DNA of 50,578 bases, taken from assembly GCA_016873715.1 (NCBI GenBank), contig VGWF01000014.1, positions 1 to 50,578 of the forward strand. Direction: 5' to 3'. Positions 1 through 50,578 of the stretch are shown here, one piece after another. How positions within the stretch are numbered: position 1 is the stretch's first letter; every line of letters starts with the position of its first letter. The translations under genes and the position numbers were made by a program. The notes below the pieces were generated by a model. That model was not told the DNA's origin and did no database searches. It was given only the letters and a program-made list of their open reading frames with translations. This DNA comes from Lentisphaerota bacterium. GTDB taxonomy: Bacteria; Verrucomicrobiota; Kiritimatiellia; PWTM01.

Positions 1-2766
1 TTTTTCGGTCGCGCGCTTGCGCCGTCGGACGCGCTCCGCCTCACCGCGCCCGACGCCTCCGCCCCGGCGCCCTTCGTCCTCGCCTTCGACGCCGCGGTGG
101 AGTCGCTCCCGCATGCGCGTCCGGATGCCGCCGCGGCCGCCGCCGATCTTTGCGTCGCGACGGCGCGCACCCTCGACCCCCGCCTGCGCGCCGCCGCCCA
201 CCGGACGGCCTTCGACGCCGCACGCTTGCGCGGCGACCCGGCCGCCGCGGCCGCGGCGATCGAACCGCTGGTCGGGCTCGCCGGGCTCTCCGAAGCGCAG
301 CGGACCGCCGCGGCGGACTCGCTGCTCGGGCTGGTTCGATCCGAGCCGGGCGCCCTTCCTCCCCGCCTGCTGGAGCGCGCTGCGGCACTGCCCGGAGCGA
401 CCCCGGCCGACCGGCTCAACGTCCTGATGATCCTCGCGCAGACCGCCGCCGCCGGGCGCGGCGACGGGGCGCGGACGCGGTACAACGAGATCCTCGCGAT
501 CCCGGGCCTCGCCCAACCGTACACCGCCATCGCGAAGCTCGCGCTCGCGCGGCTGGCGATGGAATCCGGCGACGCCCCGGCGGCCGGCCCGCTTCTCTCG
601 AGCGTCGCGGACGACGCCACGGCGCTGGAGGCCCACCGCGACGACGCGCGCCGGGCCCTGGAGTTCCTGCGCGACCCCGGGGCCGCCAGCCGCCCCCGGC
701 TCCGGCCCGTCCCCGTGCGGCCGGCGTCCGCGGCGGCGTTTCACGTCGCGCCCGGCGGCGACGATGCCAATCCCGGCACCCGGGAGAAGCCCTTCGCGTC
801 GCTCGTGCGCGCCCGGGATGCGATCCGCGCCCTTCGCGCGGGCGGCCCGCTCCCCACCGGCGGCGTGACGGTGGCGATCGCCCCCGGGCGGTACGCGGTC
901 TCCCGCGCGCTGGAGCTGACGGCCGCGGACTCCGGCGCCCCGGGCGCCCCCATCGTCTACCGCGCCGCCGACCCCGCGCGTCCGCCGGTGTTCGACGGAG
1001 GCGCGCGTCTGTCCGGCTTCCGCCCGGTCGCCGACGCCGCGCTGCGCGAGCGCCTCGATCCCGCGGTCCGGGACCAGGTCGTCGAACTGGATCTCCGCGC
1101 CCACGGCATCACGAATCTCCCGCCGATGATCCTCGGCGGCTACGCCTCCGGCGGCGGATTCCAGACACGGCCAACGCCGGAGCTCTTCTTCAACGGCGCC
1201 GCGCTGCCCCGCGCCCGCTGGCCGAACCTCGGCTTCGAGAACGTCGTCGAGGTCCACGGCGCCACCCCGAAGAACGAGCACGGCCACCACGGCTGCGTCG
1301 AGGGCGCGATCTCGTATGCCGGCGACCGGCCCGCGCGCTGGACGGCCGAGCCGGCCGGGTTCCTCTACGGCTACTGGTTCCACACGTGGGCGGACTCGTA
1401 CGAGCCGATCGAGTCGATCGACCCGGCGACGCGGCGCATCGCACTGCGGAAGCCGTGGCATCACTACGGCTTCCGGCCCGGCGGCGCGTGGTACGGCGTC
1501 AACCTTGCGTGCGAGATCGACCGGCCCGGCGAGTGGAGCCTCGACCCCGCCGGGCTGAAGCTGCGCTTCCTGCCGCCCTCCCCGGTCGACGGCGCCGAAA
1601 TCGTGCTCTCGCGCTTCGAGGGCCCGATGCTGAGCGCCGAGGGGATCGCCCATGTCGCGTTCGAGCATCTCGTCTTCCAGTACGGCGCCGCCGACGCCCT
1701 GGCGGTGTCGCGCGCGACGAACGTCCTGGTGGCCGGCTGCACGATCCGCCACTTCGCGGGTGACGCGATGCGGATGGACGGCCTTTCCAACGCCGTCCGC
1801 TCCTGCGACATCTCCGACATGGGCCGCGGGGGCATCTCGCTCTCGGGCGGGAGCCGGAAGACCCTTTCGCCGGGCGGCAACGCGGTCGAGAACTGCCACA
1901 TCCACCACCTCTCGCGGCTGCATCCGACCTACACGCCGGCCGTGCTGCTCAACGGCGTCGGCAACCGCATCGCGCACTGCCTGGTCCACGACGTCGCCAG
2001 CAGCGCGTTCCGGATCGGCGGCGACCACCACCTCGTCGAGCGGAACGAGGTCTTCGACGTCGTCGTCGAGTCCGACGACCAGGGCGGGATCGACATGTGG
2101 GGCAACGCGACCTACCGCGGGAACGTGTTCCTTCACAACTACTGGCACCACATCGGCGACCGCGCGGGATCCGACGCCACGGCGCGTGTCGGACGCGCGG
2201 CCATCCGCCTCGACGACGCGATCTCGGGCGTCGTGATCCACGGCAACATCTTCCATCGCTGCGGCGCGGGAACCGGCTGGTTCGGCGCGGTGCAGATCCA
2301 CGGCGGCAAGGACAACCAGATCGACGGCAACATCGTCTCGCACGGTCCCGCCGCCGTCAGCCTCTCCCCCTGGGGCGAGGCGAAGTGGCGCGAGTTCACG
2401 AAGGACGCCCTCGCCAACCGCGAGATCGACGCCGCCCTCCACACCGCGCGTTTCCCGGCGCTGACGCGGCTCCTGGAGGGCATCAACGCCAACCACATCG
2501 GGCGCAACTACCTGATCGCGTGCGACCGCCTGACCCACCGCCCGCCGGGCCCGAACGAGCTCGCCACCAACCTGTCCGTTGCCGCCGACGCCACGCCGTT
2601 TGTCGATGCCGCGCGCGGCGATTTCCGGCTCAAGCCCGGCGCACGACCGCCGCCGTGCCTCGGCCCCGCCCCGATTCCGTTCGAGTCGATCGGCCTGCAG
2701 CGCGACACGTTCCGCGCGGCGGTGCCGACGGACCTCATCCGGAACGCGAGGACGCGCGTTCCATGA
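1..2766 (+). CDS. Right-handed parallel beta-helix protein, 5' end outside the window
   Basis: The reading frame is open from the first base, so the true start lies upstream; a GTG at 97 is only an internal possibility. The first ~240 visible residues are Ala/Leu-rich and helical, TPR-like. From about residue 246 the protein reads FHVAPGGDDANPGTREKPF, the usual entry into secreted pectate-lyase-like beta-helix domains, followed by ELFFNGAALPRARWPN and many short strand-turn repeats with NxI/V and HGN steps to about residue 830. This layout resembles glycoside-hydrolase-like beta-helix proteins (for example GH141) of polysaccharide-degrading PVC bacteria; family assignment and substrate are inferred. 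The stop overlaps the ATG of the next gene (ATGA), suggesting coupled expression with the FAD oxidoreductase. Confidence 0.85.
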   Translation, partial: FFGRALAPSDALRLTAPDASAPAPFVLAFDAAVESLPHARPDAAAAAADLCVATARTLDPRLRAAAHRTAFDAARLRGDPAAAAAAIEPLVGLAGLSEAQRTAAADSLLGLVRSEPGALPPRLLERAAALPGATPADRLNVLMILAQTAAAGRGDGARTRYNEILAIPGLAQPYTAIAKLALARLAMESGDAPAAGPLLSSVADDATALEAHRDDARRALEFLRDPGAASRPRLRPVPVRPASAAAFHVAPGGDDANPGTREKPFASLVRARDAIRALRAGGPLPTGGVTVAIAPGRYAVSRALELTAADSGAPGAPIVYRAADPARPPVFDGGARLSGFRPVADAALRERLDPAVRDQVVELDLRAHGITNLPPMILGGYASGGGFQTRPTPELFFNGAALPRARWPNLGFENVVEVHGATPKNEHGHHGCVEGAISYAGDRPARWTAEPAGFLYGYWFHTWADSYEPIESIDPATRRIALRKPWHHYGFRPGGAWYGVNLACEIDRPGEWSLDPAGLKLRFLPPSPVDGAEIVLSRFEGPMLSAEGIAHVAFEHLVFQYGAADALAVSRATNVLVAGCTIRHFAGDAMRMDGLSNAVRSCDISDMGRGGISLSGGSRKTLSPGGNAVENCHIHHLSRLHPTYTPAVLLNGVGNRIAHCLVHDVASSAFRIGGDHHLVERNEVFDVVVESDDQGGIDMWGNATYRGNVFLHNYWHHIGDRAGSDATARVGRAAIRLDDAISGVVIHGNIFHRCGAGTGWFGAVQIHGGKDNQIDGNIVSHGPAAVSLSPWGEAKWREFTKDALANREIDAALHTARFPALTRLLEGINANHIGRNYLIACDRLTHRPPGPNELATNLSVAADATPFVDAARGDFRLKPGARPPPCLGPAPIPFESIGLQRDTFRAAVPTDLIRNARTRVP

Positions 2767-4193
2767 CCCGCCCCACGCACACGGTTCACCCCACACGCCG
2801 CGGCTTCCTTTCGGCGTCGCTCGGCGCCGCCGCCGGTCTCGCGGCACCGCGGGGCGGCGCGGCGCCCGCGGCCGGCCCCGGTCCCGGCTTCCGCGAACCG
2901 GCGCGCGATCTCGTGCTGCGCGGCGACGCCGATGTGATCGTCTGCGGCGGCGGCCCCGCAGGCACGGCCGCCGCGCTCGCCGCGGCGCGATACGGCGCGA
3001 GGGTCCGGCTCTTCGAGCTGCAGGGCTCCCTCGGCGGCGTCTGGACCTCCGGGCTTCTGACCTTCATCTTCGACTTCGACAAGCCCGGGCTGACCCGGGA
3101 GTTGGCGGCGAGACTCGACGCCCGGGCCGCGCGCACCGTGGTCCGTCCGAGCCAGTTCGTCTACCACCCCGAGGCCATGAAGCGCCTTCTCGAGGAGCTC
3201 TGCCTCGAGGCGGGCGTGGACATCCACCTCCAGTGCCCGGTCGTCGCGGCCCATCGCGAGGACCGCCGGCTCACGACGATCGTGACGGAGTCCAAGTCCG
3301 GCCGCGAGGCGTGGCGCGCGCCGGTCTTCGTCGATGCGACGGGCGACGGCGACCTCGGAGCCCTGGCCGGCTGCGCGTACGACATCGGGCGCGGCGGCGA
3401 CGCCTGCGAGTGCCAGCCGATGACCCTCAATGCGGCGGTGGTCGCGAAGGACGCCGCGCGCCTGAAGGACTTCATCTCGTTCCAGGGCGGCTCGTCGATC
3501 CACATCCCCGCCGTGATGAGGTTCCGCGAGGAGCTCCAACGCGCGGGCGTGGAGACCTCGTACGGCCACCCCACCCTCTTCCAGGCGCGCGGAAACCTGC
3601 TGACGTTCATGATCAACCACGAGTACGGCGTGCGGCCGGACGACGAGCGGCAGGTGACGGCGGCGACGTTGCGCGCGCGCGCGGAGGTCCACCGCATCGC
3701 GGCGGCGCTCCGCGCCCTCGGCGGCGCGTGGGAGGACTTCCAGGTCGTGGCGACCGCGGAACAGATCGGCGTGCGCGACGGACGGCGCATCCGGGGCCGC
3801 TTCCGCGTCACGCGCGACGATCTCGCGGCCGGGGCGCGGCACGCGGACGGCGTCGCGCGGGTGACCTTCCCGGTCGACATCCACGCGACCTCGCGGGAGA
3901 AGAACGACACGGAGCCCATCTCGCACGGCGACCTGCAGTTCAAACCCTACGACATCCCGCTGCGGGCGCTGGTCGCGGGCGACGTCGACGGGCTCCTGAC
4001 CGCCGGGCGCTGCATCAGCGGCGACTTCATGGCCCATGCGAGCTACCGCGTCACCGGCAACTCCGTCGCGACCGGCGAGGCCGCCGGGGCGGTCGCCGCC
4101 CTGGCCGCGGCGTCCGGCAGGCCGCCGCACGAGATCGCGTGGGCCGATGCCGAGGCGGCGCTGCGCAAGGCGGGATTGCGGGGCTCACCGTGA
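2763..4193 (+). CDS. Tat-exported FAD-dependent oxidoreductase
   Basis: 476 residues. The N-terminus carries a twin-arginine signal (TRRGFLSASLG, residues 11-21) followed by an Ala-rich stretch. The FAD-binding Rossmann motif VIVCGGGPAGTAAALAAARYG lies near residues 58-78, an acidic residue ends the second strand (LFELQG), a VFVDATGDGDLGALAG segment lies mid-protein, and the C-terminus has LTAGRCISGDFMAHASYR. This is the layout of the FAD_oxidored family that is abundant in Verrucomicrobia and Planctomycetes and often sits beside carbohydrate-degradation genes. The start is fixed by the 4-nt overlap with the beta-helix gene. Substrate unknown; a role in oxidising or processing sugars outside the cytoplasm is inference from the export signal and neighbour. 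Confidence 0.88.
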   Translation: MTRPTHTVHPTRRGFLSASLGAAAGLAAPRGGAAPAAGPGPGFREPARDLVLRGDADVIVCGGGPAGTAAALAAARYGARVRLFELQGSLGGVWTSGLLTFIFDFDKPGLTRELAARLDARAARTVVRPSQFVYHPEAMKRLLEELCLEAGVDIHLQCPVVAAHREDRRLTTIVTESKSGREAWRAPVFVDATGDGDLGALAGCAYDIGRGGDACECQPMTLNAAVVAKDAARLKDFISFQGGSSIHIPAVMRFREELQRAGVETSYGHPTLFQARGNLLTFMINHEYGVRPDDERQVTAATLRARAEVHRIAAALRALGGAWEDFQVVATAEQIGVRDGRRIRGRFRVTRDDLAAGARHADGVARVTFPVDIHATSREKNDTEPISHGDLQFKPYDIPLRALVAGDVDGLLTAGRCISGDFMAHASYRVTGNSVATGEAAGAVAALAAASGRPPHEIAWADAEAALRKAGLRGSP

Positions 4194-4273
4194 CCTGCAC
4201 GGGCGAGCGATGGCGAGCCCGAACGTCGGACCCGATGCGCACGGGCAGCCTCGCATAGCGAGGCCCTCCATCG

Positions 4274-5164
4274 TCACAACCACGGCGGACGCGGGGCGGG
4301 CCGGGTGGCGTCGAGACGGCCCGAGTCCAGCAAGGCATCGAGCGACGCGAGCAGCACCGCGCGGTCGCGCGGGAAGCGGGCCTCGACCGGCAGCACGTTC
4401 GACACGTGGTTCGCCCGGAAGACGGTTCCCTCGAGGGTGAGCGCCGCCGCGAGGTCGCGCAGTTCGCGCACCGCCTCGAACTCCGAGAGCCGGCGGAAGG
4501 CGCCCTCCTCCTCCCATCGCGCCAGCGGCGTGCCCGGAACCGGGATGACCCGCAGGGCCGAGAGAAGGCGCGGCTGCATGCGGTTGAGGGCCTCCGCCGT
4601 CGCGCGTGCATGGGCCGCACTGCCGTCCGGTCCGCCCAGACCGAGCAGGACAATCACCGACATCTTGAGCCCGGCCTCGCGGGCGAGCCGCCCCGCCTCG
4701 ACCATTCCGTCGACCGTCTCGGCCTTTCCCATCCGGCGAAGGACGGCCGGGTCGCCGCTCTCCAGCCCCATGTAGAGCGTGTCCAGCCGGCGCGCCCGGA
4801 GCGAGGCGAGTCCCTCGCGGCCGAGCGCCAGGATCGACGAACCGTTGGCGTAGCTGTTCACCCGGGCCAGCGCGGGGAAGGCGGCTGCGAGTTCGCCGAG
4901 AACGGCGGCGAGCCGGTCGAACCCCAGGCGGAGGGCATCGCCGTCCGCGAGGAAGACGCGGCGCGCGCCGGGCTGTTCGCGGGCGGCGGCGCGGATCTCC
5001 GCCGAGACGTCGGCCGCATCCCGGGGGCGGTACGGGCCGGACCGGTACATGCCGCAGAAGGCGCAGGCCGGATGCGGGCAGCCGAAGGCGACGCGGACGA
5101 TGACGCTCTCCGCCTCGGCGGGAGGCCGGAAGAGCGGCGGTGGGTCGTTGCGGAGGAGGCTCAC
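4274..5164 (-). CDS. Radical SAM protein
   Basis: 296 residues from GTG at 5164, which overlaps the sulfatase stop (GTGA). Reading further upstream would run into the sulfatase gene. The cluster motif is [13 protein letters not shown]: Cys-x4-Cys-x2-Cys, a spacing I associate with a COG1032-like Fe-S oxidoreductase group rather than the canonical Cx3Cx2C. Downstream are the SAM-binding strand regions [27 protein letters not shown] and [11 protein letters not shown] typical of the partial TIM barrel. No extra B12-binding or SPASM-type Cys-rich domain is visible. The reaction is unknown. The overlap with a sulfatase invites the idea of a sulfatase-maturing enzyme, but the sequence lacks the auxiliary Cys clusters of anSMEs, so I do not call it that. 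Confidence 0.82.
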
Positions 5165-6804
5165 CGCGGTGCCGGCTTCTGCGCGCCCTGTCCCTTTCGG
5201 GCGCCCGGGGCGGGCCCGTCGGTGAACGGCGTCCGCTCGAACGTCATGCCGTCGCCGGTCACGCGAGGGTCGCCCGTCTCGGTCAGCACCTTCATCAGGC
5301 GGTCCGCGAGATCCTTCTTCGCCGCCGCATAGGCCGGGTCGTCCGCGACATTCCGGGCCTGGTCGGGGTCCTTCCGCAGATCGTACAGCTCCTCCGCCGG
5401 GCGCTTTCCGAACGCGAAGTCGTAGTGCCATTTCCACGCCGCCTCGTTGCGAACGCCGACGAGCCACGCCTTGGTGGGGCTGGCATCCATGTCGGCAAAT
5501 GCGATCCGGGTGTTGTGCTCGAGTTCCGTGACGGACGGCGCGCCATCGGCGGTCACGGCCAGAGGATCGCCCATCGGCCAGCGGTCGGGCCTGAAGTTGC
5601 GGATGTAGAGGTGCTCCGCGGTGCGGAACGAGCGGTGCGGGTAGCCGACGAACCCCTCGCGGGCATTCTCAACGTGGCGTTCGCGGCCGGTGACGACCCA
5701 GGTACGGGCCGGGTCGACCTGGCCGGACTTGTCCGACGTCAGCACGGGCCACAGGCTGCGTCCGGTCATCACCTCCGGCGGCTTCACCCCGCCGGCCTCG
5801 AGGAACGTCGGCGCGAGATCCATGAGGTTGGCGAAGTCGTCCACGATGCGACCGCCCCTGCCCCCCGGAACCCTGGCGAGCAGGGCCACGCCCGTGCCGA
5901 AGCCGTAGAGATTGCATTTGCCGCCCGGCATGCCCGGCATGCCGTGATCGCCGCTGGCGACCACGAGGGTGTTGTCCAGTTCGCCGGCCGCCTCGATCAT
6001 CTTCAGGACGGCACCCACGCCGGCATCCCAGGCCTGGATCTCGCCGGCGTAGTCGGCGAAGTCCTCCCGGACCTCCGGAACGTCGGGCATGAACGCGGGC
6101 AGCCGTCCCTTGAAGGCGTCGGGGTCGATGCCCCACAGGGCCTTCCCGGAACCCTTCTCCCATTCGCGGTGCGTGAGGGTGGGTCCGAACCAGTAGCAGA
6201 ACGGCTGGCCCGGTTTCCGGTCGGCGAGGAACGCGGCGAAGTTCCCGCGGACCTGGTCGAGCATCCGGGTCTTCGCCGCCTCGAACGTCATGCCGTCGCG
6301 GATCATCTTCGTCGCATTCTCGGAGAAGTTGTTGTAGTCGGAGCCGGCCTTCTCGTACTCGTGGTCGCGGCCGCCGAAGGGGGCGTCGTTGGGCGTGCCC
6401 GGACTCCACACCTTGTAGGTCTGGCCGATGTGGTAGCCCGCGTCGCGGAGCAGCAGCGGGAAGGAGGGGATGGCGGGATCCCACACGGCGCCGACGAGGA
6501 TGGCGCCGCGGCCGGTGCGGTAGAAGTACTGGCCGGAGAGAAGCGAACTGCGGCAGGGTGTGCAGCTCGGGGCGGTCACGAAGGCATGGCGGAAGAGAAC
6601 CCCCTCCCGCGCGATGCGGTCGAGCGCCGGCGTCTTCACGACGTCGCTGGGCGACGGCCTCCCGTCGATACCGGCATAGCAGCCGGCGTAGCGTCCCCAG
6701 TCGTCGGCGAAGCAGAACAGGATGTTCGGGCGGCGGGCCTCCGCGGCGGCGGCGGACGACGCGATGGCCGCCAGGGCGAGCGTCAGGATGGCGATCGGCT
6801 TCAT
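5161..6804 (-). CDS. Secreted S1-family sulfatase (arylsulfatase type)
   Basis: 547 residues, starting at an ATG preceded by AAGGAGC about seven bases upstream. A Sec signal ([21 protein letters not shown]) precedes the sulfatase core [18 protein letters not shown], which supplies the first metal ligands (ADD). The formylglycine motif is [11 protein letters not shown]: the first Cys would be oxidised to formylglycine, and the usual Ser of CxPSR is Cys. [11 protein letters not shown] gives the second metal-binding segment, and [18 protein letters not shown] is the conserved C-terminal sulfatase signature. It probably removes sulfate from a sulfated polysaccharide in the periplasm. The neighbouring phosphoesterase is on the same strand 30 bp upstream; the radical SAM gene overlaps its stop. 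Confidence 0.92.
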
Positions 6805-6833
6805 GGGTGCTCCTTCGTGGGGTTCCGTTTCCA

Positions 6834-8375
6834 TCAGGCGCCGTCGTCGCGGGCGGCCGGTCCGGAGGCCGGCCGAAGGGTGACGCCGCGCAGGTTGATC
6901 ACGCCGCCGCGGGGCTTGCCGTCCGGGCGGACCTCCACGACGGCCAGCCCGGCCGGCAGCCGGATGCGGCCGACCGTCACATTGGTGAACGCATGCCAGG
7001 AGCCGGTGCCCTTCATCGTGACCGTCACGCGCTCGCGGCCCGCGGCGACGAGCATCGTTCCGCCCTCGTTCTTCGGGTCCAGGGCGTACGTGAACTCGAC
7101 CTCGTACTCGCCGGCGCGGCGCGGACGGATCCGCCAGAGGAGGTAGTCGTTCGGATCGGACCAGTACCCGATGCTGGTGACCCCGTCGATGACCTCGGGC
7201 CGGAACTTCTTGCCGTAGCGCTCGGCCTTGTCCGCAGGGAGCGTCATGACGGAGAGCGCGTCGAGAACGCCCTGCCTGGCGGCCTCGCGCTGCTGCTCGA
7301 CCGCGGGATCCACCGGCGCCGGGGCGGGCGGCGCGACGGCGGCGGTGGCCTCCGCCGCGGGGGCCTCGCGGCTCCGCATCCCGTGACGGATCGCCGCCGC
7401 CCCGGCGGTCAGCAGTCCGACCCCCGCCAGGACGACGGCCGCGCGGACGGCGGGACTGCGCAGGCGGCGCGGTGAGGGGCGGACATCCGCGGCGGCGGGG
7501 CCCGCCGATCCCGCATCCGACGGCGCGGCAAGACCGGCGAGCGCACTGCGTCGGACCCGGATGCGCGGGCGCTCGGCGATCCTCTGCACCTTGACGAGGG
7601 CAACCTTGGTCGCCGTCATCGCCTCGTCCTTCGCCCTCAGGATGCCGTCGGGACCGCGGACGCGGCAGAAGAGCGGGATCTCCAGTTCGGGATACCGCCG
7701 GACCGAGGCGAGACAGGCCTCGGTGTCGAAGGCGATCTGCCGCAACTCGACCCGTCCGGCGGCGGCATCGAAGATCGCGTAGCTGGCCCGGTCCGAGCCG
7801 TCGCGAGGGTCGCCGACGGACCCGACGTTGACCAGGTAGCGGCTTCCCGCGGCCGCGACGAGATCCGCTCGGCGGTCCTCGATCACCGACCCGTCCGGTC
7901 CGAGGATGAAGGATCCCGGGACGTGGGTGTGTCCGAGGAAGATGAAGCGGGCGTCGGCGGCGCGGAAGCACGCGAGGGCGTCGTCGCTCTCCTCGACGTA
8001 GCCGTAGTCCTCCGGCGCGGGCGTCTCGGCGTGGACGAAGAGTGCGTCCTCCCCCTCCATCATCAGCGGGGTCGAGGCGAAGAGCGAAACCGAATGATCG
8101 TCGAGCTGGGCGCGGGTCCATTCGGCCGAGCGTCGCGCACCGGCGCGGAAGCGGGCGATGTCGATCCGTCCGACCATCGCGGCGTCGTGGTTTCCCAGCA
8201 CGAAGTTCGAGCAGCAGGCGCGCACGTCCCGAAGCACGCGCGCGGGATCGGGGCCGTAGCCGACCACGTCGCCGAGGCACACGACCGCGTCCACCCCGGC
8301 CGCGAGGAAGTCCTCCCGCACGGCGGTCCAGGCCTGCCAGTTGCCATGGATGTCCGAGACGATCGCGTACCGCAC
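6834..8375 (-). CDS. Membrane-anchored metallophosphoesterase with extracytoplasmic sugar-binding-like domain
   Basis: 513 residues. Residues 1-240 form a calcineurin-like/YfcE-type phosphoesterase with every metal motif: DIHGN (D8, H10), GDVVGYG (D36), GNHD (61-64), HAET and GHTH. A basic linker is followed by one transmembrane segment near residues 312-332 ([20 protein letters not shown]), a Pro/Ala-rich spacer, and a final domain from about 350 that reads [44 protein letters not shown] and [12 protein letters not shown]. That tail matches the beta-sandwich (CBM-like) repeats found at the ends of PVC sulfatases and glycosidases. The topology would be enzyme inside and sensor outside. No signal peptide. 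Function unknown; a link between sugar sensing and a cytoplasmic phosphoesterase is inference. Confidence 0.8.
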
Positions 8376-8628
8376 GACTCACCCCCGCGCGCCGGGCACC
8401 CGGCGACGCGTCGGATTGATCCTAACGGATCGAAGGCCGCTTGCCACGCATTCCTTCGCGGCCTCGGCCCCGGGAGGCGCATCGCCGGTCCGGTGCAGCG
8501 ATGACGAGGATGCTCGCACGGGTTTGCCGTTCGGCCGGCCGTTCGATGGGTCCCGGTCGCCATGCGGACTCGAGAGGCGCCCGCAGGATCAGGTGCATGA
8601 ACCGCGGATGCGCCCCGACCCGGGTACC

Positions 8629-8646
8629 GCGGCCCCGCACGGCCGC
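8629..8646 (-). terminator. Stem-loop directly after ftsZ
   Basis: GCGGCC and GGCCGC pair perfectly around a 6-nt loop, and the stem ends at the base next to the ftsZ stop codon. There is no T-run after it, so it would be a weak or factor-assisted terminator, or simply an RNA-stabilising hairpin. Confidence 0.35.
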
Positions 8647-9849
8647 TCAGGCGCCGGAGCCGACGCGCGAGAGCCGCACGCCGCGGCGCACGAAGGTGGG
8701 CACATCCAGGTCGACGCCGTCGTGAAGGGTCGGCTGCACGTCGCGGAAGCGGCCCTTGGAGATGCTGTCCAGCGTGAGTTCCGCCTGCACGGCGCGCCCC
8801 GAACGGCCGCGGCGCGCCGGCTTCGCCGCCGCCTCCTCGGCCCCGTCGGCCGGCGGCGTCTCGGCCGGCAACGCGGCGGGCTCCGGCGCCACGGCGTCCG
8901 GCACGCGCTCCTCGGCCTCGGTCAGCAGGAGGCTGACGCACAGCCGCCCCTCCATCGCGGCATCGAGCGCGGTCCCGACGTGGAGGTGGACATCCGGCCG
9001 GGCCTGGGCGGTCAGTTCGCCCATGACCTTCTGCAGTTCCGTCAGCTTGAGATCGCTTCCGCCCGAGATCCCGATCAGCAGGCCCCGGGCCGCGGGCAGG
9101 AGCGAGCCGTGGTCGAGCATCGGGGACCCGAGCAACTCCTCGATCACCGTCGCCGCGCGCTCGGGACCGCTCGCCTCGGCGGAGGCCAGCGCGAGCGTGC
9201 CGCCGGTCTGCTGGACGAGCTGGCGGAGGTCGGCGAAGTCGAGCTTAAGCAGCCCGGGCTCCGCGACGAGCTTCCAGAGCGTCCGCAACGCGCCGCCGAC
9301 CAGGTGATCGATCATCCGGAACGCGGTCTCGACCTGCGCCCCCTCATCGACCCACTCGATCACCCGCTGGTTGGGGAAGACGACGACGGCATCCGCCGAC
9401 TGCCGGAGGTGCTTGAGCCCCTCCTCCGCGCGCATGCGCCGCTTGGATCCCTCGAAGAAGAAGGGCAGCGTGGCGACCGCCAGGACGAGGGCGCCCGCAT
9501 CCCGCGCGGCCGCGCAGACCCGGGGCGCGGCGCCGGAGCCCGTACCGCCGCCCAGTCCCGCGACGACGATCGCGAGGTCGACCCCGTCGAACCGGGCCCG
9601 GATCTCCTCCTGCGCGGTCTCCGCGGCGCGCAGGCCGATCTCGGGATCGCCGCCGGTGCCGAGGCCGTGCGTCAGGGTGCCGCCGATGGCCAGTTGCCGC
9701 TCGACGCCGCACCCGGAGAGGACGACCTGCGAGGTGTGGATCGCCAGCATCTCGGGCGAATCCGTCCAGGCCGCGCGGAGGCCGGCGAGCGTGTTGCAGC
9801 CCGCGCCGCCGACGCCCGCCAGAAGAACCTGGTAGCGGTCGCCCACCAT
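8647..9849 (-). CDS. ftsZ: Cell division protein FtsZ, divergent
   Basis: 400 residues. It has the tubulin-type nucleotide pocket (GVGGAGCNTLAG near residue 12; GLGGGTGSGAAP near 100), which polymerises with GTP at the division site. It ends in a low-complexity linker and DLDVPTFVRRGVRL, the conserved C-terminal peptide that binds FtsA. Oddities: the usual NTD after the second strand is HTS here, and the catalytic T7 loop is KLDFADLR instead of NxDFADV, so the Asn is Lys while both Asp are kept. Loss of the T7 Asn is unusual because this loop completes the GTPase site of the neighbouring subunit. It lies 3 bp after ftsA, the last gene of the division block. Confidence 0.95.
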   Translation of the reverse strand: MVGDRYQVLLAGVGGAGCNTLAGLRAAWTDSPEMLAIHTSQVVLSGCGVERQLAIGGTLTHGLGTGGDPEIGLRAAETAQEEIRARFDGVDLAIVVAGLGGGTGSGAAPRVCAAARDAGALVLAVATLPFFFEGSKRRMRAEEGLKHLRQSADAVVVFPNQRVIEWVDEGAQVETAFRMIDHLVGGALRTLWKLVAEPGLLKLDFADLRQLVQQTGGTLALASAEASGPERAATVIEELLGSPMLDHGSLLPAARGLLIGISGGSDLKLTELQKVMGELTAQARPDVHLHVGTALDAAMEGRLCVSLLLTEAEERVPDAVAPEPAALPAETPPADGAEEAAAKPARRGRSGRAVQAELTLDSISKGRFRDVQPTLHDGVDLDVPTFVRRGVRLSRVGSGA

Positions 9850-9852
9850 GGC

Positions 9853-11073
9853 TCAGGCCCCCTCCTTGCGGGTGAAGATCTTTCGCAGGAGGTCCTTCAG
9901 GCTCGGCGCGGCGCCGCCGCGCTCGCGGGTCATGATCCCGTAACGCAGCATCCCCAGGGGCGCCGCGTAGGCCGGCCCGCCGGTGATCTGCGAGAGACCG
10001 CTCACCGCGCGCGGCTGGCCGATCGTGCAGGGCATGTTGAAGACCTTCTCGGCGAGTTCGACGACGCCGCTCATCTGCGCTCCGCCGCCGGTCAGCACGA
10101 CGCCGGCGCCGAGGTGGTAGAGCATGTCGTTCGCCTCGAGGTCCGCGCGGATGATCTTGAAGAGCTCGTCCATCCGCGCGTTCACGATCGCGTGGAGGTC
10201 CGCGAGCTTCACCGTCCGCCCCGGGAACGTGCCGTCGGCCGGCAGCGAGACCGTGTGGTTGCGCTGGGCGGGCACCGGCACCGCGCTTCCGTGCTGGACC
10301 TTGAGCTGCTCCGCCTGCTTCATCGGCAGGCGCAGGCCGACGACGATGTCGTTCGAAACGTGATCGCCGCCGACGCCGGTCGACGCCGCGCGGGCCATGA
10401 TCTGGTTCGCGTAGCCCAGGTAGTCCGTCGTGCCGCCGCCGAGGTCGATCACGGCCACGCCGGCCGCCTTCTGCTCGCGCGTCAGCACGGCCAGCGCCGA
10501 GCACAGGCCGCCGAAGGCCGCGTCCTGCACGTCGACCATGGCGGTGCGCGCCACGCGGATGACGTTGCGCATCACCGAGGCGCCGCCGTGGATGATCAGG
10601 GTGTCCAGCGCGAGCTGCGTCCCCTCCATGCCCTCGGGGTCCATGACGCCCGGCTGCTGGTCCACGTAGTAGTGCTGGCTGATGCTGTGGAGGATCTCCC
10701 GCTCGGGCGGCAGGTGCAGGTGGCGGGCGGCCTCGCCGACGGCGCGGATGTCGAGCCCCGTGATCTCGCGGTCCTCGTTCGTGATGTGGACGGTGCCGCG
10801 GTTCACGTCGCTGCGGATGTGCGAGCCGGAGAGCACGAGGTGCACCTGCCGGATCGTGACCTGGCCCTCCTCCTCGGCCTTCCCGATCGCCTCCTTGCAG
10901 CGCTCGAGGGCCATCGTGAAGTCGATCACCTCGCCCTTGCGGACCCCGGCCGACGGGCACTCCCCGGTGCCGATCACCATCAGCGAGCCGTCCTCGCGGT
11001 CCTCGCCGATCAGGGCGCACACCTTGCTCGTGCCGATCTCGAGGGCGACTATGGGAGGGCTGGCCATCGCCAC
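9853..11073 (-). CDS. ftsA: Cell division protein FtsA
   Basis: 406 residues. Actin-like ATPase that anchors FtsZ to the membrane. Visible features: phosphate-1 loop VALEIGTSKVCALIGE at the N-terminus, an SHUT/1C region (SGSHIRSDVNRGTVHIT), phosphate-2 VIDLGGGTTDYLGY, adenosine motif VLTGGGAQMSG, and a C-terminal amphipathic helix SLKDLLRKIFTRKEG that fits the membrane-targeting sequence. Start at ATG 11073, or two codons in at the second ATG; it begins 6 bp after the ftsQ stop. It sits in the standard order ftsQ-ftsA-ftsZ. Confidence 0.96.
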   Translation of the reverse strand: MAMASPPIVALEIGTSKVCALIGEDREDGSLMVIGTGECPSAGVRKGEVIDFTMALERCKEAIGKAEEEGQVTIRQVHLVLSGSHIRSDVNRGTVHITNEDREITGLDIRAVGEAARHLHLPPEREILHSISQHYYVDQQPGVMDPEGMEGTQLALDTLIIHGGASVMRNVIRVARTAMVDVQDAAFGGLCSALAVLTREQKAAGVAVIDLGGGTTDYLGYANQIMARAASTGVGGDHVSNDIVVGLRLPMKQAEQLKVQHGSAVPVPAQRNHTVSLPADGTFPGRTVKLADLHAIVNARMDELFKIIRADLEANDMLYHLGAGVVLTGGGAQMSGVVELAEKVFNMPCTIGQPRAVSGLSQITGGPAYAAPLGMLRYGIMTRERGGAAPSLKDLLRKIFTRKEGA

Positions 11074-11079
11074 GGCGTC

Positions 11080-11964
11080 CTAGGGCACCAGCCCGGTCAC
11101 GGCGTGGTTGACCTCGCCGAACATGTCGATGCCGATCCCGGCACCGCCCTGGCGGGAGCTGCCCCGGATCTGCCGGACGAGGTCCGCAAGCCTGGCGACG
11201 CGATTGGTCATGTCCTCCCGCGGAAGCAGCGCCTGTTCGCCTCCGGCCAGGAAGAGGCGCATCGACTCGGCATCCTCGCGCCGCACCTCGCGAATCGGCA
11301 CATGCTGGGAAAGCCGCGTCCGGTCGCACAGGTCGAGCAACTCGAGCGCGTCCTCGATCTCGGCGCCCTTCACCTGGACGCCGGGCCGGAGCCCGGGCGG
11401 TGCGTAGCCCGAGAGCATCGGCAGCGCCACGGAGGCCGAGCCCGGCCCGAGCACCCAGCCCTCGCGGTCGACCGCGAGCTGGAGCCCGGTCGACGGCATC
11501 ACGATCCGCGCCAGCGGCGTGCGTTCCACCACCCGCACGCTCATCGTGTCGGGCAGCGTCCGGTTCACCTCGACCTCCTTCACCACCGGCACCGCGCCGA
11601 GGCCCTCGCGGATGCGGCGGACGTCGACCGCGAAGAGATTGTCGCCCTGCGCGACGCCCGCGTACTGCCGGAGCAGCTCGGGCGTGAGCCGGCCGTCGGA
11701 GGAGACGTCGAGACGCCGGATCGTGAAGAGCGGGTTCGCGGAGAACAGCATGCGCGCCGCCTGCTGCGTCCCCACCGAGGCCAGCCAGCCCGCGGTGCCC
11801 AGCACCGCGAGAAGAAGGACGATCGCCCCCGCGCGGTGCATGCGCTCGGCCCGCTGCTCCGAGGCGCGCGCGCTGACGTTCAGCATGGTGGTGCGGAGGC
11901 TCCGGCGACGCCGGTTCCCCCTCCACCATCCCCGCCCGCCGCCCCACATGCCCTCGGATGCCAT
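11080..11964 (-). CDS. ftsQ: Cell division protein FtsQ/DivIB
   Basis: 294 residues, type II membrane topology: a basic cytoplasmic N-terminus, one transmembrane helix near residues 45-65 (AGAIVLLLAVLGTAGWLA), then a periplasmic POTRA domain (FTIRRLDVSSDGRLTPELL, NLFAVDVRRIREGL, VVKEVEVNRTLPDTMSVRVVER) and a beta domain. It bridges early and late division proteins. Several in-frame starts are possible; I took the longest because the basic Arg-rich segment fits the cytoplasmic tail. Followed 6 bp later by ftsA and preceded by ddl with 43 bp between. Confidence 0.92.
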   Translation of the reverse strand: MASEGMWGGGRGWWRGNRRRRSLRTTMLNVSARASEQRAERMHRAGAIVLLLAVLGTAGWLASVGTQQAARMLFSANPLFTIRRLDVSSDGRLTPELLRQYAGVAQGDNLFAVDVRRIREGLGAVPVVKEVEVNRTLPDTMSVRVVERTPLARIVMPSTGLQLAVDREGWVLGPGSASVALPMLSGYAPPGLRPGVQVKGAEIEDALELLDLCDRTRLSQHVPIREVRREDAESMRLFLAGGEQALLPREDMTNRVARLADLVRQIRGSSRQGGAGIGIDMFGEVNHAVTGLVP

Positions 11965-12007
11965 CAGGTGCTCCCCCGCGCCGTCGCGCGCCGATGGTGG
12001 GAACCTA

Positions 12008-12904
12008 TCACGCGGTGCGCGCCAGGTTCAAGATGCGATCGCAGAGCGTTGCGAAGTCGATCCCCGCCGCGGCCGCCGCCTTCGGCAGCAGGCTCGTCTC
12101 GGTGAACCCCGGAATGCTGTTCAGTTCGAGGACGAAGAGCCCGCCCTCCGGCGTCAGCCGGAAGTCCACCCGGCCGAGTCCCTCCGCGCCGAGAGCCCGG
12201 AAGACCCGCATCGCGAGAGCCTGCGCCTCCCCGGTCTCCGCGGCCTTCAGCGGCGCCGGGCAGAGGTACTCCGTCAGTCCCTTCGTGTACTTCGCCCGGT
12301 AGTCGTAGTAGCCCTCCGGCGTGCGGATCTCCACGACCGGAAGCACCTGGTCGCCGACGACTCCCACCGTCAGCTCGCGCCCCGGGATGTAGGCCTCGAC
12401 CACCGCCTCGCCGTGGTACGACAGCGCGTCGCGAACCGCGTCGAACCAGCCTTCCGCGTCGAACACCCGGTGGCACCCGACGCTCGACCCCTGCCGCGTC
12501 GGCTTCACCACGGCGGGCAGCGCGATCGGACACGCCGGGCTCGGCGCCGTCACAATTGCACCCGACGGCACCGGGATTCCCTCCGCCGCCAGCGTCTCGC
12601 GCGTCAGCCGCTTGTCGAACGCCAGCCGGCACGACGCCGGCCCCGAGCCCGTGTACGGCACGCCCTTCGACTCCAGGATCGCCTGGAGTTCGCCGTCCTC
12701 GCCGAACTCCCCGTGCAACGCGATGAAAACCGCATCGGTCTTCGGCGGAAGCTCGAACTCCCGCGACTCGACGTCCAGTTCCTCCACCGCGTAGCCCTTC
12801 GCCCGCAGGCCGCGCGCGATCGCCGCGCCCGACCGGAGCGAAACCTCACGCTCCGCCGTGAAGCCACCCTTGAGAACCGTCACCTTGCGGAACGCCACGC
12901 TCAC
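12008..12904 (-). CDS. ddl: D-alanine--D-alanine ligase
   Basis: 298 residues. Makes D-Ala-D-Ala for peptidoglycan. The N-terminal GGFTAEREVSLRSG contains the catalytic Glu/Ser pair, the ATP-grasp core shows AVVKPTRQGSSVGCHRV and AYIPGRELTVGVVG, and the C-terminus FVLELNSIPGFTETSLLPKAA carries the metal-binding Glu/Asn and the substrate loop. Length is normal for the family. It opens the ddl-ftsQ-ftsA-ftsZ string; murB/murC, which often precede it, are not here, and an accessory stretch begins 370 bp upstream of its start. Confidence 0.96.
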   Translation of the reverse strand: MSVAFRKVTVLKGGFTAEREVSLRSGAAIARGLRAKGYAVEELDVESREFELPPKTDAVFIALHGEFGEDGELQAILESKGVPYTGSGPASCRLAFDKRLTRETLAAEGIPVPSGAIVTAPSPACPIALPAVVKPTRQGSSVGCHRVFDAEGWFDAVRDALSYHGEAVVEAYIPGRELTVGVVGDQVLPVVEIRTPEGYYDYRAKYTKGLTEYLCPAPLKAAETGEAQALAMRVFRALGAEGLGRVDFRLTPEGGLFVLELNSIPGFTETSLLPKAAAAAGIDFATLCDRILNLARTA

Positions 12905-13274
12905 TCGTCACCCCCAAACGTTCGCGCTTGGATATCAAACACCGCCCGCACACGCAACGGATTTCCGGTCACTCCAGCCCCGCGCTCGCCCCCGTTGCCG
13001 ACGCGCCCCTTCTCTGCCTTGACGATGCAAAAAGGCCCTGGCGCCGAACTGATCCCGATCGAAGGGGTCGCGTCGACGTATTCCAGTGGCCTTCTCCTCT
13101 CCTTCGGCCTTCATGGTTCTCGCGCCGGTCATCCTGCGTCCCCGCCCGTTCGACGCCGACCTCGTACCGGCGAAGAGTGCAGCGGCGATGCGGGCGAGTC
13201 AAAGTACGATGCAAGGGCTACGGAGGCCGGGCGCTTGATCCTGCGCGGACGTCCTCCATGGCTCGCGCCCACAG
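12905..13274. other. Intergenic stretch upstream of ddl, no gene seen
   Basis: Short overlapping frames exist on both strands but none has family-like sequence or a convincing ribosome site. It presumably holds the promoter of the ddl-fts operon; I see no clear -35/-10 pair. Confidence 0.5.
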
Positions 13275-14180
13275 TCAGAACTTGCTCGGCTCGAGACTGC
13301 GAGAGTGCGGGTCGGGGTTGAAGTAGTACCGCATCATCAGATCTATCGCCGGACCCCGCAGGTCGAAATCGCCCAGAATCCATCCGTAGTTCGCTGCGAC
13401 GATGTTGCCCGTCTCGTTGGTGCGAGTCCTGACTCGGAACACGTATTGCCGACCGGGTTCCTTCATGTTCGCCATCGGCGGCTCCCCGGGGCGCCGAGAG
13501 CGCGTGTAAAGCCATCCATTGGTATAACCGGCAAGAGGCGCGATCTGGGGGACCGGAAGATCGGAGGCGACCGCGAGGCTTGTCTTGTCAGGGCCGTCCA
13601 GCGCAAGTAACCCGTCCAGTGCACTGGGGAAGAAAAGCGTCAGCTTCTTCTCGTAGTCCCGCGCCCCGTTGTCGCGGTAGCTCGCCCTCACGATCACGTC
13701 CGAGACCTGTCCTGCCCCATGCGGTACCACCCAATCCCCGGCTTCCAGATCAAAGCCGAGATCCTGATCGAAACGTGGCAACGCTTTGTCCACCCGCCAC
13801 GACTTCATCGGCACCGGGTTGAGGATCCTCTTCAGCACGACGGTGTACTGGTTCGTCGGCGGGGCTCGTTCGGTGGACGAAGGGCCGTCCCAAAGCTCCC
13901 CGGAGGTGAGGTAGTAGCCGGACTTCTCTGCCCGCAGATAGAGGGACCCGACCATTGTCGATCTGGCTGCGAAGAGACCATTCGTGTCGGTAAACCCGCG
14001 CGCGATGCCCTTTGGGCCGCTTCCGGTCACACCCATCCCGATCGCCGCGCCACCGACGGGTTGTCCGGCGTCGTCGACAACCCGCACCCCGATCTTCGCG
14101 GTCCGCCATTCGGCCGCACCTGCCACTCCGCACAGGGCGAGCGACAGGATCACGCGCGCAACGCGCAATTCCGATCTCAT
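13275..14180 (-). CDS. Exported protein with Ig-like/carboxypeptidase-regulatory-type domain
   Basis: 301 residues. A short signal peptide (VARVILSLALCGVAGAAEW) is followed by KIGVRVVDDAGQPVGGAAIGMG and TDTNGLFAARSTMVGSLYLRAEKSGYY, the pattern of CarboxypepD_reg-like beta-sandwich domains (x-V-x-D-x-x-G-x-P-V). The C-terminal half is unrecognised and rich in Trp/Tyr. The ATG overlaps the stop of the large hydrolase gene (ATGA), so the two should be made together. Base composition is less GC-rich than the fts genes next door. Function unknown. Confidence 0.75.
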   Translation of the reverse strand: MRSELRVARVILSLALCGVAGAAEWRTAKIGVRVVDDAGQPVGGAAIGMGVTGSGPKGIARGFTDTNGLFAARSTMVGSLYLRAEKSGYYLTSGELWDGPSSTERAPPTNQYTVVLKRILNPVPMKSWRVDKALPRFDQDLGFDLEAGDWVVPHGAGQVSDVIVRASYRDNGARDYEKKLTLFFPSALDGLLALDGPDKTSLAVASDLPVPQIAPLAGYTNGWLYTRSRRPGEPPMANMKEPGRQYVFRVRTRTNETGNIVAANYGWILGDFDLRGPAIDLMMRYYFNPDPHSRSLEPSKF

Positions 14181-17100
14181 GGCGATGCTCCTTCAATGAT
14201 CCGCGTGCACTGATCGTAAAGCCGATAGACGTACGCGTACGCCGGGTTCTTGTAGTCCCCATGCAGCCACCGGTTCGGCTTGTCAACCTCATCCCTCGCC
14301 GGCCAGAAGGCGGCATCGCGGCAGGCGGAGTGCATGTTCACGTTCTTCACCTTGTCCAGAGGGCTCCCTCCCACCGGCCCGGACAGCGATGGGATGGCCT
14401 CGGCCAGAAGCTTGGCGTGGTTCTTGATTCTGTTCAGCCAGTTGGTGTCGGTTCCTGCGGGCGTAAGGGGGTAGTGGCTGAGTCTGGCCTGAACGTCGGC
14501 CGAGCCGTCCGGAGCGTACAGCCAACTCGCCTTGTCCCACAACTTGCACCGGTCGTCTCTCGCTTCGAACGCGCCGAACATCGGCCCCGCAATCGGAGTG
14601 TTGGTGTCGCGCAAGGAGCTATCACGGAATGCCCACCCGCCGTGAACGTGAGGCAGCAGGGCGAAGTCGGCGAGACGTCCGGGGTTCCCCTTGGTCATCT
14701 CGCTGTAGACCCAAGTCTGCTCCGCATTGTAGACGCTGTTCATGGCCCATCGCAGATGCCAAGCAGACGGAAGCAGACCGTTGAGTGCATCTCGAAGAAG
14801 CCCCAGCGCTAATCCGAGGTCAGGCAGTGCCCCATCAGGTCGCGGCCCCTTCAGGACATCCTCCTGACTGGAGTAGAAGTTGTGAACTTGGATCCCGCTT
14901 GCCACCGCGGCGAAGCGATCGTCCCAGCCGACCCACCGCCGCGGATCCGGGGATGTGAACTGGGAATGCCAGCGGGCCGCCATGCTGATCCACGGGAACC
15001 GATTGACTTCCGATCCCGCTGGGCCAACTCTCCAGTCCGCAGGAGTCATCTTCATCATTTCCGACATCGCTGGCACGCCGTCGTAGGCTTCGATGGGCAC
15101 CGCGGCATTGATCATGAAGTAGTTTCCGACCTCCAGTCCGTGGTCCGCGATCATGCTCGAGGCCAAGACGTTGCCGAGGCTGTGAGCGAAGATCATCGTA
15201 TTGGTGCCCCAGAACCCGGCCAGCCCCTCCTTCACGTAGTGCGAGGCGACAAACGCACCGATGACATCGGTGTAGTAGATCATGGGCTGTCCCATACGGC
15301 GTCCGCTATCGGAAGCCCAACTGACCCCGATGAACCGTGCGTTGCTCCCAGATTGGAAGAACCTCTTAAAGACCTCCGCGTGGCCCGCGGGAGTCTCGTT
15401 CTCATCCCAGTTGACGCCATGGATCGCCACAAGAGTCTTCCGTGGCAAACCAGGCTCGCCGTAGGCGCCGTCGGGGAGATTCGCAGGTTCCGAAAGCGAG
15501 GTGGGCCAAAGGCCGACCTTGGCCACGTCGTGAGTGAACGGCGTCCACAGCAGTGATTGGTCCGGTTCCGTGAAGAGCACGTCGTTGGTCCGAACGTTCA
15601 AGTACCGGAACATGTCGCGGACCGAGCTGACCGATAGGGCCATCTGGCAGGAGAGGACCAGATCGGCGCCTCGCCGGACTTCGAAGACGATGGGGTTCGT
15701 CGATATCGCGGAACCCTCGATCATGAGCACTCGGTTGGAAGCCGCAAGCCAGTTTTGATCCAGAGGACCGTGAGGCCCGAACGACGGTCCCTCCGCCCAA
15801 AGAGGAGCTTGCCCGTTCGGCCAATACGACAGCGCCGAATCCAGCCGTGTATCGCTGTTCACACCGCAGCCGTAGACGGCGTTGGTATGGACGCCGCGCA
15901 CCTCGGACGGCTTCAGCGATGTATACACGTACTTGACCGCTGAGTCCTGCTGCTTGAGCCAGTAGGTGTACGCGCCGGGCGGCAACTGGTCGAAGGGGAA
16001 GTCAAGATAGACCGGGAAGAAGTCGACCAAGTCACGTAGTCCGTTGACCCGCTGATCCATGAAGTTCATCGAGCGGCTTGCCACATCGGTCGGCATGGAA
16101 CCGGGCTCGTAACTCCCCGCAGGCGCATCCTCGAAGGCCTCCCGCGAATCATCGCTTCTGTCCCGGTCGTCATTGACCCAGATGCGAAGCGGATTCCCCC
16201 GCCTGCGTGACAACCGATCTGCATCGGTGATTGCCCCATTCCGGTCGAAGTCGGGGACAACCTCACAGGAAGGGAACAGTCGGAGATCATAAGTGCCCAC
16301 CCGCAGGGGGGCATTGGCGAGGGGGTCGATGGTGTAGACGGGGGTTTCTTCCTGGCCGGTGTCGTTGTGGGTTTCGTCCGGCCAGTGGCGGAAGGTGTAT
16401 TCGGGGGAGGCCGATTCGTTCTCCGGCGTCGCGGGGTCGTTCCAAGGCGTGAAGATCTCCATCCACGAGACAAACCGGTTATGCGGCGAGGAGTCGAGGC
16501 TGATCTTGTACTGGACCTTCTTGCCGGAGTGGAGATTGACGTTCGTCGACAGGGACGCCACGTCGACGGCCGCCGTGGTGGTCACAGCGAACTGGCCCGG
16601 GAGCGCAGGGAACCAGGAGTTGAAGTTCTGCCAGAACGCCTCCGAGGTATAGACTTGAGTGAGAGTCTGCGTCGAAGCGTTGTCGCCGATCAGGTCGACT
16701 TGTTCGTGCCCGCCTTCTGCATCGGGTATGCCATCGCCATCCCAGTCCTCCTCGCCCCATTCGAAGATGCTCCAAACGGCAGCGTCTTGGATCAGGAGGG
16801 TCGGCTCCCGGACGACGTCACCCCCACCGTACAAGTCCGTGCCCGGAGTCGGCACCAGTGTCCCCCAACCCCTGACCGTATCCGCCCCCGTCCGGCGATC
16901 TCTCAGAACAGTGCTTCCCCCGGAGACGTGATCGAGCCCTTGTCCGTTGGTGATGGCGGCGTCCCATGCTTGTACGAGAGTAGAGTACTTCACCCGGGGC
17001 GTTGTCTCAGCGAACGTGTCGAAGCCGTTCCACTTGAGCGAGAACGCCGACGTGTCAATCAGGAAGGCGACCCGGTCGTCGATGCCAGGGTGGGACTGTC

Positions 17101-17869
17101 GGTCATACTCGACCTTGAGGGTGTACCCGTCGCCATCGGCGTCGCCGGCCGCGAGGGACGGATCGTTCGCGTCCAAGCCGAGGGATGCCTTCCACCTATC
17201 CGGGATCCCGTCGCCCGCGGTCGAGTGGGCGGGGGCGACGAGCACTCCGGGATAGCGGAAGACCTGAAGGTTCGTCAGGCCGTGGGCCCAGGGGTGCGTG
17301 CTGGGCGCGGCGGCGTCGGCGGGGTTGGCGATGTCGAGGCCCCAGCGCAGTTCGATACCGTCGGGGAGGCCGTCGTTGTCGGTGTCGAAGCACATGTCGA
17401 GGTCGAAGCCGAAGACGCGCTTCAACTGGCCGATGTTGGCGATGGCGAAGTCGTTGTCGTCGGACGGGGCTTCGGTCCACGGGTACGGGCCGGGCAGGTC
17501 CTCCGGGAGCGCGTCTATGAAGCCTTCGGCGTGGATGCGGTCGTAGAAGGGGGCGGCGAGGGCCTTCAACTGGCCAAGGTTGAGCGGAAGGTCGTTTCCG
17601 CTTGCGGTGAAGCCGGCGAGCAGGTTGGAGACCGCCTGCCCGGCACCGCCGGGCAGGAGCCGGTCGAGTTCCCCCGCGGCCTGGGCGGCCATCCATTTGG
17701 CCTGGCCCTGATTCACGGCGGCATAGTCGTTCGGGACCGCGTTGGTGTCGAGCACGGAACGGGCGGTCCACCAGTGCGGGGAGTCGGAGGCGGAGGCGGA
17801 GAGGAGTAGCGAGGTGGCCAGAATCCAAGAACGAAGCAGGGGGAAAACTGAACATCGAACACCGAGCAT
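14177..17869 (-). CDS. Large secreted alpha/beta-hydrolase with Ca-binding-type repeats
   Basis: 1230 residues from ATG 17869. That ATG and the first eight codons (MLGVRCSVF) lie in or directly beside a heptanucleotide repeat; the hydrophobic stretch LLRSWILATSLLLSASAS then completes a signal peptide. Residues ~50-150 contain three spaced NxGQ(L/A)K motifs (VNQGQAK, LNLGQLK, ANIGQLK). Then come acidic DxDxDGxPD-type repeats (DTDNDGLPDGIE, DADGDGYT, DWDGDGIPD, DFDRNGAITDAD) like TSP3/dockerin calcium sites. In the C-terminal third, TLVAIHGVNWDE and MIFAHSLGNVLAS give the oxyanion region and nucleophile (Ser in H-S-L-G) of an alpha/beta-hydrolase. Probably a cell-surface esterase or lipase-like enzyme; substrate unknown. 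It overlaps the next gene by 4 nt. Confidence 0.78.
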   Translation of the reverse strand: MLGVRCSVFPLLRSWILATSLLLSASASDSPHWWTARSVLDTNAVPNDYAAVNQGQAKWMAAQAAGELDRLLPGGAGQAVSNLLAGFTASGNDLPLNLGQLKALAAPFYDRIHAEGFIDALPEDLPGPYPWTEAPSDDNDFAIANIGQLKRVFGFDLDMCFDTDNDGLPDGIELRWGLDIANPADAAAPSTHPWAHGLTNLQVFRYPGVLVAPAHSTAGDGIPDRWKASLGLDANDPSLAAGDADGDGYTLKVEYDRQSHPGIDDRVAFLIDTSAFSLKWNGFDTFAETTPRVKYSTLVQAWDAAITNGQGLDHVSGGSTVLRDRRTGADTVRGWGTLVPTPGTDLYGGGDVVREPTLLIQDAAVWSIFEWGEEDWDGDGIPDAEGGHEQVDLIGDNASTQTLTQVYTSEAFWQNFNSWFPALPGQFAVTTTAAVDVASLSTNVNLHSGKKVQYKISLDSSPHNRFVSWMEIFTPWNDPATPENESASPEYTFRHWPDETHNDTGQEETPVYTIDPLANAPLRVGTYDLRLFPSCEVVPDFDRNGAITDADRLSRRRGNPLRIWVNDDRDRSDDSREAFEDAPAGSYEPGSMPTDVASRSMNFMDQRVNGLRDLVDFFPVYLDFPFDQLPPGAYTYWLKQQDSAVKYVYTSLKPSEVRGVHTNAVYGCGVNSDTRLDSALSYWPNGQAPLWAEGPSFGPHGPLDQNWLAASNRVLMIEGSAISTNPIVFEVRRGADLVLSCQMALSVSSVRDMFRYLNVRTNDVLFTEPDQSLLWTPFTHDVAKVGLWPTSLSEPANLPDGAYGEPGLPRKTLVAIHGVNWDENETPAGHAEVFKRFFQSGSNARFIGVSWASDSGRRMGQPMIYYTDVIGAFVASHYVKEGLAGFWGTNTMIFAHSLGNVLASSMIADHGLEVGNYFMINAAVPIEAYDGVPAMSEMMKMTPADWRVGPAGSEVNRFPWISMAARWHSQFTSPDPRRWVGWDDRFAAVASGIQVHNFYSSQEDVLKGPRPDGALPDLGLALGLLRDALNGLLPSAWHLRWAMNSVYNAEQTWVYSEMTKGNPGRLADFALLPHVHGGWAFRDSSLRDTNTPIAGPMFGAFEARDDRCKLWDKASWLYAPDGSADVQARLSHYPLTPAGTDTNWLNRIKNHAKLLAEAIPSLSGPVGGSPLDKVKNVNMHSACRDAAFWPARDEVDKPNRWLHGDYKNPAYAYVYRLYDQCTRIIEGASP

Positions 17870-17891
17870 CGAACACCCAACACCGAACGGC
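17850..17891. repeat. Heptanucleotide repeat A (6 units)
   Basis: Units on + strand: GAACATC, GAACACC, GAGCATC, GAACACC, CAACACC, GAACGGC. On the gene strand this is TGTTCGR-like, and one unit supplies the ATG of the large hydrolase at 17869. See the findings on the seven related loci. Confidence 0.9.
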
Positions 17892-18113
17892 GGACGGGGT
17901 GCCGGATAAGTGCGCTGAGCTTCGTGGAGATCCGGGCCGGGCGATCGCGAGAGGCCCCTCATTCGGTCGCCGGAGCCGCCTGTCCGCCACAGCCTCCGAG
18001 AAGACGGAGCGACCTTCCCGGTCTCTTGTGTGGCGGAGCGCTCCGGGCACGGCGAGGGCGCCGCTTCCACGACAGACGGGCCGGTTGCCATCCGGGAACC
18101 CATGGCCGTTCGG

Positions 18114-18545
18114 CTACTTCGCGGCGGGGGTTGGGGCGATGACATTCAGGCGGGCTTTGATCGCCTCGCCGCGCGCGCCGCCGGAGAGGGTGCTCTTCAG
18201 CTGCTGCATCGCGGCGTCGCGGGGCTGCTTAACGGGGGCGAGCCCGGCGGCGTACTTGGCCTCGAGGGCGGCCTGGCGTTGGGCAAGGTCCTTCATCTTC
18301 TCGCGAAGCGCGGCGCGCTCGGCTTCGATGGCCTGGAACTCGGGGATCTTGGCGAGCGCGTCGCGGTAGGCCTTGTCCGCGCGCTGGAGCGCCTCGCGCT
18401 TCGCGGCGCCGGCGGCGGAGTTCATGGCGGTGAACTGGAGGTCCATCATCTCCTTGCGCAGCGCGACGGCCTCGGCAGCGGGCAACTGGGCGGCCGCTGG
18501 CAGGACGGCGGCGGCGAGGGCGAGCAGGGCGACGGTTGTTCTCAT
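18114..18545 (-). CDS. Small periplasmic coiled-coil protein
   Basis: 143 residues; ATG preceded by GAGGAG nine bases upstream. The signal peptide MRTTVALLALAAAVLPAAA is followed by an almost entirely helical Ala/Lys/Glu/Arg sequence (residues ~25-115, with heptad-like AEAVALRKEMMDLQF and RAALREKMKDLAQRQAALE), ending in a short Ala/Pro tail. Size and composition recall Skp/OmpH-like periplasmic holdase chaperones, but I see no diagnostic motif. It lies 26 bp after the surface protein gene, so it could serve that protein's export; this is inference. Confidence 0.72.
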   Translation of the reverse strand: MRTTVALLALAAAVLPAAAQLPAAEAVALRKEMMDLQFTAMNSAAGAAKREALQRADKAYRDALAKIPEFQAIEAERAALREKMKDLAQRQAALEAKYAAGLAPVKQPRDAAMQQLKSTLSGGARGEAIKARLNVIAPTPAAK

Positions 18546-18570
18546 GGTCCGGTTCTCCTCGTTGGGTTGG

Positions 18571-20529
18571 TCAGGGTTGCGGCGGTGCGTTGGTGAAGGA
18601 GCCCATGGAGATGTCGCCCTGCGGCGGGATGGAGGTCAGCGTTGCGACGGGGCGTCCGCCGACGGTCAGGGCGCCGTTGACCTCGAGGTCGCCGGCAACG
18701 GTGTCGCCAGCCTTGAGGAGGTAGCGCAGATCGACGGATGCCACATTCAGCGCGGCGAGCCCGACGTTGAAGAGCCCGGCCCCGTCGCCGACGACGACCT
18801 GGGCCTGGAGCGTTCCGACGTTGCCCAGGTCGAACCCGCCTGCGTTGTGATTCCCGACCCACTCATGCCGGCCGTCGGCGGTCGAGTAGGCCACCTGCGC
18901 GTACTGCGGCGTGCTGACGATCTCCTCGACGTTGCTGGTGAAGGACTGGACGGTGAAGTAATACGACGATGCGTCGTACCATGTGCCGCACGGGTCATCG
19001 GGGCCGTTGACGTACATCGGCCGGGCGACGGCGCAGTCGCTGGAGTCCCAGAGCACCCAGTCGTAGGGCGTTCCGTAGCCGGGTGCCTGAATCAGAACGT
19101 GGCCGTTGCCGTCGACGCTCGCAAAACAGCCGAGGGACGACCGTTCGTAGACGCCCTCATACGGTCCGTAGCTGTCCATGACTCGAATGAAGGTGCGTTC
19201 GTGCAGGTTGGTCGTAACCAAGTGGGAAACCGGGGCCACGGTGCGGGCTGTGGCGAGCGAGAGATTCGTCAGCGCGTGTCCGCCGGCGTCATGCACCCCG
19301 ACCCATGCGTGCCGGCCATCGGCGATTTCGAAGGGGATGGCGTTGGTGACGGGGCGGGTCTCGTCCCGGGTGACGTCTTCGTAGTAAGGCTCGACCGAGA
19401 AGGACCATCCGTTGTATCCGCCGTAGAACGAGCCGGAGGGCGTGCTGCCCTCGCCGTACGAGCCGAGGCACACCACTTCCGTCAGGGTCATCCACCAGAG
19501 GCTTCCGCTTCCGTCGCCGCTGATGGAATAGGCGCCGTCCTCCCGGGTGTAGCCCCAGCAGGAGTCGCCGTAGTACTTACCGTCATAAGGACTGTTGCCA
19601 GTGAGGTCCAAACTGGTCGGATATCCGTTCTCGTAGGTGACGTAGTACGAGACTGGCCATCCGTTCAGATAGAACCCACCACTTCCGTACCAGAGTTGCA
19701 GTGGAACAAACTCGATTAGCGGCCATGTGATCGTCCAGTTCCATGTCGCGTCGCGGACGATGGATGCGGCACCGAAGAAGCCGTTCGTGGGATCGCCTCT
19801 GTAGACGCCCGAATAGGGAAAGCCGTAGCCATACGGATCGAGGACGTTGAGGCCGGTCATGCGGTTAATCGTGACCTGAAACGTGCCCTGCGTCAGGGCG
19901 TAAGCGTACGCGGACTGGAGGTTGGTCAGGGACTGACCGGCGGCGTTCTGCGTGCCGGTCCAGTCGATCCGGCCGTCGGATTGAAGGGCGGAGGAGGCCG
20001 TGTTGTAGGCGGAATTGGCCTTGCTGTTCGCCACGTCGGCCTTGCGGTTCGCCGAGTCGGCCAAATTGGACGCATTGATGGCTGTGGTCGCGGCGGAGGC
20101 GCGAGCGTAATAGTTGTAGGGTTTGAGGGCGGCCGAGCCGAGGCCGACCAGGTTGCTGGCATTGATGCCGGTCAGGGTCGAGCCGTTCCCGTGGATCGTG
20201 CCTCCGAGGAGGTGGATGCCGCCGGGGGCGTAGACGACAAACTGTCCGGGGGTCGTGGAGGCCATGCCCGTCTCGCTGCTGCCCGCCCAGACGAAAGCCC
20301 TGTCGTGCTGCGCGTAGGCTCCGTAGCCGAGAGCGATGGAGTACTGTCCCGCGGCGGTGGCCTGCCCGAAGGCGAGGCTGTTGGATGGCCCCACCTGGCC
20401 GCCGGCGACGGAGAGCGTGTCGAAGAAGGTCGCACCGAGTCCCATGAAGTGATCTGCGGTGTTGGTCTGCGCGGGACACGCCGCGGCGGCGACGAGGAGA
20501 ACGGGGAGGGCGATGCGAATCGTTTTCAC
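18571..20529 (-). CDS. Secreted surface protein with YadA-head-like segment and repeated modules
   Basis: 652 residues from GTG 20529, chosen because AGGAGG sits at good spacing before it. Signal peptide: KTIRIALPVLLVAAAACPAQ. Residues ~45-85 read SLAFGQATAAGQYSIALGYGAYAQ, the S-x-A-x-G-x-x-A periodicity of trimeric-autotransporter head repeats. The remainder holds three copies of a module starting DGRxxWxGxxxAGGxxLxNL (near 177, 425 and 565); the first two continue into a divergent Tyr/Gly/Trp-rich region ending PYxGVYRG / PYEGVYER. The C-terminal VAGDLEVNGALTVGG resembles tail-fibre-like beta-prism repeats. No membrane anchor is visible. Likely an adhesin or surface-layer component; less GC-rich than its flanks. 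Confidence 0.75.
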   Translation of the reverse strand: MKTIRIALPVLLVAAAACPAQTNTADHFMGLGATFFDTLSVAGGQVGPSNSLAFGQATAAGQYSIALGYGAYAQHDRAFVWAGSSETGMASTTPGQFVVYAPGGIHLLGGTIHGNGSTLTGINASNLVGLGSAALKPYNYYARASAATTAINASNLADSANRKADVANSKANSAYNTASSALQSDGRIDWTGTQNAAGQSLTNLQSAYAYALTQGTFQVTINRMTGLNVLDPYGYGFPYSGVYRGDPTNGFFGAASIVRDATWNWTITWPLIEFVPLQLWYGSGGFYLNGWPVSYYVTYENGYPTSLDLTGNSPYDGKYYGDSCWGYTREDGAYSISGDGSGSLWWMTLTEVVCLGSYGEGSTPSGSFYGGYNGWSFSVEPYYEDVTRDETRPVTNAIPFEIADGRHAWVGVHDAGGHALTNLSLATARTVAPVSHLVTTNLHERTFIRVMDSYGPYEGVYERSSLGCFASVDGNGHVLIQAPGYGTPYDWVLWDSSDCAVARPMYVNGPDDPCGTWYDASSYYFTVQSFTSNVEEIVSTPQYAQVAYSTADGRHEWVGNHNAGGFDLGNVGTLQAQVVVGDGAGLFNVGLAALNVASVDLRYLLKAGDTVAGDLEVNGALTVGGRPVATLTSIPPQGDISMGSFTNAPPQP

Positions 20530-20824
20530 GGGCGGCCTCCTGGATGGATCCCGGATGTCGGGAAGAGCAAGGGGCAAGGACCGGGCAGGACAGACGGACG
20601 GTAGATGGACGAAGCGGGAGGACGGGGAAAAACATGACTTGCGTTGAGAGAGCAGATGCCGTGGGACGGCGGGCGAACGACTCTGCGCAGGTCCGGTCAT
20701 GGCGTCCCCAGTTCCTCAGACCTCTCGATTCCGCGGGACTCCAAGTGACCCGCGCAACGGCTCGAGGCTGCTCCCGCGCGGCACTGGGAGTCAAGGCGAT
20801 TCGACAGGCGTGTCGTGGAGCTTT

Positions 20825-20862
20825 CAAAAGCGGAATGCATGGAGCGAGCAAAAGCGGAAAGG
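20825..20862 (+). repeat. Left terminal inverted repeat of the IS remnant
   Basis: Contains CAAAAGCGGAA at 20825-20835 and GCAAAAGCGGAAAGG at 20848-20862; inverted partner at 21626-21662. Confidence 0.7.
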
Positions 20863-20872
20863 TGGAAGGGGC

Positions 20873-21620
20873 TCATGGGGGGCGGTTGGAGAACAGGACG
20901 ATGGGGAGTTTTTGCCTGTCGGGGCGTTCCCTGAGGATGGAGACGGTTCCATCGAGGTGCTGGCAGAGGGTGAACCGGGTACCCGGGACGCCCTGAGTGG
21001 GGAAGATGTCGGTGCCGAAGTGGACACGGCCCACCGACGGTGATGGTGACGGGATGCCAGACGGACCGGTCATGGGTCCACCAGGGCTCCTTCGGCACGG
21101 GACGCAGCTTGGATCGTCCCTGCTCTGTGGCCTGATCCCAAGCGAGCTGCGGCGGCATGCCCAGTTCACGATGCCGTTCTCGCCGGTTTCGGTGGCGGCG
21201 CAACACACCGATGTGGCGGTTGACGTCTTCATTGTCTGAAGCCGGCGTCAGGCCATGGTGCGCGAACTAGGGCGGCAGGCGGTCCTGCCAGAGCTGGTGG
21301 ATGCGTTCGACCTTGCCCTTCGCCTCGGGGGTGTTGGCGACGACGAACGACACCTCGTAGAACTTCAAGCGCTGCTCGATCCGGGTGAGGCTGCCTTCCT
21401 TGTTGCCGGTGAAGATCCCGGCGTGATCGACGTAGATCTCCATCGGAAGCCCGTAGTCCATGAAGGCTCCGTGGAGGACAGGTAGGCGGGCACGTTCCCG
21501 TTGCGGTAGATGGCGCAGCCGACCTGCAGACGGCTGCAGTCGTCGAGCATGTCCAGAGCACGTCCTGAATGCGGGCGACACCCAGCCGGGAACCAATCTG
21601 TCGCTTCATGCGGCCACCTT
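20873..21620 (-). pseudogene. Degenerate DDE (rve-type) transposase
   Basis: Reading through disruptions, the frame pieces give LDDCSRLQVGCAIYRNGN (first Asp), then after a frameshift near 21490 HGAFMDYGLPMEIYVDHAG (second Asp) and ANTPEAKGKVERIHQLWQDRLPP (catalytic Glu in the GKVER motif). A TAG stops this frame near 21267. The continuation LGMPPQLAWDQATEQGRSKLRP and a second frameshift near 21050 lead to GTRFTLCQHLDGTVSILRE, the C-terminal part of the family. The DDE residues survive, but two frameshifts, one nonsense codon and the absent N-terminal DNA-binding region make it inactive. It resembles integrase-core transposases of the IS481/ISNCY type. Confidence 0.82.
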
Positions 21621-21625
21621 GGGCC

Positions 21626-21662
21626 GCTTCCCGCTCTTGCTCGCTCCGACCTTCCGCTTTTG
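21626..21662 (-). repeat. Right terminal inverted repeat of the IS remnant
   Basis: Read on the minus strand it begins CAAAAGCGGAA and continues GGAGCGAGCAAGAGCGGGAAGC, matching the left end. Confidence 0.7.
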
Positions 21663-21824
21663 CTCTTTCCCCCGACACGGATCTCCAGCCCCATCCGCGC
21701 CCCCCGATCAAGGCGACCGGCCAGCTGCCCGAGCCGTCCACCGTCCTCCTCGTGATCGTCGGCGTCGCCGGGCTGAGGATCTTCCATCGGCGGCGCAGCT
21801 GAGGCCGCAGGCAGGAACCGGGCA

Positions 21825-21936
21825 CGGAGCGCAGAGCGAAGAGCAAAGAGCCAAGAGCGAAGAGCCGAGAGCCAAGGGCGAAGAGCGGAGAGCAAAGAGC
21901 CAAGAGCGGAGAGCAAAGAGCGGAGAGCGGAGGGCG
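21825..21936. repeat. Heptanucleotide repeat B (16 units)
   Basis: Sixteen consecutive 7-mers of the pattern RAGAGCN or close to it (for example AAGAGCG, AAGAGCC, GAGAGCA, GAGGGCG). The longest of the seven loci and different in sequence from the TGTTSGN type, but with the same period. It lies between the IS remnant and the channel gene; no gene start or stop touches it. Confidence 0.9.
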
Positions 21937-21990
21937 GCGGAGACTCAAGATTCCCGACTGGGGCGCCTGTCCGCAGGTGCCCCCGTCGCG

Positions 21991-22038
21991 TTTCCAACCC
22001 TTGGAAACTCTCCGCCCCGGGTTTCCAAGGTCTGGAAA
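21991..22038. repeat. Twin 17-bp imperfect palindromes
   Basis: TTTCCAACCCTTGGAAA at 21991-22007 and TTTCCAAGGTCTGGAAA at 22022-22038, with starts 31 bp apart (about three helical turns). They lie 35 bp beyond the stop of the channel gene. A partial relative, TTTCCCAACCCTTGGA, appears at 44873. Confidence 0.75.
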
Positions 22039-22072
22039 CCGCCGCCTTTACCAGCTCGTCATGACCTCCACC

Positions 22073-23650
22073 CTACCCCGCGATCATCGCCTTGAGCCGC
22101 GCGATGAGCGACTGCGGCTTGAGCTGCTCGCGGACGCGGGCGGCCTCGTCGGCGGCGAGGCGGTCGAGCATCTCGGCGTTCGCGGCGAGACGTTCGGTGA
22201 CGAGCTGGGTGACGCGGTGCGGCAGGTCGGCGTCGACCGCGAGCAGCGCGCCGAACGCGGCGGCGTCGATCTCGAGCAGTTCGCACTCGTCGACGGCGAC
22301 GATCGTCGCGGTGCGCGGAAGGCCCGTGACGAGGCTCATCTCGCCGACGAGCGCCCCGGCCGCGGACTCGAAGGTCGCCGGCTCGGCCACGCCCTCGCGG
22401 CGCACCTCGCCCCGCAGCCGGCCCCGGAGGACGATGTAGCACGCCTCGCCCGGATCGCCCTGGCGGAACAGCGCCTCCCCGGAGCGGTAGCGCAGGCGGC
22501 GCGTCCGGCGCAGCATGCTCTCGAAGCCCGGCGGGTTCCCCTCGCCCACCACCTCGGCGCCGAGCACGCGGCGGCCGAAGTCGCTGCGGACGATCGCCTC
22601 CATCCGCGCCTGGAGGTCCGCGGGATCCGGCGGCGGAGCCGGCCGCCCCGCGAACGCGGCGCCGGCGGCGCGAAGCCAGTCGGCGTCCAGCGGCATCGGC
22701 GGCGTGATCCCGCGACGGCGCAACTCGTACCATGCGGCGGCGAACACGCGGCCGTTGATGGGACGGCGGTCCTGGAAGCGAAGCGACCAGAAGAACAACC
22801 GGTATCGCGCGCCCCAGTCGTTCGACTCGGCGATGTACGCCGTGGGCGCGGGCGCCAGCTCCACGTCCGGCACGCTGGCCGCGGCGCGCTGCAGGGCCTC
22901 GGTCACCTCCGCCGGTGCGTGCCCGTGGCCGATCGAGAGGAAGATCTCGTGCCGGCGCTTCGTATTCGGCTGCGAGAAGTTCTTCACGGTCGCCCCGGCC
23001 ACGGCGCTGTTGGGCAGGATCACCGTCATGCCGTCGGTCGTGCGCAGACGCGTCTCGCGCCAGTTCGTGGACAACACCTGTCCGTCGATATCGCCGACGG
23101 AAATCCAGTCGCCCTCATGGAACGAGCGGACGAGATGGATCGACATCCCCGCCAGCAGGTTCCCCAGCACGCCCTGCAGCGCGAAGCCGACCACCGCCGT
23201 CACGATCGCCGTCGAGGCCAGCACGGGCGTGATGTTCCATCCGAGTTCCGCGTGCAGGACCCACACCGTGACCCCGCCGAGGAACAGCCAGCGCAGGATC
23301 ACCATGAGCAGCGGCGGCACGGGGAACGGCCGCCCGCGGAGGTGGCTTCCCCACCGCAGCCCGGCCTCGCCCAGCGCCCCCAGCGTCGAGATCGTCCAGA
23401 TGATGAACCACGCCTCCAGGTGCGTCGCGGCCGGGGCCAGCCACGCGCCGAGCTCGCTCCAGACCCGCGCCAGGGCGATCAGGCCCGCGGTCGCCAGGAT
23501 GGCCAGCCCGTTCAGCCGGAGCCAGCTCATCAGCGACCGCGCGCCGGGCGCGGTGACGCGCCGCGAGAGCCCGGCGCCGGCGGCGAGCGACACCACGGCC
23601 AGGCCCAGGATCTGCGGCAGCGATTCGGCGAGCGGGAACGCGGTCGTCAT
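22073..23650 (-). CDS. MscS-type channel with C-terminal cyclic-nucleotide-binding domain (bCNG family)
   Basis: 525 residues. Several N-terminal membrane segments (for example ILGLAVVSLAAGAGL, WFIIWTISTLGALGEAG, LLMVILRWLFLGGVTVWVL) lead to the MscS pore helix and beta domain: VVGFALQGVLGNLLAGMSIHL, EGDWISVGDIDGQV, WRETRLRTTDGMTVILPNS. From about 390 a CNB domain follows (GEALFRQGDPGEACYIVLRG), with the phosphate-binding cassette VGEMSLVTGLPRTATIVA keeping the Gly-Glu and Arg that bind the cyclic phosphate. Known members are cyclic-nucleotide-modulated rather than mechanically gated. The ATG overlaps the hydrolase stop by 4 nt. With a cyclase two genes upstream, the ligand source is probably local. 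Confidence 0.9.
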   Translation of the reverse strand: MTTAFPLAESLPQILGLAVVSLAAGAGLSRRVTAPGARSLMSWLRLNGLAILATAGLIALARVWSELGAWLAPAATHLEAWFIIWTISTLGALGEAGLRWGSHLRGRPFPVPPLLMVILRWLFLGGVTVWVLHAELGWNITPVLASTAIVTAVVGFALQGVLGNLLAGMSIHLVRSFHEGDWISVGDIDGQVLSTNWRETRLRTTDGMTVILPNSAVAGATVKNFSQPNTKRRHEIFLSIGHGHAPAEVTEALQRAAASVPDVELAPAPTAYIAESNDWGARYRLFFWSLRFQDRRPINGRVFAAAWYELRRRGITPPMPLDADWLRAAGAAFAGRPAPPPDPADLQARMEAIVRSDFGRRVLGAEVVGEGNPPGFESMLRRTRRLRYRSGEALFRQGDPGEACYIVLRGRLRGEVRREGVAEPATFESAAGALVGEMSLVTGLPRTATIVAVDECELLEIDAAAFGALLAVDADLPHRVTQLVTERLAANAEMLDRLAADEAARVREQLKPQSLIARLKAMIAG

Positions 23651-24501
23651 GGGACCGCCTGGAGGGTCACCTCGGCGCCCTGGACGGCGAGCGAGGCGGT
23701 GGGAAGCTGCGCGCGGACGAGTTCATCGATCCGGTCCAGCGTCGCGTCATCGTGGTACTGCGAGTGATGGATCACGTGGAGCCGCCGCGCGCCCGTCGCG
23801 GCGGCGACCTCGACGCCGTCCGCCCACGTGCTGTGGCCCCAGGTCCGGTAGGCCGGGTACTGCTCCGGGGTGAAGGCGCCGTCGAAACACAGCAGCGACG
23901 CGGGGCCGGGCTCGCGGCAGAGCCGGAGCAGGCGGCCGCGCTCCTCCTCGGTCGTCAGCGGCCACTCGACATCCGTCGCGAAGACCAGCGCGGCGCCGGT
24001 AGACGGCTCGTCGATCCGGTAGGCCGTGCAGCCGCCGTCGTGGTGGACGCTGGTCCACCGGATGACCAGGCCTCCCTGCGGTCGCGGATGGGCGAAGCCG
24101 TCGTCCGGCAGCGTCGTGAGCGCGATGTTGGAATCCAGCGCATGCAGCTGAAGCGGCCAGAACGGCTGGGCCATGAGGCGCGGCAGAACCTCGTCGATCG
24201 TCCGCCCCTCGCGCCGCGGCGCGGCGAACTCGATGTGCCAGTCCGACTCGTAGATCTGCGGCAGCGACGGAAGCCCCATCACGTGGTCGAGGTGGTAGTG
24301 GGTCAGCAGGACCAGCAGCGACCGCGAGGTCTCCTCCGCCAGCCGGCGCCCCAACGGCCGAGCGCCGGTGCCCAGGTCGATCAGAACCCGCTCCCCCGCG
24401 TCGCCCTCGACGAGCACCGAGGTCGTCTCGCCGCCGTAGCGCATGTACGCCGGATCGGGCACCGGAAACGACCCGCGGATCCCGCCGTAGATCAGCTTCA
24501 T
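23647..24501 (-). CDS. Metallo-beta-lactamase-fold hydrolase, possible cyclic-nucleotide phosphodiesterase
   Basis: 284 residues from ATG 24501; a TTG nine codons earlier is an alternative. GGETTSVLVEGDAGERVLIDLGTG and the metal motif THYHLDHVMGLP (HxHxDH) define an MBL fold; VHHDGGCTAYRI, VFATDVEW and HVIHHSQYHDD give the later ligands. The layout is like RNase Z/PhnP and class II cAMP phosphodiesterases; the long RNase Z exosite arm is absent. Because it sits between an adenylate cyclase and a cNMP-gated channel, and overlaps the latter, degradation of the cyclic nucleotide is the natural hypothesis. Activity not shown by sequence alone. Confidence 0.85.
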   Translation of the reverse strand: MKLIYGGIRGSFPVPDPAYMRYGGETTSVLVEGDAGERVLIDLGTGARPLGRRLAEETSRSLLVLLTHYHLDHVMGLPSLPQIYESDWHIEFAAPRREGRTIDEVLPRLMAQPFWPLQLHALDSNIALTTLPDDGFAHPRPQGGLVIRWTSVHHDGGCTAYRIDEPSTGAALVFATDVEWPLTTEEERGRLLRLCREPGPASLLCFDGAFTPEQYPAYRTWGHSTWADGVEVAAATGARRLHVIHHSQYHDDATLDRIDELVRAQLPTASLAVQGAEVTLQAVP

Positions 24502-24615
24502 GGATTCATCATACTTCCGGCCGGCCAAATGTCGCGCAGAAAGGCGGGGCCGGAGGTTCGCAGGATCGGAGGTTCGACGGTCCCGGCCTCATCCGCTCCG
24601 CCCTTCGGCCGTCGG

Positions 24616-24713
24616 CTGCTGGCTGCTGGTCGCTGGATGTTGGCTGTTGGATGTTGGATGTTGGCTGTTGGCTGTTCGGTGTTCGGTGTTCGATGTTCGA
24701 TGTTCGGTGTTCC
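24616..24713. repeat. Heptanucleotide repeat C (14 units)
   Basis: Fourteen 7-mers grading from CTGCTGG through CTGTTGG/ATGTTGG to GTGTTCG/ATGTTCG. The last unit ends at 24713; the cyclase stop codon (TAG on the minus strand) occupies 24714-24716, so repeat and gene abut exactly. Confidence 0.92.
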
Positions 24714-26855
24714 CTACTTCTCCGTCAACCCGATCACCCCATCCCACGCCTCCGGCGGCGCGGCGCGCAGGGGGGCGCACCGGTCGGCGTGGCGGGCGGA
24801 CACCGCGTCGCCCTCGATCGCCCGGAACGCGGCCTCCGCCTCGCCGAAGCGCCCGGCCTCGAAGGCGGCCAGCGCGGCGTGGTAGGCGTCGAGCCACGCG
24901 GGCGACGGCCCGTCCGCGGCGCCCAGCGGCTCGAAGACGTCGACCGGCGCCTGCCGGCCCACGACGCGCAACCGCCCGAGCTTGCGCCAGACGAACCCGC
25001 CCCCGGCGGACGCGCGCACCGCGTCGGCCGCCATGAAGTAGGACCCGAACGCCTTGTTCGCGCCCTCGAGACGCGAGGCGAGGTTCGCGGCGTCGCCGAG
25101 GATCGTGTAGTTGAAACGCTCGTCCGACCCCATGTTCCCGACGATGACCTCGCCGGTGTTCAGGCCGATGCGCATCTTCACCGTGGCCCCGTAGCGCTCC
25201 GCCCACTCCGCCCGCCGCTCCGCCAGCCGCCGCTGGCAGGCGAGCGCCGTGCGGATCGCGCGGGCGGCATGGTCCTCCTGCCCGAGCGGCGCGTTCCAGA
25301 ACGCGACGATCGCGTCGCCGATGTACTTGTCGACGTAGCCGCCCTCCGCGAGGATCACGTGCCCCATCTCGGTCAGGTACTCGTTGAGCAGCGCGGTGAG
25401 GTCCGTCGGGTCGAGCCTCTCCGAGAACGACGAGAACTTCTCGATGTCGGAGAAGAAGATCGTCAGGCTCCGCCGCTCCCCGCCCAGGCGAAGCCGCGAC
25501 GGATCGTCGAGGATCTGCTCGATCACCGCGGGCCCCAGGTAATGCCGGAACGCCTGCTTGATGAAGGCCTTCTGCCGGCCCTCCGTCGAGTAGTTGTAGA
25601 GCGCCCCGCCGGCCACCGCGAGCGCCGCCGCGAGGGTCTGCAACACGACCGGGAACCACCACCCGGAGCCGTACAGAGCGAACCCCGCGGCGAGCGGCAG
25701 CAGGAACGCCGCCGCGATCGTCACGCCCAGGTGCCACGCCTTCCGCCCGAACACGGCGGCCAGGGCGAGCAGCAGCGCGAACGCGGCCGCGCAGGCGACG
25801 GACACCGCCGGGGGCAACGGACGGATGAAGTCCCCGGCGAGGAGGTTGTCCAGCGCCGTCGCATGGATCTCGACCCCAGGATAGACGCGGCTGATCGGCG
25901 TCGGCCGCAGGTCCATCAGCCCCGGCGCGCTGGCGCCGACGAAGACATACTTGCCGCGCAACTCCGACGGATGGACGACCGGATTCGTCGCGCCCTCGGC
26001 GAGTTGCAGCTCGGACTGGAGGATCCCCGCCGCCCCGTAGGCCCTGTGCGTGCCCGACGGTCCGCGGAACCGCAGGATCGCGCGGCCCGTGTCGTCGACC
26101 GGCACGCGGCGATCGCCGGCGACGAGGCCGCCCCGCTCCAGCCGCACGCCGGTCGGCTGCTCGTGGATGCGCGCCGAGGCCAGCCACGCCGCCATGCCGA
26201 GCGACGGCACCGCCTCGCCGTCGAAGATCCGGAACATCGAGATGCGCCGGAACACGCCGTCCGCGTCGGGCACGTCGCGCACGTTTCCCAGCACCAGCGC
26301 GTTGGTCGCGACGTCCGGGATGGCGAACGCGGCGCCCCGCGCCACGGCCCCCGTTCCGGCGCCCGCGGCGGCCAGCCATTCCTTCAGCCCGTCGAACCGC
26401 TGCCACGGCCGGGGCACGTCCTCCGGCCACCGCGCCGACTCCAGGTCGAGGTCGTCGCCGAGGAAGACGCCGCCCGCGAAGGTCTCCGTGCGCGCGACCG
26501 CCGCGCCCAGCTCGGCGTCGTCCGCCACGCCCATGAACGACGGCTCCGTGAAGATGATGTCGAACGCGACGCCGCGCGCGCCCGCGCGGTTGCAGAAGTC
26601 GAGGATCGGCGCGTAGACCCCGCGGGGCCAGGGCCACGGCAGCTTGTTCTCCCGCCGCGCCCAGTCGAGGCTGGGCTGGTCGATGAGGATGATGCGGATG
26701 TCGTCCGTCACCGCCGAGGGGCGCGCCCCGGCCCGCACGCGCCAGCTCCACGTGACGTACTCCGGCCGGTCGAGCCAGCCCGCGGTCTCCAGCGCAAACG
26801 CGGCCATCAGGGCGGCGACGGCCGCGAACGCGGAGGCGATCCACTTGGATCTCAT
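24714..26855 (-). CDS. CHASE2-domain adenylate cyclase, class III, membrane-bound
   Basis: 713 residues. After one N-terminal membrane helix comes a CHASE2 sensor (IRIILIDQPSLDW, WPWPRGVYAPILDFCNRAGARGVAFDIIF, LRGKYVFVGASAPGLMDLRPTP), then three membrane helices (SVACAAAFALLLALAAVFG, VTIAAAFLLPLAAGFALYG, VVLQTLAAALAVAGGALY), then the catalytic domain. It keeps both metal Asp (FFSDIEKF, GDAIVAF), the base-selecting Lys (YVDKYIGD) with Thr in YTILGD, as in CyaB1-type adenylate cyclases, and the Asn/Arg of NLASRLE. It should therefore be active on ATP. A short helical tail follows. The ATG overlaps the rmuC stop (ATGA) and has GGAGGGG before it. Confidence 0.93.
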   Translation of the reverse strand: MRSKWIASAFAAVAALMAAFALETAGWLDRPEYVTWSWRVRAGARPSAVTDDIRIILIDQPSLDWARRENKLPWPWPRGVYAPILDFCNRAGARGVAFDIIFTEPSFMGVADDAELGAAVARTETFAGGVFLGDDLDLESARWPEDVPRPWQRFDGLKEWLAAAGAGTGAVARGAAFAIPDVATNALVLGNVRDVPDADGVFRRISMFRIFDGEAVPSLGMAAWLASARIHEQPTGVRLERGGLVAGDRRVPVDDTGRAILRFRGPSGTHRAYGAAGILQSELQLAEGATNPVVHPSELRGKYVFVGASAPGLMDLRPTPISRVYPGVEIHATALDNLLAGDFIRPLPPAVSVACAAAFALLLALAAVFGRKAWHLGVTIAAAFLLPLAAGFALYGSGWWFPVVLQTLAAALAVAGGALYNYSTEGRQKAFIKQAFRHYLGPAVIEQILDDPSRLRLGGERRSLTIFFSDIEKFSSFSERLDPTDLTALLNEYLTEMGHVILAEGGYVDKYIGDAIVAFWNAPLGQEDHAARAIRTALACQRRLAERRAEWAERYGATVKMRIGLNTGEVIVGNMGSDERFNYTILGDAANLASRLEGANKAFGSYFMAADAVRASAGGGFVWRKLGRLRVVGRQAPVDVFEPLGAADGPSPAWLDAYHAALAAFEAGRFGEAEAAFRAIEGDAVSARHADRCAPLRAAPPEAWDGVIGLTEK

Positions 26856-28276
26856 GGCGCCCCTCCGGCCGTCAGCTCCGGCGCCTGGGGGGTGCGGGGC
26901 TGCTGTTCGACGGGGGCGAGGGACGGGATCTCGTCGAGACCGCCGGCGGCCTCGAGCTCCAGGACGCGGCGGCCCTGCGGGAGCACGCGCGCCTCGAGGC
27001 TCGCGACACCCCGGTTGTAGGCCTCGACCGCCCGGCCGAGCGCCACGCCGATGTCGGCGACGTGCGAACCCAGCGTCGCGAGGCGCTTGTAGAGCTCGCG
27101 GCCGAGTTCCGAGATCTCCTTCGCGTTGTCCGCGAGCTTCTGCTGGCGCCAGCCGTAGGACACGGCCTTCAGCAGCGCGATCAGGGTCGTCGGCGTGGCG
27201 AGGATGACGCGCTCGTTGACGCCCTGCTCGATCAGGGACGGGTCCTGCTCCAGCGCTGCGCTGAAGAACGTCTCGCCGGGCAGGAACAGCACGACGAACT
27301 CGGGCGTGAAGTCGAACTGGTCCCAGTAGGATTTGCGGCCGAGCGCGACGAGGTGCTCGCGGATCTGGCGCGCATGGTCGCGCAGACGGGCGCGGCGGAC
27401 GTCGTCGTCCTTCGCCTCCAGCGCCTCGAGGTATCCGGCGAGCGGCGCCTTGGCGTCGACCACGATCTGCCGGCCCGCGGGCAGGCGCACGATCAGGTCC
27501 GGGCGCAGGCGGCCCTCGTCGCCCTCCGTGCTGACCTGCTCCTCGAAATCGCAGTGGTCGAGCATGCCGGCGAGTTCGACGACGCGGCGGAGCTGGATCT
27601 CGCCCCAGCGTCCGCGCACGCGCGGCGTGCCGAGTGCGCGGACCAGGTTCGAGGCCTCCGCGCGCAGCTTCTCCTGCGCGTCCTGCAGGCCGCGGACCTG
27701 CTCCACGAGACCCTGGTAGGCCCCGGCGCGGGTGGTCTCGATCTTCTGGACCGTCGTCTGGAACTTCTCGAGCGATTCGCGCACCGGCGCGACGAGCTCG
27801 CCGATCGCCTGCTGCCGCCGCTGGAGATCGCCCGCCGCCTGCTCCTGCTGAGCCTTCATCGCGGTACGGGCGAGCTGCAGGAAGGACTCGTTGTTCGACT
27901 GCAGCGCCTGAGCCGAAAGCGCCTGGAACGTGTCGGCCAGCTGCCTCCGCGCCTCCTCGATCAGCGCGAGCTTCTCCTGCGCCGCGACGCGCTCGTTCTC
28001 GAGTTCGGCCTGGAGGCGGGATTGCGCGGACTGGAGGTCGGACAACTGCCCGCGCAGGTCGCTTGCGGCGGTCTCGGCGTCGCCCAACCGCTCCTGGAGG
28101 TCGGCCGCCTGCTGCTCGCGCGCGGCGACGCGCTCCGTCAGCCCGGCGACGCGCGCCTCGGCCTCCGAGCGCTGCCGTTCCACGACGCCGGCAGCCCGCA
28201 GCCGCGCGATCCACCACCCCAGCGCCGCCCCCGTCGCGAGACACCCCGCGCCGACCCCGATCGTTGTCGCATCCAT
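26852..28276 (-). CDS. rmuC: DNA recombination protein RmuC
   Basis: 474 residues. One N-terminal membrane helix (GVGAGCLATGAALGWWIARL), a long coiled coil to about residue 190, then the RmuC nuclease-like core: GRWGEIQLRRVVELAGMLDHCDFEEQ, RPDLIVRLPAGRQIVVDAKAPL, FTPEFVVLFLPGETFF and NERVILATPTTLIALLKAVSYGW. RmuC limits inversions at short repeats and is related to restriction-type endonucleases. It heads the operon with the cyclase; a link to cyclic-nucleotide signalling is not established. Confidence 0.95.
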   Translation of the reverse strand: MDATTIGVGAGCLATGAALGWWIARLRAAGVVERQRSEAEARVAGLTERVAAREQQAADLQERLGDAETAASDLRGQLSDLQSAQSRLQAELENERVAAQEKLALIEEARRQLADTFQALSAQALQSNNESFLQLARTAMKAQQEQAAGDLQRRQQAIGELVAPVRESLEKFQTTVQKIETTRAGAYQGLVEQVRGLQDAQEKLRAEASNLVRALGTPRVRGRWGEIQLRRVVELAGMLDHCDFEEQVSTEGDEGRLRPDLIVRLPAGRQIVVDAKAPLAGYLEALEAKDDDVRRARLRDHARQIREHLVALGRKSYWDQFDFTPEFVVLFLPGETFFSAALEQDPSLIEQGVNERVILATPTTLIALLKAVSYGWRQQKLADNAKEISELGRELYKRLATLGSHVADIGVALGRAVEAYNRGVASLEARVLPQGRRVLELEAAGGLDEIPSLAPVEQQPRTPQAPELTAGGAP

Positions 28277-28666
28277 GGTCCCGGCTCCCTCCGTCCGTCG
28301 CGCCGCCCATCATACGCCGCAGCGCCGCCGACGCGAGCCCGGGCGACGCCCGAGGTCCGAAGCCGGAGGTCCGAGGTCGGCGATGGGGCGCCACGGCTAC
28401 GACGTGGCGCACCGGGGCGTTGGCCCGATCCGTACGCGGTCGGCAGCGCACCGGCACCGCGGGTCATAGCCCCGCGGCTACCCGGAGGTCCGGGCATCGG
28501 CGAGCTTCGCTGAACCGCAATCCCGATGGACACGATCACCGGGTACCCGAAACCGCTTGCCCCGATCCGGCACCGGGGGCAGTCTTTCCTGCACGGCAAC
28601 GCCGATCACGCGACGAATGGCGCTGACAGGCCATGCGATCGGCGGGTCAGGCGGGAGGCACGCGGC
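28277..28666. other. Divergent intergenic region with hairpins
   Basis: Separates rmuC (minus) from the DUF1801 gene (plus). It contains heptamer repeat G and two strong stem-loops: 28388-28410 (8-bp stem) and 28457-28477 (CCGCGGG/CCCGCGG). The two hairpins are reminiscent of dispersed palindromic elements, but I cannot show other copies. No gene seen. Confidence 0.5.
28351..28378. repeat. Heptanucleotide repeat G (4 units)
   Basis: CGAGGTC, CGAAGCC, GGAGGTC, CGAGGTC: four degenerate units, 75 bp upstream of the rmuC start. Confidence 0.6.
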
Positions 28667-29140
28667 ATGGCGACACGAAAGGCATCGAAGCCGAGGACGA
28701 AGAGTCGGGCGGCAGGCGCGGCGGGGGGCGGCGCCGGACCGAAGCTGCTGTCAGGCGGCAATCCGCAGATCGCGAAGGCGGACGGTGACGCGCCGGTCCG
28801 GGCCTATATCGAGGCGATGCCGGGCTGGAAGAGCGGCCTGGGGCGGCGGCTGGACAAGTTGATCGAGCGGACCATGCCCGGCGTGCGGAAGGCCGTGCGA
28901 TGGAACTCGCCCTTCTACGGCGTCGAGGGCAGGGGCTGGTTCCTCGGCCTCCATTGCTTCGCGAAGTACATCAAGGTCGCCTTCTTCCGCGGCGCATCGC
29001 TGCGTCCGCCGCCGCCGGGGGCGTCGAAGGACCCCAACGTGCGCTACCTCGACATCCACGAGAACGATCCGTTCGACGAGAGGCAGGTGGCGGATTGGAT
29101 CCGCCAGGCGGCGGCGCTGCCCGGGTGGGACGGACGCTGA
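28667..29140 (+). CDS. DUF1801-family protein
   Basis: 157 residues from ATG 28667, with GGGAGG upstream. After a basic Ala/Lys-rich tail (~35 residues) the conserved part reads VRAYIEAMPGWKSGLGRRLDKLIERTMPGVRKAVRWNSPFYGVEGRGWFLGL, then KYIKVAFFRGASL and DERQVADWIRQAAALPGW, which is the DUF1801 (YdhG/YjbR-like) fold. These small cytoplasmic proteins have no proven reaction. It converges with BatE, 14 bp apart. Confidence 0.85.
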   Translation: MATRKASKPRTKSRAAGAAGGGAGPKLLSGGNPQIAKADGDAPVRAYIEAMPGWKSGLGRRLDKLIERTMPGVRKAVRWNSPFYGVEGRGWFLGLHCFAKYIKVAFFRGASLRPPPPGASKDPNVRYLDIHENDPFDERQVADWIRQAAALPGWDGR

Positions 29141-29154
29141 CCGGCGGTATCGGA

Positions 29155-29886
29155 TCAGAGCACCACCGCCGCGGCGGCGGTGGCGGGGATCCAGCCCTCG
29201 CGGCCGGCGAGGCGGATCTTGAGCCAGGGGCCCTGCTCCTCCGTCGCTTCGGCGATGGCGCCGCGGGGGACGGTGAAGTGCGACGAGGCGCCCTCGAGCG
29301 GCGCGTAGAGCGCGTTGACCCCGGTTCCGGTCACGACGTGTTCCGCGTCCAGCGCACCCCAGTGGCGCAGGCCGGCCAGCCCGACCGCGCACGCGACGGC
29401 GCAGGCCGCCGCGAGGCGGCGCAGCAGGGAGGCCGGGCCCCGCCGCCACAGCCAGGAGACGGCGAGAAGAAGCAGTCCGGTCCACCACCCCGCGGTGGCG
29501 AGGATGCGCGCCTCGGCGGCGGAGATCCGCTCCAGCGGCCACCGGTACCACGGCGGCGCCGGCACCGGCGCCCCGCCGAGTTCCAGCGCGACTTTCAGGT
29601 TCGCCGCGACATCGGCGTCGCGCGGCGCCAACCGCCACGCGCGCCGGTACTCCAGCACGGCCCGGCCCGGATCGCCCTCGCGGTAGCGCGCGTTGCCGAG
29701 ATTGAAGCGAAGGGCCGCGGATTCGCCGCTTCCGGCGAGCTCCGCCTCGTAGATCTGCGCCGCCTCGGCGAAGCGCCCGGCATCGTACGCGGCCTTGGCG
29801 CTGGCGGGGCCCTCCGCGGCGGGCACGCTCGCCGCGGCCAGCAGGGTCGCCGCGACGGACACCCGGATGGACGGCCGCCGCCTCAC
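29155..29886 (-). CDS. batE: BatE-like TPR/SH3-domain membrane protein
   Basis: 243 residues from GTG 29886, overlapping the BatD stop (GTGA). A signal peptide (SVAATLLAAASVPAAEG), two TPR units (AKAAYDAGRFAEAAQIYEAEL, ALRFNLGNARYREGDPGRAVLEYRRAWRLAP), two membrane helices (ARILATAGWWTGLLLLAVSWLW and ACAVACAVGLAGL), and a C-terminal bacterial SH3 domain (VNALYAPLEGASSHFTVPRGAIAEATEEQGPWLKIRLAGREGWIPA). This is the usual last gene of the Bat (Bacteroides aerotolerance) operon. Confidence 0.88.
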   Translation of the reverse strand: MRRRPSIRVSVAATLLAAASVPAAEGPASAKAAYDAGRFAEAAQIYEAELAGSGESAALRFNLGNARYREGDPGRAVLEYRRAWRLAPRDADVAANLKVALELGGAPVPAPPWYRWPLERISAAEARILATAGWWTGLLLLAVSWLWRRGPASLLRRLAAACAVACAVGLAGLRHWGALDAEHVVTGTGVNALYAPLEGASSHFTVPRGAIAEATEEQGPWLKIRLAGREGWIPATAAAAVVL

Positions 29887-31739
29887 AGCTTCGCCCTTTC
29901 GCAGCGGGAGAGAATCCGCAGGAGGACCTCCACGCGATCGCGCATGCCGCCCGCGCGGGCGTCGCTGCCGGCATAGCGGGCCTCGTCGCACGCATCGAAC
30001 AGGCGTGCGATCCCGTCCAGCGTCTCGCGCTCGACACCCGCCGCGGCGAATGCGGCGACGACGCGGTCGCGCGCGACCTCGCCGGGCGCCAGGTTCAACC
30101 GGTTGCCGAAGTAGGTTGTCAGCGCCTCCCACATCGCCTCGTGGAAGGCGGGGGCATCCCCCTTCGTCACCGCCGCCCGGGCGCGGGCCACGGCAGGACG
30201 CGCCGCGCGGGGCGCCTGTTCGCGCCGCGCGCGGGCCACGTCGTGCTCCAGGGCCTCGCGCCGCCGGGCGAGGAGGAGCGCGGCAAGCGCCGCCACGCCC
30301 GGAAGCGCATGGATCATCGCGCCCGGCCATCGGAAGGCATCGAACCGGCGCAACGCCCGCAGCCTCGACGCGGTGATCGCGGGCACGGCCGTCGCCGGCT
30401 TCAGGTAGACGATGTCCGGAGCGCCCTCCAGGATCTGCGGGCCGGACGGCGTGGCCATCGCGAGACGGAGCGACGCCGCGCCGTTGGTCGACGCGTGGAC
30501 GACCAGCGGGAACGGCCCGCGCGTCAGCGTCCGGTAGGCCCGGGCCGCGGTGTCGAAGTAGCTGAACGACAGCGGGGGGATCTCGGTCGCCGTCGCATCG
30601 CGCGGGATCACGACCTGCTCGAAGATCTTCTCGCGCGGGTTGTCGCCGCGGCTGACGAGTCGCGGATCGTAGACGCGGAAGGCGGCCCCGAGGTCGAGGC
30701 GCGGCGCGTTCACCGCCTCCAGGTTCGCCTCGCCGCGGACGGTCATCGTCACCGTCACCGGCTCGCCGGCGCTGATCTCCGTCGGGCGCACGGCGACGTC
30801 CCACTCGCACGCGCCGACCGCGCCGCTGAACGAGTCCGGCCGCCCCTCGACCGGCAGGGGGAGAATGGACAGCTTCACCGGCTCGGAGGCGAGGTCGACC
30901 GGCCGGCGCTCGCCCCGGCCGAACGGACTCCCGGCGAAGAAGTCCTCGAAGAACGAGTCGCCGAACGGCCCCCTCGACCGGCCCTGGCGGCGCACGACGA
31001 CGCCGGCCCGCAGGGTCGGAGCGAGCACGATCTCGCCCGCGGTCAGCGCCCGGCCCTCGGCACGGAAGGCGCGGACCTGGTAGACCTGTCCGTCGATCGT
31101 CTCGTGCCCCGCGTTGACCTCGGCGAACGGACCGAGCTTGATGCCGCTCTGCGGCATGTTCATCAGTTCGACCTGGCGGTCCAGCTCGATCCCCCGCGAG
31201 TAGACGAGGACCGTGATCGTGAAGCGTTCGTGGACGTAGGCCTCCGGCTTGTCGACGCGCACGCGCGCGAACGCGAGCTTGGAGAGATCGTCGACCGTGC
31301 CCGCCCCCGGCGCGCCCGCGTCGGCGGGCACCACCTGGACCTTCACCGCGGCCAGGTCGAAGGCCTTTCCGCCCGCCTCGAACCGGAACGGCCCGACGAC
31401 GTGGTCGCCGGCCTTCACCGCCGTCAGGGCGAAGCGGTGGACGACCGAGCGGTCGACCGCACCGTTGACGATGTTGAGGCGGCTCTCCTGGCCGGCGGAC
31501 TGCACCTGGAAGCCGTCGAGGTCGGGCATCTGCGGCGGAGGCGCGTCGGACAGGTTCGACACGGTGATGGTGGCGACGGCGACCTCGCCGACCTTCATCG
31601 CGCGGGGCTGGATGTCGAGAGTGACGGACGGATCGGCCGCGCGCGCCGCCACGGCAAGGCCGAGCGCAACCGCCGGGGCCACCCGCCGGAGCCACGCGCC
31701 GGCGATCTGTACGATTCCTCTCACGAGCGTTTCGACCAC
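29883..31739 (-). CDS. batD: BatD-like protein
   Basis: About 618 residues from GTG 31739; a second GTG at 31724 is equally possible and neither has a good ribosome site. Signal peptide VRGIVQIAGAWLRRVAPAVALGLAVAARA. The exported part consists of repeated BatD beta-sandwiches (VTLDIQPRAMKVGEVAVATITVSN, KPEAYVHERFTITVLVYSR, LRAGVVVRRQGRSRGPFGDSFFEDFF, ISAGEPVTVTMTVRGEANL), then a membrane helix (IHALPGVAALAALLLARR) and a cytoplasmic helical tail. This is the one junction in the BatA-E part not made by a 4-nt overlap: heptamer repeat D separates it from BatC. Confidence 0.88.
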   Translation of the reverse strand: MVETLVRGIVQIAGAWLRRVAPAVALGLAVAARAADPSVTLDIQPRAMKVGEVAVATITVSNLSDAPPPQMPDLDGFQVQSAGQESRLNIVNGAVDRSVVHRFALTAVKAGDHVVGPFRFEAGGKAFDLAAVKVQVVPADAGAPGAGTVDDLSKLAFARVRVDKPEAYVHERFTITVLVYSRGIELDRQVELMNMPQSGIKLGPFAEVNAGHETIDGQVYQVRAFRAEGRALTAGEIVLAPTLRAGVVVRRQGRSRGPFGDSFFEDFFAGSPFGRGERRPVDLASEPVKLSILPLPVEGRPDSFSGAVGACEWDVAVRPTEISAGEPVTVTMTVRGEANLEAVNAPRLDLGAAFRVYDPRLVSRGDNPREKIFEQVVIPRDATATEIPPLSFSYFDTAARAYRTLTRGPFPLVVHASTNGAASLRLAMATPSGPQILEGAPDIVYLKPATAVPAITASRLRALRRFDAFRWPGAMIHALPGVAALAALLLARRREALEHDVARARREQAPRAARPAVARARAAVTKGDAPAFHEAMWEALTTYFGNRLNLAPGEVARDRVVAAFAAAGVERETLDGIARLFDACDEARYAGSDARAGGMRDRVEVLLRILSRCERAKL

Positions 31740-31814
31740 ACTGGCCGCACCGCGTTCGGGATGCAAGCCGGCGCTCGTGGGCGATCTGCTGCGCCAGCGG
31801 TCTGCCATTCCGTT

Positions 31815-31877
31815 CGTTCGGCGTTCGATGTTCGGTGTTCGGTGTTCGATGTTCGGTGTTCGATGTTCGGTGTTCTC
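31815..31877. repeat. Heptanucleotide repeat D (9 units)
   Basis: CGTTCGG, CGTTCGA, then TGTTCGG/TGTTCGA alternating to TGTTCTC. The last unit overlaps the BatC stop codon (TGA on the minus strand, 31876-31878). Confidence 0.92.
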
Positions 31878-32751
31878 ACCAGTCCTTGTCCACCGGCACC
31901 TGCTTCCCGAGATTGAGCCGCATCTTCTCCCGCATTGCGGCCTCCTCGGCCTTCATTGCGTCGAGGAGCATCAGCGCCTCCTCCTTCGACATGTCCTCCG
32001 GTTTCTCCTCGCCCTCCGCGCCGGCGGGCGTCTCGTCCTCGTTCATCTCCCCCGGCTGCGGTTGCGGCTGGCCGTCCTGCTGTTCCTGCGCCGGCGGCTG
32101 CGCTTGATCCGGCTTCTGCTGTTGAGAGTCCTGTTGATCGGGCTTCTGCTGCGGATCCTGCTGCTGCGGCTGGTCCTGGGGTTGGTTCTGGGGCTGGTTC
32201 TGCTGCTGTTCCTGTTGCTGCTGTTTCTGCTGCTCGATCTGCTCCTCGATCTGGCGGATGAGCTGGCCGGTCATCTCGTAGTTCACGCGCGCGTCGTCGT
32301 CCGACGGCGCGAGGAGCAGCGAGTCGCCGAACGCGGAGAGCGCCTGGCCGGCGGAGGACTGGGCCTCCTGCAGCTTCTGCGCCTCCTGCAGGCCCCGGGC
32401 GCGGCCGGCGAGGAGATGGCCGCGGTTGTAGAGAGCGCGGGCCTGGACGGCGGTGTCGGTGGTGCGGAGGGCCTGGTCGAGGGCGGCCTCGGCCTCGGCA
32501 TCCTTCCCCTCCTCCTGCTGGAGCGCGAGGCCCTGGTTGTAGCGGGCGCGCGCGGGGTCGAGCTTCGCGTTGGGAGCGCCCTGGGCGGCGCGATCGAAGG
32601 CGGAGGCGGCCGACGGAAGATCCCCGGCCTGGAGCCGGCGGCGCCCCTCCTTCATGGCCTCGCGGGGCGAAGGCTCCGCGACGGCGGGAGCCCCGCCGGC
32701 GGCGAGGGCGGCGGCCAGGACCATCCACGACGGGCGGACGATTCGCTTCAC
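31876..32751 (-). CDS. batC: BatC-like TPR protein with Gln-rich segment
   Basis: 291 residues from GTG 32751, overlapping the BatB stop (GTGA). Signal peptide (PSWMVLAAALAAGGAPAVA), TPRs (EAMKEGRRRLQAGDLPSAASAFDRAAQG, ARARYNQGLALQQEEGKDAEAEAALDQAL, ARALYNRGHLLAGRA), then about 70 residues dominated by Gln and Pro (~170-240), then an acidic helix EEALMLLDAMKAEEAAMREKMRLNLGK. The Gln/Pro tract is typical of these proteins but long here. The stop codon lies in the edge of repeat D. Confidence 0.87.
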   Translation of the reverse strand: MKRIVRPSWMVLAAALAAGGAPAVAEPSPREAMKEGRRRLQAGDLPSAASAFDRAAQGAPNAKLDPARARYNQGLALQQEEGKDAEAEAALDQALRTTDTAVQARALYNRGHLLAGRARGLQEAQKLQEAQSSAGQALSAFGDSLLLAPSDDDARVNYEMTGQLIRQIEEQIEQQKQQQQEQQQNQPQNQPQDQPQQQDPQQKPDQQDSQQQKPDQAQPPAQEQQDGQPQPQPGEMNEDETPAGAEGEEKPEDMSKEEALMLLDAMKAEEAAMREKMRLNLGKQVPVDKDW

Positions 32752-33776
32752 GGAGTGACCTCCCCGTTCGGGCGCCGCGGACGGCGCGCGGCATCGGGCC
32801 AGGCGGCCTCGAGGGCCAGCAGCAGCAGGGCGAGGCCGATGAACCACGCGCCGCGATCCTCGTGCATGCGGGCCATGCGCGACTCCTGCGCCTCGCGACG
32901 CAGGGGCAGGATGCCCTGCTCGTAGATCCGTTCGAGACCGAAGTCGCCGGGCGCGGCGCGCACGTAGGCGCCCCCGGTCGTGGTGGCGAGCTTCGCGAGG
33001 GTGTCCTCGCGCAGCGCGGACTTCACGACGTTGCCCTGGCGGTCCTTGAGGAAGCCGCCGGGCACCTTCTCGGCCGGGATCAGCTCGCCCTCGGGGGTGC
33101 CGACGCCGACGGCGAAGACCTTGATGTCCTTCTCCTTCAGCTCCGGGAGAAGCGCGGCCGCGTCGTCCTCGTGGGCCTCGCCGTCGGTGACCAGGATCAC
33201 GACGCGGTCGCCGGCGGACTGGAGATCGAAGGCCTTCATCGCGCCCCGCAGGGCCTCGGCGATCGACGTGCCGCCGCGGGGAATGATGCCGGCGCGGACA
33301 TCCTCGAGCGTCATCAGGAAGGCGGCGTAGTCGATCGTCATCGGGCATTGCAGGAACGAGGATCCGGCGAAGGCGAGCAGCGCGATGCGGTCGCCCTTGA
33401 GCCGCGCGACGAGGTCCCGCACGCCCCACTTGGCCTGCTGGAGGCGCGTGGGCTTCAGGTCCACCGCGAGCATGCTGTTCGAGGTGTCGAGCGCGACGAC
33501 GATCTGGAGGCCGCGCCGGCGGACCTCCTCCCACCGCGTCCCCCACTGCGGGCGCGCGAGCGAGGCGGCGACCAGGGCGCCCGCGGCGAGCCAGAGCGCG
33601 AGCTTCCGCCGGAGCCGCCGCTCGTCGCGCCCGGGCACAAGCTGCGCCCAGAGGGCGGAGTCGGCCATCTCCGCGAGGCGCCGCGTCCGCCGACGCAGCA
33701 GCGCGAACGCCGCCCAGCCGGCGACCGCCCACGCCGCCAGCAGCCACAGCCACTCGGGCCTGCCCCACTGGATCAT
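32748..33776 (-). CDS. batB: BatB-like von Willebrand factor A membrane protein
   Basis: 342 residues from ATG 33776, overlapping the BatA stop (ATGA). Two N-terminal membrane helices (WLWLLAAWAVAGWAAFALL, KLALWLAAGALVAASLA), a VWA domain with an intact MIDAS (VVALDTSNSM, GGTSIAEAL, VILVTDGEAHEDD) and a C-terminal helix (GAWFIGLALLLLALEAAW). It is a metal-dependent protein-binding module facing the periplasm, thought to act with the MoxR ATPase. Confidence 0.92.
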   Translation of the reverse strand: MIQWGRPEWLWLLAAWAVAGWAAFALLRRRTRRLAEMADSALWAQLVPGRDERRLRRKLALWLAAGALVAASLARPQWGTRWEEVRRRGLQIVVALDTSNSMLAVDLKPTRLQQAKWGVRDLVARLKGDRIALLAFAGSSFLQCPMTIDYAAFLMTLEDVRAGIIPRGGTSIAEALRGAMKAFDLQSAGDRVVILVTDGEAHEDDAAALLPELKEKDIKVFAVGVGTPEGELIPAEKVPGGFLKDRQGNVVKSALREDTLAKLATTTGGAYVRAAPGDFGLERIYEQGILPLRREAQESRMARMHEDRGAWFIGLALLLLALEAAWPDAARRPRRPNGEVTP

Positions 33777-34771
33777 GCCGGCAGCCTCCCGAGGCGCGTC
33801 AGCGACAGGGCCTTCGCCCCCGCCAGGAGCAGCAGCCCGGCCGCCGCCCACCCCATGAACCGCTCCTCGTAGCGCGTGAACTGGCGGACCTCGATCTCGG
33901 TTTTCTCGAGTTCGTCGATCTGCGCGTAGACGTCCTCGAGCGACCGGAGGTCCGTCGCGCGGAAATAGGCCGCGCCGGTGGTCTTCGCCATGCGCTGGAG
34001 AAGGGCCTCGTCGATCTCCACCGGCTGCCGGACCATCTGGACCCCGCCGAACGGAAGGCGGACGGGCATCGGCGCGAAGCCGCGCGTGCCGGCGCCGACG
34101 GTGTAGACCTTGATGCCGAGCGCCTCGGCGGCCTGGGCGGCGTCGTCGGGCGAGATGCTCCCGGAGTTGTTCATGCCGTCGGTCAGCAGCACGACCACGC
34201 GGCTCTTGGCGCGGCTGTCCCGCAGCCGGTTCACCGCCGATGCGAGCGCCGTGCCGATGCCGGTCCCGTCGCCGACCATCCCGATCTCGAGCCCCGCGGT
34301 CCGCGTGAGAAGCCACGCGTGGTCCATGGTCAGGGGCGAGGCGGTGTACGGCATCGCCGCGAACGCGACCATCCCGATGCGGTCGTTCTCGCGACGCTTC
34401 ACGAAGGCCTCGATCACGCGCTTGGCGGCGTCGAGGCGGTTGATCCGCTCGGTGCGCGTCGAGAAGTCCTCGGCGGCCATCGAGGGCGAGACGTCGACGA
34501 CGAGGACGATATCCACCGCCTCGGTGCGGACGACGCTCTCGTCGAGCCCCTTCTGCGGGCGCGCCAGCGCCACGACGAGAAGCGCCAGCCCGGCGCCGCG
34601 GATCCACGGTAGCAGCGCGTGCGCCCGCACGGCCCACGACACCGGCAGCGCGCGCAGCGCGGCGCCGTCGGAGAACGGCAGCACCAGCCGCGCCGGGGCG
34701 CGGACGCGCAGCCATTCCAGTGCCGGGACCGCCAGCAGCAGGAGCAGGAACCACGGGTGGCGCAGCGTCAC
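33773..34771 (-). CDS. batA: BatA-like von Willebrand factor A membrane protein
   Basis: 332 residues from GTG 34771, overlapping the upstream lipoprotein gene's stop (GTGA). Membrane helices WFLLLLLAVPALEWL and ILPW-type LLPWIRGAGLALLVVALA, VWA domain with MIDAS DVSPSM, DGTGIGTALASAVNRL and VVVLLTDGMNNSGSISPDDA, and a C-terminal helix (GWAAAGLLLLAGAKALSL). Paralogous to the next gene; the pair is standard in Bat operons. Confidence 0.92.
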   Translation of the reverse strand: MTLRHPWFLLLLLAVPALEWLRVRAPARLVLPFSDGAALRALPVSWAVRAHALLPWIRGAGLALLVVALARPQKGLDESVVRTEAVDIVLVVDVSPSMAAEDFSTRTERINRLDAAKRVIEAFVKRRENDRIGMVAFAAMPYTASPLTMDHAWLLTRTAGLEIGMVGDGTGIGTALASAVNRLRDSRAKSRVVVLLTDGMNNSGSISPDDAAQAAEALGIKVYTVGAGTRGFAPMPVRLPFGGVQMVRQPVEIDEALLQRMAKTTGAAYFRATDLRSLEDVYAQIDELEKTEIEVRQFTRYEERFMGWAAAGLLLLAGAKALSLTRLGRLPA

Positions 34772-35745
34772 GGCTTCGCGCCCTCCGCGGCCGGCGGCGG
34801 GATCGTCTCGCGGACCAGCCGTTCCGCCGCCTGCGCCGCCGCCTTCATCTCCTCGGGCCCCGGGCGGGCGCGGGCGAACTTGACGAGGTCGCTGTGGACG
34901 AGGAAGTCGCGGGTGACCCGCTGGTGCACCGGCGCGAGCGTGTTGGACTCGGCGGCCTCGCGGATGAACTCCTCGGTCGTCCGCTCCGGCGCCTGCAGGC
35001 CGAAGCGGCGCTCGATGTAGGAGCGGACGATCCGCGACAGCTCGACGTAGAAGGGCTCGGCCTCCCCCGCCTCGACCCATCCGCGCGACAGCAGGCGCTG
35101 GAGGTCCGCCAGCGCGACGTCGTGCGCCGGGGGAAGCGGCGGTGGCGGGGCCGGCGCGCGCACGCGGCGGAACAGCCGCACCGCGAGCAGGGCCGCGCCG
35201 AGCGCCAGCAGCGCGACGAGGGGGAAGACCCAGAGCCCGCGCGGGATCGCCGGGGCCCAGTCGACGGCGCCCTTTCGTCCGCGCAGGTCCTTCTCATCGC
35301 CCGCCAGCGACGTGGCGACCTCGACGGACACGATCGGCACGGCCACCGACACGACGGCCTGCGTGCCCGCCGCGACATGCACCGAGCCGGTGAAGACGGC
35401 GTGGCTGCCGATCTCGAACGACGTGAACCGGAAGACGGCCTCGGTACGGGCGGCGGCGCCCTCGCGAACCGGCGCGGCCCAGCGGCGGTCGAGCACGCGC
35501 ACCGCGTTGCTGCGGCCCGGCTCGTCGACCGTCACCGTCGCGCCCGGCGGATGCCCGACGCTCAACCGCGCCGTCACCGGCATCCCGATCCGGATCGCGT
35601 TCGTGCTCAGCGCCACCTCCACCCGCACGGCGCCGTTCGTCGCCGCGGCCCGCACCGCGTACGAGGGGCCGCGGCCGCAGCCGGCGGCGGACAGGAGGAC
35701 CAACACCGGGGCGCACAGGGCGCGAAGGAGGCGGGGGTTCAACAT
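34768..35745 (-). CDS. Bat-operon membrane lipoprotein (DUF4381-like)
   Basis: 325 residues from ATG 35745. That ATG is part of heptamer repeat E (unit GATGTTG on the gene strand). The N-terminus MLNPRLLRALCAPVLVLLSAAGCGRG looks like a lipoprotein signal with Cys after AAG. A beta-sandwich region (VRVEVALSTNAIRIGMPVTARLSVGHPPGATVTVDE) is followed by one membrane helix (GLWVFPLVALLALGAALLAVRLF) and a cytoplasmic tail with SRIVRSYIERRFGLQAPERTTEEFIREA, the sequence typical of DUF4381-like Bat-operon proteins. Longer in-frame starts would translate the repeat and are rejected. Confidence 0.82.
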   Translation of the reverse strand: MLNPRLLRALCAPVLVLLSAAGCGRGPSYAVRAAATNGAVRVEVALSTNAIRIGMPVTARLSVGHPPGATVTVDEPGRSNAVRVLDRRWAAPVREGAAARTEAVFRFTSFEIGSHAVFTGSVHVAAGTQAVVSVAVPIVSVEVATSLAGDEKDLRGRKGAVDWAPAIPRGLWVFPLVALLALGAALLAVRLFRRVRAPAPPPPLPPAHDVALADLQRLLSRGWVEAGEAEPFYVELSRIVRSYIERRFGLQAPERTTEEFIREAAESNTLAPVHQRVTRDFLVHSDLVKFARARPGPEEMKAAAQAAERLVRETIPPPAAEGAKP

Positions 35746-35823
35746 CCAACGACCAACAGCCAACCTCCAACATCCAATGCCCAACAGCCAACAGCCAACA
35801 TCCAACGTTCGACATCCAACGGG
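35740..35823. repeat. Heptanucleotide repeat E (12 units)
   Basis: Twelve units of CAACNNC type (CAACATC, CAACGAC, CAACAGC, CAACCTC, ...); on the gene strand TGTTGGN/GATGTTG. It supplies the start codon of the lipoprotein gene and separates it from the DUF58 gene. Confidence 0.92.
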
Positions 35824-35908
35824 CGTGGAACAGGAGGAAGGAAGCCCGGAACCCGAGACGCCGCCCGACACCCTACCCCTGACACCTGGCACCTTCACGG
35901 CGGGCTCC

Positions 35909-36793
35909 TCAGGTGCGCTGGCGGCGCTCGCGTTCGCGGAAGAAGCGGACGAGGGCGCGGTCGTAGGGTTCACCGGCCGAGACCTCGATCGCATCGAGGC
36001 CGGCGCGCCGCAGGCGGGACAGCAGATCGGCGCGCTGCGCGGCGGCGCGCCCGGTCAGGCGCGCGCGCGTGGAAGGGTCGGAGGCGTCGCGCAGGAAACG
36101 CTCGCCGGTCTCGAGGTCCTCGAACTCGACGAGCCCGGCCTTCGGCCAGGCCTGTTCCCGCCGGTCCGAAACGACAACGGCGATCACGTCGTGGCGCCGC
36201 GCGGCGATCGACAGCAGCCGGTCCGCCGCGTCGGGGAAGAGGAAATCGGTCAGCAGGAAGCAGACCGAGCGCCGCGTGATGACATGGTTCAGGAACTCCA
36301 GCGCCGGGGCGACCGCGGTGTCGCGGCGGCGCGGCTCGTGGAAGAGCGCCTCGCGGATGACGCGCAACCCGTGGCCGACGCCCTTGCGCGGCGGCACGTA
36401 GGCCTCGACCTCGCCCGAGAAGAGCACGAGGCCGACGCGGTCGTTGTTGCGGATGGCCGAGAACGCGAGGACCGCCGTCATCTCGGCGATCAGGTCCTTC
36501 TTGAGCTGCCCGAGGCTTCCGAAGCGGTTCGACGCGCTGACGTCGGCGAGGAAGAGGACGGTCAGCTCGCGCTCCTCGACGAACTTCTTCACGAACGGCT
36601 GGCCCATGCGCGCCGTCACGTTCCAGTCGATCGAGCGGACGTCGTCGCCCGGCTGGTACTCGCGGACCTCGTCGAACTCCATGCCGCGTCCCTTGAAGAC
36701 GCTCTGGTACTGGCCGGCGAAGACCTCGTTGACGAGCCTGCGCGACCGGATCTCGATCCGCCGGACCTTGCGGAGGATCTCCTTCGGGATCAT
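35909..36793 (-). CDS. DUF58 protein of the MoxR/Bat system
   Basis: 294 residues from ATG 36793, overlapping the upstream stop (ATGA). Typical DUF58 N-terminus: IPKEILRKVRRIEIRSRRLVNEVFAGQYQSVFKGRGMEFDEVREYQPGDDVRSIDWNVTAR, followed by a VWA-like domain (LFLADVSASNRFGS as a MIDAS, VCFLLTDFLFPD). Soluble. In this operon type it lies next to the MoxR ATPase and probably binds it. Confidence 0.93.
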   Translation of the reverse strand: MIPKEILRKVRRIEIRSRRLVNEVFAGQYQSVFKGRGMEFDEVREYQPGDDVRSIDWNVTARMGQPFVKKFVEERELTVLFLADVSASNRFGSLGQLKKDLIAEMTAVLAFSAIRNNDRVGLVLFSGEVEAYVPPRKGVGHGLRVIREALFHEPRRRDTAVAPALEFLNHVITRRSVCFLLTDFLFPDAADRLLSIAARRHDVIAVVVSDRREQAWPKAGLVEFEDLETGERFLRDASDPSTRARLTGRAAAQRADLLSRLRRAGLDAIEVSAGEPYDRALVRFFRERERRQRT

Positions 36794-37167
36794 CGACCCC
36801 CTCCGCCCCGGCGTCGGGCGGGCGCCCGGCCGGTGCGGTGGGAACGGGCCACCGCGTCGGCGAACGCGCGGCCGTGGGCCAGGATCTGGAGCACGCGGGG
36901 CGGGTGCAGCATCTGCGTCCGCCACAGGAGCTCGATCAGGTGCAGGCAATCGTGGGCGGACTGCTCGACCTGGCGCCACGGGGCGCCCCCGGCGGGCCGG
37001 GTGGCGTTGGCGGCATCCCACGACTCGGTGAAACGGCGGTGCGCGGACTCCAGTTCGATGCTGAGGGCCTGGCCGGCAAGGTCGTCGCGAGGGAGCACCT
37101 CGACGAGGTCCTTGACGCGCGCGTTGAAGCGCTCGGCGGCCCGCTGCAGGTCCAGGATGTCGTTCAC
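36790..37167 (-). CDS. Small helical protein between MoxR and DUF58
   Basis: 125 residues from GTG 37167, which has GGGGGGAGGG seven or so bases before it; an ATG at 37191 overlapping the MoxR stop is the alternative. Sequence VNDILDLQRAAERFNARVKDLVEVLPRDDLAGQALSIELESAHRRFTESWDA is helical and soluble, with no known motif, and ends in an Arg/Gly tail. It overlaps DUF58 by 4 nt. Function unknown; the context suggests an accessory of the MoxR complex. Confidence 0.7.
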   Translation of the reverse strand: MNDILDLQRAAERFNARVKDLVEVLPRDDLAGQALSIELESAHRRFTESWDAANATRPAGGAPWRQVEQSAHDCLHLIELLWRTQMLHPPRVLQILAHGRAFADAVARSHRTGRAPARRRGGGGR

Positions 37168-37187
37168 GTTGCCCTCCCCCCGGGTCT

Positions 37188-38177
37188 TCATGGCACCGGG
37201 AGTTCGTTGAGGATCCGGGCGATCAGCGTGTCCGGCGTGATCTCCTCGGCCTCGGCTTCGTAGGTCAGCAGCACCCGGTGCCGCAGCACGTCGGGGGCGA
37301 TGCTTTTCACGTCCTGCGGCGTCACGTAGCCGCGGCCCAGGAGGAAGGCGTGCGCGCGGGCCGCCAGCGTCAGGAAGATCGTCGCGCGCGGCGACGCGCC
37401 GTAGCGGATGTACTCGCGGATCTCCAGCTTGTGCTTCTTCGGATCGCGCGTGGCGAACACGATGTCGAGGATGTACTCGCGGATCTTGTCGTCGACGTAG
37501 ATCTCGTCGACCACGGCGCGCGCGGCGAGGATCGCCGCCGGCTCGACCACCGGCCGGGTGTCGTGCCGGCGCGCCGTCCGGGCCTCGGCGTCCAGGATCT
37601 TCCGCTCCTCGTCGCGCGAGGGGTAGCCGACCAGCACCTTCAGCATGAAGCGGTCCACCTGCGCCTCGGGAAGCGGATAGGTCCCCTCCTGCTCGATCGG
37701 GTTCTCCGTGGCCAGCACGAGGAACGGCTCCGGCAGGGCGAAGGTCTCGCCGCCGATCGTCACCTGCCGCTCCTGCATCGCCTCGAGCAGCGCGCTCTGC
37801 ACCTTCGCGGGGGCGCGGTTGATTTCGTCGGCCAGGATGATGTTCGCGAAGACCGGCCCCTTGCGGATGGCAAAGGTCGCCTCGCGCGGATTGTAGATCT
37901 GCGTTCCGATCAGGTCCGCCGGCAGGAGGTCGGGCGTGAACTGGATCCGCTGGAACCTCGTGTTCAACGCGCCGGCCAGCGTCCGCACCGCCAGGGTCTT
38001 CGCAAGACCCGGCACGCCCTCCAGGAGGATGTGACCGTCCGCCAGCAGGCCGATCAGGAGCCGGTCGACCAGGGGCCGCTGCCCGATGATCACCTTCTCG
38101 ATCTCGCCCCGCAGCGCCGTCACCAGCGCCCCGTGCTCCCGAACCTGCTCGTTGATGACTCCGATACCCGCGTTCAT
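37188..38177 (-). CDS. MoxR-family AAA+ ATPase
   Basis: 329 residues. Walker A GVPGLAKTLAVRTLA, Walker B IILADEINRAPAKVQSALLEAMQERQVTIGG, sensor 1 PFLVLATENPIEQEGTYPLPEAQVDRFMLKV, and the C-terminal lid with YIRYGASPRATIFLTLAARAHAFLLGRGYVTPQDVKSIAPDVLRHRV. A chaperone-like ATPase that heads the MoxR/DUF58/Bat operon. The start at ATG 38177 begins the conserved part; no strong ribosome site is visible. Promoter region upstream is AT-rich. Confidence 0.95.
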   Translation of the reverse strand: MNAGIGVINEQVREHGALVTALRGEIEKVIIGQRPLVDRLLIGLLADGHILLEGVPGLAKTLAVRTLAGALNTRFQRIQFTPDLLPADLIGTQIYNPREATFAIRKGPVFANIILADEINRAPAKVQSALLEAMQERQVTIGGETFALPEPFLVLATENPIEQEGTYPLPEAQVDRFMLKVLVGYPSRDEERKILDAEARTARRHDTRPVVEPAAILAARAVVDEIYVDDKIREYILDIVFATRDPKKHKLEIREYIRYGASPRATIFLTLAARAHAFLLGRGYVTPQDVKSIAPDVLRHRVLLTYEAEAEEITPDTLIARILNELPVP

Positions 38178-38289
38178 CCGATGAAACCCGTCCTGTCGTC
38201 CCTTCGCACCTTCCAACGAACCCCATGTTCTGGCCGGCCGGCAGTCATCCCTCAACGCCAGCCCGCCGATCATTCCACCAAAACGTCCC

Positions 38290-38410
38290 TGAAAGGCTGT
38301 CATTTTGACACATTTGAAGCCGTTTTGTTGAGTGAAATCTTTCCTATGTGGCGATATTTGTTGTGTAAACAAATGCAACATATTATCCCCGAATATTATA
38401 CATACTAAAT
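38290..38410. promoter_or_regulatory. AT-rich divergent control region with TTTGTT-AACAAA inverted repeat
   Basis: The most AT-rich stretch I see in the window lies between the divergent MoxR operon and serpin gene. It contains TTTGTT-GTGTA-AACAAA (38357-38373), an operator-like inverted repeat, followed by TATTAT (38381-38386) and TATTATAC (38394-38401), possible -10 elements. Which promoter drives which gene is not clear. Confidence 0.5.
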
Positions 38411-38539
38411 CTCGGTCCAGTCGCGCCGGCCGAGCATTCAGGAATCATTTCGATTCCCCCGGCCTTTCCGGATGATCGGGAAAACGGGAAGACAACCGCG
38501 GCGACGGGCGTATACTGCACGGCAACGGGAGACTCCGCC

Positions 38540-39778
38540 ATGAACGCACGACGCCGTACCGCCAGTCTCGGACTCACCCTCGCAGCGGCCGTCGCGGCCA
38601 CCGCCGCGCCCCCCCGCCCGGACGCCGGGGGCGACTCCGCCCGCAGGGCGGCCACGGAGGCCAACCGCTTCGCCGCCGCGCTGTTCGGGGAGCTTGCGGC
38701 CACGGCGAAGGACAACCTCGTCGTCTCGCCGTTCAGCATCCACGCCTGCATGTCCATGGTCGCCGCCGGGGCGGCCGGGGACACGGAGCGTCAGATGGTC
38801 CAGGCACTGGCGCTTCCCCCGGACCGGACGGCCCGCCACGCCGCGCTCGCCGCGCTCCGCACCCGGATGGACGCCGTCGGCGCGAAGGGCGATCTCACGC
38901 TCGAGGTCGCGAACCGGGTCTGGGCCCAGAAGTCCCACCCCCTGCTCCCCGCGTTCGTGACGGATATCGAATCGGTCTTCGGCGCCGGCTTCGCCCCCGC
39001 CGACTTCGCCGGCCAGGCCGATAGGGAGCGCGGCGTCATCAACGCATGGGTCGAGGAGAAGACCCACGACCGGATCAAGGAACTGATCCAGCCGGGCCTT
39101 CTCGGCCCCGACACCCGGATGGTCCTCGTGAACGCCGTCTACTTCTACGGCACCTGGCAGACCCCGTTCTCGAAGGACCGGACCGAGGCCGCGCCGTTCC
39201 ATGCCGCCCCGGGGCGCGACATCGAGGTCGACCTCATGCAGGCACACCTGGAGCATCTCGGCTACCACGAGGAGCCCGGACTCCAGGTCTGCGAACTGCC
39301 CTACAAGGGCCGCGAGGTGTCGATGGTCGTCCTGCTTCCCGCCTCCGGCCGCCTCGGCGCGCTCGAAACCCGGCTCGCCCGCGAGGGCCTCGACGCCGTC
39401 GCCGGCCGCCTGCGGCCGCGGACGGTGAACGTCGCGCTGCCCCGCTTCCGGATCGAGGCGCAGTTCGGACTGAACGACCCCCTGATCGCCCTCGGCATGC
39501 GCGACGCCTTCAACCCGGGCCGCGCCGACTTCTCCGGCATGACGGGCACGCGGGACCTGTTCGTCAGCGCCGTCGTCCACAAGGCCTTCATCGAGGTCAA
39601 CGAGAAGGGCACCGAGGCCGCGGCGGCGACCGCCGCCGTGATGCGACTGACGGCCATGCCGGTGGCCGAGGAGCCCGCCGTTTTCCGCGCCGACCGCCCG
39701 TTCCTCTTCGTCCTTCGCGACCGGGCCTCGGGCTCCATTCTCTTCCTCGGCCGCGTCGCCGCGCCCTCCCGGACGTGA
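38540..39778 (+). CDS. Secreted serpin (protease inhibitor)
   Basis: 412 residues. A signal peptide (SLGLTLAAAVAATAA) precedes a full serpin fold: NRFAAALFGELA, DNLVVSPFSIHACMSMVAAGAAGDTERQM, VNAVYFYGTWQTPF, ELPYKGREVSMVVLLP, and LPRFRIEA. The breach/hinge VHKAFIEVNEKGTEAAAATAAVM matches the consensus of inhibitory serpins (Gly P15, Thr P14, then small residues P12-P9). The reactive loop continues RLTAMPVAEEPAVF and is longer than in antitrypsin, so P1 is uncertain: Thr by counting from the hinge. It would trap serine or cysteine proteases in the periplasm or outside. Bacterial serpins are uncommon and scattered. Confidence 0.95.
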   Translation: MNARRRTASLGLTLAAAVAATAAPPRPDAGGDSARRAATEANRFAAALFGELAATAKDNLVVSPFSIHACMSMVAAGAAGDTERQMVQALALPPDRTARHAALAALRTRMDAVGAKGDLTLEVANRVWAQKSHPLLPAFVTDIESVFGAGFAPADFAGQADRERGVINAWVEEKTHDRIKELIQPGLLGPDTRMVLVNAVYFYGTWQTPFSKDRTEAAPFHAAPGRDIEVDLMQAHLEHLGYHEEPGLQVCELPYKGREVSMVVLLPASGRLGALETRLAREGLDAVAGRLRPRTVNVALPRFRIEAQFGLNDPLIALGMRDAFNPGRADFSGMTGTRDLFVSAVVHKAFIEVNEKGTEAAAATAAVMRLTAMPVAEEPAVFRADRPFLFVLRDRASGSILFLGRVAAPSRT

Positions 39779-39790
39779 AGGCCCGGGGCC

Positions 39791-39818
39791 GAAACTTGGA
39801 ACTTGGAACTTGAAACTC
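39791..39818. repeat. Heptanucleotide repeat F (4 units)
   Basis: GAAACTT, GGAACTT, GGAACTT, GAAACTC; begins 12 bp after the serpin stop codon. Confidence 0.75.
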
Positions 39819-39850
39819 CCCCCGCTCCGGCCTATCCCTAGCGCATTGCC

Positions 39851-40183
39851 GTGATACGGAGGATCTCCAGCCTTCTGCTGGCCGCATGGTTTGCGGCGGC
39901 GCTCCTGCTCACGCCGCTGCTCCACACGCACGGCGCGGGGGCGGAGTGCCACGGCGCCTGCGGTTCGCATTCCCACGATTCCGAACCGGGCCGGACGGAC
40001 GGTCCCTCGCTCGACAAGTGCCCGGCCTGCCAGTTCGCCACGACCACCGCGGTCACGCCGACCGTCGACACCGACCCAACGCCGTCGATCCGCATCGCCG
40101 ACCCCGCGCGCCAGCTGTTGCCGGCTCCCGAGGCGGCGCCGTCGATCCTTCTGCCCCCCTCCCGCGGTCCCCCGCGGGCCTGA
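39851..40183 (+). CDS. Small exported His/Cys-rich protein (DUF2946-like)
   Basis: 110 residues from GTG 39851. One N-terminal hydrophobic segment (SLLLAAWFAAALLLTPLL) is followed at once by HTHGAGAECHGACGSHSHDSE and later CPACQFA: six His or Cys ligands close together plus a CxxC pair. Such proteins accompany metal-handling genes, and this one heads the metal-uptake locus. Its metal and role are inferred. Start uncertain: no clear ribosome site. Confidence 0.65.
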   Translation: MIRRISSLLLAAWFAAALLLTPLLHTHGAGAECHGACGSHSHDSEPGRTDGPSLDKCPACQFATTTAVTPTVDTDPTPSIRIADPARQLLPAPEAAPSILLPPSRGPPRA

Positions 40184-40291
40184 GTTCGAACCGTCCGGCC
40201 GCGACGGTGAGTGCCGTCCGCGGCGGGTCTTCGCGCCCCCGTGAAGCGCGCGGTCCTTGCAGGTCCCGTCCCTTTGAACTCAGGAGCATCG

Positions 40292-41602
40292 ATGAATCCG
40301 ATCGTCCGTCCGTTCGCCGTCCTCGCCGCCACGACGCTGCTCGCCGGCGTCGCAGCCGCCCAGTCCGCGCCGGCCGCCGGCGTCCCGTCCGCGCCCGAGC
40401 CGGCCCCCGGCCTCTCGCTGAAGAAAGTCGTTCAGTCCTTCAATCCCGACGTCTCCGCCGTGCTCGACGGCTTCTACTATTACGAGGACTCCGCCGAGGG
40501 GCTGGGCCACGTGATGGAGGAGCTGTCCGGCTTCGGCCACGCGCACGGCGAAGGCGAAGACGCCCACGGCCACGACCACGGAATCGACAACGGGTTCAAC
40601 CTGCGCCACATCGAGCTGATCGTGTCGGCGTCGGTCGATCCGTACTTCCGCGCGCTGGTCAACGCCGCCGTCGACGAGCACGGCGCGGAGCTTGAGGAGG
40701 CCTGGTTCGAGACGATCGCGCTGCCCGGGGGCCTGAAACTCAAGGCGGGCAAGTTCTACAGCGACTTCGGCTACATCAACGCCCAGCACGCGCACCAGTG
40801 GGACTTCACCGACCAGCCGCTGATCTACCGGCTGCTTCTCGGCGACCACGGGCTGAACGACAAGGGCGCGCAGCTCTCGTGGCTCGCCCCCACCCCGTTC
40901 TACCTCGTCGCCGGCATCGAGGGATTCCAGGGCGACAACGAGGCCTCCTACGCCTACCACGGCGAGGAGCCGCTTCCCGAGCGCGACGCCCCGCGCGTCG
41001 CCGTCGGCTGGCTCAAGTTCGGACCGGACCTTCCCGGCTGCCACGGCCTGCAGTTCGGCGTCTTCGGCATCACCGGCGCGCACCAGGAGGAGTACGATGG
41101 CGACGAGGACGGCACCCACGACCAATGGCTCGACGGCGATTCCACCATCTGGGGCGCCGACTTCATCTACAGGTACGATGCGCCGAAGCCCTACGCCCAG
41201 GGCGACCTCACCGTGCAGGGCGAGTACGCGAGCCGCACGAAGAGCCTCGACCTGGTCGCCGACGACCTCGCCCCGGAGTTCGTCGGGAGCGCCCGCGAGG
41301 ACCGGCAGGACGGCTATTACCTGCAGACCCTCTACGGCGTCCTCCCGCGCTGGCGCGCCGGCGTCCGGTGGGAGCAGGTCGGCCTGACCAACGAGGCGGA
41401 CCTTCCCAACGGCGAGTCCGAGTCGTTCGATCCGAGCTGGAAGGCCTCGGCCATGGTCGACTTCACGCCCTCCGAGTTCTCGCGCTTCCGCGTGCAGGTC
41501 GCCCGGGGCGGCTACGAGACGGAGGAAGGCACCGAGGAGGCGACCGAGGTCAGCCTCCAGGCGATCTTCTCGATCGGGGCCCACGGCGCCCACAAGTTCT
41601 GA
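40292..41602 (+). CDS. Outer-membrane beta-barrel, probable zinc porin
   Basis: 436 residues; ATG with AGGAG six bases before it. Signal peptide (FAVLAATTLLAGVAAAQ). Near residue 80 a His-rich loop HAHGEGEDAHGHDHGID lies before the first strand, and the rest alternates aromatic/polar strands (FYYYED, AGKFYSDFGYINAQHAHQWDF, YRYDAPKPYAQGDLTVQGEYASR, FRVQVARGGYET) up to a terminal strand ATEVSLQAIFSIGAHGAHKF. No TonB box or plug domain, so it is not TonB-dependent. It sits 16 bp before the metal-binding protein; entry of Zn across the outer membrane is inferred. Confidence 0.8.
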   Translation: MNPIVRPFAVLAATTLLAGVAAAQSAPAAGVPSAPEPAPGLSLKKVVQSFNPDVSAVLDGFYYYEDSAEGLGHVMEELSGFGHAHGEGEDAHGHDHGIDNGFNLRHIELIVSASVDPYFRALVNAAVDEHGAELEEAWFETIALPGGLKLKAGKFYSDFGYINAQHAHQWDFTDQPLIYRLLLGDHGLNDKGAQLSWLAPTPFYLVAGIEGFQGDNEASYAYHGEEPLPERDAPRVAVGWLKFGPDLPGCHGLQFGVFGITGAHQEEYDGDEDGTHDQWLDGDSTIWGADFIYRYDAPKPYAQGDLTVQGEYASRTKSLDLVADDLAPEFVGSAREDRQDGYYLQTLYGVLPRWRAGVRWEQVGLTNEADLPNGESESFDPSWKASAMVDFTPSEFSRFRVQVARGGYETEEGTEEATEVSLQAIFSIGAHGAHKF

Positions 41603-41618
41603 ACCGGGGAGCCACCGG

Positions 41619-42650
41619 ATGCGAACGATGATTCCCGCGGCCGCCGCGCTCGTCGCGGCGGCCGCCCTCGCGGCCCCCGCGGCCCCGCTGCGGGTCGTGG
41701 CCACGACGTCGGACCTGGCGGACATCGCCCGCGCCGTCGCGGGCGACCGGGCCGGCGTGCGGTCGATCTGCACCGGCGCGGACGACCCCCACATGATGCA
41801 GGGCAAGCCGTCCTTCATCCTCGCGGCGCGCGACGCGGACCTCTGGATCCGCGTCGGGCTCGAACTCGAGATCGGCTGGGAACCGGTCGTTCTGGAGGGG
41901 TCGCGCAATCCGCGGATCCAACCCGGGCAGCCGGGGCATCTCGATGCCGGGTCGCTGATCGAGCCGATCGACGTGCCGGCCGGCCCCGTCACCCGGGAGA
42001 TGGGCGACGTGCATCCCTCGGGCAACCCTCACTTCTGGGTCGACCCCTGGAATGCGCGGATCATCGCCACCGCGGTCGCGGAGCGGCTGGCGGCGCTCGA
42101 CGCGGGCGGCGCCGGGGCGTACGCGGCGAACGCGGCGAGCTTCCGGAAGGCGGTCGACGAACGCATGTTCGGCGCGGCCGCCCTCGCGAAGATCCCCGGC
42201 GACGAGCTGTGGGCGCTCCGCGCCGCCGGCACGCTCGACGAGCGGCTCAAGCGCGAGGGCATCGCCGGCGGCGGCTGGGATGCGATGATGCGGCCGCTGC
42301 GCGGGGCCCGGGTGTTCACGTACCACCGCAGCTGGGGCTACTTCGCCCGGCGGTTCGGACTGGAGGTCGCCGGCGAGATCGAGCCGAAGCCCGGCATTCC
42401 GCCGTCCGGGGCCCACCTGGACAGACTCGTCGCGAAGGCGAAATCGGCCGGCGTCGCCCTGATCCTGCAGGAGCCCTTCTACAATGCCCGGGCCGCGCGC
42501 AGGATCGCCGAGAAGACCGGCCTCCCGGTCGTCCTCACCCCGATCAGCGTCGGCGGCGCGCCGGAGGCGAAGGATTACCTGGCCACGATCGATACCGCGG
42601 TGGCGCGGCTGGCCGCCGCGAAGCCGTCCGCAGAGGGGGCACGGCAATGA
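41619..42650 (+). CDS. znuA: Zn/Mn ABC transporter periplasmic binding protein (ZnuA/TroA type)
   Basis: 343 residues; GGGGAG precedes the ATG. Signal peptide (AAAALVAAAALAAPAA), then cluster A-I fold LRVVATTSDLADIARAVAGDRAGVRSICTGADDPHMM. Probable ligands: His in DDPH, His in NPHFWVDPWN, His in FTYHRSWGYF and the acidic residue in LILQEPFYN. The acidic His-rich loop of true ZnuA is short or absent, so Mn or Fe cannot be excluded. The zinc call rests on the His-rich partner proteins. Confidence 0.87.
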   Translation: MRTMIPAAAALVAAAALAAPAAPLRVVATTSDLADIARAVAGDRAGVRSICTGADDPHMMQGKPSFILAARDADLWIRVGLELEIGWEPVVLEGSRNPRIQPGQPGHLDAGSLIEPIDVPAGPVTREMGDVHPSGNPHFWVDPWNARIIATAVAERLAALDAGGAGAYAANAASFRKAVDERMFGAAALAKIPGDELWALRAAGTLDERLKREGIAGGGWDAMMRPLRGARVFTYHRSWGYFARRFGLEVAGEIEPKPGIPPSGAHLDRLVAKAKSAGVALILQEPFYNARAARRIAEKTGLPVVLTPISVGGAPEAKDYLATIDTAVARLAAAKPSAEGARQ

Positions 42651-42710
42651 CGGGACGGATGGGCGGAGTCGGGGGGAACGGGGCGATCTACGTTCAACCC
42701 CGATGACGCC

Positions 42711-43415
42711 ATGACTCCGATCATCCTCTGTGAATCCGTCTGCGTCGCCTACGGGCGGCAGGAGGTGCTGCACGCGGTGGATCTCGCGATTCCGCGGGGT
42801 ATCCTGCTGCCCTTCGTCGGCGCCAACGGGTCCGGCAAGACCACGCTGCTGCGGGCGATCCTCGGCCTGATCCCCGTGCGGCACGGGCGCATCGTGACGC
42901 CCTTTCACCGGAAGCCGCCCGGCTACGTGCCGCAGCAGCGCGTCATCGACCCCTTCTACCCGGTGAGCGCCCGGCGCATCATCGAGATGGGGCTGTACCC
43001 GGCGAACGGGTGGTGGCGGCGGCCGGACGCCGCGCAGGGGGGAAGGATCGACGCCATCCTCGACCGGCTCGGCCTGTCCGGGCACCAGCACAAGACCTTC
43101 GCCGAGTTATCCGGAGGCATGAGGCAGAAGACCCTTCTGGCGCGGGCGCTGGCGACGGACGCGGAGGTCTACATCATGGACGAGCCCACCTCGGAGCTCG
43201 ACGAGCGCTCCGAGGCCGAGGTGCTGGGCGAGTTCCGGCGGCTGGTTCACGAGGAGGGACGCACGGTCCTGATGGCCTATCACGGGCTCGACCACGCGGC
43301 GGGGCTGTCCGAACGGATCTGCCGGATCGCCCGCGGACGCGCGGAGATCGTCGACACCGCCACCGCGCGCGCCGACGCGGGCGAGGCGCGCCGGTCGCCG
43401 GGGGGCGGGTCATGA
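42711..43415 (+). CDS. znuC: Zn/Mn ABC transporter ATP-binding protein
   Basis: 234 residues. Walker A GANGSGKTTLLRAILG, Q-loop YVPQQRVID, signature LSGGMRQKTLLARALA, Walker B VYIMDEPTSELDE and H-loop MAYHGLDH: a complete ABC ATPase of the manganese/zinc uptake type. Overlaps the permease start by 4 nt (ATGA). 60 bp after the binding-protein gene. Confidence 0.93.
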   Translation: MTPIILCESVCVAYGRQEVLHAVDLAIPRGILLPFVGANGSGKTTLLRAILGLIPVRHGRIVTPFHRKPPGYVPQQRVIDPFYPVSARRIIEMGLYPANGWWRRPDAAQGGRIDAILDRLGLSGHQHKTFAELSGGMRQKTLLARALATDAEVYIMDEPTSELDERSEAEVLGEFRRLVHEEGRTVLMAYHGLDHAAGLSERICRIARGRAEIVDTATARADAGEARRSPGGGS

Positions 43416-44245
43416 TCGACGTGGCGGCCGACCTGGTCCGGTCCTTCCCCGCGCCGATCGTCGCGGGCGTGCTGACCGCGGCGGTCTGCGCGGCGCTGGG
43501 GGTCTTCGTGATCCTCAAGCGCGTGGTCTTCATCGGCATCGCGCTGTCGGAGACGGCCGCGTGCGGCATCGCGGCGGCGTGGATGCTCGGCCTTCCGCCG
43601 ATGGCCGGCGCGATGGCGGCCACGCTCGCGGCGGTGCTGCTGCTGGCCGGGCCGTTCGAGTCCCGCCGGATTCCGCGCGACGCGATGCTGGGCATCGTCT
43701 TCGTCGCCACGTCGAGCCTGGCCCTGCTGCTGGTGTCCGGCAGCGGGTTCGGGCTGCAGGAGATCCGGGCGCTGCTCTACGGCGATCTCATCCTCGCCGG
43801 CTGGCCGGATGCGGCGTTGCTGGCCGCCGTGCTCCTGCCCTGCGCGGCGGCGCTCGCGCTGTTCGGGCGGCCGATCCTGTACACGTTCCTCGACCGGGAG
43901 GCCGCGGCGGTCCTGCGCGTGCGCCCCGCGGCATGGGAGGCTCTCTTCTTCCTGCTGCTGGGCGCCGTCGAGGCCGCGGCCTCGCAGACGGCGGGCACGC
44001 TGCTGGTCTTCTGCCACCTTGTCGTGCCCGCGTCGATGGCGCTGATGCTGAGCCGGCGGCTGTACGTGGTGCTCGCCATCGCGGTCGCGGGCGCGGTGGT
44101 CGCGACCGTCACCGGCATGGCGGTCTCGTACCGCCACGACCTTCCCACGAACCAGACCGTCGCCGCGGTCTCCGTCGCCCTGCTGGTCGCCGCGGCCCTC
44201 GCGAAGGGACTCGCCGGCCTCCTCCGCGCCCGCCATCGCCCGTGA
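43412..44245 (+). CDS. znuB: Zn/Mn ABC transporter permease
   Basis: 277 residues, about eight membrane helices of the ABC-3 family (PIVAGVLTAAVCAALGVFVILKRVVFIGIALSETAACGIA at the N-terminus, LLVFCHLVVPASMALMLSRRL for the conserved coupling region, VVATVTGMAVSYRHDLPTNQTVAAV near the end). Last gene of the uptake operon. Confidence 0.93.
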   Translation: MIDVAADLVRSFPAPIVAGVLTAAVCAALGVFVILKRVVFIGIALSETAACGIAAAWMLGLPPMAGAMAATLAAVLLLAGPFESRRIPRDAMLGIVFVATSSLALLLVSGSGFGLQEIRALLYGDLILAGWPDAALLAAVLLPCAAALALFGRPILYTFLDREAAAVLRVRPAAWEALFFLLLGAVEAAASQTAGTLLVFCHLVVPASMALMLSRRLYVVLAIAVAGAVVATVTGMAVSYRHDLPTNQTVAAVSVALLVAAALAKGLAGLLRARHRP

Positions 44246-44319
44246 GGCGCGCGGGGATGGGCGTCGGCCGGGGGCGGCGGGCCGGGGCCCGCCTTCGGCG
44301 CGCCCGCCTCCGGACGGGG

Positions 44320-44347
44320 TTGACCCCGCGCGACGGAACGCTATGCT
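44320..44347 (+). promoter_or_regulatory. Promoter of tRNA-Gly
   Basis: TTGACC and TATGCT separated by 16 bp; the tRNA begins 15 bp after the -10 box. Confidence 0.65.
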
Positions 44348-44361
44348 TCCGGCACACCGAT

Positions 44362-44432
<71 letters not shown>

Positions 44433-44997
44433 CCCCCCCAGACCCCCCAATACCTGCTTACTTTCCAAGAACTCGCACGGTTTCGGCCGGCTTCCCCGCC
44501 CCGCGCATCCTTGCGCGATTCTGCGCATTTCCCCGCACGACTGTACCCGTTTTGTACCCGTTTCGGGCACCGACGGGCACCCGCACCGGTGATCCTAACG
44601 CAAGCGATCCGGGCCGATGGATGCCGTCCGCGGTCCCCACGCCGAGTTGCGACGCCGGCTCGCGAAACACGGCGGCTCCCACTCGACGGCGTTTCACTAC
44701 CCTCCCCGGATCTTCTGGCCGAACCGGATCCTTCCGGTCTTCGCCCAGAACCGGAAGACCCTGGTCGAGGACTACGCCGCCCCGAGGTAGGAGCAACAGC
44801 GGGTGCTGGGCCGGCAGCATGCGGCTGACCCCGTGTAGGAGATGCGGGGACAGAGAAGATGATGAGCCCGTATTTCCCAACCCTTGGATCGTTGGGACCC
44901 AAGGGGTTCCAAGGATCGGACACCGCCGTGTTCGCGCCCCACTCTTCAGCCCGCGTCCGCGCGGGACGAAGATGCGGCGGGAGGGGGTTTGCCTCCC
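44433..44997. other. Gene-poor stretch after tRNA-Gly
   Basis: No convincing gene. It holds an 11-bp tandem duplication (GTACCCGTTTT/GTACCCGTTTC, 44543-44564), a copy of GCGGCTGACC at 44821, a partial TTTCC-palindrome at 44873 and a CCCTTGG/CCAAGGG stem (44881-44905). Position behind a tRNA and lower GC suggest debris of an integrated element, but no integrase remains. Confidence 0.45.
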
Positions 44998-45402
44998 TTA
45001 TTCAATCACGATCGTCACGTCGAATGATTCCGCAACGGCTGTTTCCCATGAACGTTTGTAGACAAGGCGTAGAGGAACCGTGCCCGTCTCGATAGCTTTG
45101 AACTCGAAGCGATACTCGCCGCCAGAGCCGGGCATGTTGTTGTCCGGTACAAAGCCCGACCCCGACAACGTCATCCGCGTCTCGTCCGACCCGGCTACAA
45201 CCCACTCGTAGCCTGTTGATGGGTTTCCACGGAGGATGACGACGACCTCTCCACCCTTCGCAACGCTCACAGTTCCATGATTGTCTGCTTGTGTTACTAC
45301 GACATCGGCGCCGTCATCGCCATGATCGCACCCAAGTGTGACATGCATTGCACCTCCGATAAGGATTGAGGCCAAGATTGGTTTCACGATCTTGGTGTTC
45401 AT
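44998..45402 (-). CDS. Chagasin-like (I42) cysteine protease inhibitor
   Basis: 134 residues; GAGGG seven bases before the ATG. N-terminal export signal (ILASILIGGAMHVTLGC), possibly a lipoprotein with Cys after TLG. The three inhibitory loops of the I42 family are all present: NPSTGYEW, GSGGEYRFEF and KRSW (usually RPW). Members block papain-family proteases. It is the second exported protease inhibitor within 6 kb of the serpin. Lower GC than neighbours suggests acquisition. Confidence 0.87.
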   Translation of the reverse strand: MNTKIVKPILASILIGGAMHVTLGCDHGDDGADVVVTQADNHGTVSVAKGGEVVVILRGNPSTGYEWVVAGSDETRMTLSGSGFVPDNNMPGSGGEYRFEFKAIETGTVPLRLVYKRSWETAVAESFDVTIVIE

Positions 45403-45438
45403 GACTATCCCTCTTCTTCTTAGCCTTGCCGGCCAAGG

Positions 45439-46035
45439 TCAGCCTTGAGGTTCGGCGAGCTTGCGAGCCGTACCCTCGGAGGCTGGGTTGGCCGCCATCT
45501 CCCTGTTTCCTCCGAAAAGCCACGCGTACAGCGCCGAAGCAAAGCACCACTGCGTCAGGCCGGCAATGGCGGCGAACACGACCATGAACACGGCGGGGAT
45601 GAAGGCAAGCCCCACGTTACCGGCGAGGAATCCGATGCCGCTGAGCGTGTACATGATTCCGCCGATGGCACACCCGAATCGCCGAGGAGCCCCGTGCTGC
45701 GGCACGGCCGGCGTCCGCCGGACCCTTCGGACCGTCGCGTTGTAGAGGCGGTCATAGATGCTGCGATGGGTCAGTCCGCCGGTGAGAGTAAGCAGACCCA
45801 ATCCAACGAAGAACCACCCGATTCCCATCCACAGTCCCGCGATCCCCGCAATGGCATCGGGGCTCCGTGCAGCGCCCAGGGGCACGACCGTGCTCCCGAC
45901 AGCAAGACCGGCCGTCCCGAACGCCGCGCAACTCAGTGGAGTCCATCGGGCCAGCCCGCTGATGCCGGGCACACAGTCCAGGTCCTTCTTGCAGAAGCCC
46001 TGCATCAAGAGCAAGCGCCGTATCCTGCCCGTCAT
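45439..46035 (-). CDS. Multi-pass membrane protein (DUF4395-like)
   Basis: 198 residues. Four or five membrane segments: PLSCAAFGTAGLAVGSTVVPLG, AIAGIAGLWMGIGWFFVGLGLLTLTG, RFGCAIGGIMYTLSGIGFLAGN and LAFIPAVFMVVFAAIAGLTQWCFASALYAWLFG. A cytoplasmic loop YDRLYNATVRRVRRTPAVPQHGAPRRFG with the APRRFG turn resembles DUF4395 proteins. Function unknown. It ends 36 bp before the inhibitor gene and is separated from the cupin gene by a hairpin block. Confidence 0.6.
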   Translation of the reverse strand: MTGRIRRLLLMQGFCKKDLDCVPGISGLARWTPLSCAAFGTAGLAVGSTVVPLGAARSPDAIAGIAGLWMGIGWFFVGLGLLTLTGGLTHRSIYDRLYNATVRRVRRTPAVPQHGAPRRFGCAIGGIMYTLSGIGFLAGNVGLAFIPAVFMVVFAAIAGLTQWCFASALYAWLFGGNREMAANPASEGTARKLAEPQG

Positions 46036-46065
46036 GTCATCCTCATCCTTCTCTCCCGGCCAACA

Positions 46066-46180
46066 GGGCTGCGGCTGACCCGCGGCCCGGAGCGAGCTTG
46101 CTCGCCGGAGGGCTGTCCGGTCAAGCCGCTTGTTCTCCGGCGCGCTGCGCGCCGGAGACAAGCGGCGCTAGCCGCAGCCC
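46066..46180. other. Long nested stem-loop structure
   Basis: Outer arms GGGCTGCGGCT (46066-46076) and AGCCGCAGCCC (46170-46180) are perfect complements. Inside are GCGAGC-TT-GCTCGC (46092-46105) and a 19-bp stem with one bulged T and a 3-nt loop (46125-46166). The overall shape recalls integron attC sites, but the GTTRRRY/RYYYAAC boxes are missing. Confidence 0.7.
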
Positions 46181-46186
46181 CATTCC

Positions 46187-46244
46187 CCGGACGCGCGCAG
46201 CGCGTCCGGCGAACGCTGCGCCTCAATTCCGGCGCGAAGCGCCG
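46187..46244. other. Two further hairpins next to the nested stem-loop
   Basis: CCGGACGCG/CGCGTCCGG (46187-46209) and CGGCGC-GAA-GCGCCG (46230-46244). They follow the cupin gene on its strand and could act as its terminator; no T-run. Confidence 0.6.
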
Positions 46245-46275
46245 TAAAACGCAGACGCTGGTTCTGCCTCGTTTC

Positions 46276-46644
46276 CTATACCCATTCACCCTTCTGGATT
46301 GCCATGCCGCTCTGGACTCCTCCCGTGTTGGGCACGTCTTCGGGCTCGATCAACAATGACTTGTAACCGCCGACTGAAGACGGTTTGTGCTCAACCCCTT
46401 TCGGAACAACAATCATCTCCCCAGCTTTCACCTCGACCACCCCATCCCGGAAACTCATCAGCATCGTCCCTTCCAGGATGATGAAAGTCTCGTCCGTGTC
46501 CGGGTGGCTGTGCCAGACGAAGTCGCCTTTGAAGCGGACGACCTTGATCTCATAGTTGTTCATCTTGGCGACGATGCCCATTGCGTAGTCGCCAGCCTTG
46601 AGTTTCCCATATTTCTCGGCGAGGTTGATCTTCTTCGGAATCAT
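46276..46644 (-). CDS. Single-domain cupin
   Basis: 122 residues; AAGGAAA before the ATG. Cupin motif 1 FVWHSHPDTDETFIILEGTMLMSFRDG and motif 2 VEVKAGEMIVVPKGVEHKPSSVG supply the metal-binding His/Glu/His set. The sequence is typical of small stand-alone cupins with unknown substrates. Markedly lower GC than the methyltransferase beside it, consistent with transfer. Confidence 0.88.
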   Translation of the reverse strand: MIPKKINLAEKYGKLKAGDYAMGIVAKMNNYEIKVVRFKGDFVWHSHPDTDETFIILEGTMLMSFRDGVVEVKAGEMIVVPKGVEHKPSSVGGYKSLLIEPEDVPNTGGVQSGMAIQKGEWV

Positions 46645-46924
46645 CTCATTTCCTTGGCAGATTGGACCCTTCGATGACCTCATCATGCCTGCTTCGGCCT
46701 GCCGATCCATGCATAGCGGTGCAATCCATAGTCCTCCGCCGTGGCTCGCGGCTGACCAACCGCGGACCGAAACAGCGTATACGCCCGCCCACGCGGGCCC
46801 CGCAAGCGCTTTGTGTCTGCGCCAGCGACCACAGGAACAGCGCGCTGGCCGATCCCGCCGGTGGATCGGGAAACCCGCGGTTTTCGTATTGTGTGGATCG
46901 TGGATAATTCGTATCTGTCGGCCC

Positions 46925-47680
46925 GTGGGGCGTGCGAACGAGAGCCGGATTCGGCGTTCGGGCGGAGCGCGTCGAAGCGTCGCGACCGGCGTGATCGCGA
47001 TCGTCGCCTGCCTTGGCGCGGGAGGCTGCGCGGTGCGGACCGAACCTGACGACCGGGCGGAGGAACGCCGGGCGATGGTGATGCACCTGCGCCGGCTCGG
47101 CATCACCGACGACGCGATCCTCGAGGCCATGCAGCGCGTGCATCGGCATCGCTTCATCCCCGCGGCCTTCCGGGGGAGCGGCGACTACGGCGACCACCCC
47201 TGCCCGATCGGCCACGGTCAGACCATCTCCCAGCCCTACATCGTCGCCTACATGACGCAACGCCTTCGCGCGAAGCCGGGCCTCAAGGTCCTCGAGATCG
47301 GAACGGGCTCGGGCTACCAGGCCGCCGTGCTCGCCGAACTCGGCGCGGAGGTGTGGTCGATCGAGATCGTGCCCGCGCTGGCGGCCCATGCCCGCGCGGT
47401 CCTGGACGCCGAGGGCTTCCGCGAGGTCCGGACGCGCCTGGGCGACGGCCACGCCGGATGGCCGGAAGCCGCGCCGTTCGACGCCATCATCGTCACCTGC
47501 GCGCCGACCGGCGTCCCGCCGGAACTGATCCGCCAGCTTCGGCACGACGGCCGGATGGTCCTGCCCATCGGCCTGCCGGACGATCAGCGCCTCCTGACCC
47601 TGCGCAAGGAGGGCGACCGCCTCGTGCCCGAGGACGACATCGGCGTGCGTTTCGTCCCCATGGTCCGCCCCGAGCCGTGA
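46925..47680 (+). CDS. Exported protein-L-isoaspartate O-methyltransferase
   Basis: About 251 residues from GTG 46925; a GTG at 46991 is an alternative and no ribosome site decides. The N-terminus VATGVIAIVACLGAGGC is a lipoprotein-type signal with Cys after AGG. The body is a full Pcm enzyme: HRHRFIPAAFRGSGDYGDHPCPIGHGQTISQPYIVAYMTQ, SAM motif VLEIGTGSGYQAAVLAEL, IEIVPALAAHAR, FDAIIVTCAPTGVPPELIRQL. It repairs isoaspartyl residues using SAM. Export is odd because SAM is cytoplasmic; either the signal acts as an inner-membrane anchor facing inward or the start is further in. Confidence 0.87.
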   Translation: MGRANESRIRRSGGARRSVATGVIAIVACLGAGGCAVRTEPDDRAEERRAMVMHLRRLGITDDAILEAMQRVHRHRFIPAAFRGSGDYGDHPCPIGHGQTISQPYIVAYMTQRLRAKPGLKVLEIGTGSGYQAAVLAELGAEVWSIEIVPALAAHARAVLDAEGFREVRTRLGDGHAGWPEAAPFDAIIVTCAPTGVPPELIRQLRHDGRMVLPIGLPDDQRLLTLRKEGDRLVPEDDIGVRFVPMVRPEP

Positions 47681-47707
47681 CCGCCCGTCGGCCGGCCCGA
47701 CGGGCGG
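47681..47707 (+). terminator. GC-rich stem-loop directly after the methyltransferase
   Basis: CCGCCCGTCGG and CCGACGGGCGG form a perfect 11-bp stem with a 5-nt loop starting at the base after the TGA. No T-run follows. Confidence 0.6.
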
Positions 47708-47711
47708 GCCG

Positions 47712-47741
47712 TTGACAGCGGCCTTTCCCCTCCGCTACCCT
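47712..47741 (+). promoter_or_regulatory. Promoter of tRNA-Lys
   Basis: Consensus TTGACA, 18-bp spacer, TACCCT; the tRNA starts 18 bp after the -10 box. Confidence 0.65.
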
Positions 47742-47758
47742 CCCGCCCTCCATCCGCG

Positions 47759-47834
47759 GGGCCGGTAGCTCAGTTGGTAGAGCACGACACTTTTAATGTT
47801 GGGGTCGCGGGTTCGATTCCCGCCCGGCTCACCA
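47759..47834 (+). tRNA. tRNA-Lys (anticodon TTT)
   Basis: Acceptor GGGCCGG/CCGGCTC, D arm GCTCAGTTGGTAGAGC, anticodon arm CGACA-CTTTTAA-TGTTG with TTT, variable GGGTC, T arm GCGGGTTCGATTCCCGC, discriminator A and an encoded CCA. Confidence 0.97.
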
Positions 47835-47925
47835 CTTCCCGCTTGTGTCCCACCGCCCCTGCGGCGCACGATGCCGCGGCGGGATCCGCGCCCGGGCCCG
47901 GCGGGGACCCGCGGAGAACGCCGCC

Positions 47926-49383
47926 ATGACGCCCGACCGTCCGACCGCCCGAACCGCCCGCGCCGCCGCCCTCGGACTCCTTCTCCTCGCCGGATCCGCC
48001 GCCGCGGCCGGGCGCAGGCCGAACCTCGTCTGGGTCATGGCCGACGATCTCGGCTGGGGCGACCTCGGCTGCTACGGCCAGAAGGTCATCCGCACGCCGC
48101 GCCTCGACGCGATGGCGCGCGAAGGACTCCGGTTCACCCACTTCTACGCCGGCGCGACCGTCTGCGCCCCGTCGCGCAGCGTCCTGATGACCGGCCTCCA
48201 CCACGGCCACACGCGCGTCCGCGGCAACGCCGGGAAGGAGAACCCCCTCGCCCAGGCCCTCCGGCCGGGCGACGTCACCGTCGCCGGCTGTCTCCGCAAG
48301 GCCGGCTACGCAACCGCCCTCATCGGCAAGTGGGGCCTCGGCGACGTCGACACCGCCGAGTGCGGCCTGCCCGGGCGGCACGGCTTCGACGTCTTCTTCG
48401 GCTTCCTCAACCAGCACCACGCCCACAACCATTACCCCGACCACCTCTGGCGCAACGAGACCCGGGTGCCCCTGCCCAACGTCGTCACGCCGTTCGGCGA
48501 GTTCGGTGGCGGGCACACCGCCGACGGGATCCTCTTCGCCGACGACCTGATGACCGACGAGGTCCTCAAGTTCGTCTCGCGCCAGCAGGACCGCCCCTTC
48601 TTCCTCTACTGGAGCCCCGTCATTCCCCACGCCAACAACGAGCGCACGCGCGCCGTCGGCAACGGGGCCCAGCCGCCCGACTTCGGCCCCTACGCCGGCA
48701 CCGGCTGGCCCGATCCCGACAAGGGCCAGGCCGCCTTCGTCACCCGCCTCGACGGCTACGTCGGCCGCCTGCTCGACCACCTCCGCCTCCTCGGCCTGGA
48801 GACCCACACCCTCGTCTTCTTCACCAGCGACAACGGTCCGCACAACGAGAGCAACCACGACCCCTCCCGCTTCCAGCCCTCCGGCCCCTTCCGCGGCACC
48901 AAGCGCAGCCTGACCGACGGCGGCATCCGCGTCCCCGGCATCGCCTGGTGGCCCGGCACCATCGCCCCCGGCCGCGAGACCGCCCACGTCGCGTACTTCG
49001 GCGACTGGTTCGCCACCGCCGCCGAGCTCGCCGGCGCGACGCCCCCCTCCGGGCTCGACTCGATCAGCTTCGCGCCCACCCTGGCCGGGCGCGACGCCGA
49101 CCAGCGGCGCCACGAGTTCCTCTACTGGGAGTTTCACGAGCGCGGCTTCAGCCAGGCCGCTCTCTACCAGGGCCGCTGGAAGGGCCTGCGCGAGCGCGTG
49201 CCCGATGCGCCGATCGCGCTCTACGATCTCCAGACCGACGTCTTCGAGACCAACGACCTCGCCGCCGCGAAGCCCGATCTCGCCGCAACGATCGATGCCT
49301 GGCTGAAGACCGCGCGCAGCGAGAACCCCGACTGGCCCATCCTCCCGCCGCCCGCGGGCTCCGGCAAGCCCCCGAAGCCATGA
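47926..49383 (+). CDS. Secreted S1-family sulfatase
   Basis: 485 residues; GGAGAA lies upstream of the ATG. Signal peptide (ARAAALGLLLLAGSAAAAG). Core motifs: RRPNLVWVMADDLGWGDLGCYG (metal ligands), formylglycine site CAPSRSVLMTG, IGKWGLGD, VFFTSDNGPHNES and LYDLQTDVFETNDLAA. This is the arylsulfatase/N-acetylgalactosamine-6-sulfatase type arrangement. Probably desulfates an algal or host polysaccharide. Second of three sulfatases in the window. Confidence 0.93.
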   Translation: MTPDRPTARTARAAALGLLLLAGSAAAAGRRPNLVWVMADDLGWGDLGCYGQKVIRTPRLDAMAREGLRFTHFYAGATVCAPSRSVLMTGLHHGHTRVRGNAGKENPLAQALRPGDVTVAGCLRKAGYATALIGKWGLGDVDTAECGLPGRHGFDVFFGFLNQHHAHNHYPDHLWRNETRVPLPNVVTPFGEFGGGHTADGILFADDLMTDEVLKFVSRQQDRPFFLYWSPVIPHANNERTRAVGNGAQPPDFGPYAGTGWPDPDKGQAAFVTRLDGYVGRLLDHLRLLGLETHTLVFFTSDNGPHNESNHDPSRFQPSGPFRGTKRSLTDGGIRVPGIAWWPGTIAPGRETAHVAYFGDWFATAAELAGATPPSGLDSISFAPTLAGRDADQRRHEFLYWEFHERGFSQAALYQGRWKGLRERVPDAPIALYDLQTDVFETNDLAAAKPDLAATIDAWLKTARSENPDWPILPPPAGSGKPPKP

Positions 49384-49554
49384 GCCGTGGGAGGACCACC
49401 CCGGGGTTCACGGGGCGCACGGATGCGGAGGGCGGGGCTCCGACGGCCCGCCCGGGCGGAGCCCGTACCGGATCCCCGACGTATCCGTGGTGTCCGTGCA
49501 ATCCGCGGAGTCCCTTCCGCGTTTGGTGAAGGAACGTCGAACCGGAGAACCGCC

Positions 49555-50578
49555 ATGAACGCACGCGCCGCCGTCCTCGCCCTGCTCGCCGCCACCGCCG
49601 CGGCGCCCGCCGCCCGCGCGGCCGAAGCGGGCGAGAAGCCGCCGAACGTGTTGTTCCTCATGGCCGACGACCTGAACAACTTCCTCGGATGCTACGGCAC
49701 CCCGTGGATCCGGACGCCGAACCTCGACAGGCTGGCCGCGCGCGGGGTGCGCTTCGACCGCGCCTACTGCGCCTTCCCCCTCTGCGGCCCGAGCCGCAAC
49801 TCGATGCTGACGGGCCTCCATCCGAACAGCTCCGGCATCCTCGCCAACGCGCAGATCTTCCGGCAGACGATCCCCTCCCACGTCAGCCTCCCCCAGGCCT
49901 TCCGACGACAGGGCTACTTCGCCGCGCGGGTCGGCAAGCTCTACCACTACAACGTGCCCACATCGATCGGCACCGACGGCCACGACGACCCCGCCTCGTG
50001 GGAGATGGAACTCAACCCCGCGGGCTGCGACCGGCTGATGGAGGAAGGCGACATCTTCACGCTCACCCCCGGCCAGTTCGGCGGCACCCTGAGCTGGTAC
50101 GCCTCGCCCCGCGGCGACCGCCTGCACACCGACGGGAAGATCGCCGACGACGCCGCGTGGGTCCTCGAGCGCTGCGCGCGCGACCGCGACCGCCCCTTCT
50201 TCCTCGCCGTCGGTTTCTTCCGCCCCCACACGCCCTACGTCTCGCCCGCGCCCTATTTCGACCTCTACCCCCGGGCGCAGATGCCCGTGTTTCCGCCGGT
50301 CGAGGCGTTCCGCACGCCGGCGATGCCGGACGCCGCCTTCGGCAGCCACAAGAAGGACCAGGAGAAGCTGACCGACGACCTCCGGCGGCAGTGCGTCCAG
50401 GCCTACTGCGCCAGCATCAGCTTCATGGACGCCCAGGTCGGCCGCGTGCTCGACGCGCTCGACCGCCTCGGCCTCGCCGACGACACCATCGTGGTCTTCA
50501 CCAGCGACCACGGCTACCACATGGGCGAGCACGGCCTCTGGCAGAAGCTGAGTCTCTTCGAGGAAAGCTCCCGCGTGC
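49555..50578 (+). CDS. Secreted sulfatase, iduronate-2-sulfatase-like, 3' end outside the window
   Basis: At least 341 residues; no stop before the window ends. ATG with GGAGAA upstream. Signal peptide (AVLALLAATAAAPAARAAE), then KPPNVLFLMADDLNNFLGCYG, formylglycine motif CGPSRNSMLTG, ARVGKLYH, FLAVGFFRPHTPYVSP and VVFTSDHGYHMGEHGLWQKLSLFEES, which follow human iduronate-2-sulfatase and its many PVC relatives. It follows the preceding sulfatase by 171 bp on the same strand. Confidence 0.92.
   Translation, partial: MNARAAVLALLAATAAAPAARAAEAGEKPPNVLFLMADDLNNFLGCYGTPWIRTPNLDRLAARGVRFDRAYCAFPLCGPSRNSMLTGLHPNSSGILANAQIFRQTIPSHVSLPQAFRRQGYFAARVGKLYHYNVPTSIGTDGHDDPASWEMELNPAGCDRLMEEGDIFTLTPGQFGGTLSWYASPRGDRLHTDGKIADDAAWVLERCARDRDRPFFLAVGFFRPHTPYVSPAPYFDLYPRAQMPVFPPVEAFRTPAMPDAAFGSHKKDQEKLTDDLRRQCVQAYCASISFMDAQVGRVLDALDRLGLADDTIVVFTSDHGYHMGEHGLWQKLSLFEESSRV

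Follow-up and report, generated by a model that had tools for sequence, protein, structure and literature searches.

The window analysed here, a stretch of 50,578 nucleotides from a Lentisphaerota bacterium (contig VGWF01000014.1), carries a gene whose product joins a metallophosphoesterase, through one hydrophobic helix, to a domain resembling carbohydrate-binding modules. The question raised by this locus is whether such a protein reads a polysaccharide outside the cell and answers with an enzyme inside it, or whether the helix and the module serve some plainer purpose. The gene lies on the minus strand, with a GTG start codon at 8375 and the stop codon at 6834-6836 (ORF list). Its parts and nearest neighbours are the following:

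6834..8375, minus strand: whole gene, membrane-anchored metallophosphoesterase with an extracytoplasmic CBM6/35-like module, 513 aa (ORF list, Pfam, model)
7659..8375, minus strand: residues 1-239, calcineurin-like metallophosphoesterase (PF12850, structure matches to 3rqz and SapH 3qfm, ligands in 61/61)
7455..7658, minus strand: residues 240-307, cytoplasmic juxtamembrane linker, K/R-rich beside the membrane (pLDDT, K/R count)
7377..7454, minus strand: residues 308-333, single transmembrane helix (AlphaFold helix, Kyte-Doolittle peak, kept in 46/46 distinct anchored relatives)
7257..7376, minus strand: residues 334-373, Pro/Ala-rich extracytoplasmic linker with a short helix at 357-373 (AlphaFold model)
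6861..7256, minus strand: residues 374-505, CBM6/CBM35-type beta-sandwich (PDB profile matches, 2cdp structure match, fucosidase tails)
5161..6804, minus strand: sulfatase, 547 aa, downstream and co-directional (PF00884, E 2.3e-29)
8647-12904, minus strand: ddl-ftsQ-ftsA-ftsZ division/wall cluster, directly upstream (domain matches)

Enzyme, helix and outer module

The N-terminal domain belongs to the calcineurin-like metallophosphoesterase superfamily by profile, residues and fold. It matched PF12850 (Metallophos_2) with E 2.8e-19 and 70.1 bits against a cut-off of 27, and D8, H10, D36, N62, H63, H115, H149, and H151, which we take to be the metal-ligand and catalytic histidine positions of this superfamily, were identical in all 61 aligned sequences, the window's own counted, in agreement with the original prediction of an enzyme retaining all its metal ligands. 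A single-sequence AlphaFold model reached a mean pLDDT of 39.5 and was replaced by a full-length model built on a 61-row alignment (mean pLDDT 85.2), which was compared with known structures using Foldseek and VIA-align. In the latter model, block means were 88-98 across residues 1-230, and the superfamily fold was confirmed by the metallophosphoesterase of Sphaerobacter thermophilus (3rqz), which shares it across the whole N-terminal half (Z 29.9 over 228 residues, 35% identity) and was also the best PDB sequence match of the protein (E 3.6e-34). Unlike the window protein, 3rqz is a chain of 246 residues without helix or outer module; a paper on this solved structure was not found in the open-licence PMC literature.

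Among relatives with an activity given in the title of their entry, the nearest is SapH/Spr1479 (3qfm, 3qfn), a streptococcal asymmetric Ap4A hydrolase and phosphodiesterase that shares the fold of the enzyme half (3qfm, Z 24.2) and that, as a chain of 258 residues, differs from the window protein in having neither helix nor module. At about 20%, its identity is too low for the substrate to be transferred; by analogy, a cytoplasmic nucleotide is probably the substrate. Two more specific identities were considered and rejected, since the scores for YfcE phosphodiesterase (TIGR00040, 25 bits) and for the symmetrical Ap4A hydrolase ApaH (NF001204, 28.3 bits) lay below the NCBIfam cut-offs of 56.25 and 176, respectively.

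The original prediction also placed a single helix between the two halves, and this is borne out by a Kyte-Doolittle peak of 1.83 at residues 312-330 and by an AlphaFold helix at 308-333, preceded by five K/R in 15 residues and followed by two. The model gives block means of 38-75 over residues 241-310, in the cytoplasmic linker, and the linkers on both sides of the helix score low and are predicted to be flexible. Consequently, the helix does not appear buried in a soluble fold, a point further supported by the soluble relatives, 59/59 of which lack it.

On the model, the C-terminal domain is a beta-sandwich, as had been anticipated, of the CBM6/CBM35 type, with carbohydrate binding as its putative function. 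Block means were about 87-96 over most of residues 381-500, in a part of the 61-row alignment covered by only two rows (L075 and L076) besides the window's. The sandwich is shared with modules such as the agarase CBM6 2cdp (Z 18.4, rmsd 1.6 over 123 residues), the CsxA CBM35 2vzp (Z 16.6) and 2vzr, and the CBM35 structures 4qb1 and 4qb2, with Z of 16.4-18.4 among them. Because two domains fill the list of structure matches, the absence of other folds from it is uninformative. Moreover, a profile of 17 homologues matched 8zvk (E 9e-24) and many CBM6/CBM35 chains in the PDB, together with one GH29 alpha-L-fucosidase, 9rzx (E 3.1e-4). In Pfam, the window's own domain fell below the CBM_35_2 cut-off (16.8 bits vs 23), and at E up to 0.05 CBM_6 was found in 8/17 aligned homologues and CBM_35_2 in 7/17.

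Known CBM6 and CBM35 modules are appended to secreted glycosidases, whereas in the window protein a membrane helix links the module to an enzyme in the cytoplasm. Among the 12 same-class loci fetched that bear the module and are not phosphoesterases, 11 carried a GH29 alpha-L-fucosidase domain (L006-L008, L155-L159, and L161-L163); their tails are homologous to the window's module (24-31% identity where aligned) and, unlike it, are fused to the hydrolase itself. The twelfth (L160, G007:C59, 1260-1928) encodes the module alone in a 223-residue frame with no enzyme match, and probably represents a fucosidase tail whose gene has a broken frame. The C-terminal part had been likened to the CBM-like tails of PVC sulfatases and glycosidases; the likeness to glycosidases holds, whereas no sulfatase carrying the module was found among these 12 loci.

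A clade of anchored phosphoesterases with varied outer domains

The genome of origin encodes four anchored members, including that of the window, and one soluble member. Relatives were searched in 58 genomes, comprising this genome and relatives of its class, and a family match was found in 53 of them; in 26/58 the open frame holding the enzyme match was 440 residues or longer, a stop-to-stop measure that sets an upper bound on protein length. The matches listed further included at least 80 named loci (23 anchored, 53 short, and four cut by contig ends), in which the anchored ones came under the record titles Kiritimatiellae/Kiritimatiellia, Lentisphaerae, Verrucomicrobia or subgroups, the PVC group, one Planctomycetota, and uncultured bacterium. 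Thus, among the matches listed, soluble relatives (at most 262 aa) were spread over many phyla, and anchored relatives (at least 361 aa) occurred only in PVC bacteria or in 'uncultured bacterium' records. When own-genome, relative and listed loci were pooled into a set of at least 112 sequences (49 anchored, 59 short, and four cut), no complete protein with a size between 262 and 361 residues was present. When 145 genomes sampled from the phylum were searched, 21 yielded matches with E no higher than 1e-42, indicating that the family is patchy in the phylum, and 27 of the 30 matches sat in frames of at least 496 residues.

The anchored forms make up one strongly supported branch. In an unrooted tree of 108 enzyme domains, whose bootstrap had yet to settle fully, a branch with support 100/98 separated 46 anchored, two cut and one short sequence (L108) from 58 short sequences and one cut. 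A hydrophobic segment followed the enzyme in 46/46 distinct anchored relatives, with many scoring 2-3.4, and a further segment apart from the helix was seen in 1/46; beyond residue 205, such a segment was present in 0/59 short forms. None of the 46 anchored members had a hydrophobic 19-residue window within its first 45 residues, so that an export signal is absent, in line with the original prediction that the window enzyme has none. Furthermore, the K/R content per 15 residues was higher before the helix than after it in 39/49 anchored forms, equal in seven and lower in three. Cysteine made up 1.44% of residues before the helix vs 0.33% after it, with 23/46 anchored forms lacking cysteine after the helix and 0/46 lacking it before. 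From charge bias, cysteine asymmetry and the non-hydrophobic N-terminus, the enzyme is predicted to lie inside and the module outside. With a sensor-type domain outside, one helix, and an output domain inside, the predicted layout would be that of a one-component receptor.

Varied outer domains occur on one enzyme-helix frame. Pfam assignments and the tree indicate that the outer domain is exchanged within the anchored clade while the inner enzyme is kept. A CBM6/35-like outer part was present in the window protein, L016-L019, and L076; Pfam further identified F5/8 type C domains in L009 and L076, PA14 in L077, L078, and L084, and Laminin_G_3 in L077, L078, L081, and L100. The Planctomycetota member (L103:6001-7650) carries at its far C-terminus, outside the membrane by predicted topology, an HHH_3 domain, reminiscent of the way ComEA-type proteins bind DNA on the cell surface. 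Outside the enzyme, no above-cut-off Pfam match was obtained in L086, L087, L089, L010, and L011, and a Verrucomicrobia member (L080:5515-6645) ends about three residues past the helix, so that it is a tail-anchored phosphoesterase lacking any outer domain. The window protein, L009, and L076 fall into one supported six-row group of the tree with differing outer domains, suggesting that exchange is ongoing between close relatives.

In most members of a subgroup of about 490 aa, the helix begins between residues 284 and 292, directly after a conserved basic stretch, and this stretch with its near-constant spacing would suit transmission; the linkers of the window's own subgroup are longer and looser. 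In the ~490-aa proteins, the outer domain gave CBM_4_9 matches in 2/15 members (best E 0.068) and no PDB profile match below E 0.67, so that its standing as a proven CBM is unsupported by profiles and a resemblance to CBM4/9, seen by eye, is a lead.

Gene neighbourhood and genome content

The original prediction drew attention to a sulfatase next door, and the two genes are indeed 29 bases apart and possibly share an operon. A sulfatase neighbour recurred in one of four same-architecture relatives (present in L045; absent from L046, L047, and L048), and sulfatase matches in the genome number about 130, which makes adjacency weak as functional evidence; with so many in one genome, weak hits to sulfatases beside more distantly related members are also to be expected. 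In L045 (G007:C11), the sulfatase adjacent to the phosphoesterase was matched at 8817-10348, and tblastn with the window sulfatase returned two pieces (69% and 50% identity) in different frames, denoting a broken gene or an assembly error there. Two further PF00884 sulfatase matches lie at 48019-50541, near the right end of the window.

Upstream, the FtsZ of the division/wall cluster scored 258.7 bits vs an NCBIfam cut-off of 295.2, which suggests a somewhat divergent FtsZ. A conserved placement beside the division cluster was unsupported, since FtsZ, FtsA, FtsQ, and Ddl gave no match in 56 loci, many of them short and two (L073 and L074) from the same genome. Neighbours in other loci, inspected by eye, were mostly housekeeping genes (e.g., ruvA, V-type ATPase, and rnf genes) and formed no regulon.

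The genome also contains 27 PF01120 fucosidase matches, and these counts of sulfatases and fucosidases fit a degrader of sulfated, fucose-containing polysaccharides. Published Kiritimatiellales isolates are reported to degrade sulfated polysaccharides, and fucoidan is among the subjects discussed (PMC6388578).

Receptor or tether

We consider that the protein may be a one-component receptor, in which the outer module meets a polysaccharide and thereby changes the output of the cytoplasmic phosphoesterase; ligand, substrate and switching are inferred, and we place the probability of this reading at about one half. In such a single-pass protein, the phosphoesterase would sit in the cytoplasm, the helix would cross the inner membrane once, and the CBM6/35-type module would face outward. 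There it would meet a polysaccharide; since the closest kin of the module outside the family are fucosidase tails, one that contains fucose is plausible in this species. Contact with the ligand would cluster or reorient the protein and so alter the action of the inner enzyme on a cytoplasmic phospho-substrate, most plausibly, by analogy with SapH, a nucleotide (for instance Ap4A, or a cyclic one). A receptor is favoured because an unvarying enzyme paired with outer modules that can be swapped typically marks a sensor. The single branch, the clean split into two size classes, the charge and cysteine asymmetry, the intact active site, the fucosidase and sulfatase content of the genome and its four anchored paralogues also count in favour of this reading. 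As regards the transmembrane receptor shape originally proposed, architecture and topology are upheld as predictions, and the receptor idea gains from the domain-exchanging clade, while receptor action itself would follow by inference. Tentatively, the anchored proteins could form a PVC family of glycan receptors whose output is cytoplasmic nucleotide hydrolysis, one enzyme-helix frame having repeatedly received different lectin modules and each paralogue reporting a different polysaccharide, with four of them in this genome, which resembles that of a sulfated-fucan degrader.

The helix and the module could also be a mere tether holding a housekeeping phosphoesterase at the membrane with ligand-independent activity, or, in a variant, fixing the protein in the envelope via a wall or capsule polysaccharide of the cell itself. 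We regard this, both forms included, as a possible but somewhat doubtful explanation. The low-confidence linkers flanking the window helix offer no evident rigid signal path, and L080, ending just past its helix, indicates that anchoring alone can suffice; both points count against a receptor, as do the want of a confident family match for the outer domain in the ~490-aa subgroup and the below-cut-off CBM_35_2 score of the window's module, and the housekeeping neighbours, here ftsZ-ftsA-ftsQ-ddl and in other loci those named above, are also in keeping with a tether. However, the repeated exchange of lectin-type modules among close relatives (the window protein, L009, and L076) exceeds what a plain anchor would need.

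Surface adhesion, with outer domains attaching cells to particles of polysaccharide and the enzyme responding to or controlling attachment as a mechanical, not a chemical, sensor, seems improbable. Adhesins, too, often carry PA14, Laminin_G_3, and F5/8 type C domains, but most members have just one short ectodomain (about 130-190 residues), which would hardly reach beyond an outer membrane, and no surface-export signal was seen. That the helix is not a membrane span and the enzyme is soluble, its two domains being joined by an Ala-rich linker, is very improbable, since, although the segment is Ala/Gly-rich and peaks at only 1.83, such a segment occurs in all the distinct anchored relatives, many with higher scores and with charge and cysteine asymmetry, and the outer domain types of the clade normally occur outside the cytoplasm.

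The receptor reading has parallels, as the plan of a lectin outside and an enzyme inside resembles that of other bacterial receptors. Indeed, PVC FecR anti-sigma regulators and Ser/Thr kinases likewise combine a cytoplasmic output, one helix, and an exchangeable extracytoplasmic lectin domain; their outputs are a sigma-factor switch or a kinase, whereas that of the window protein would be a phosphoesterase. No paper on these regulators and kinases emerged from the open-licence PMC literature. Each part is known; the combination, the family size and the apparent restriction to PVC bacteria were not found in print, and no paper describing a phosphoesterase-helix-lectin architecture was recognised in the open-licence PMC literature. 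To our knowledge, polysaccharide sensing in PVC bacteria with more than 100 sulfatases and dozens of glycosidases is poorly understood. If the receptor reading is true, the anchored clade, with its swappable lectin domains, would offer an obvious candidate for a polysaccharide-sensing switch in these bacteria, and glycan sensing would be tied to a nucleotide signal instead of a kinase or a sigma factor.

Finally, in one relative (L057, G049:C26) two phosphoesterases of anchored size stand in tandem on one strand, at 7412-9058 and 9298-10824.
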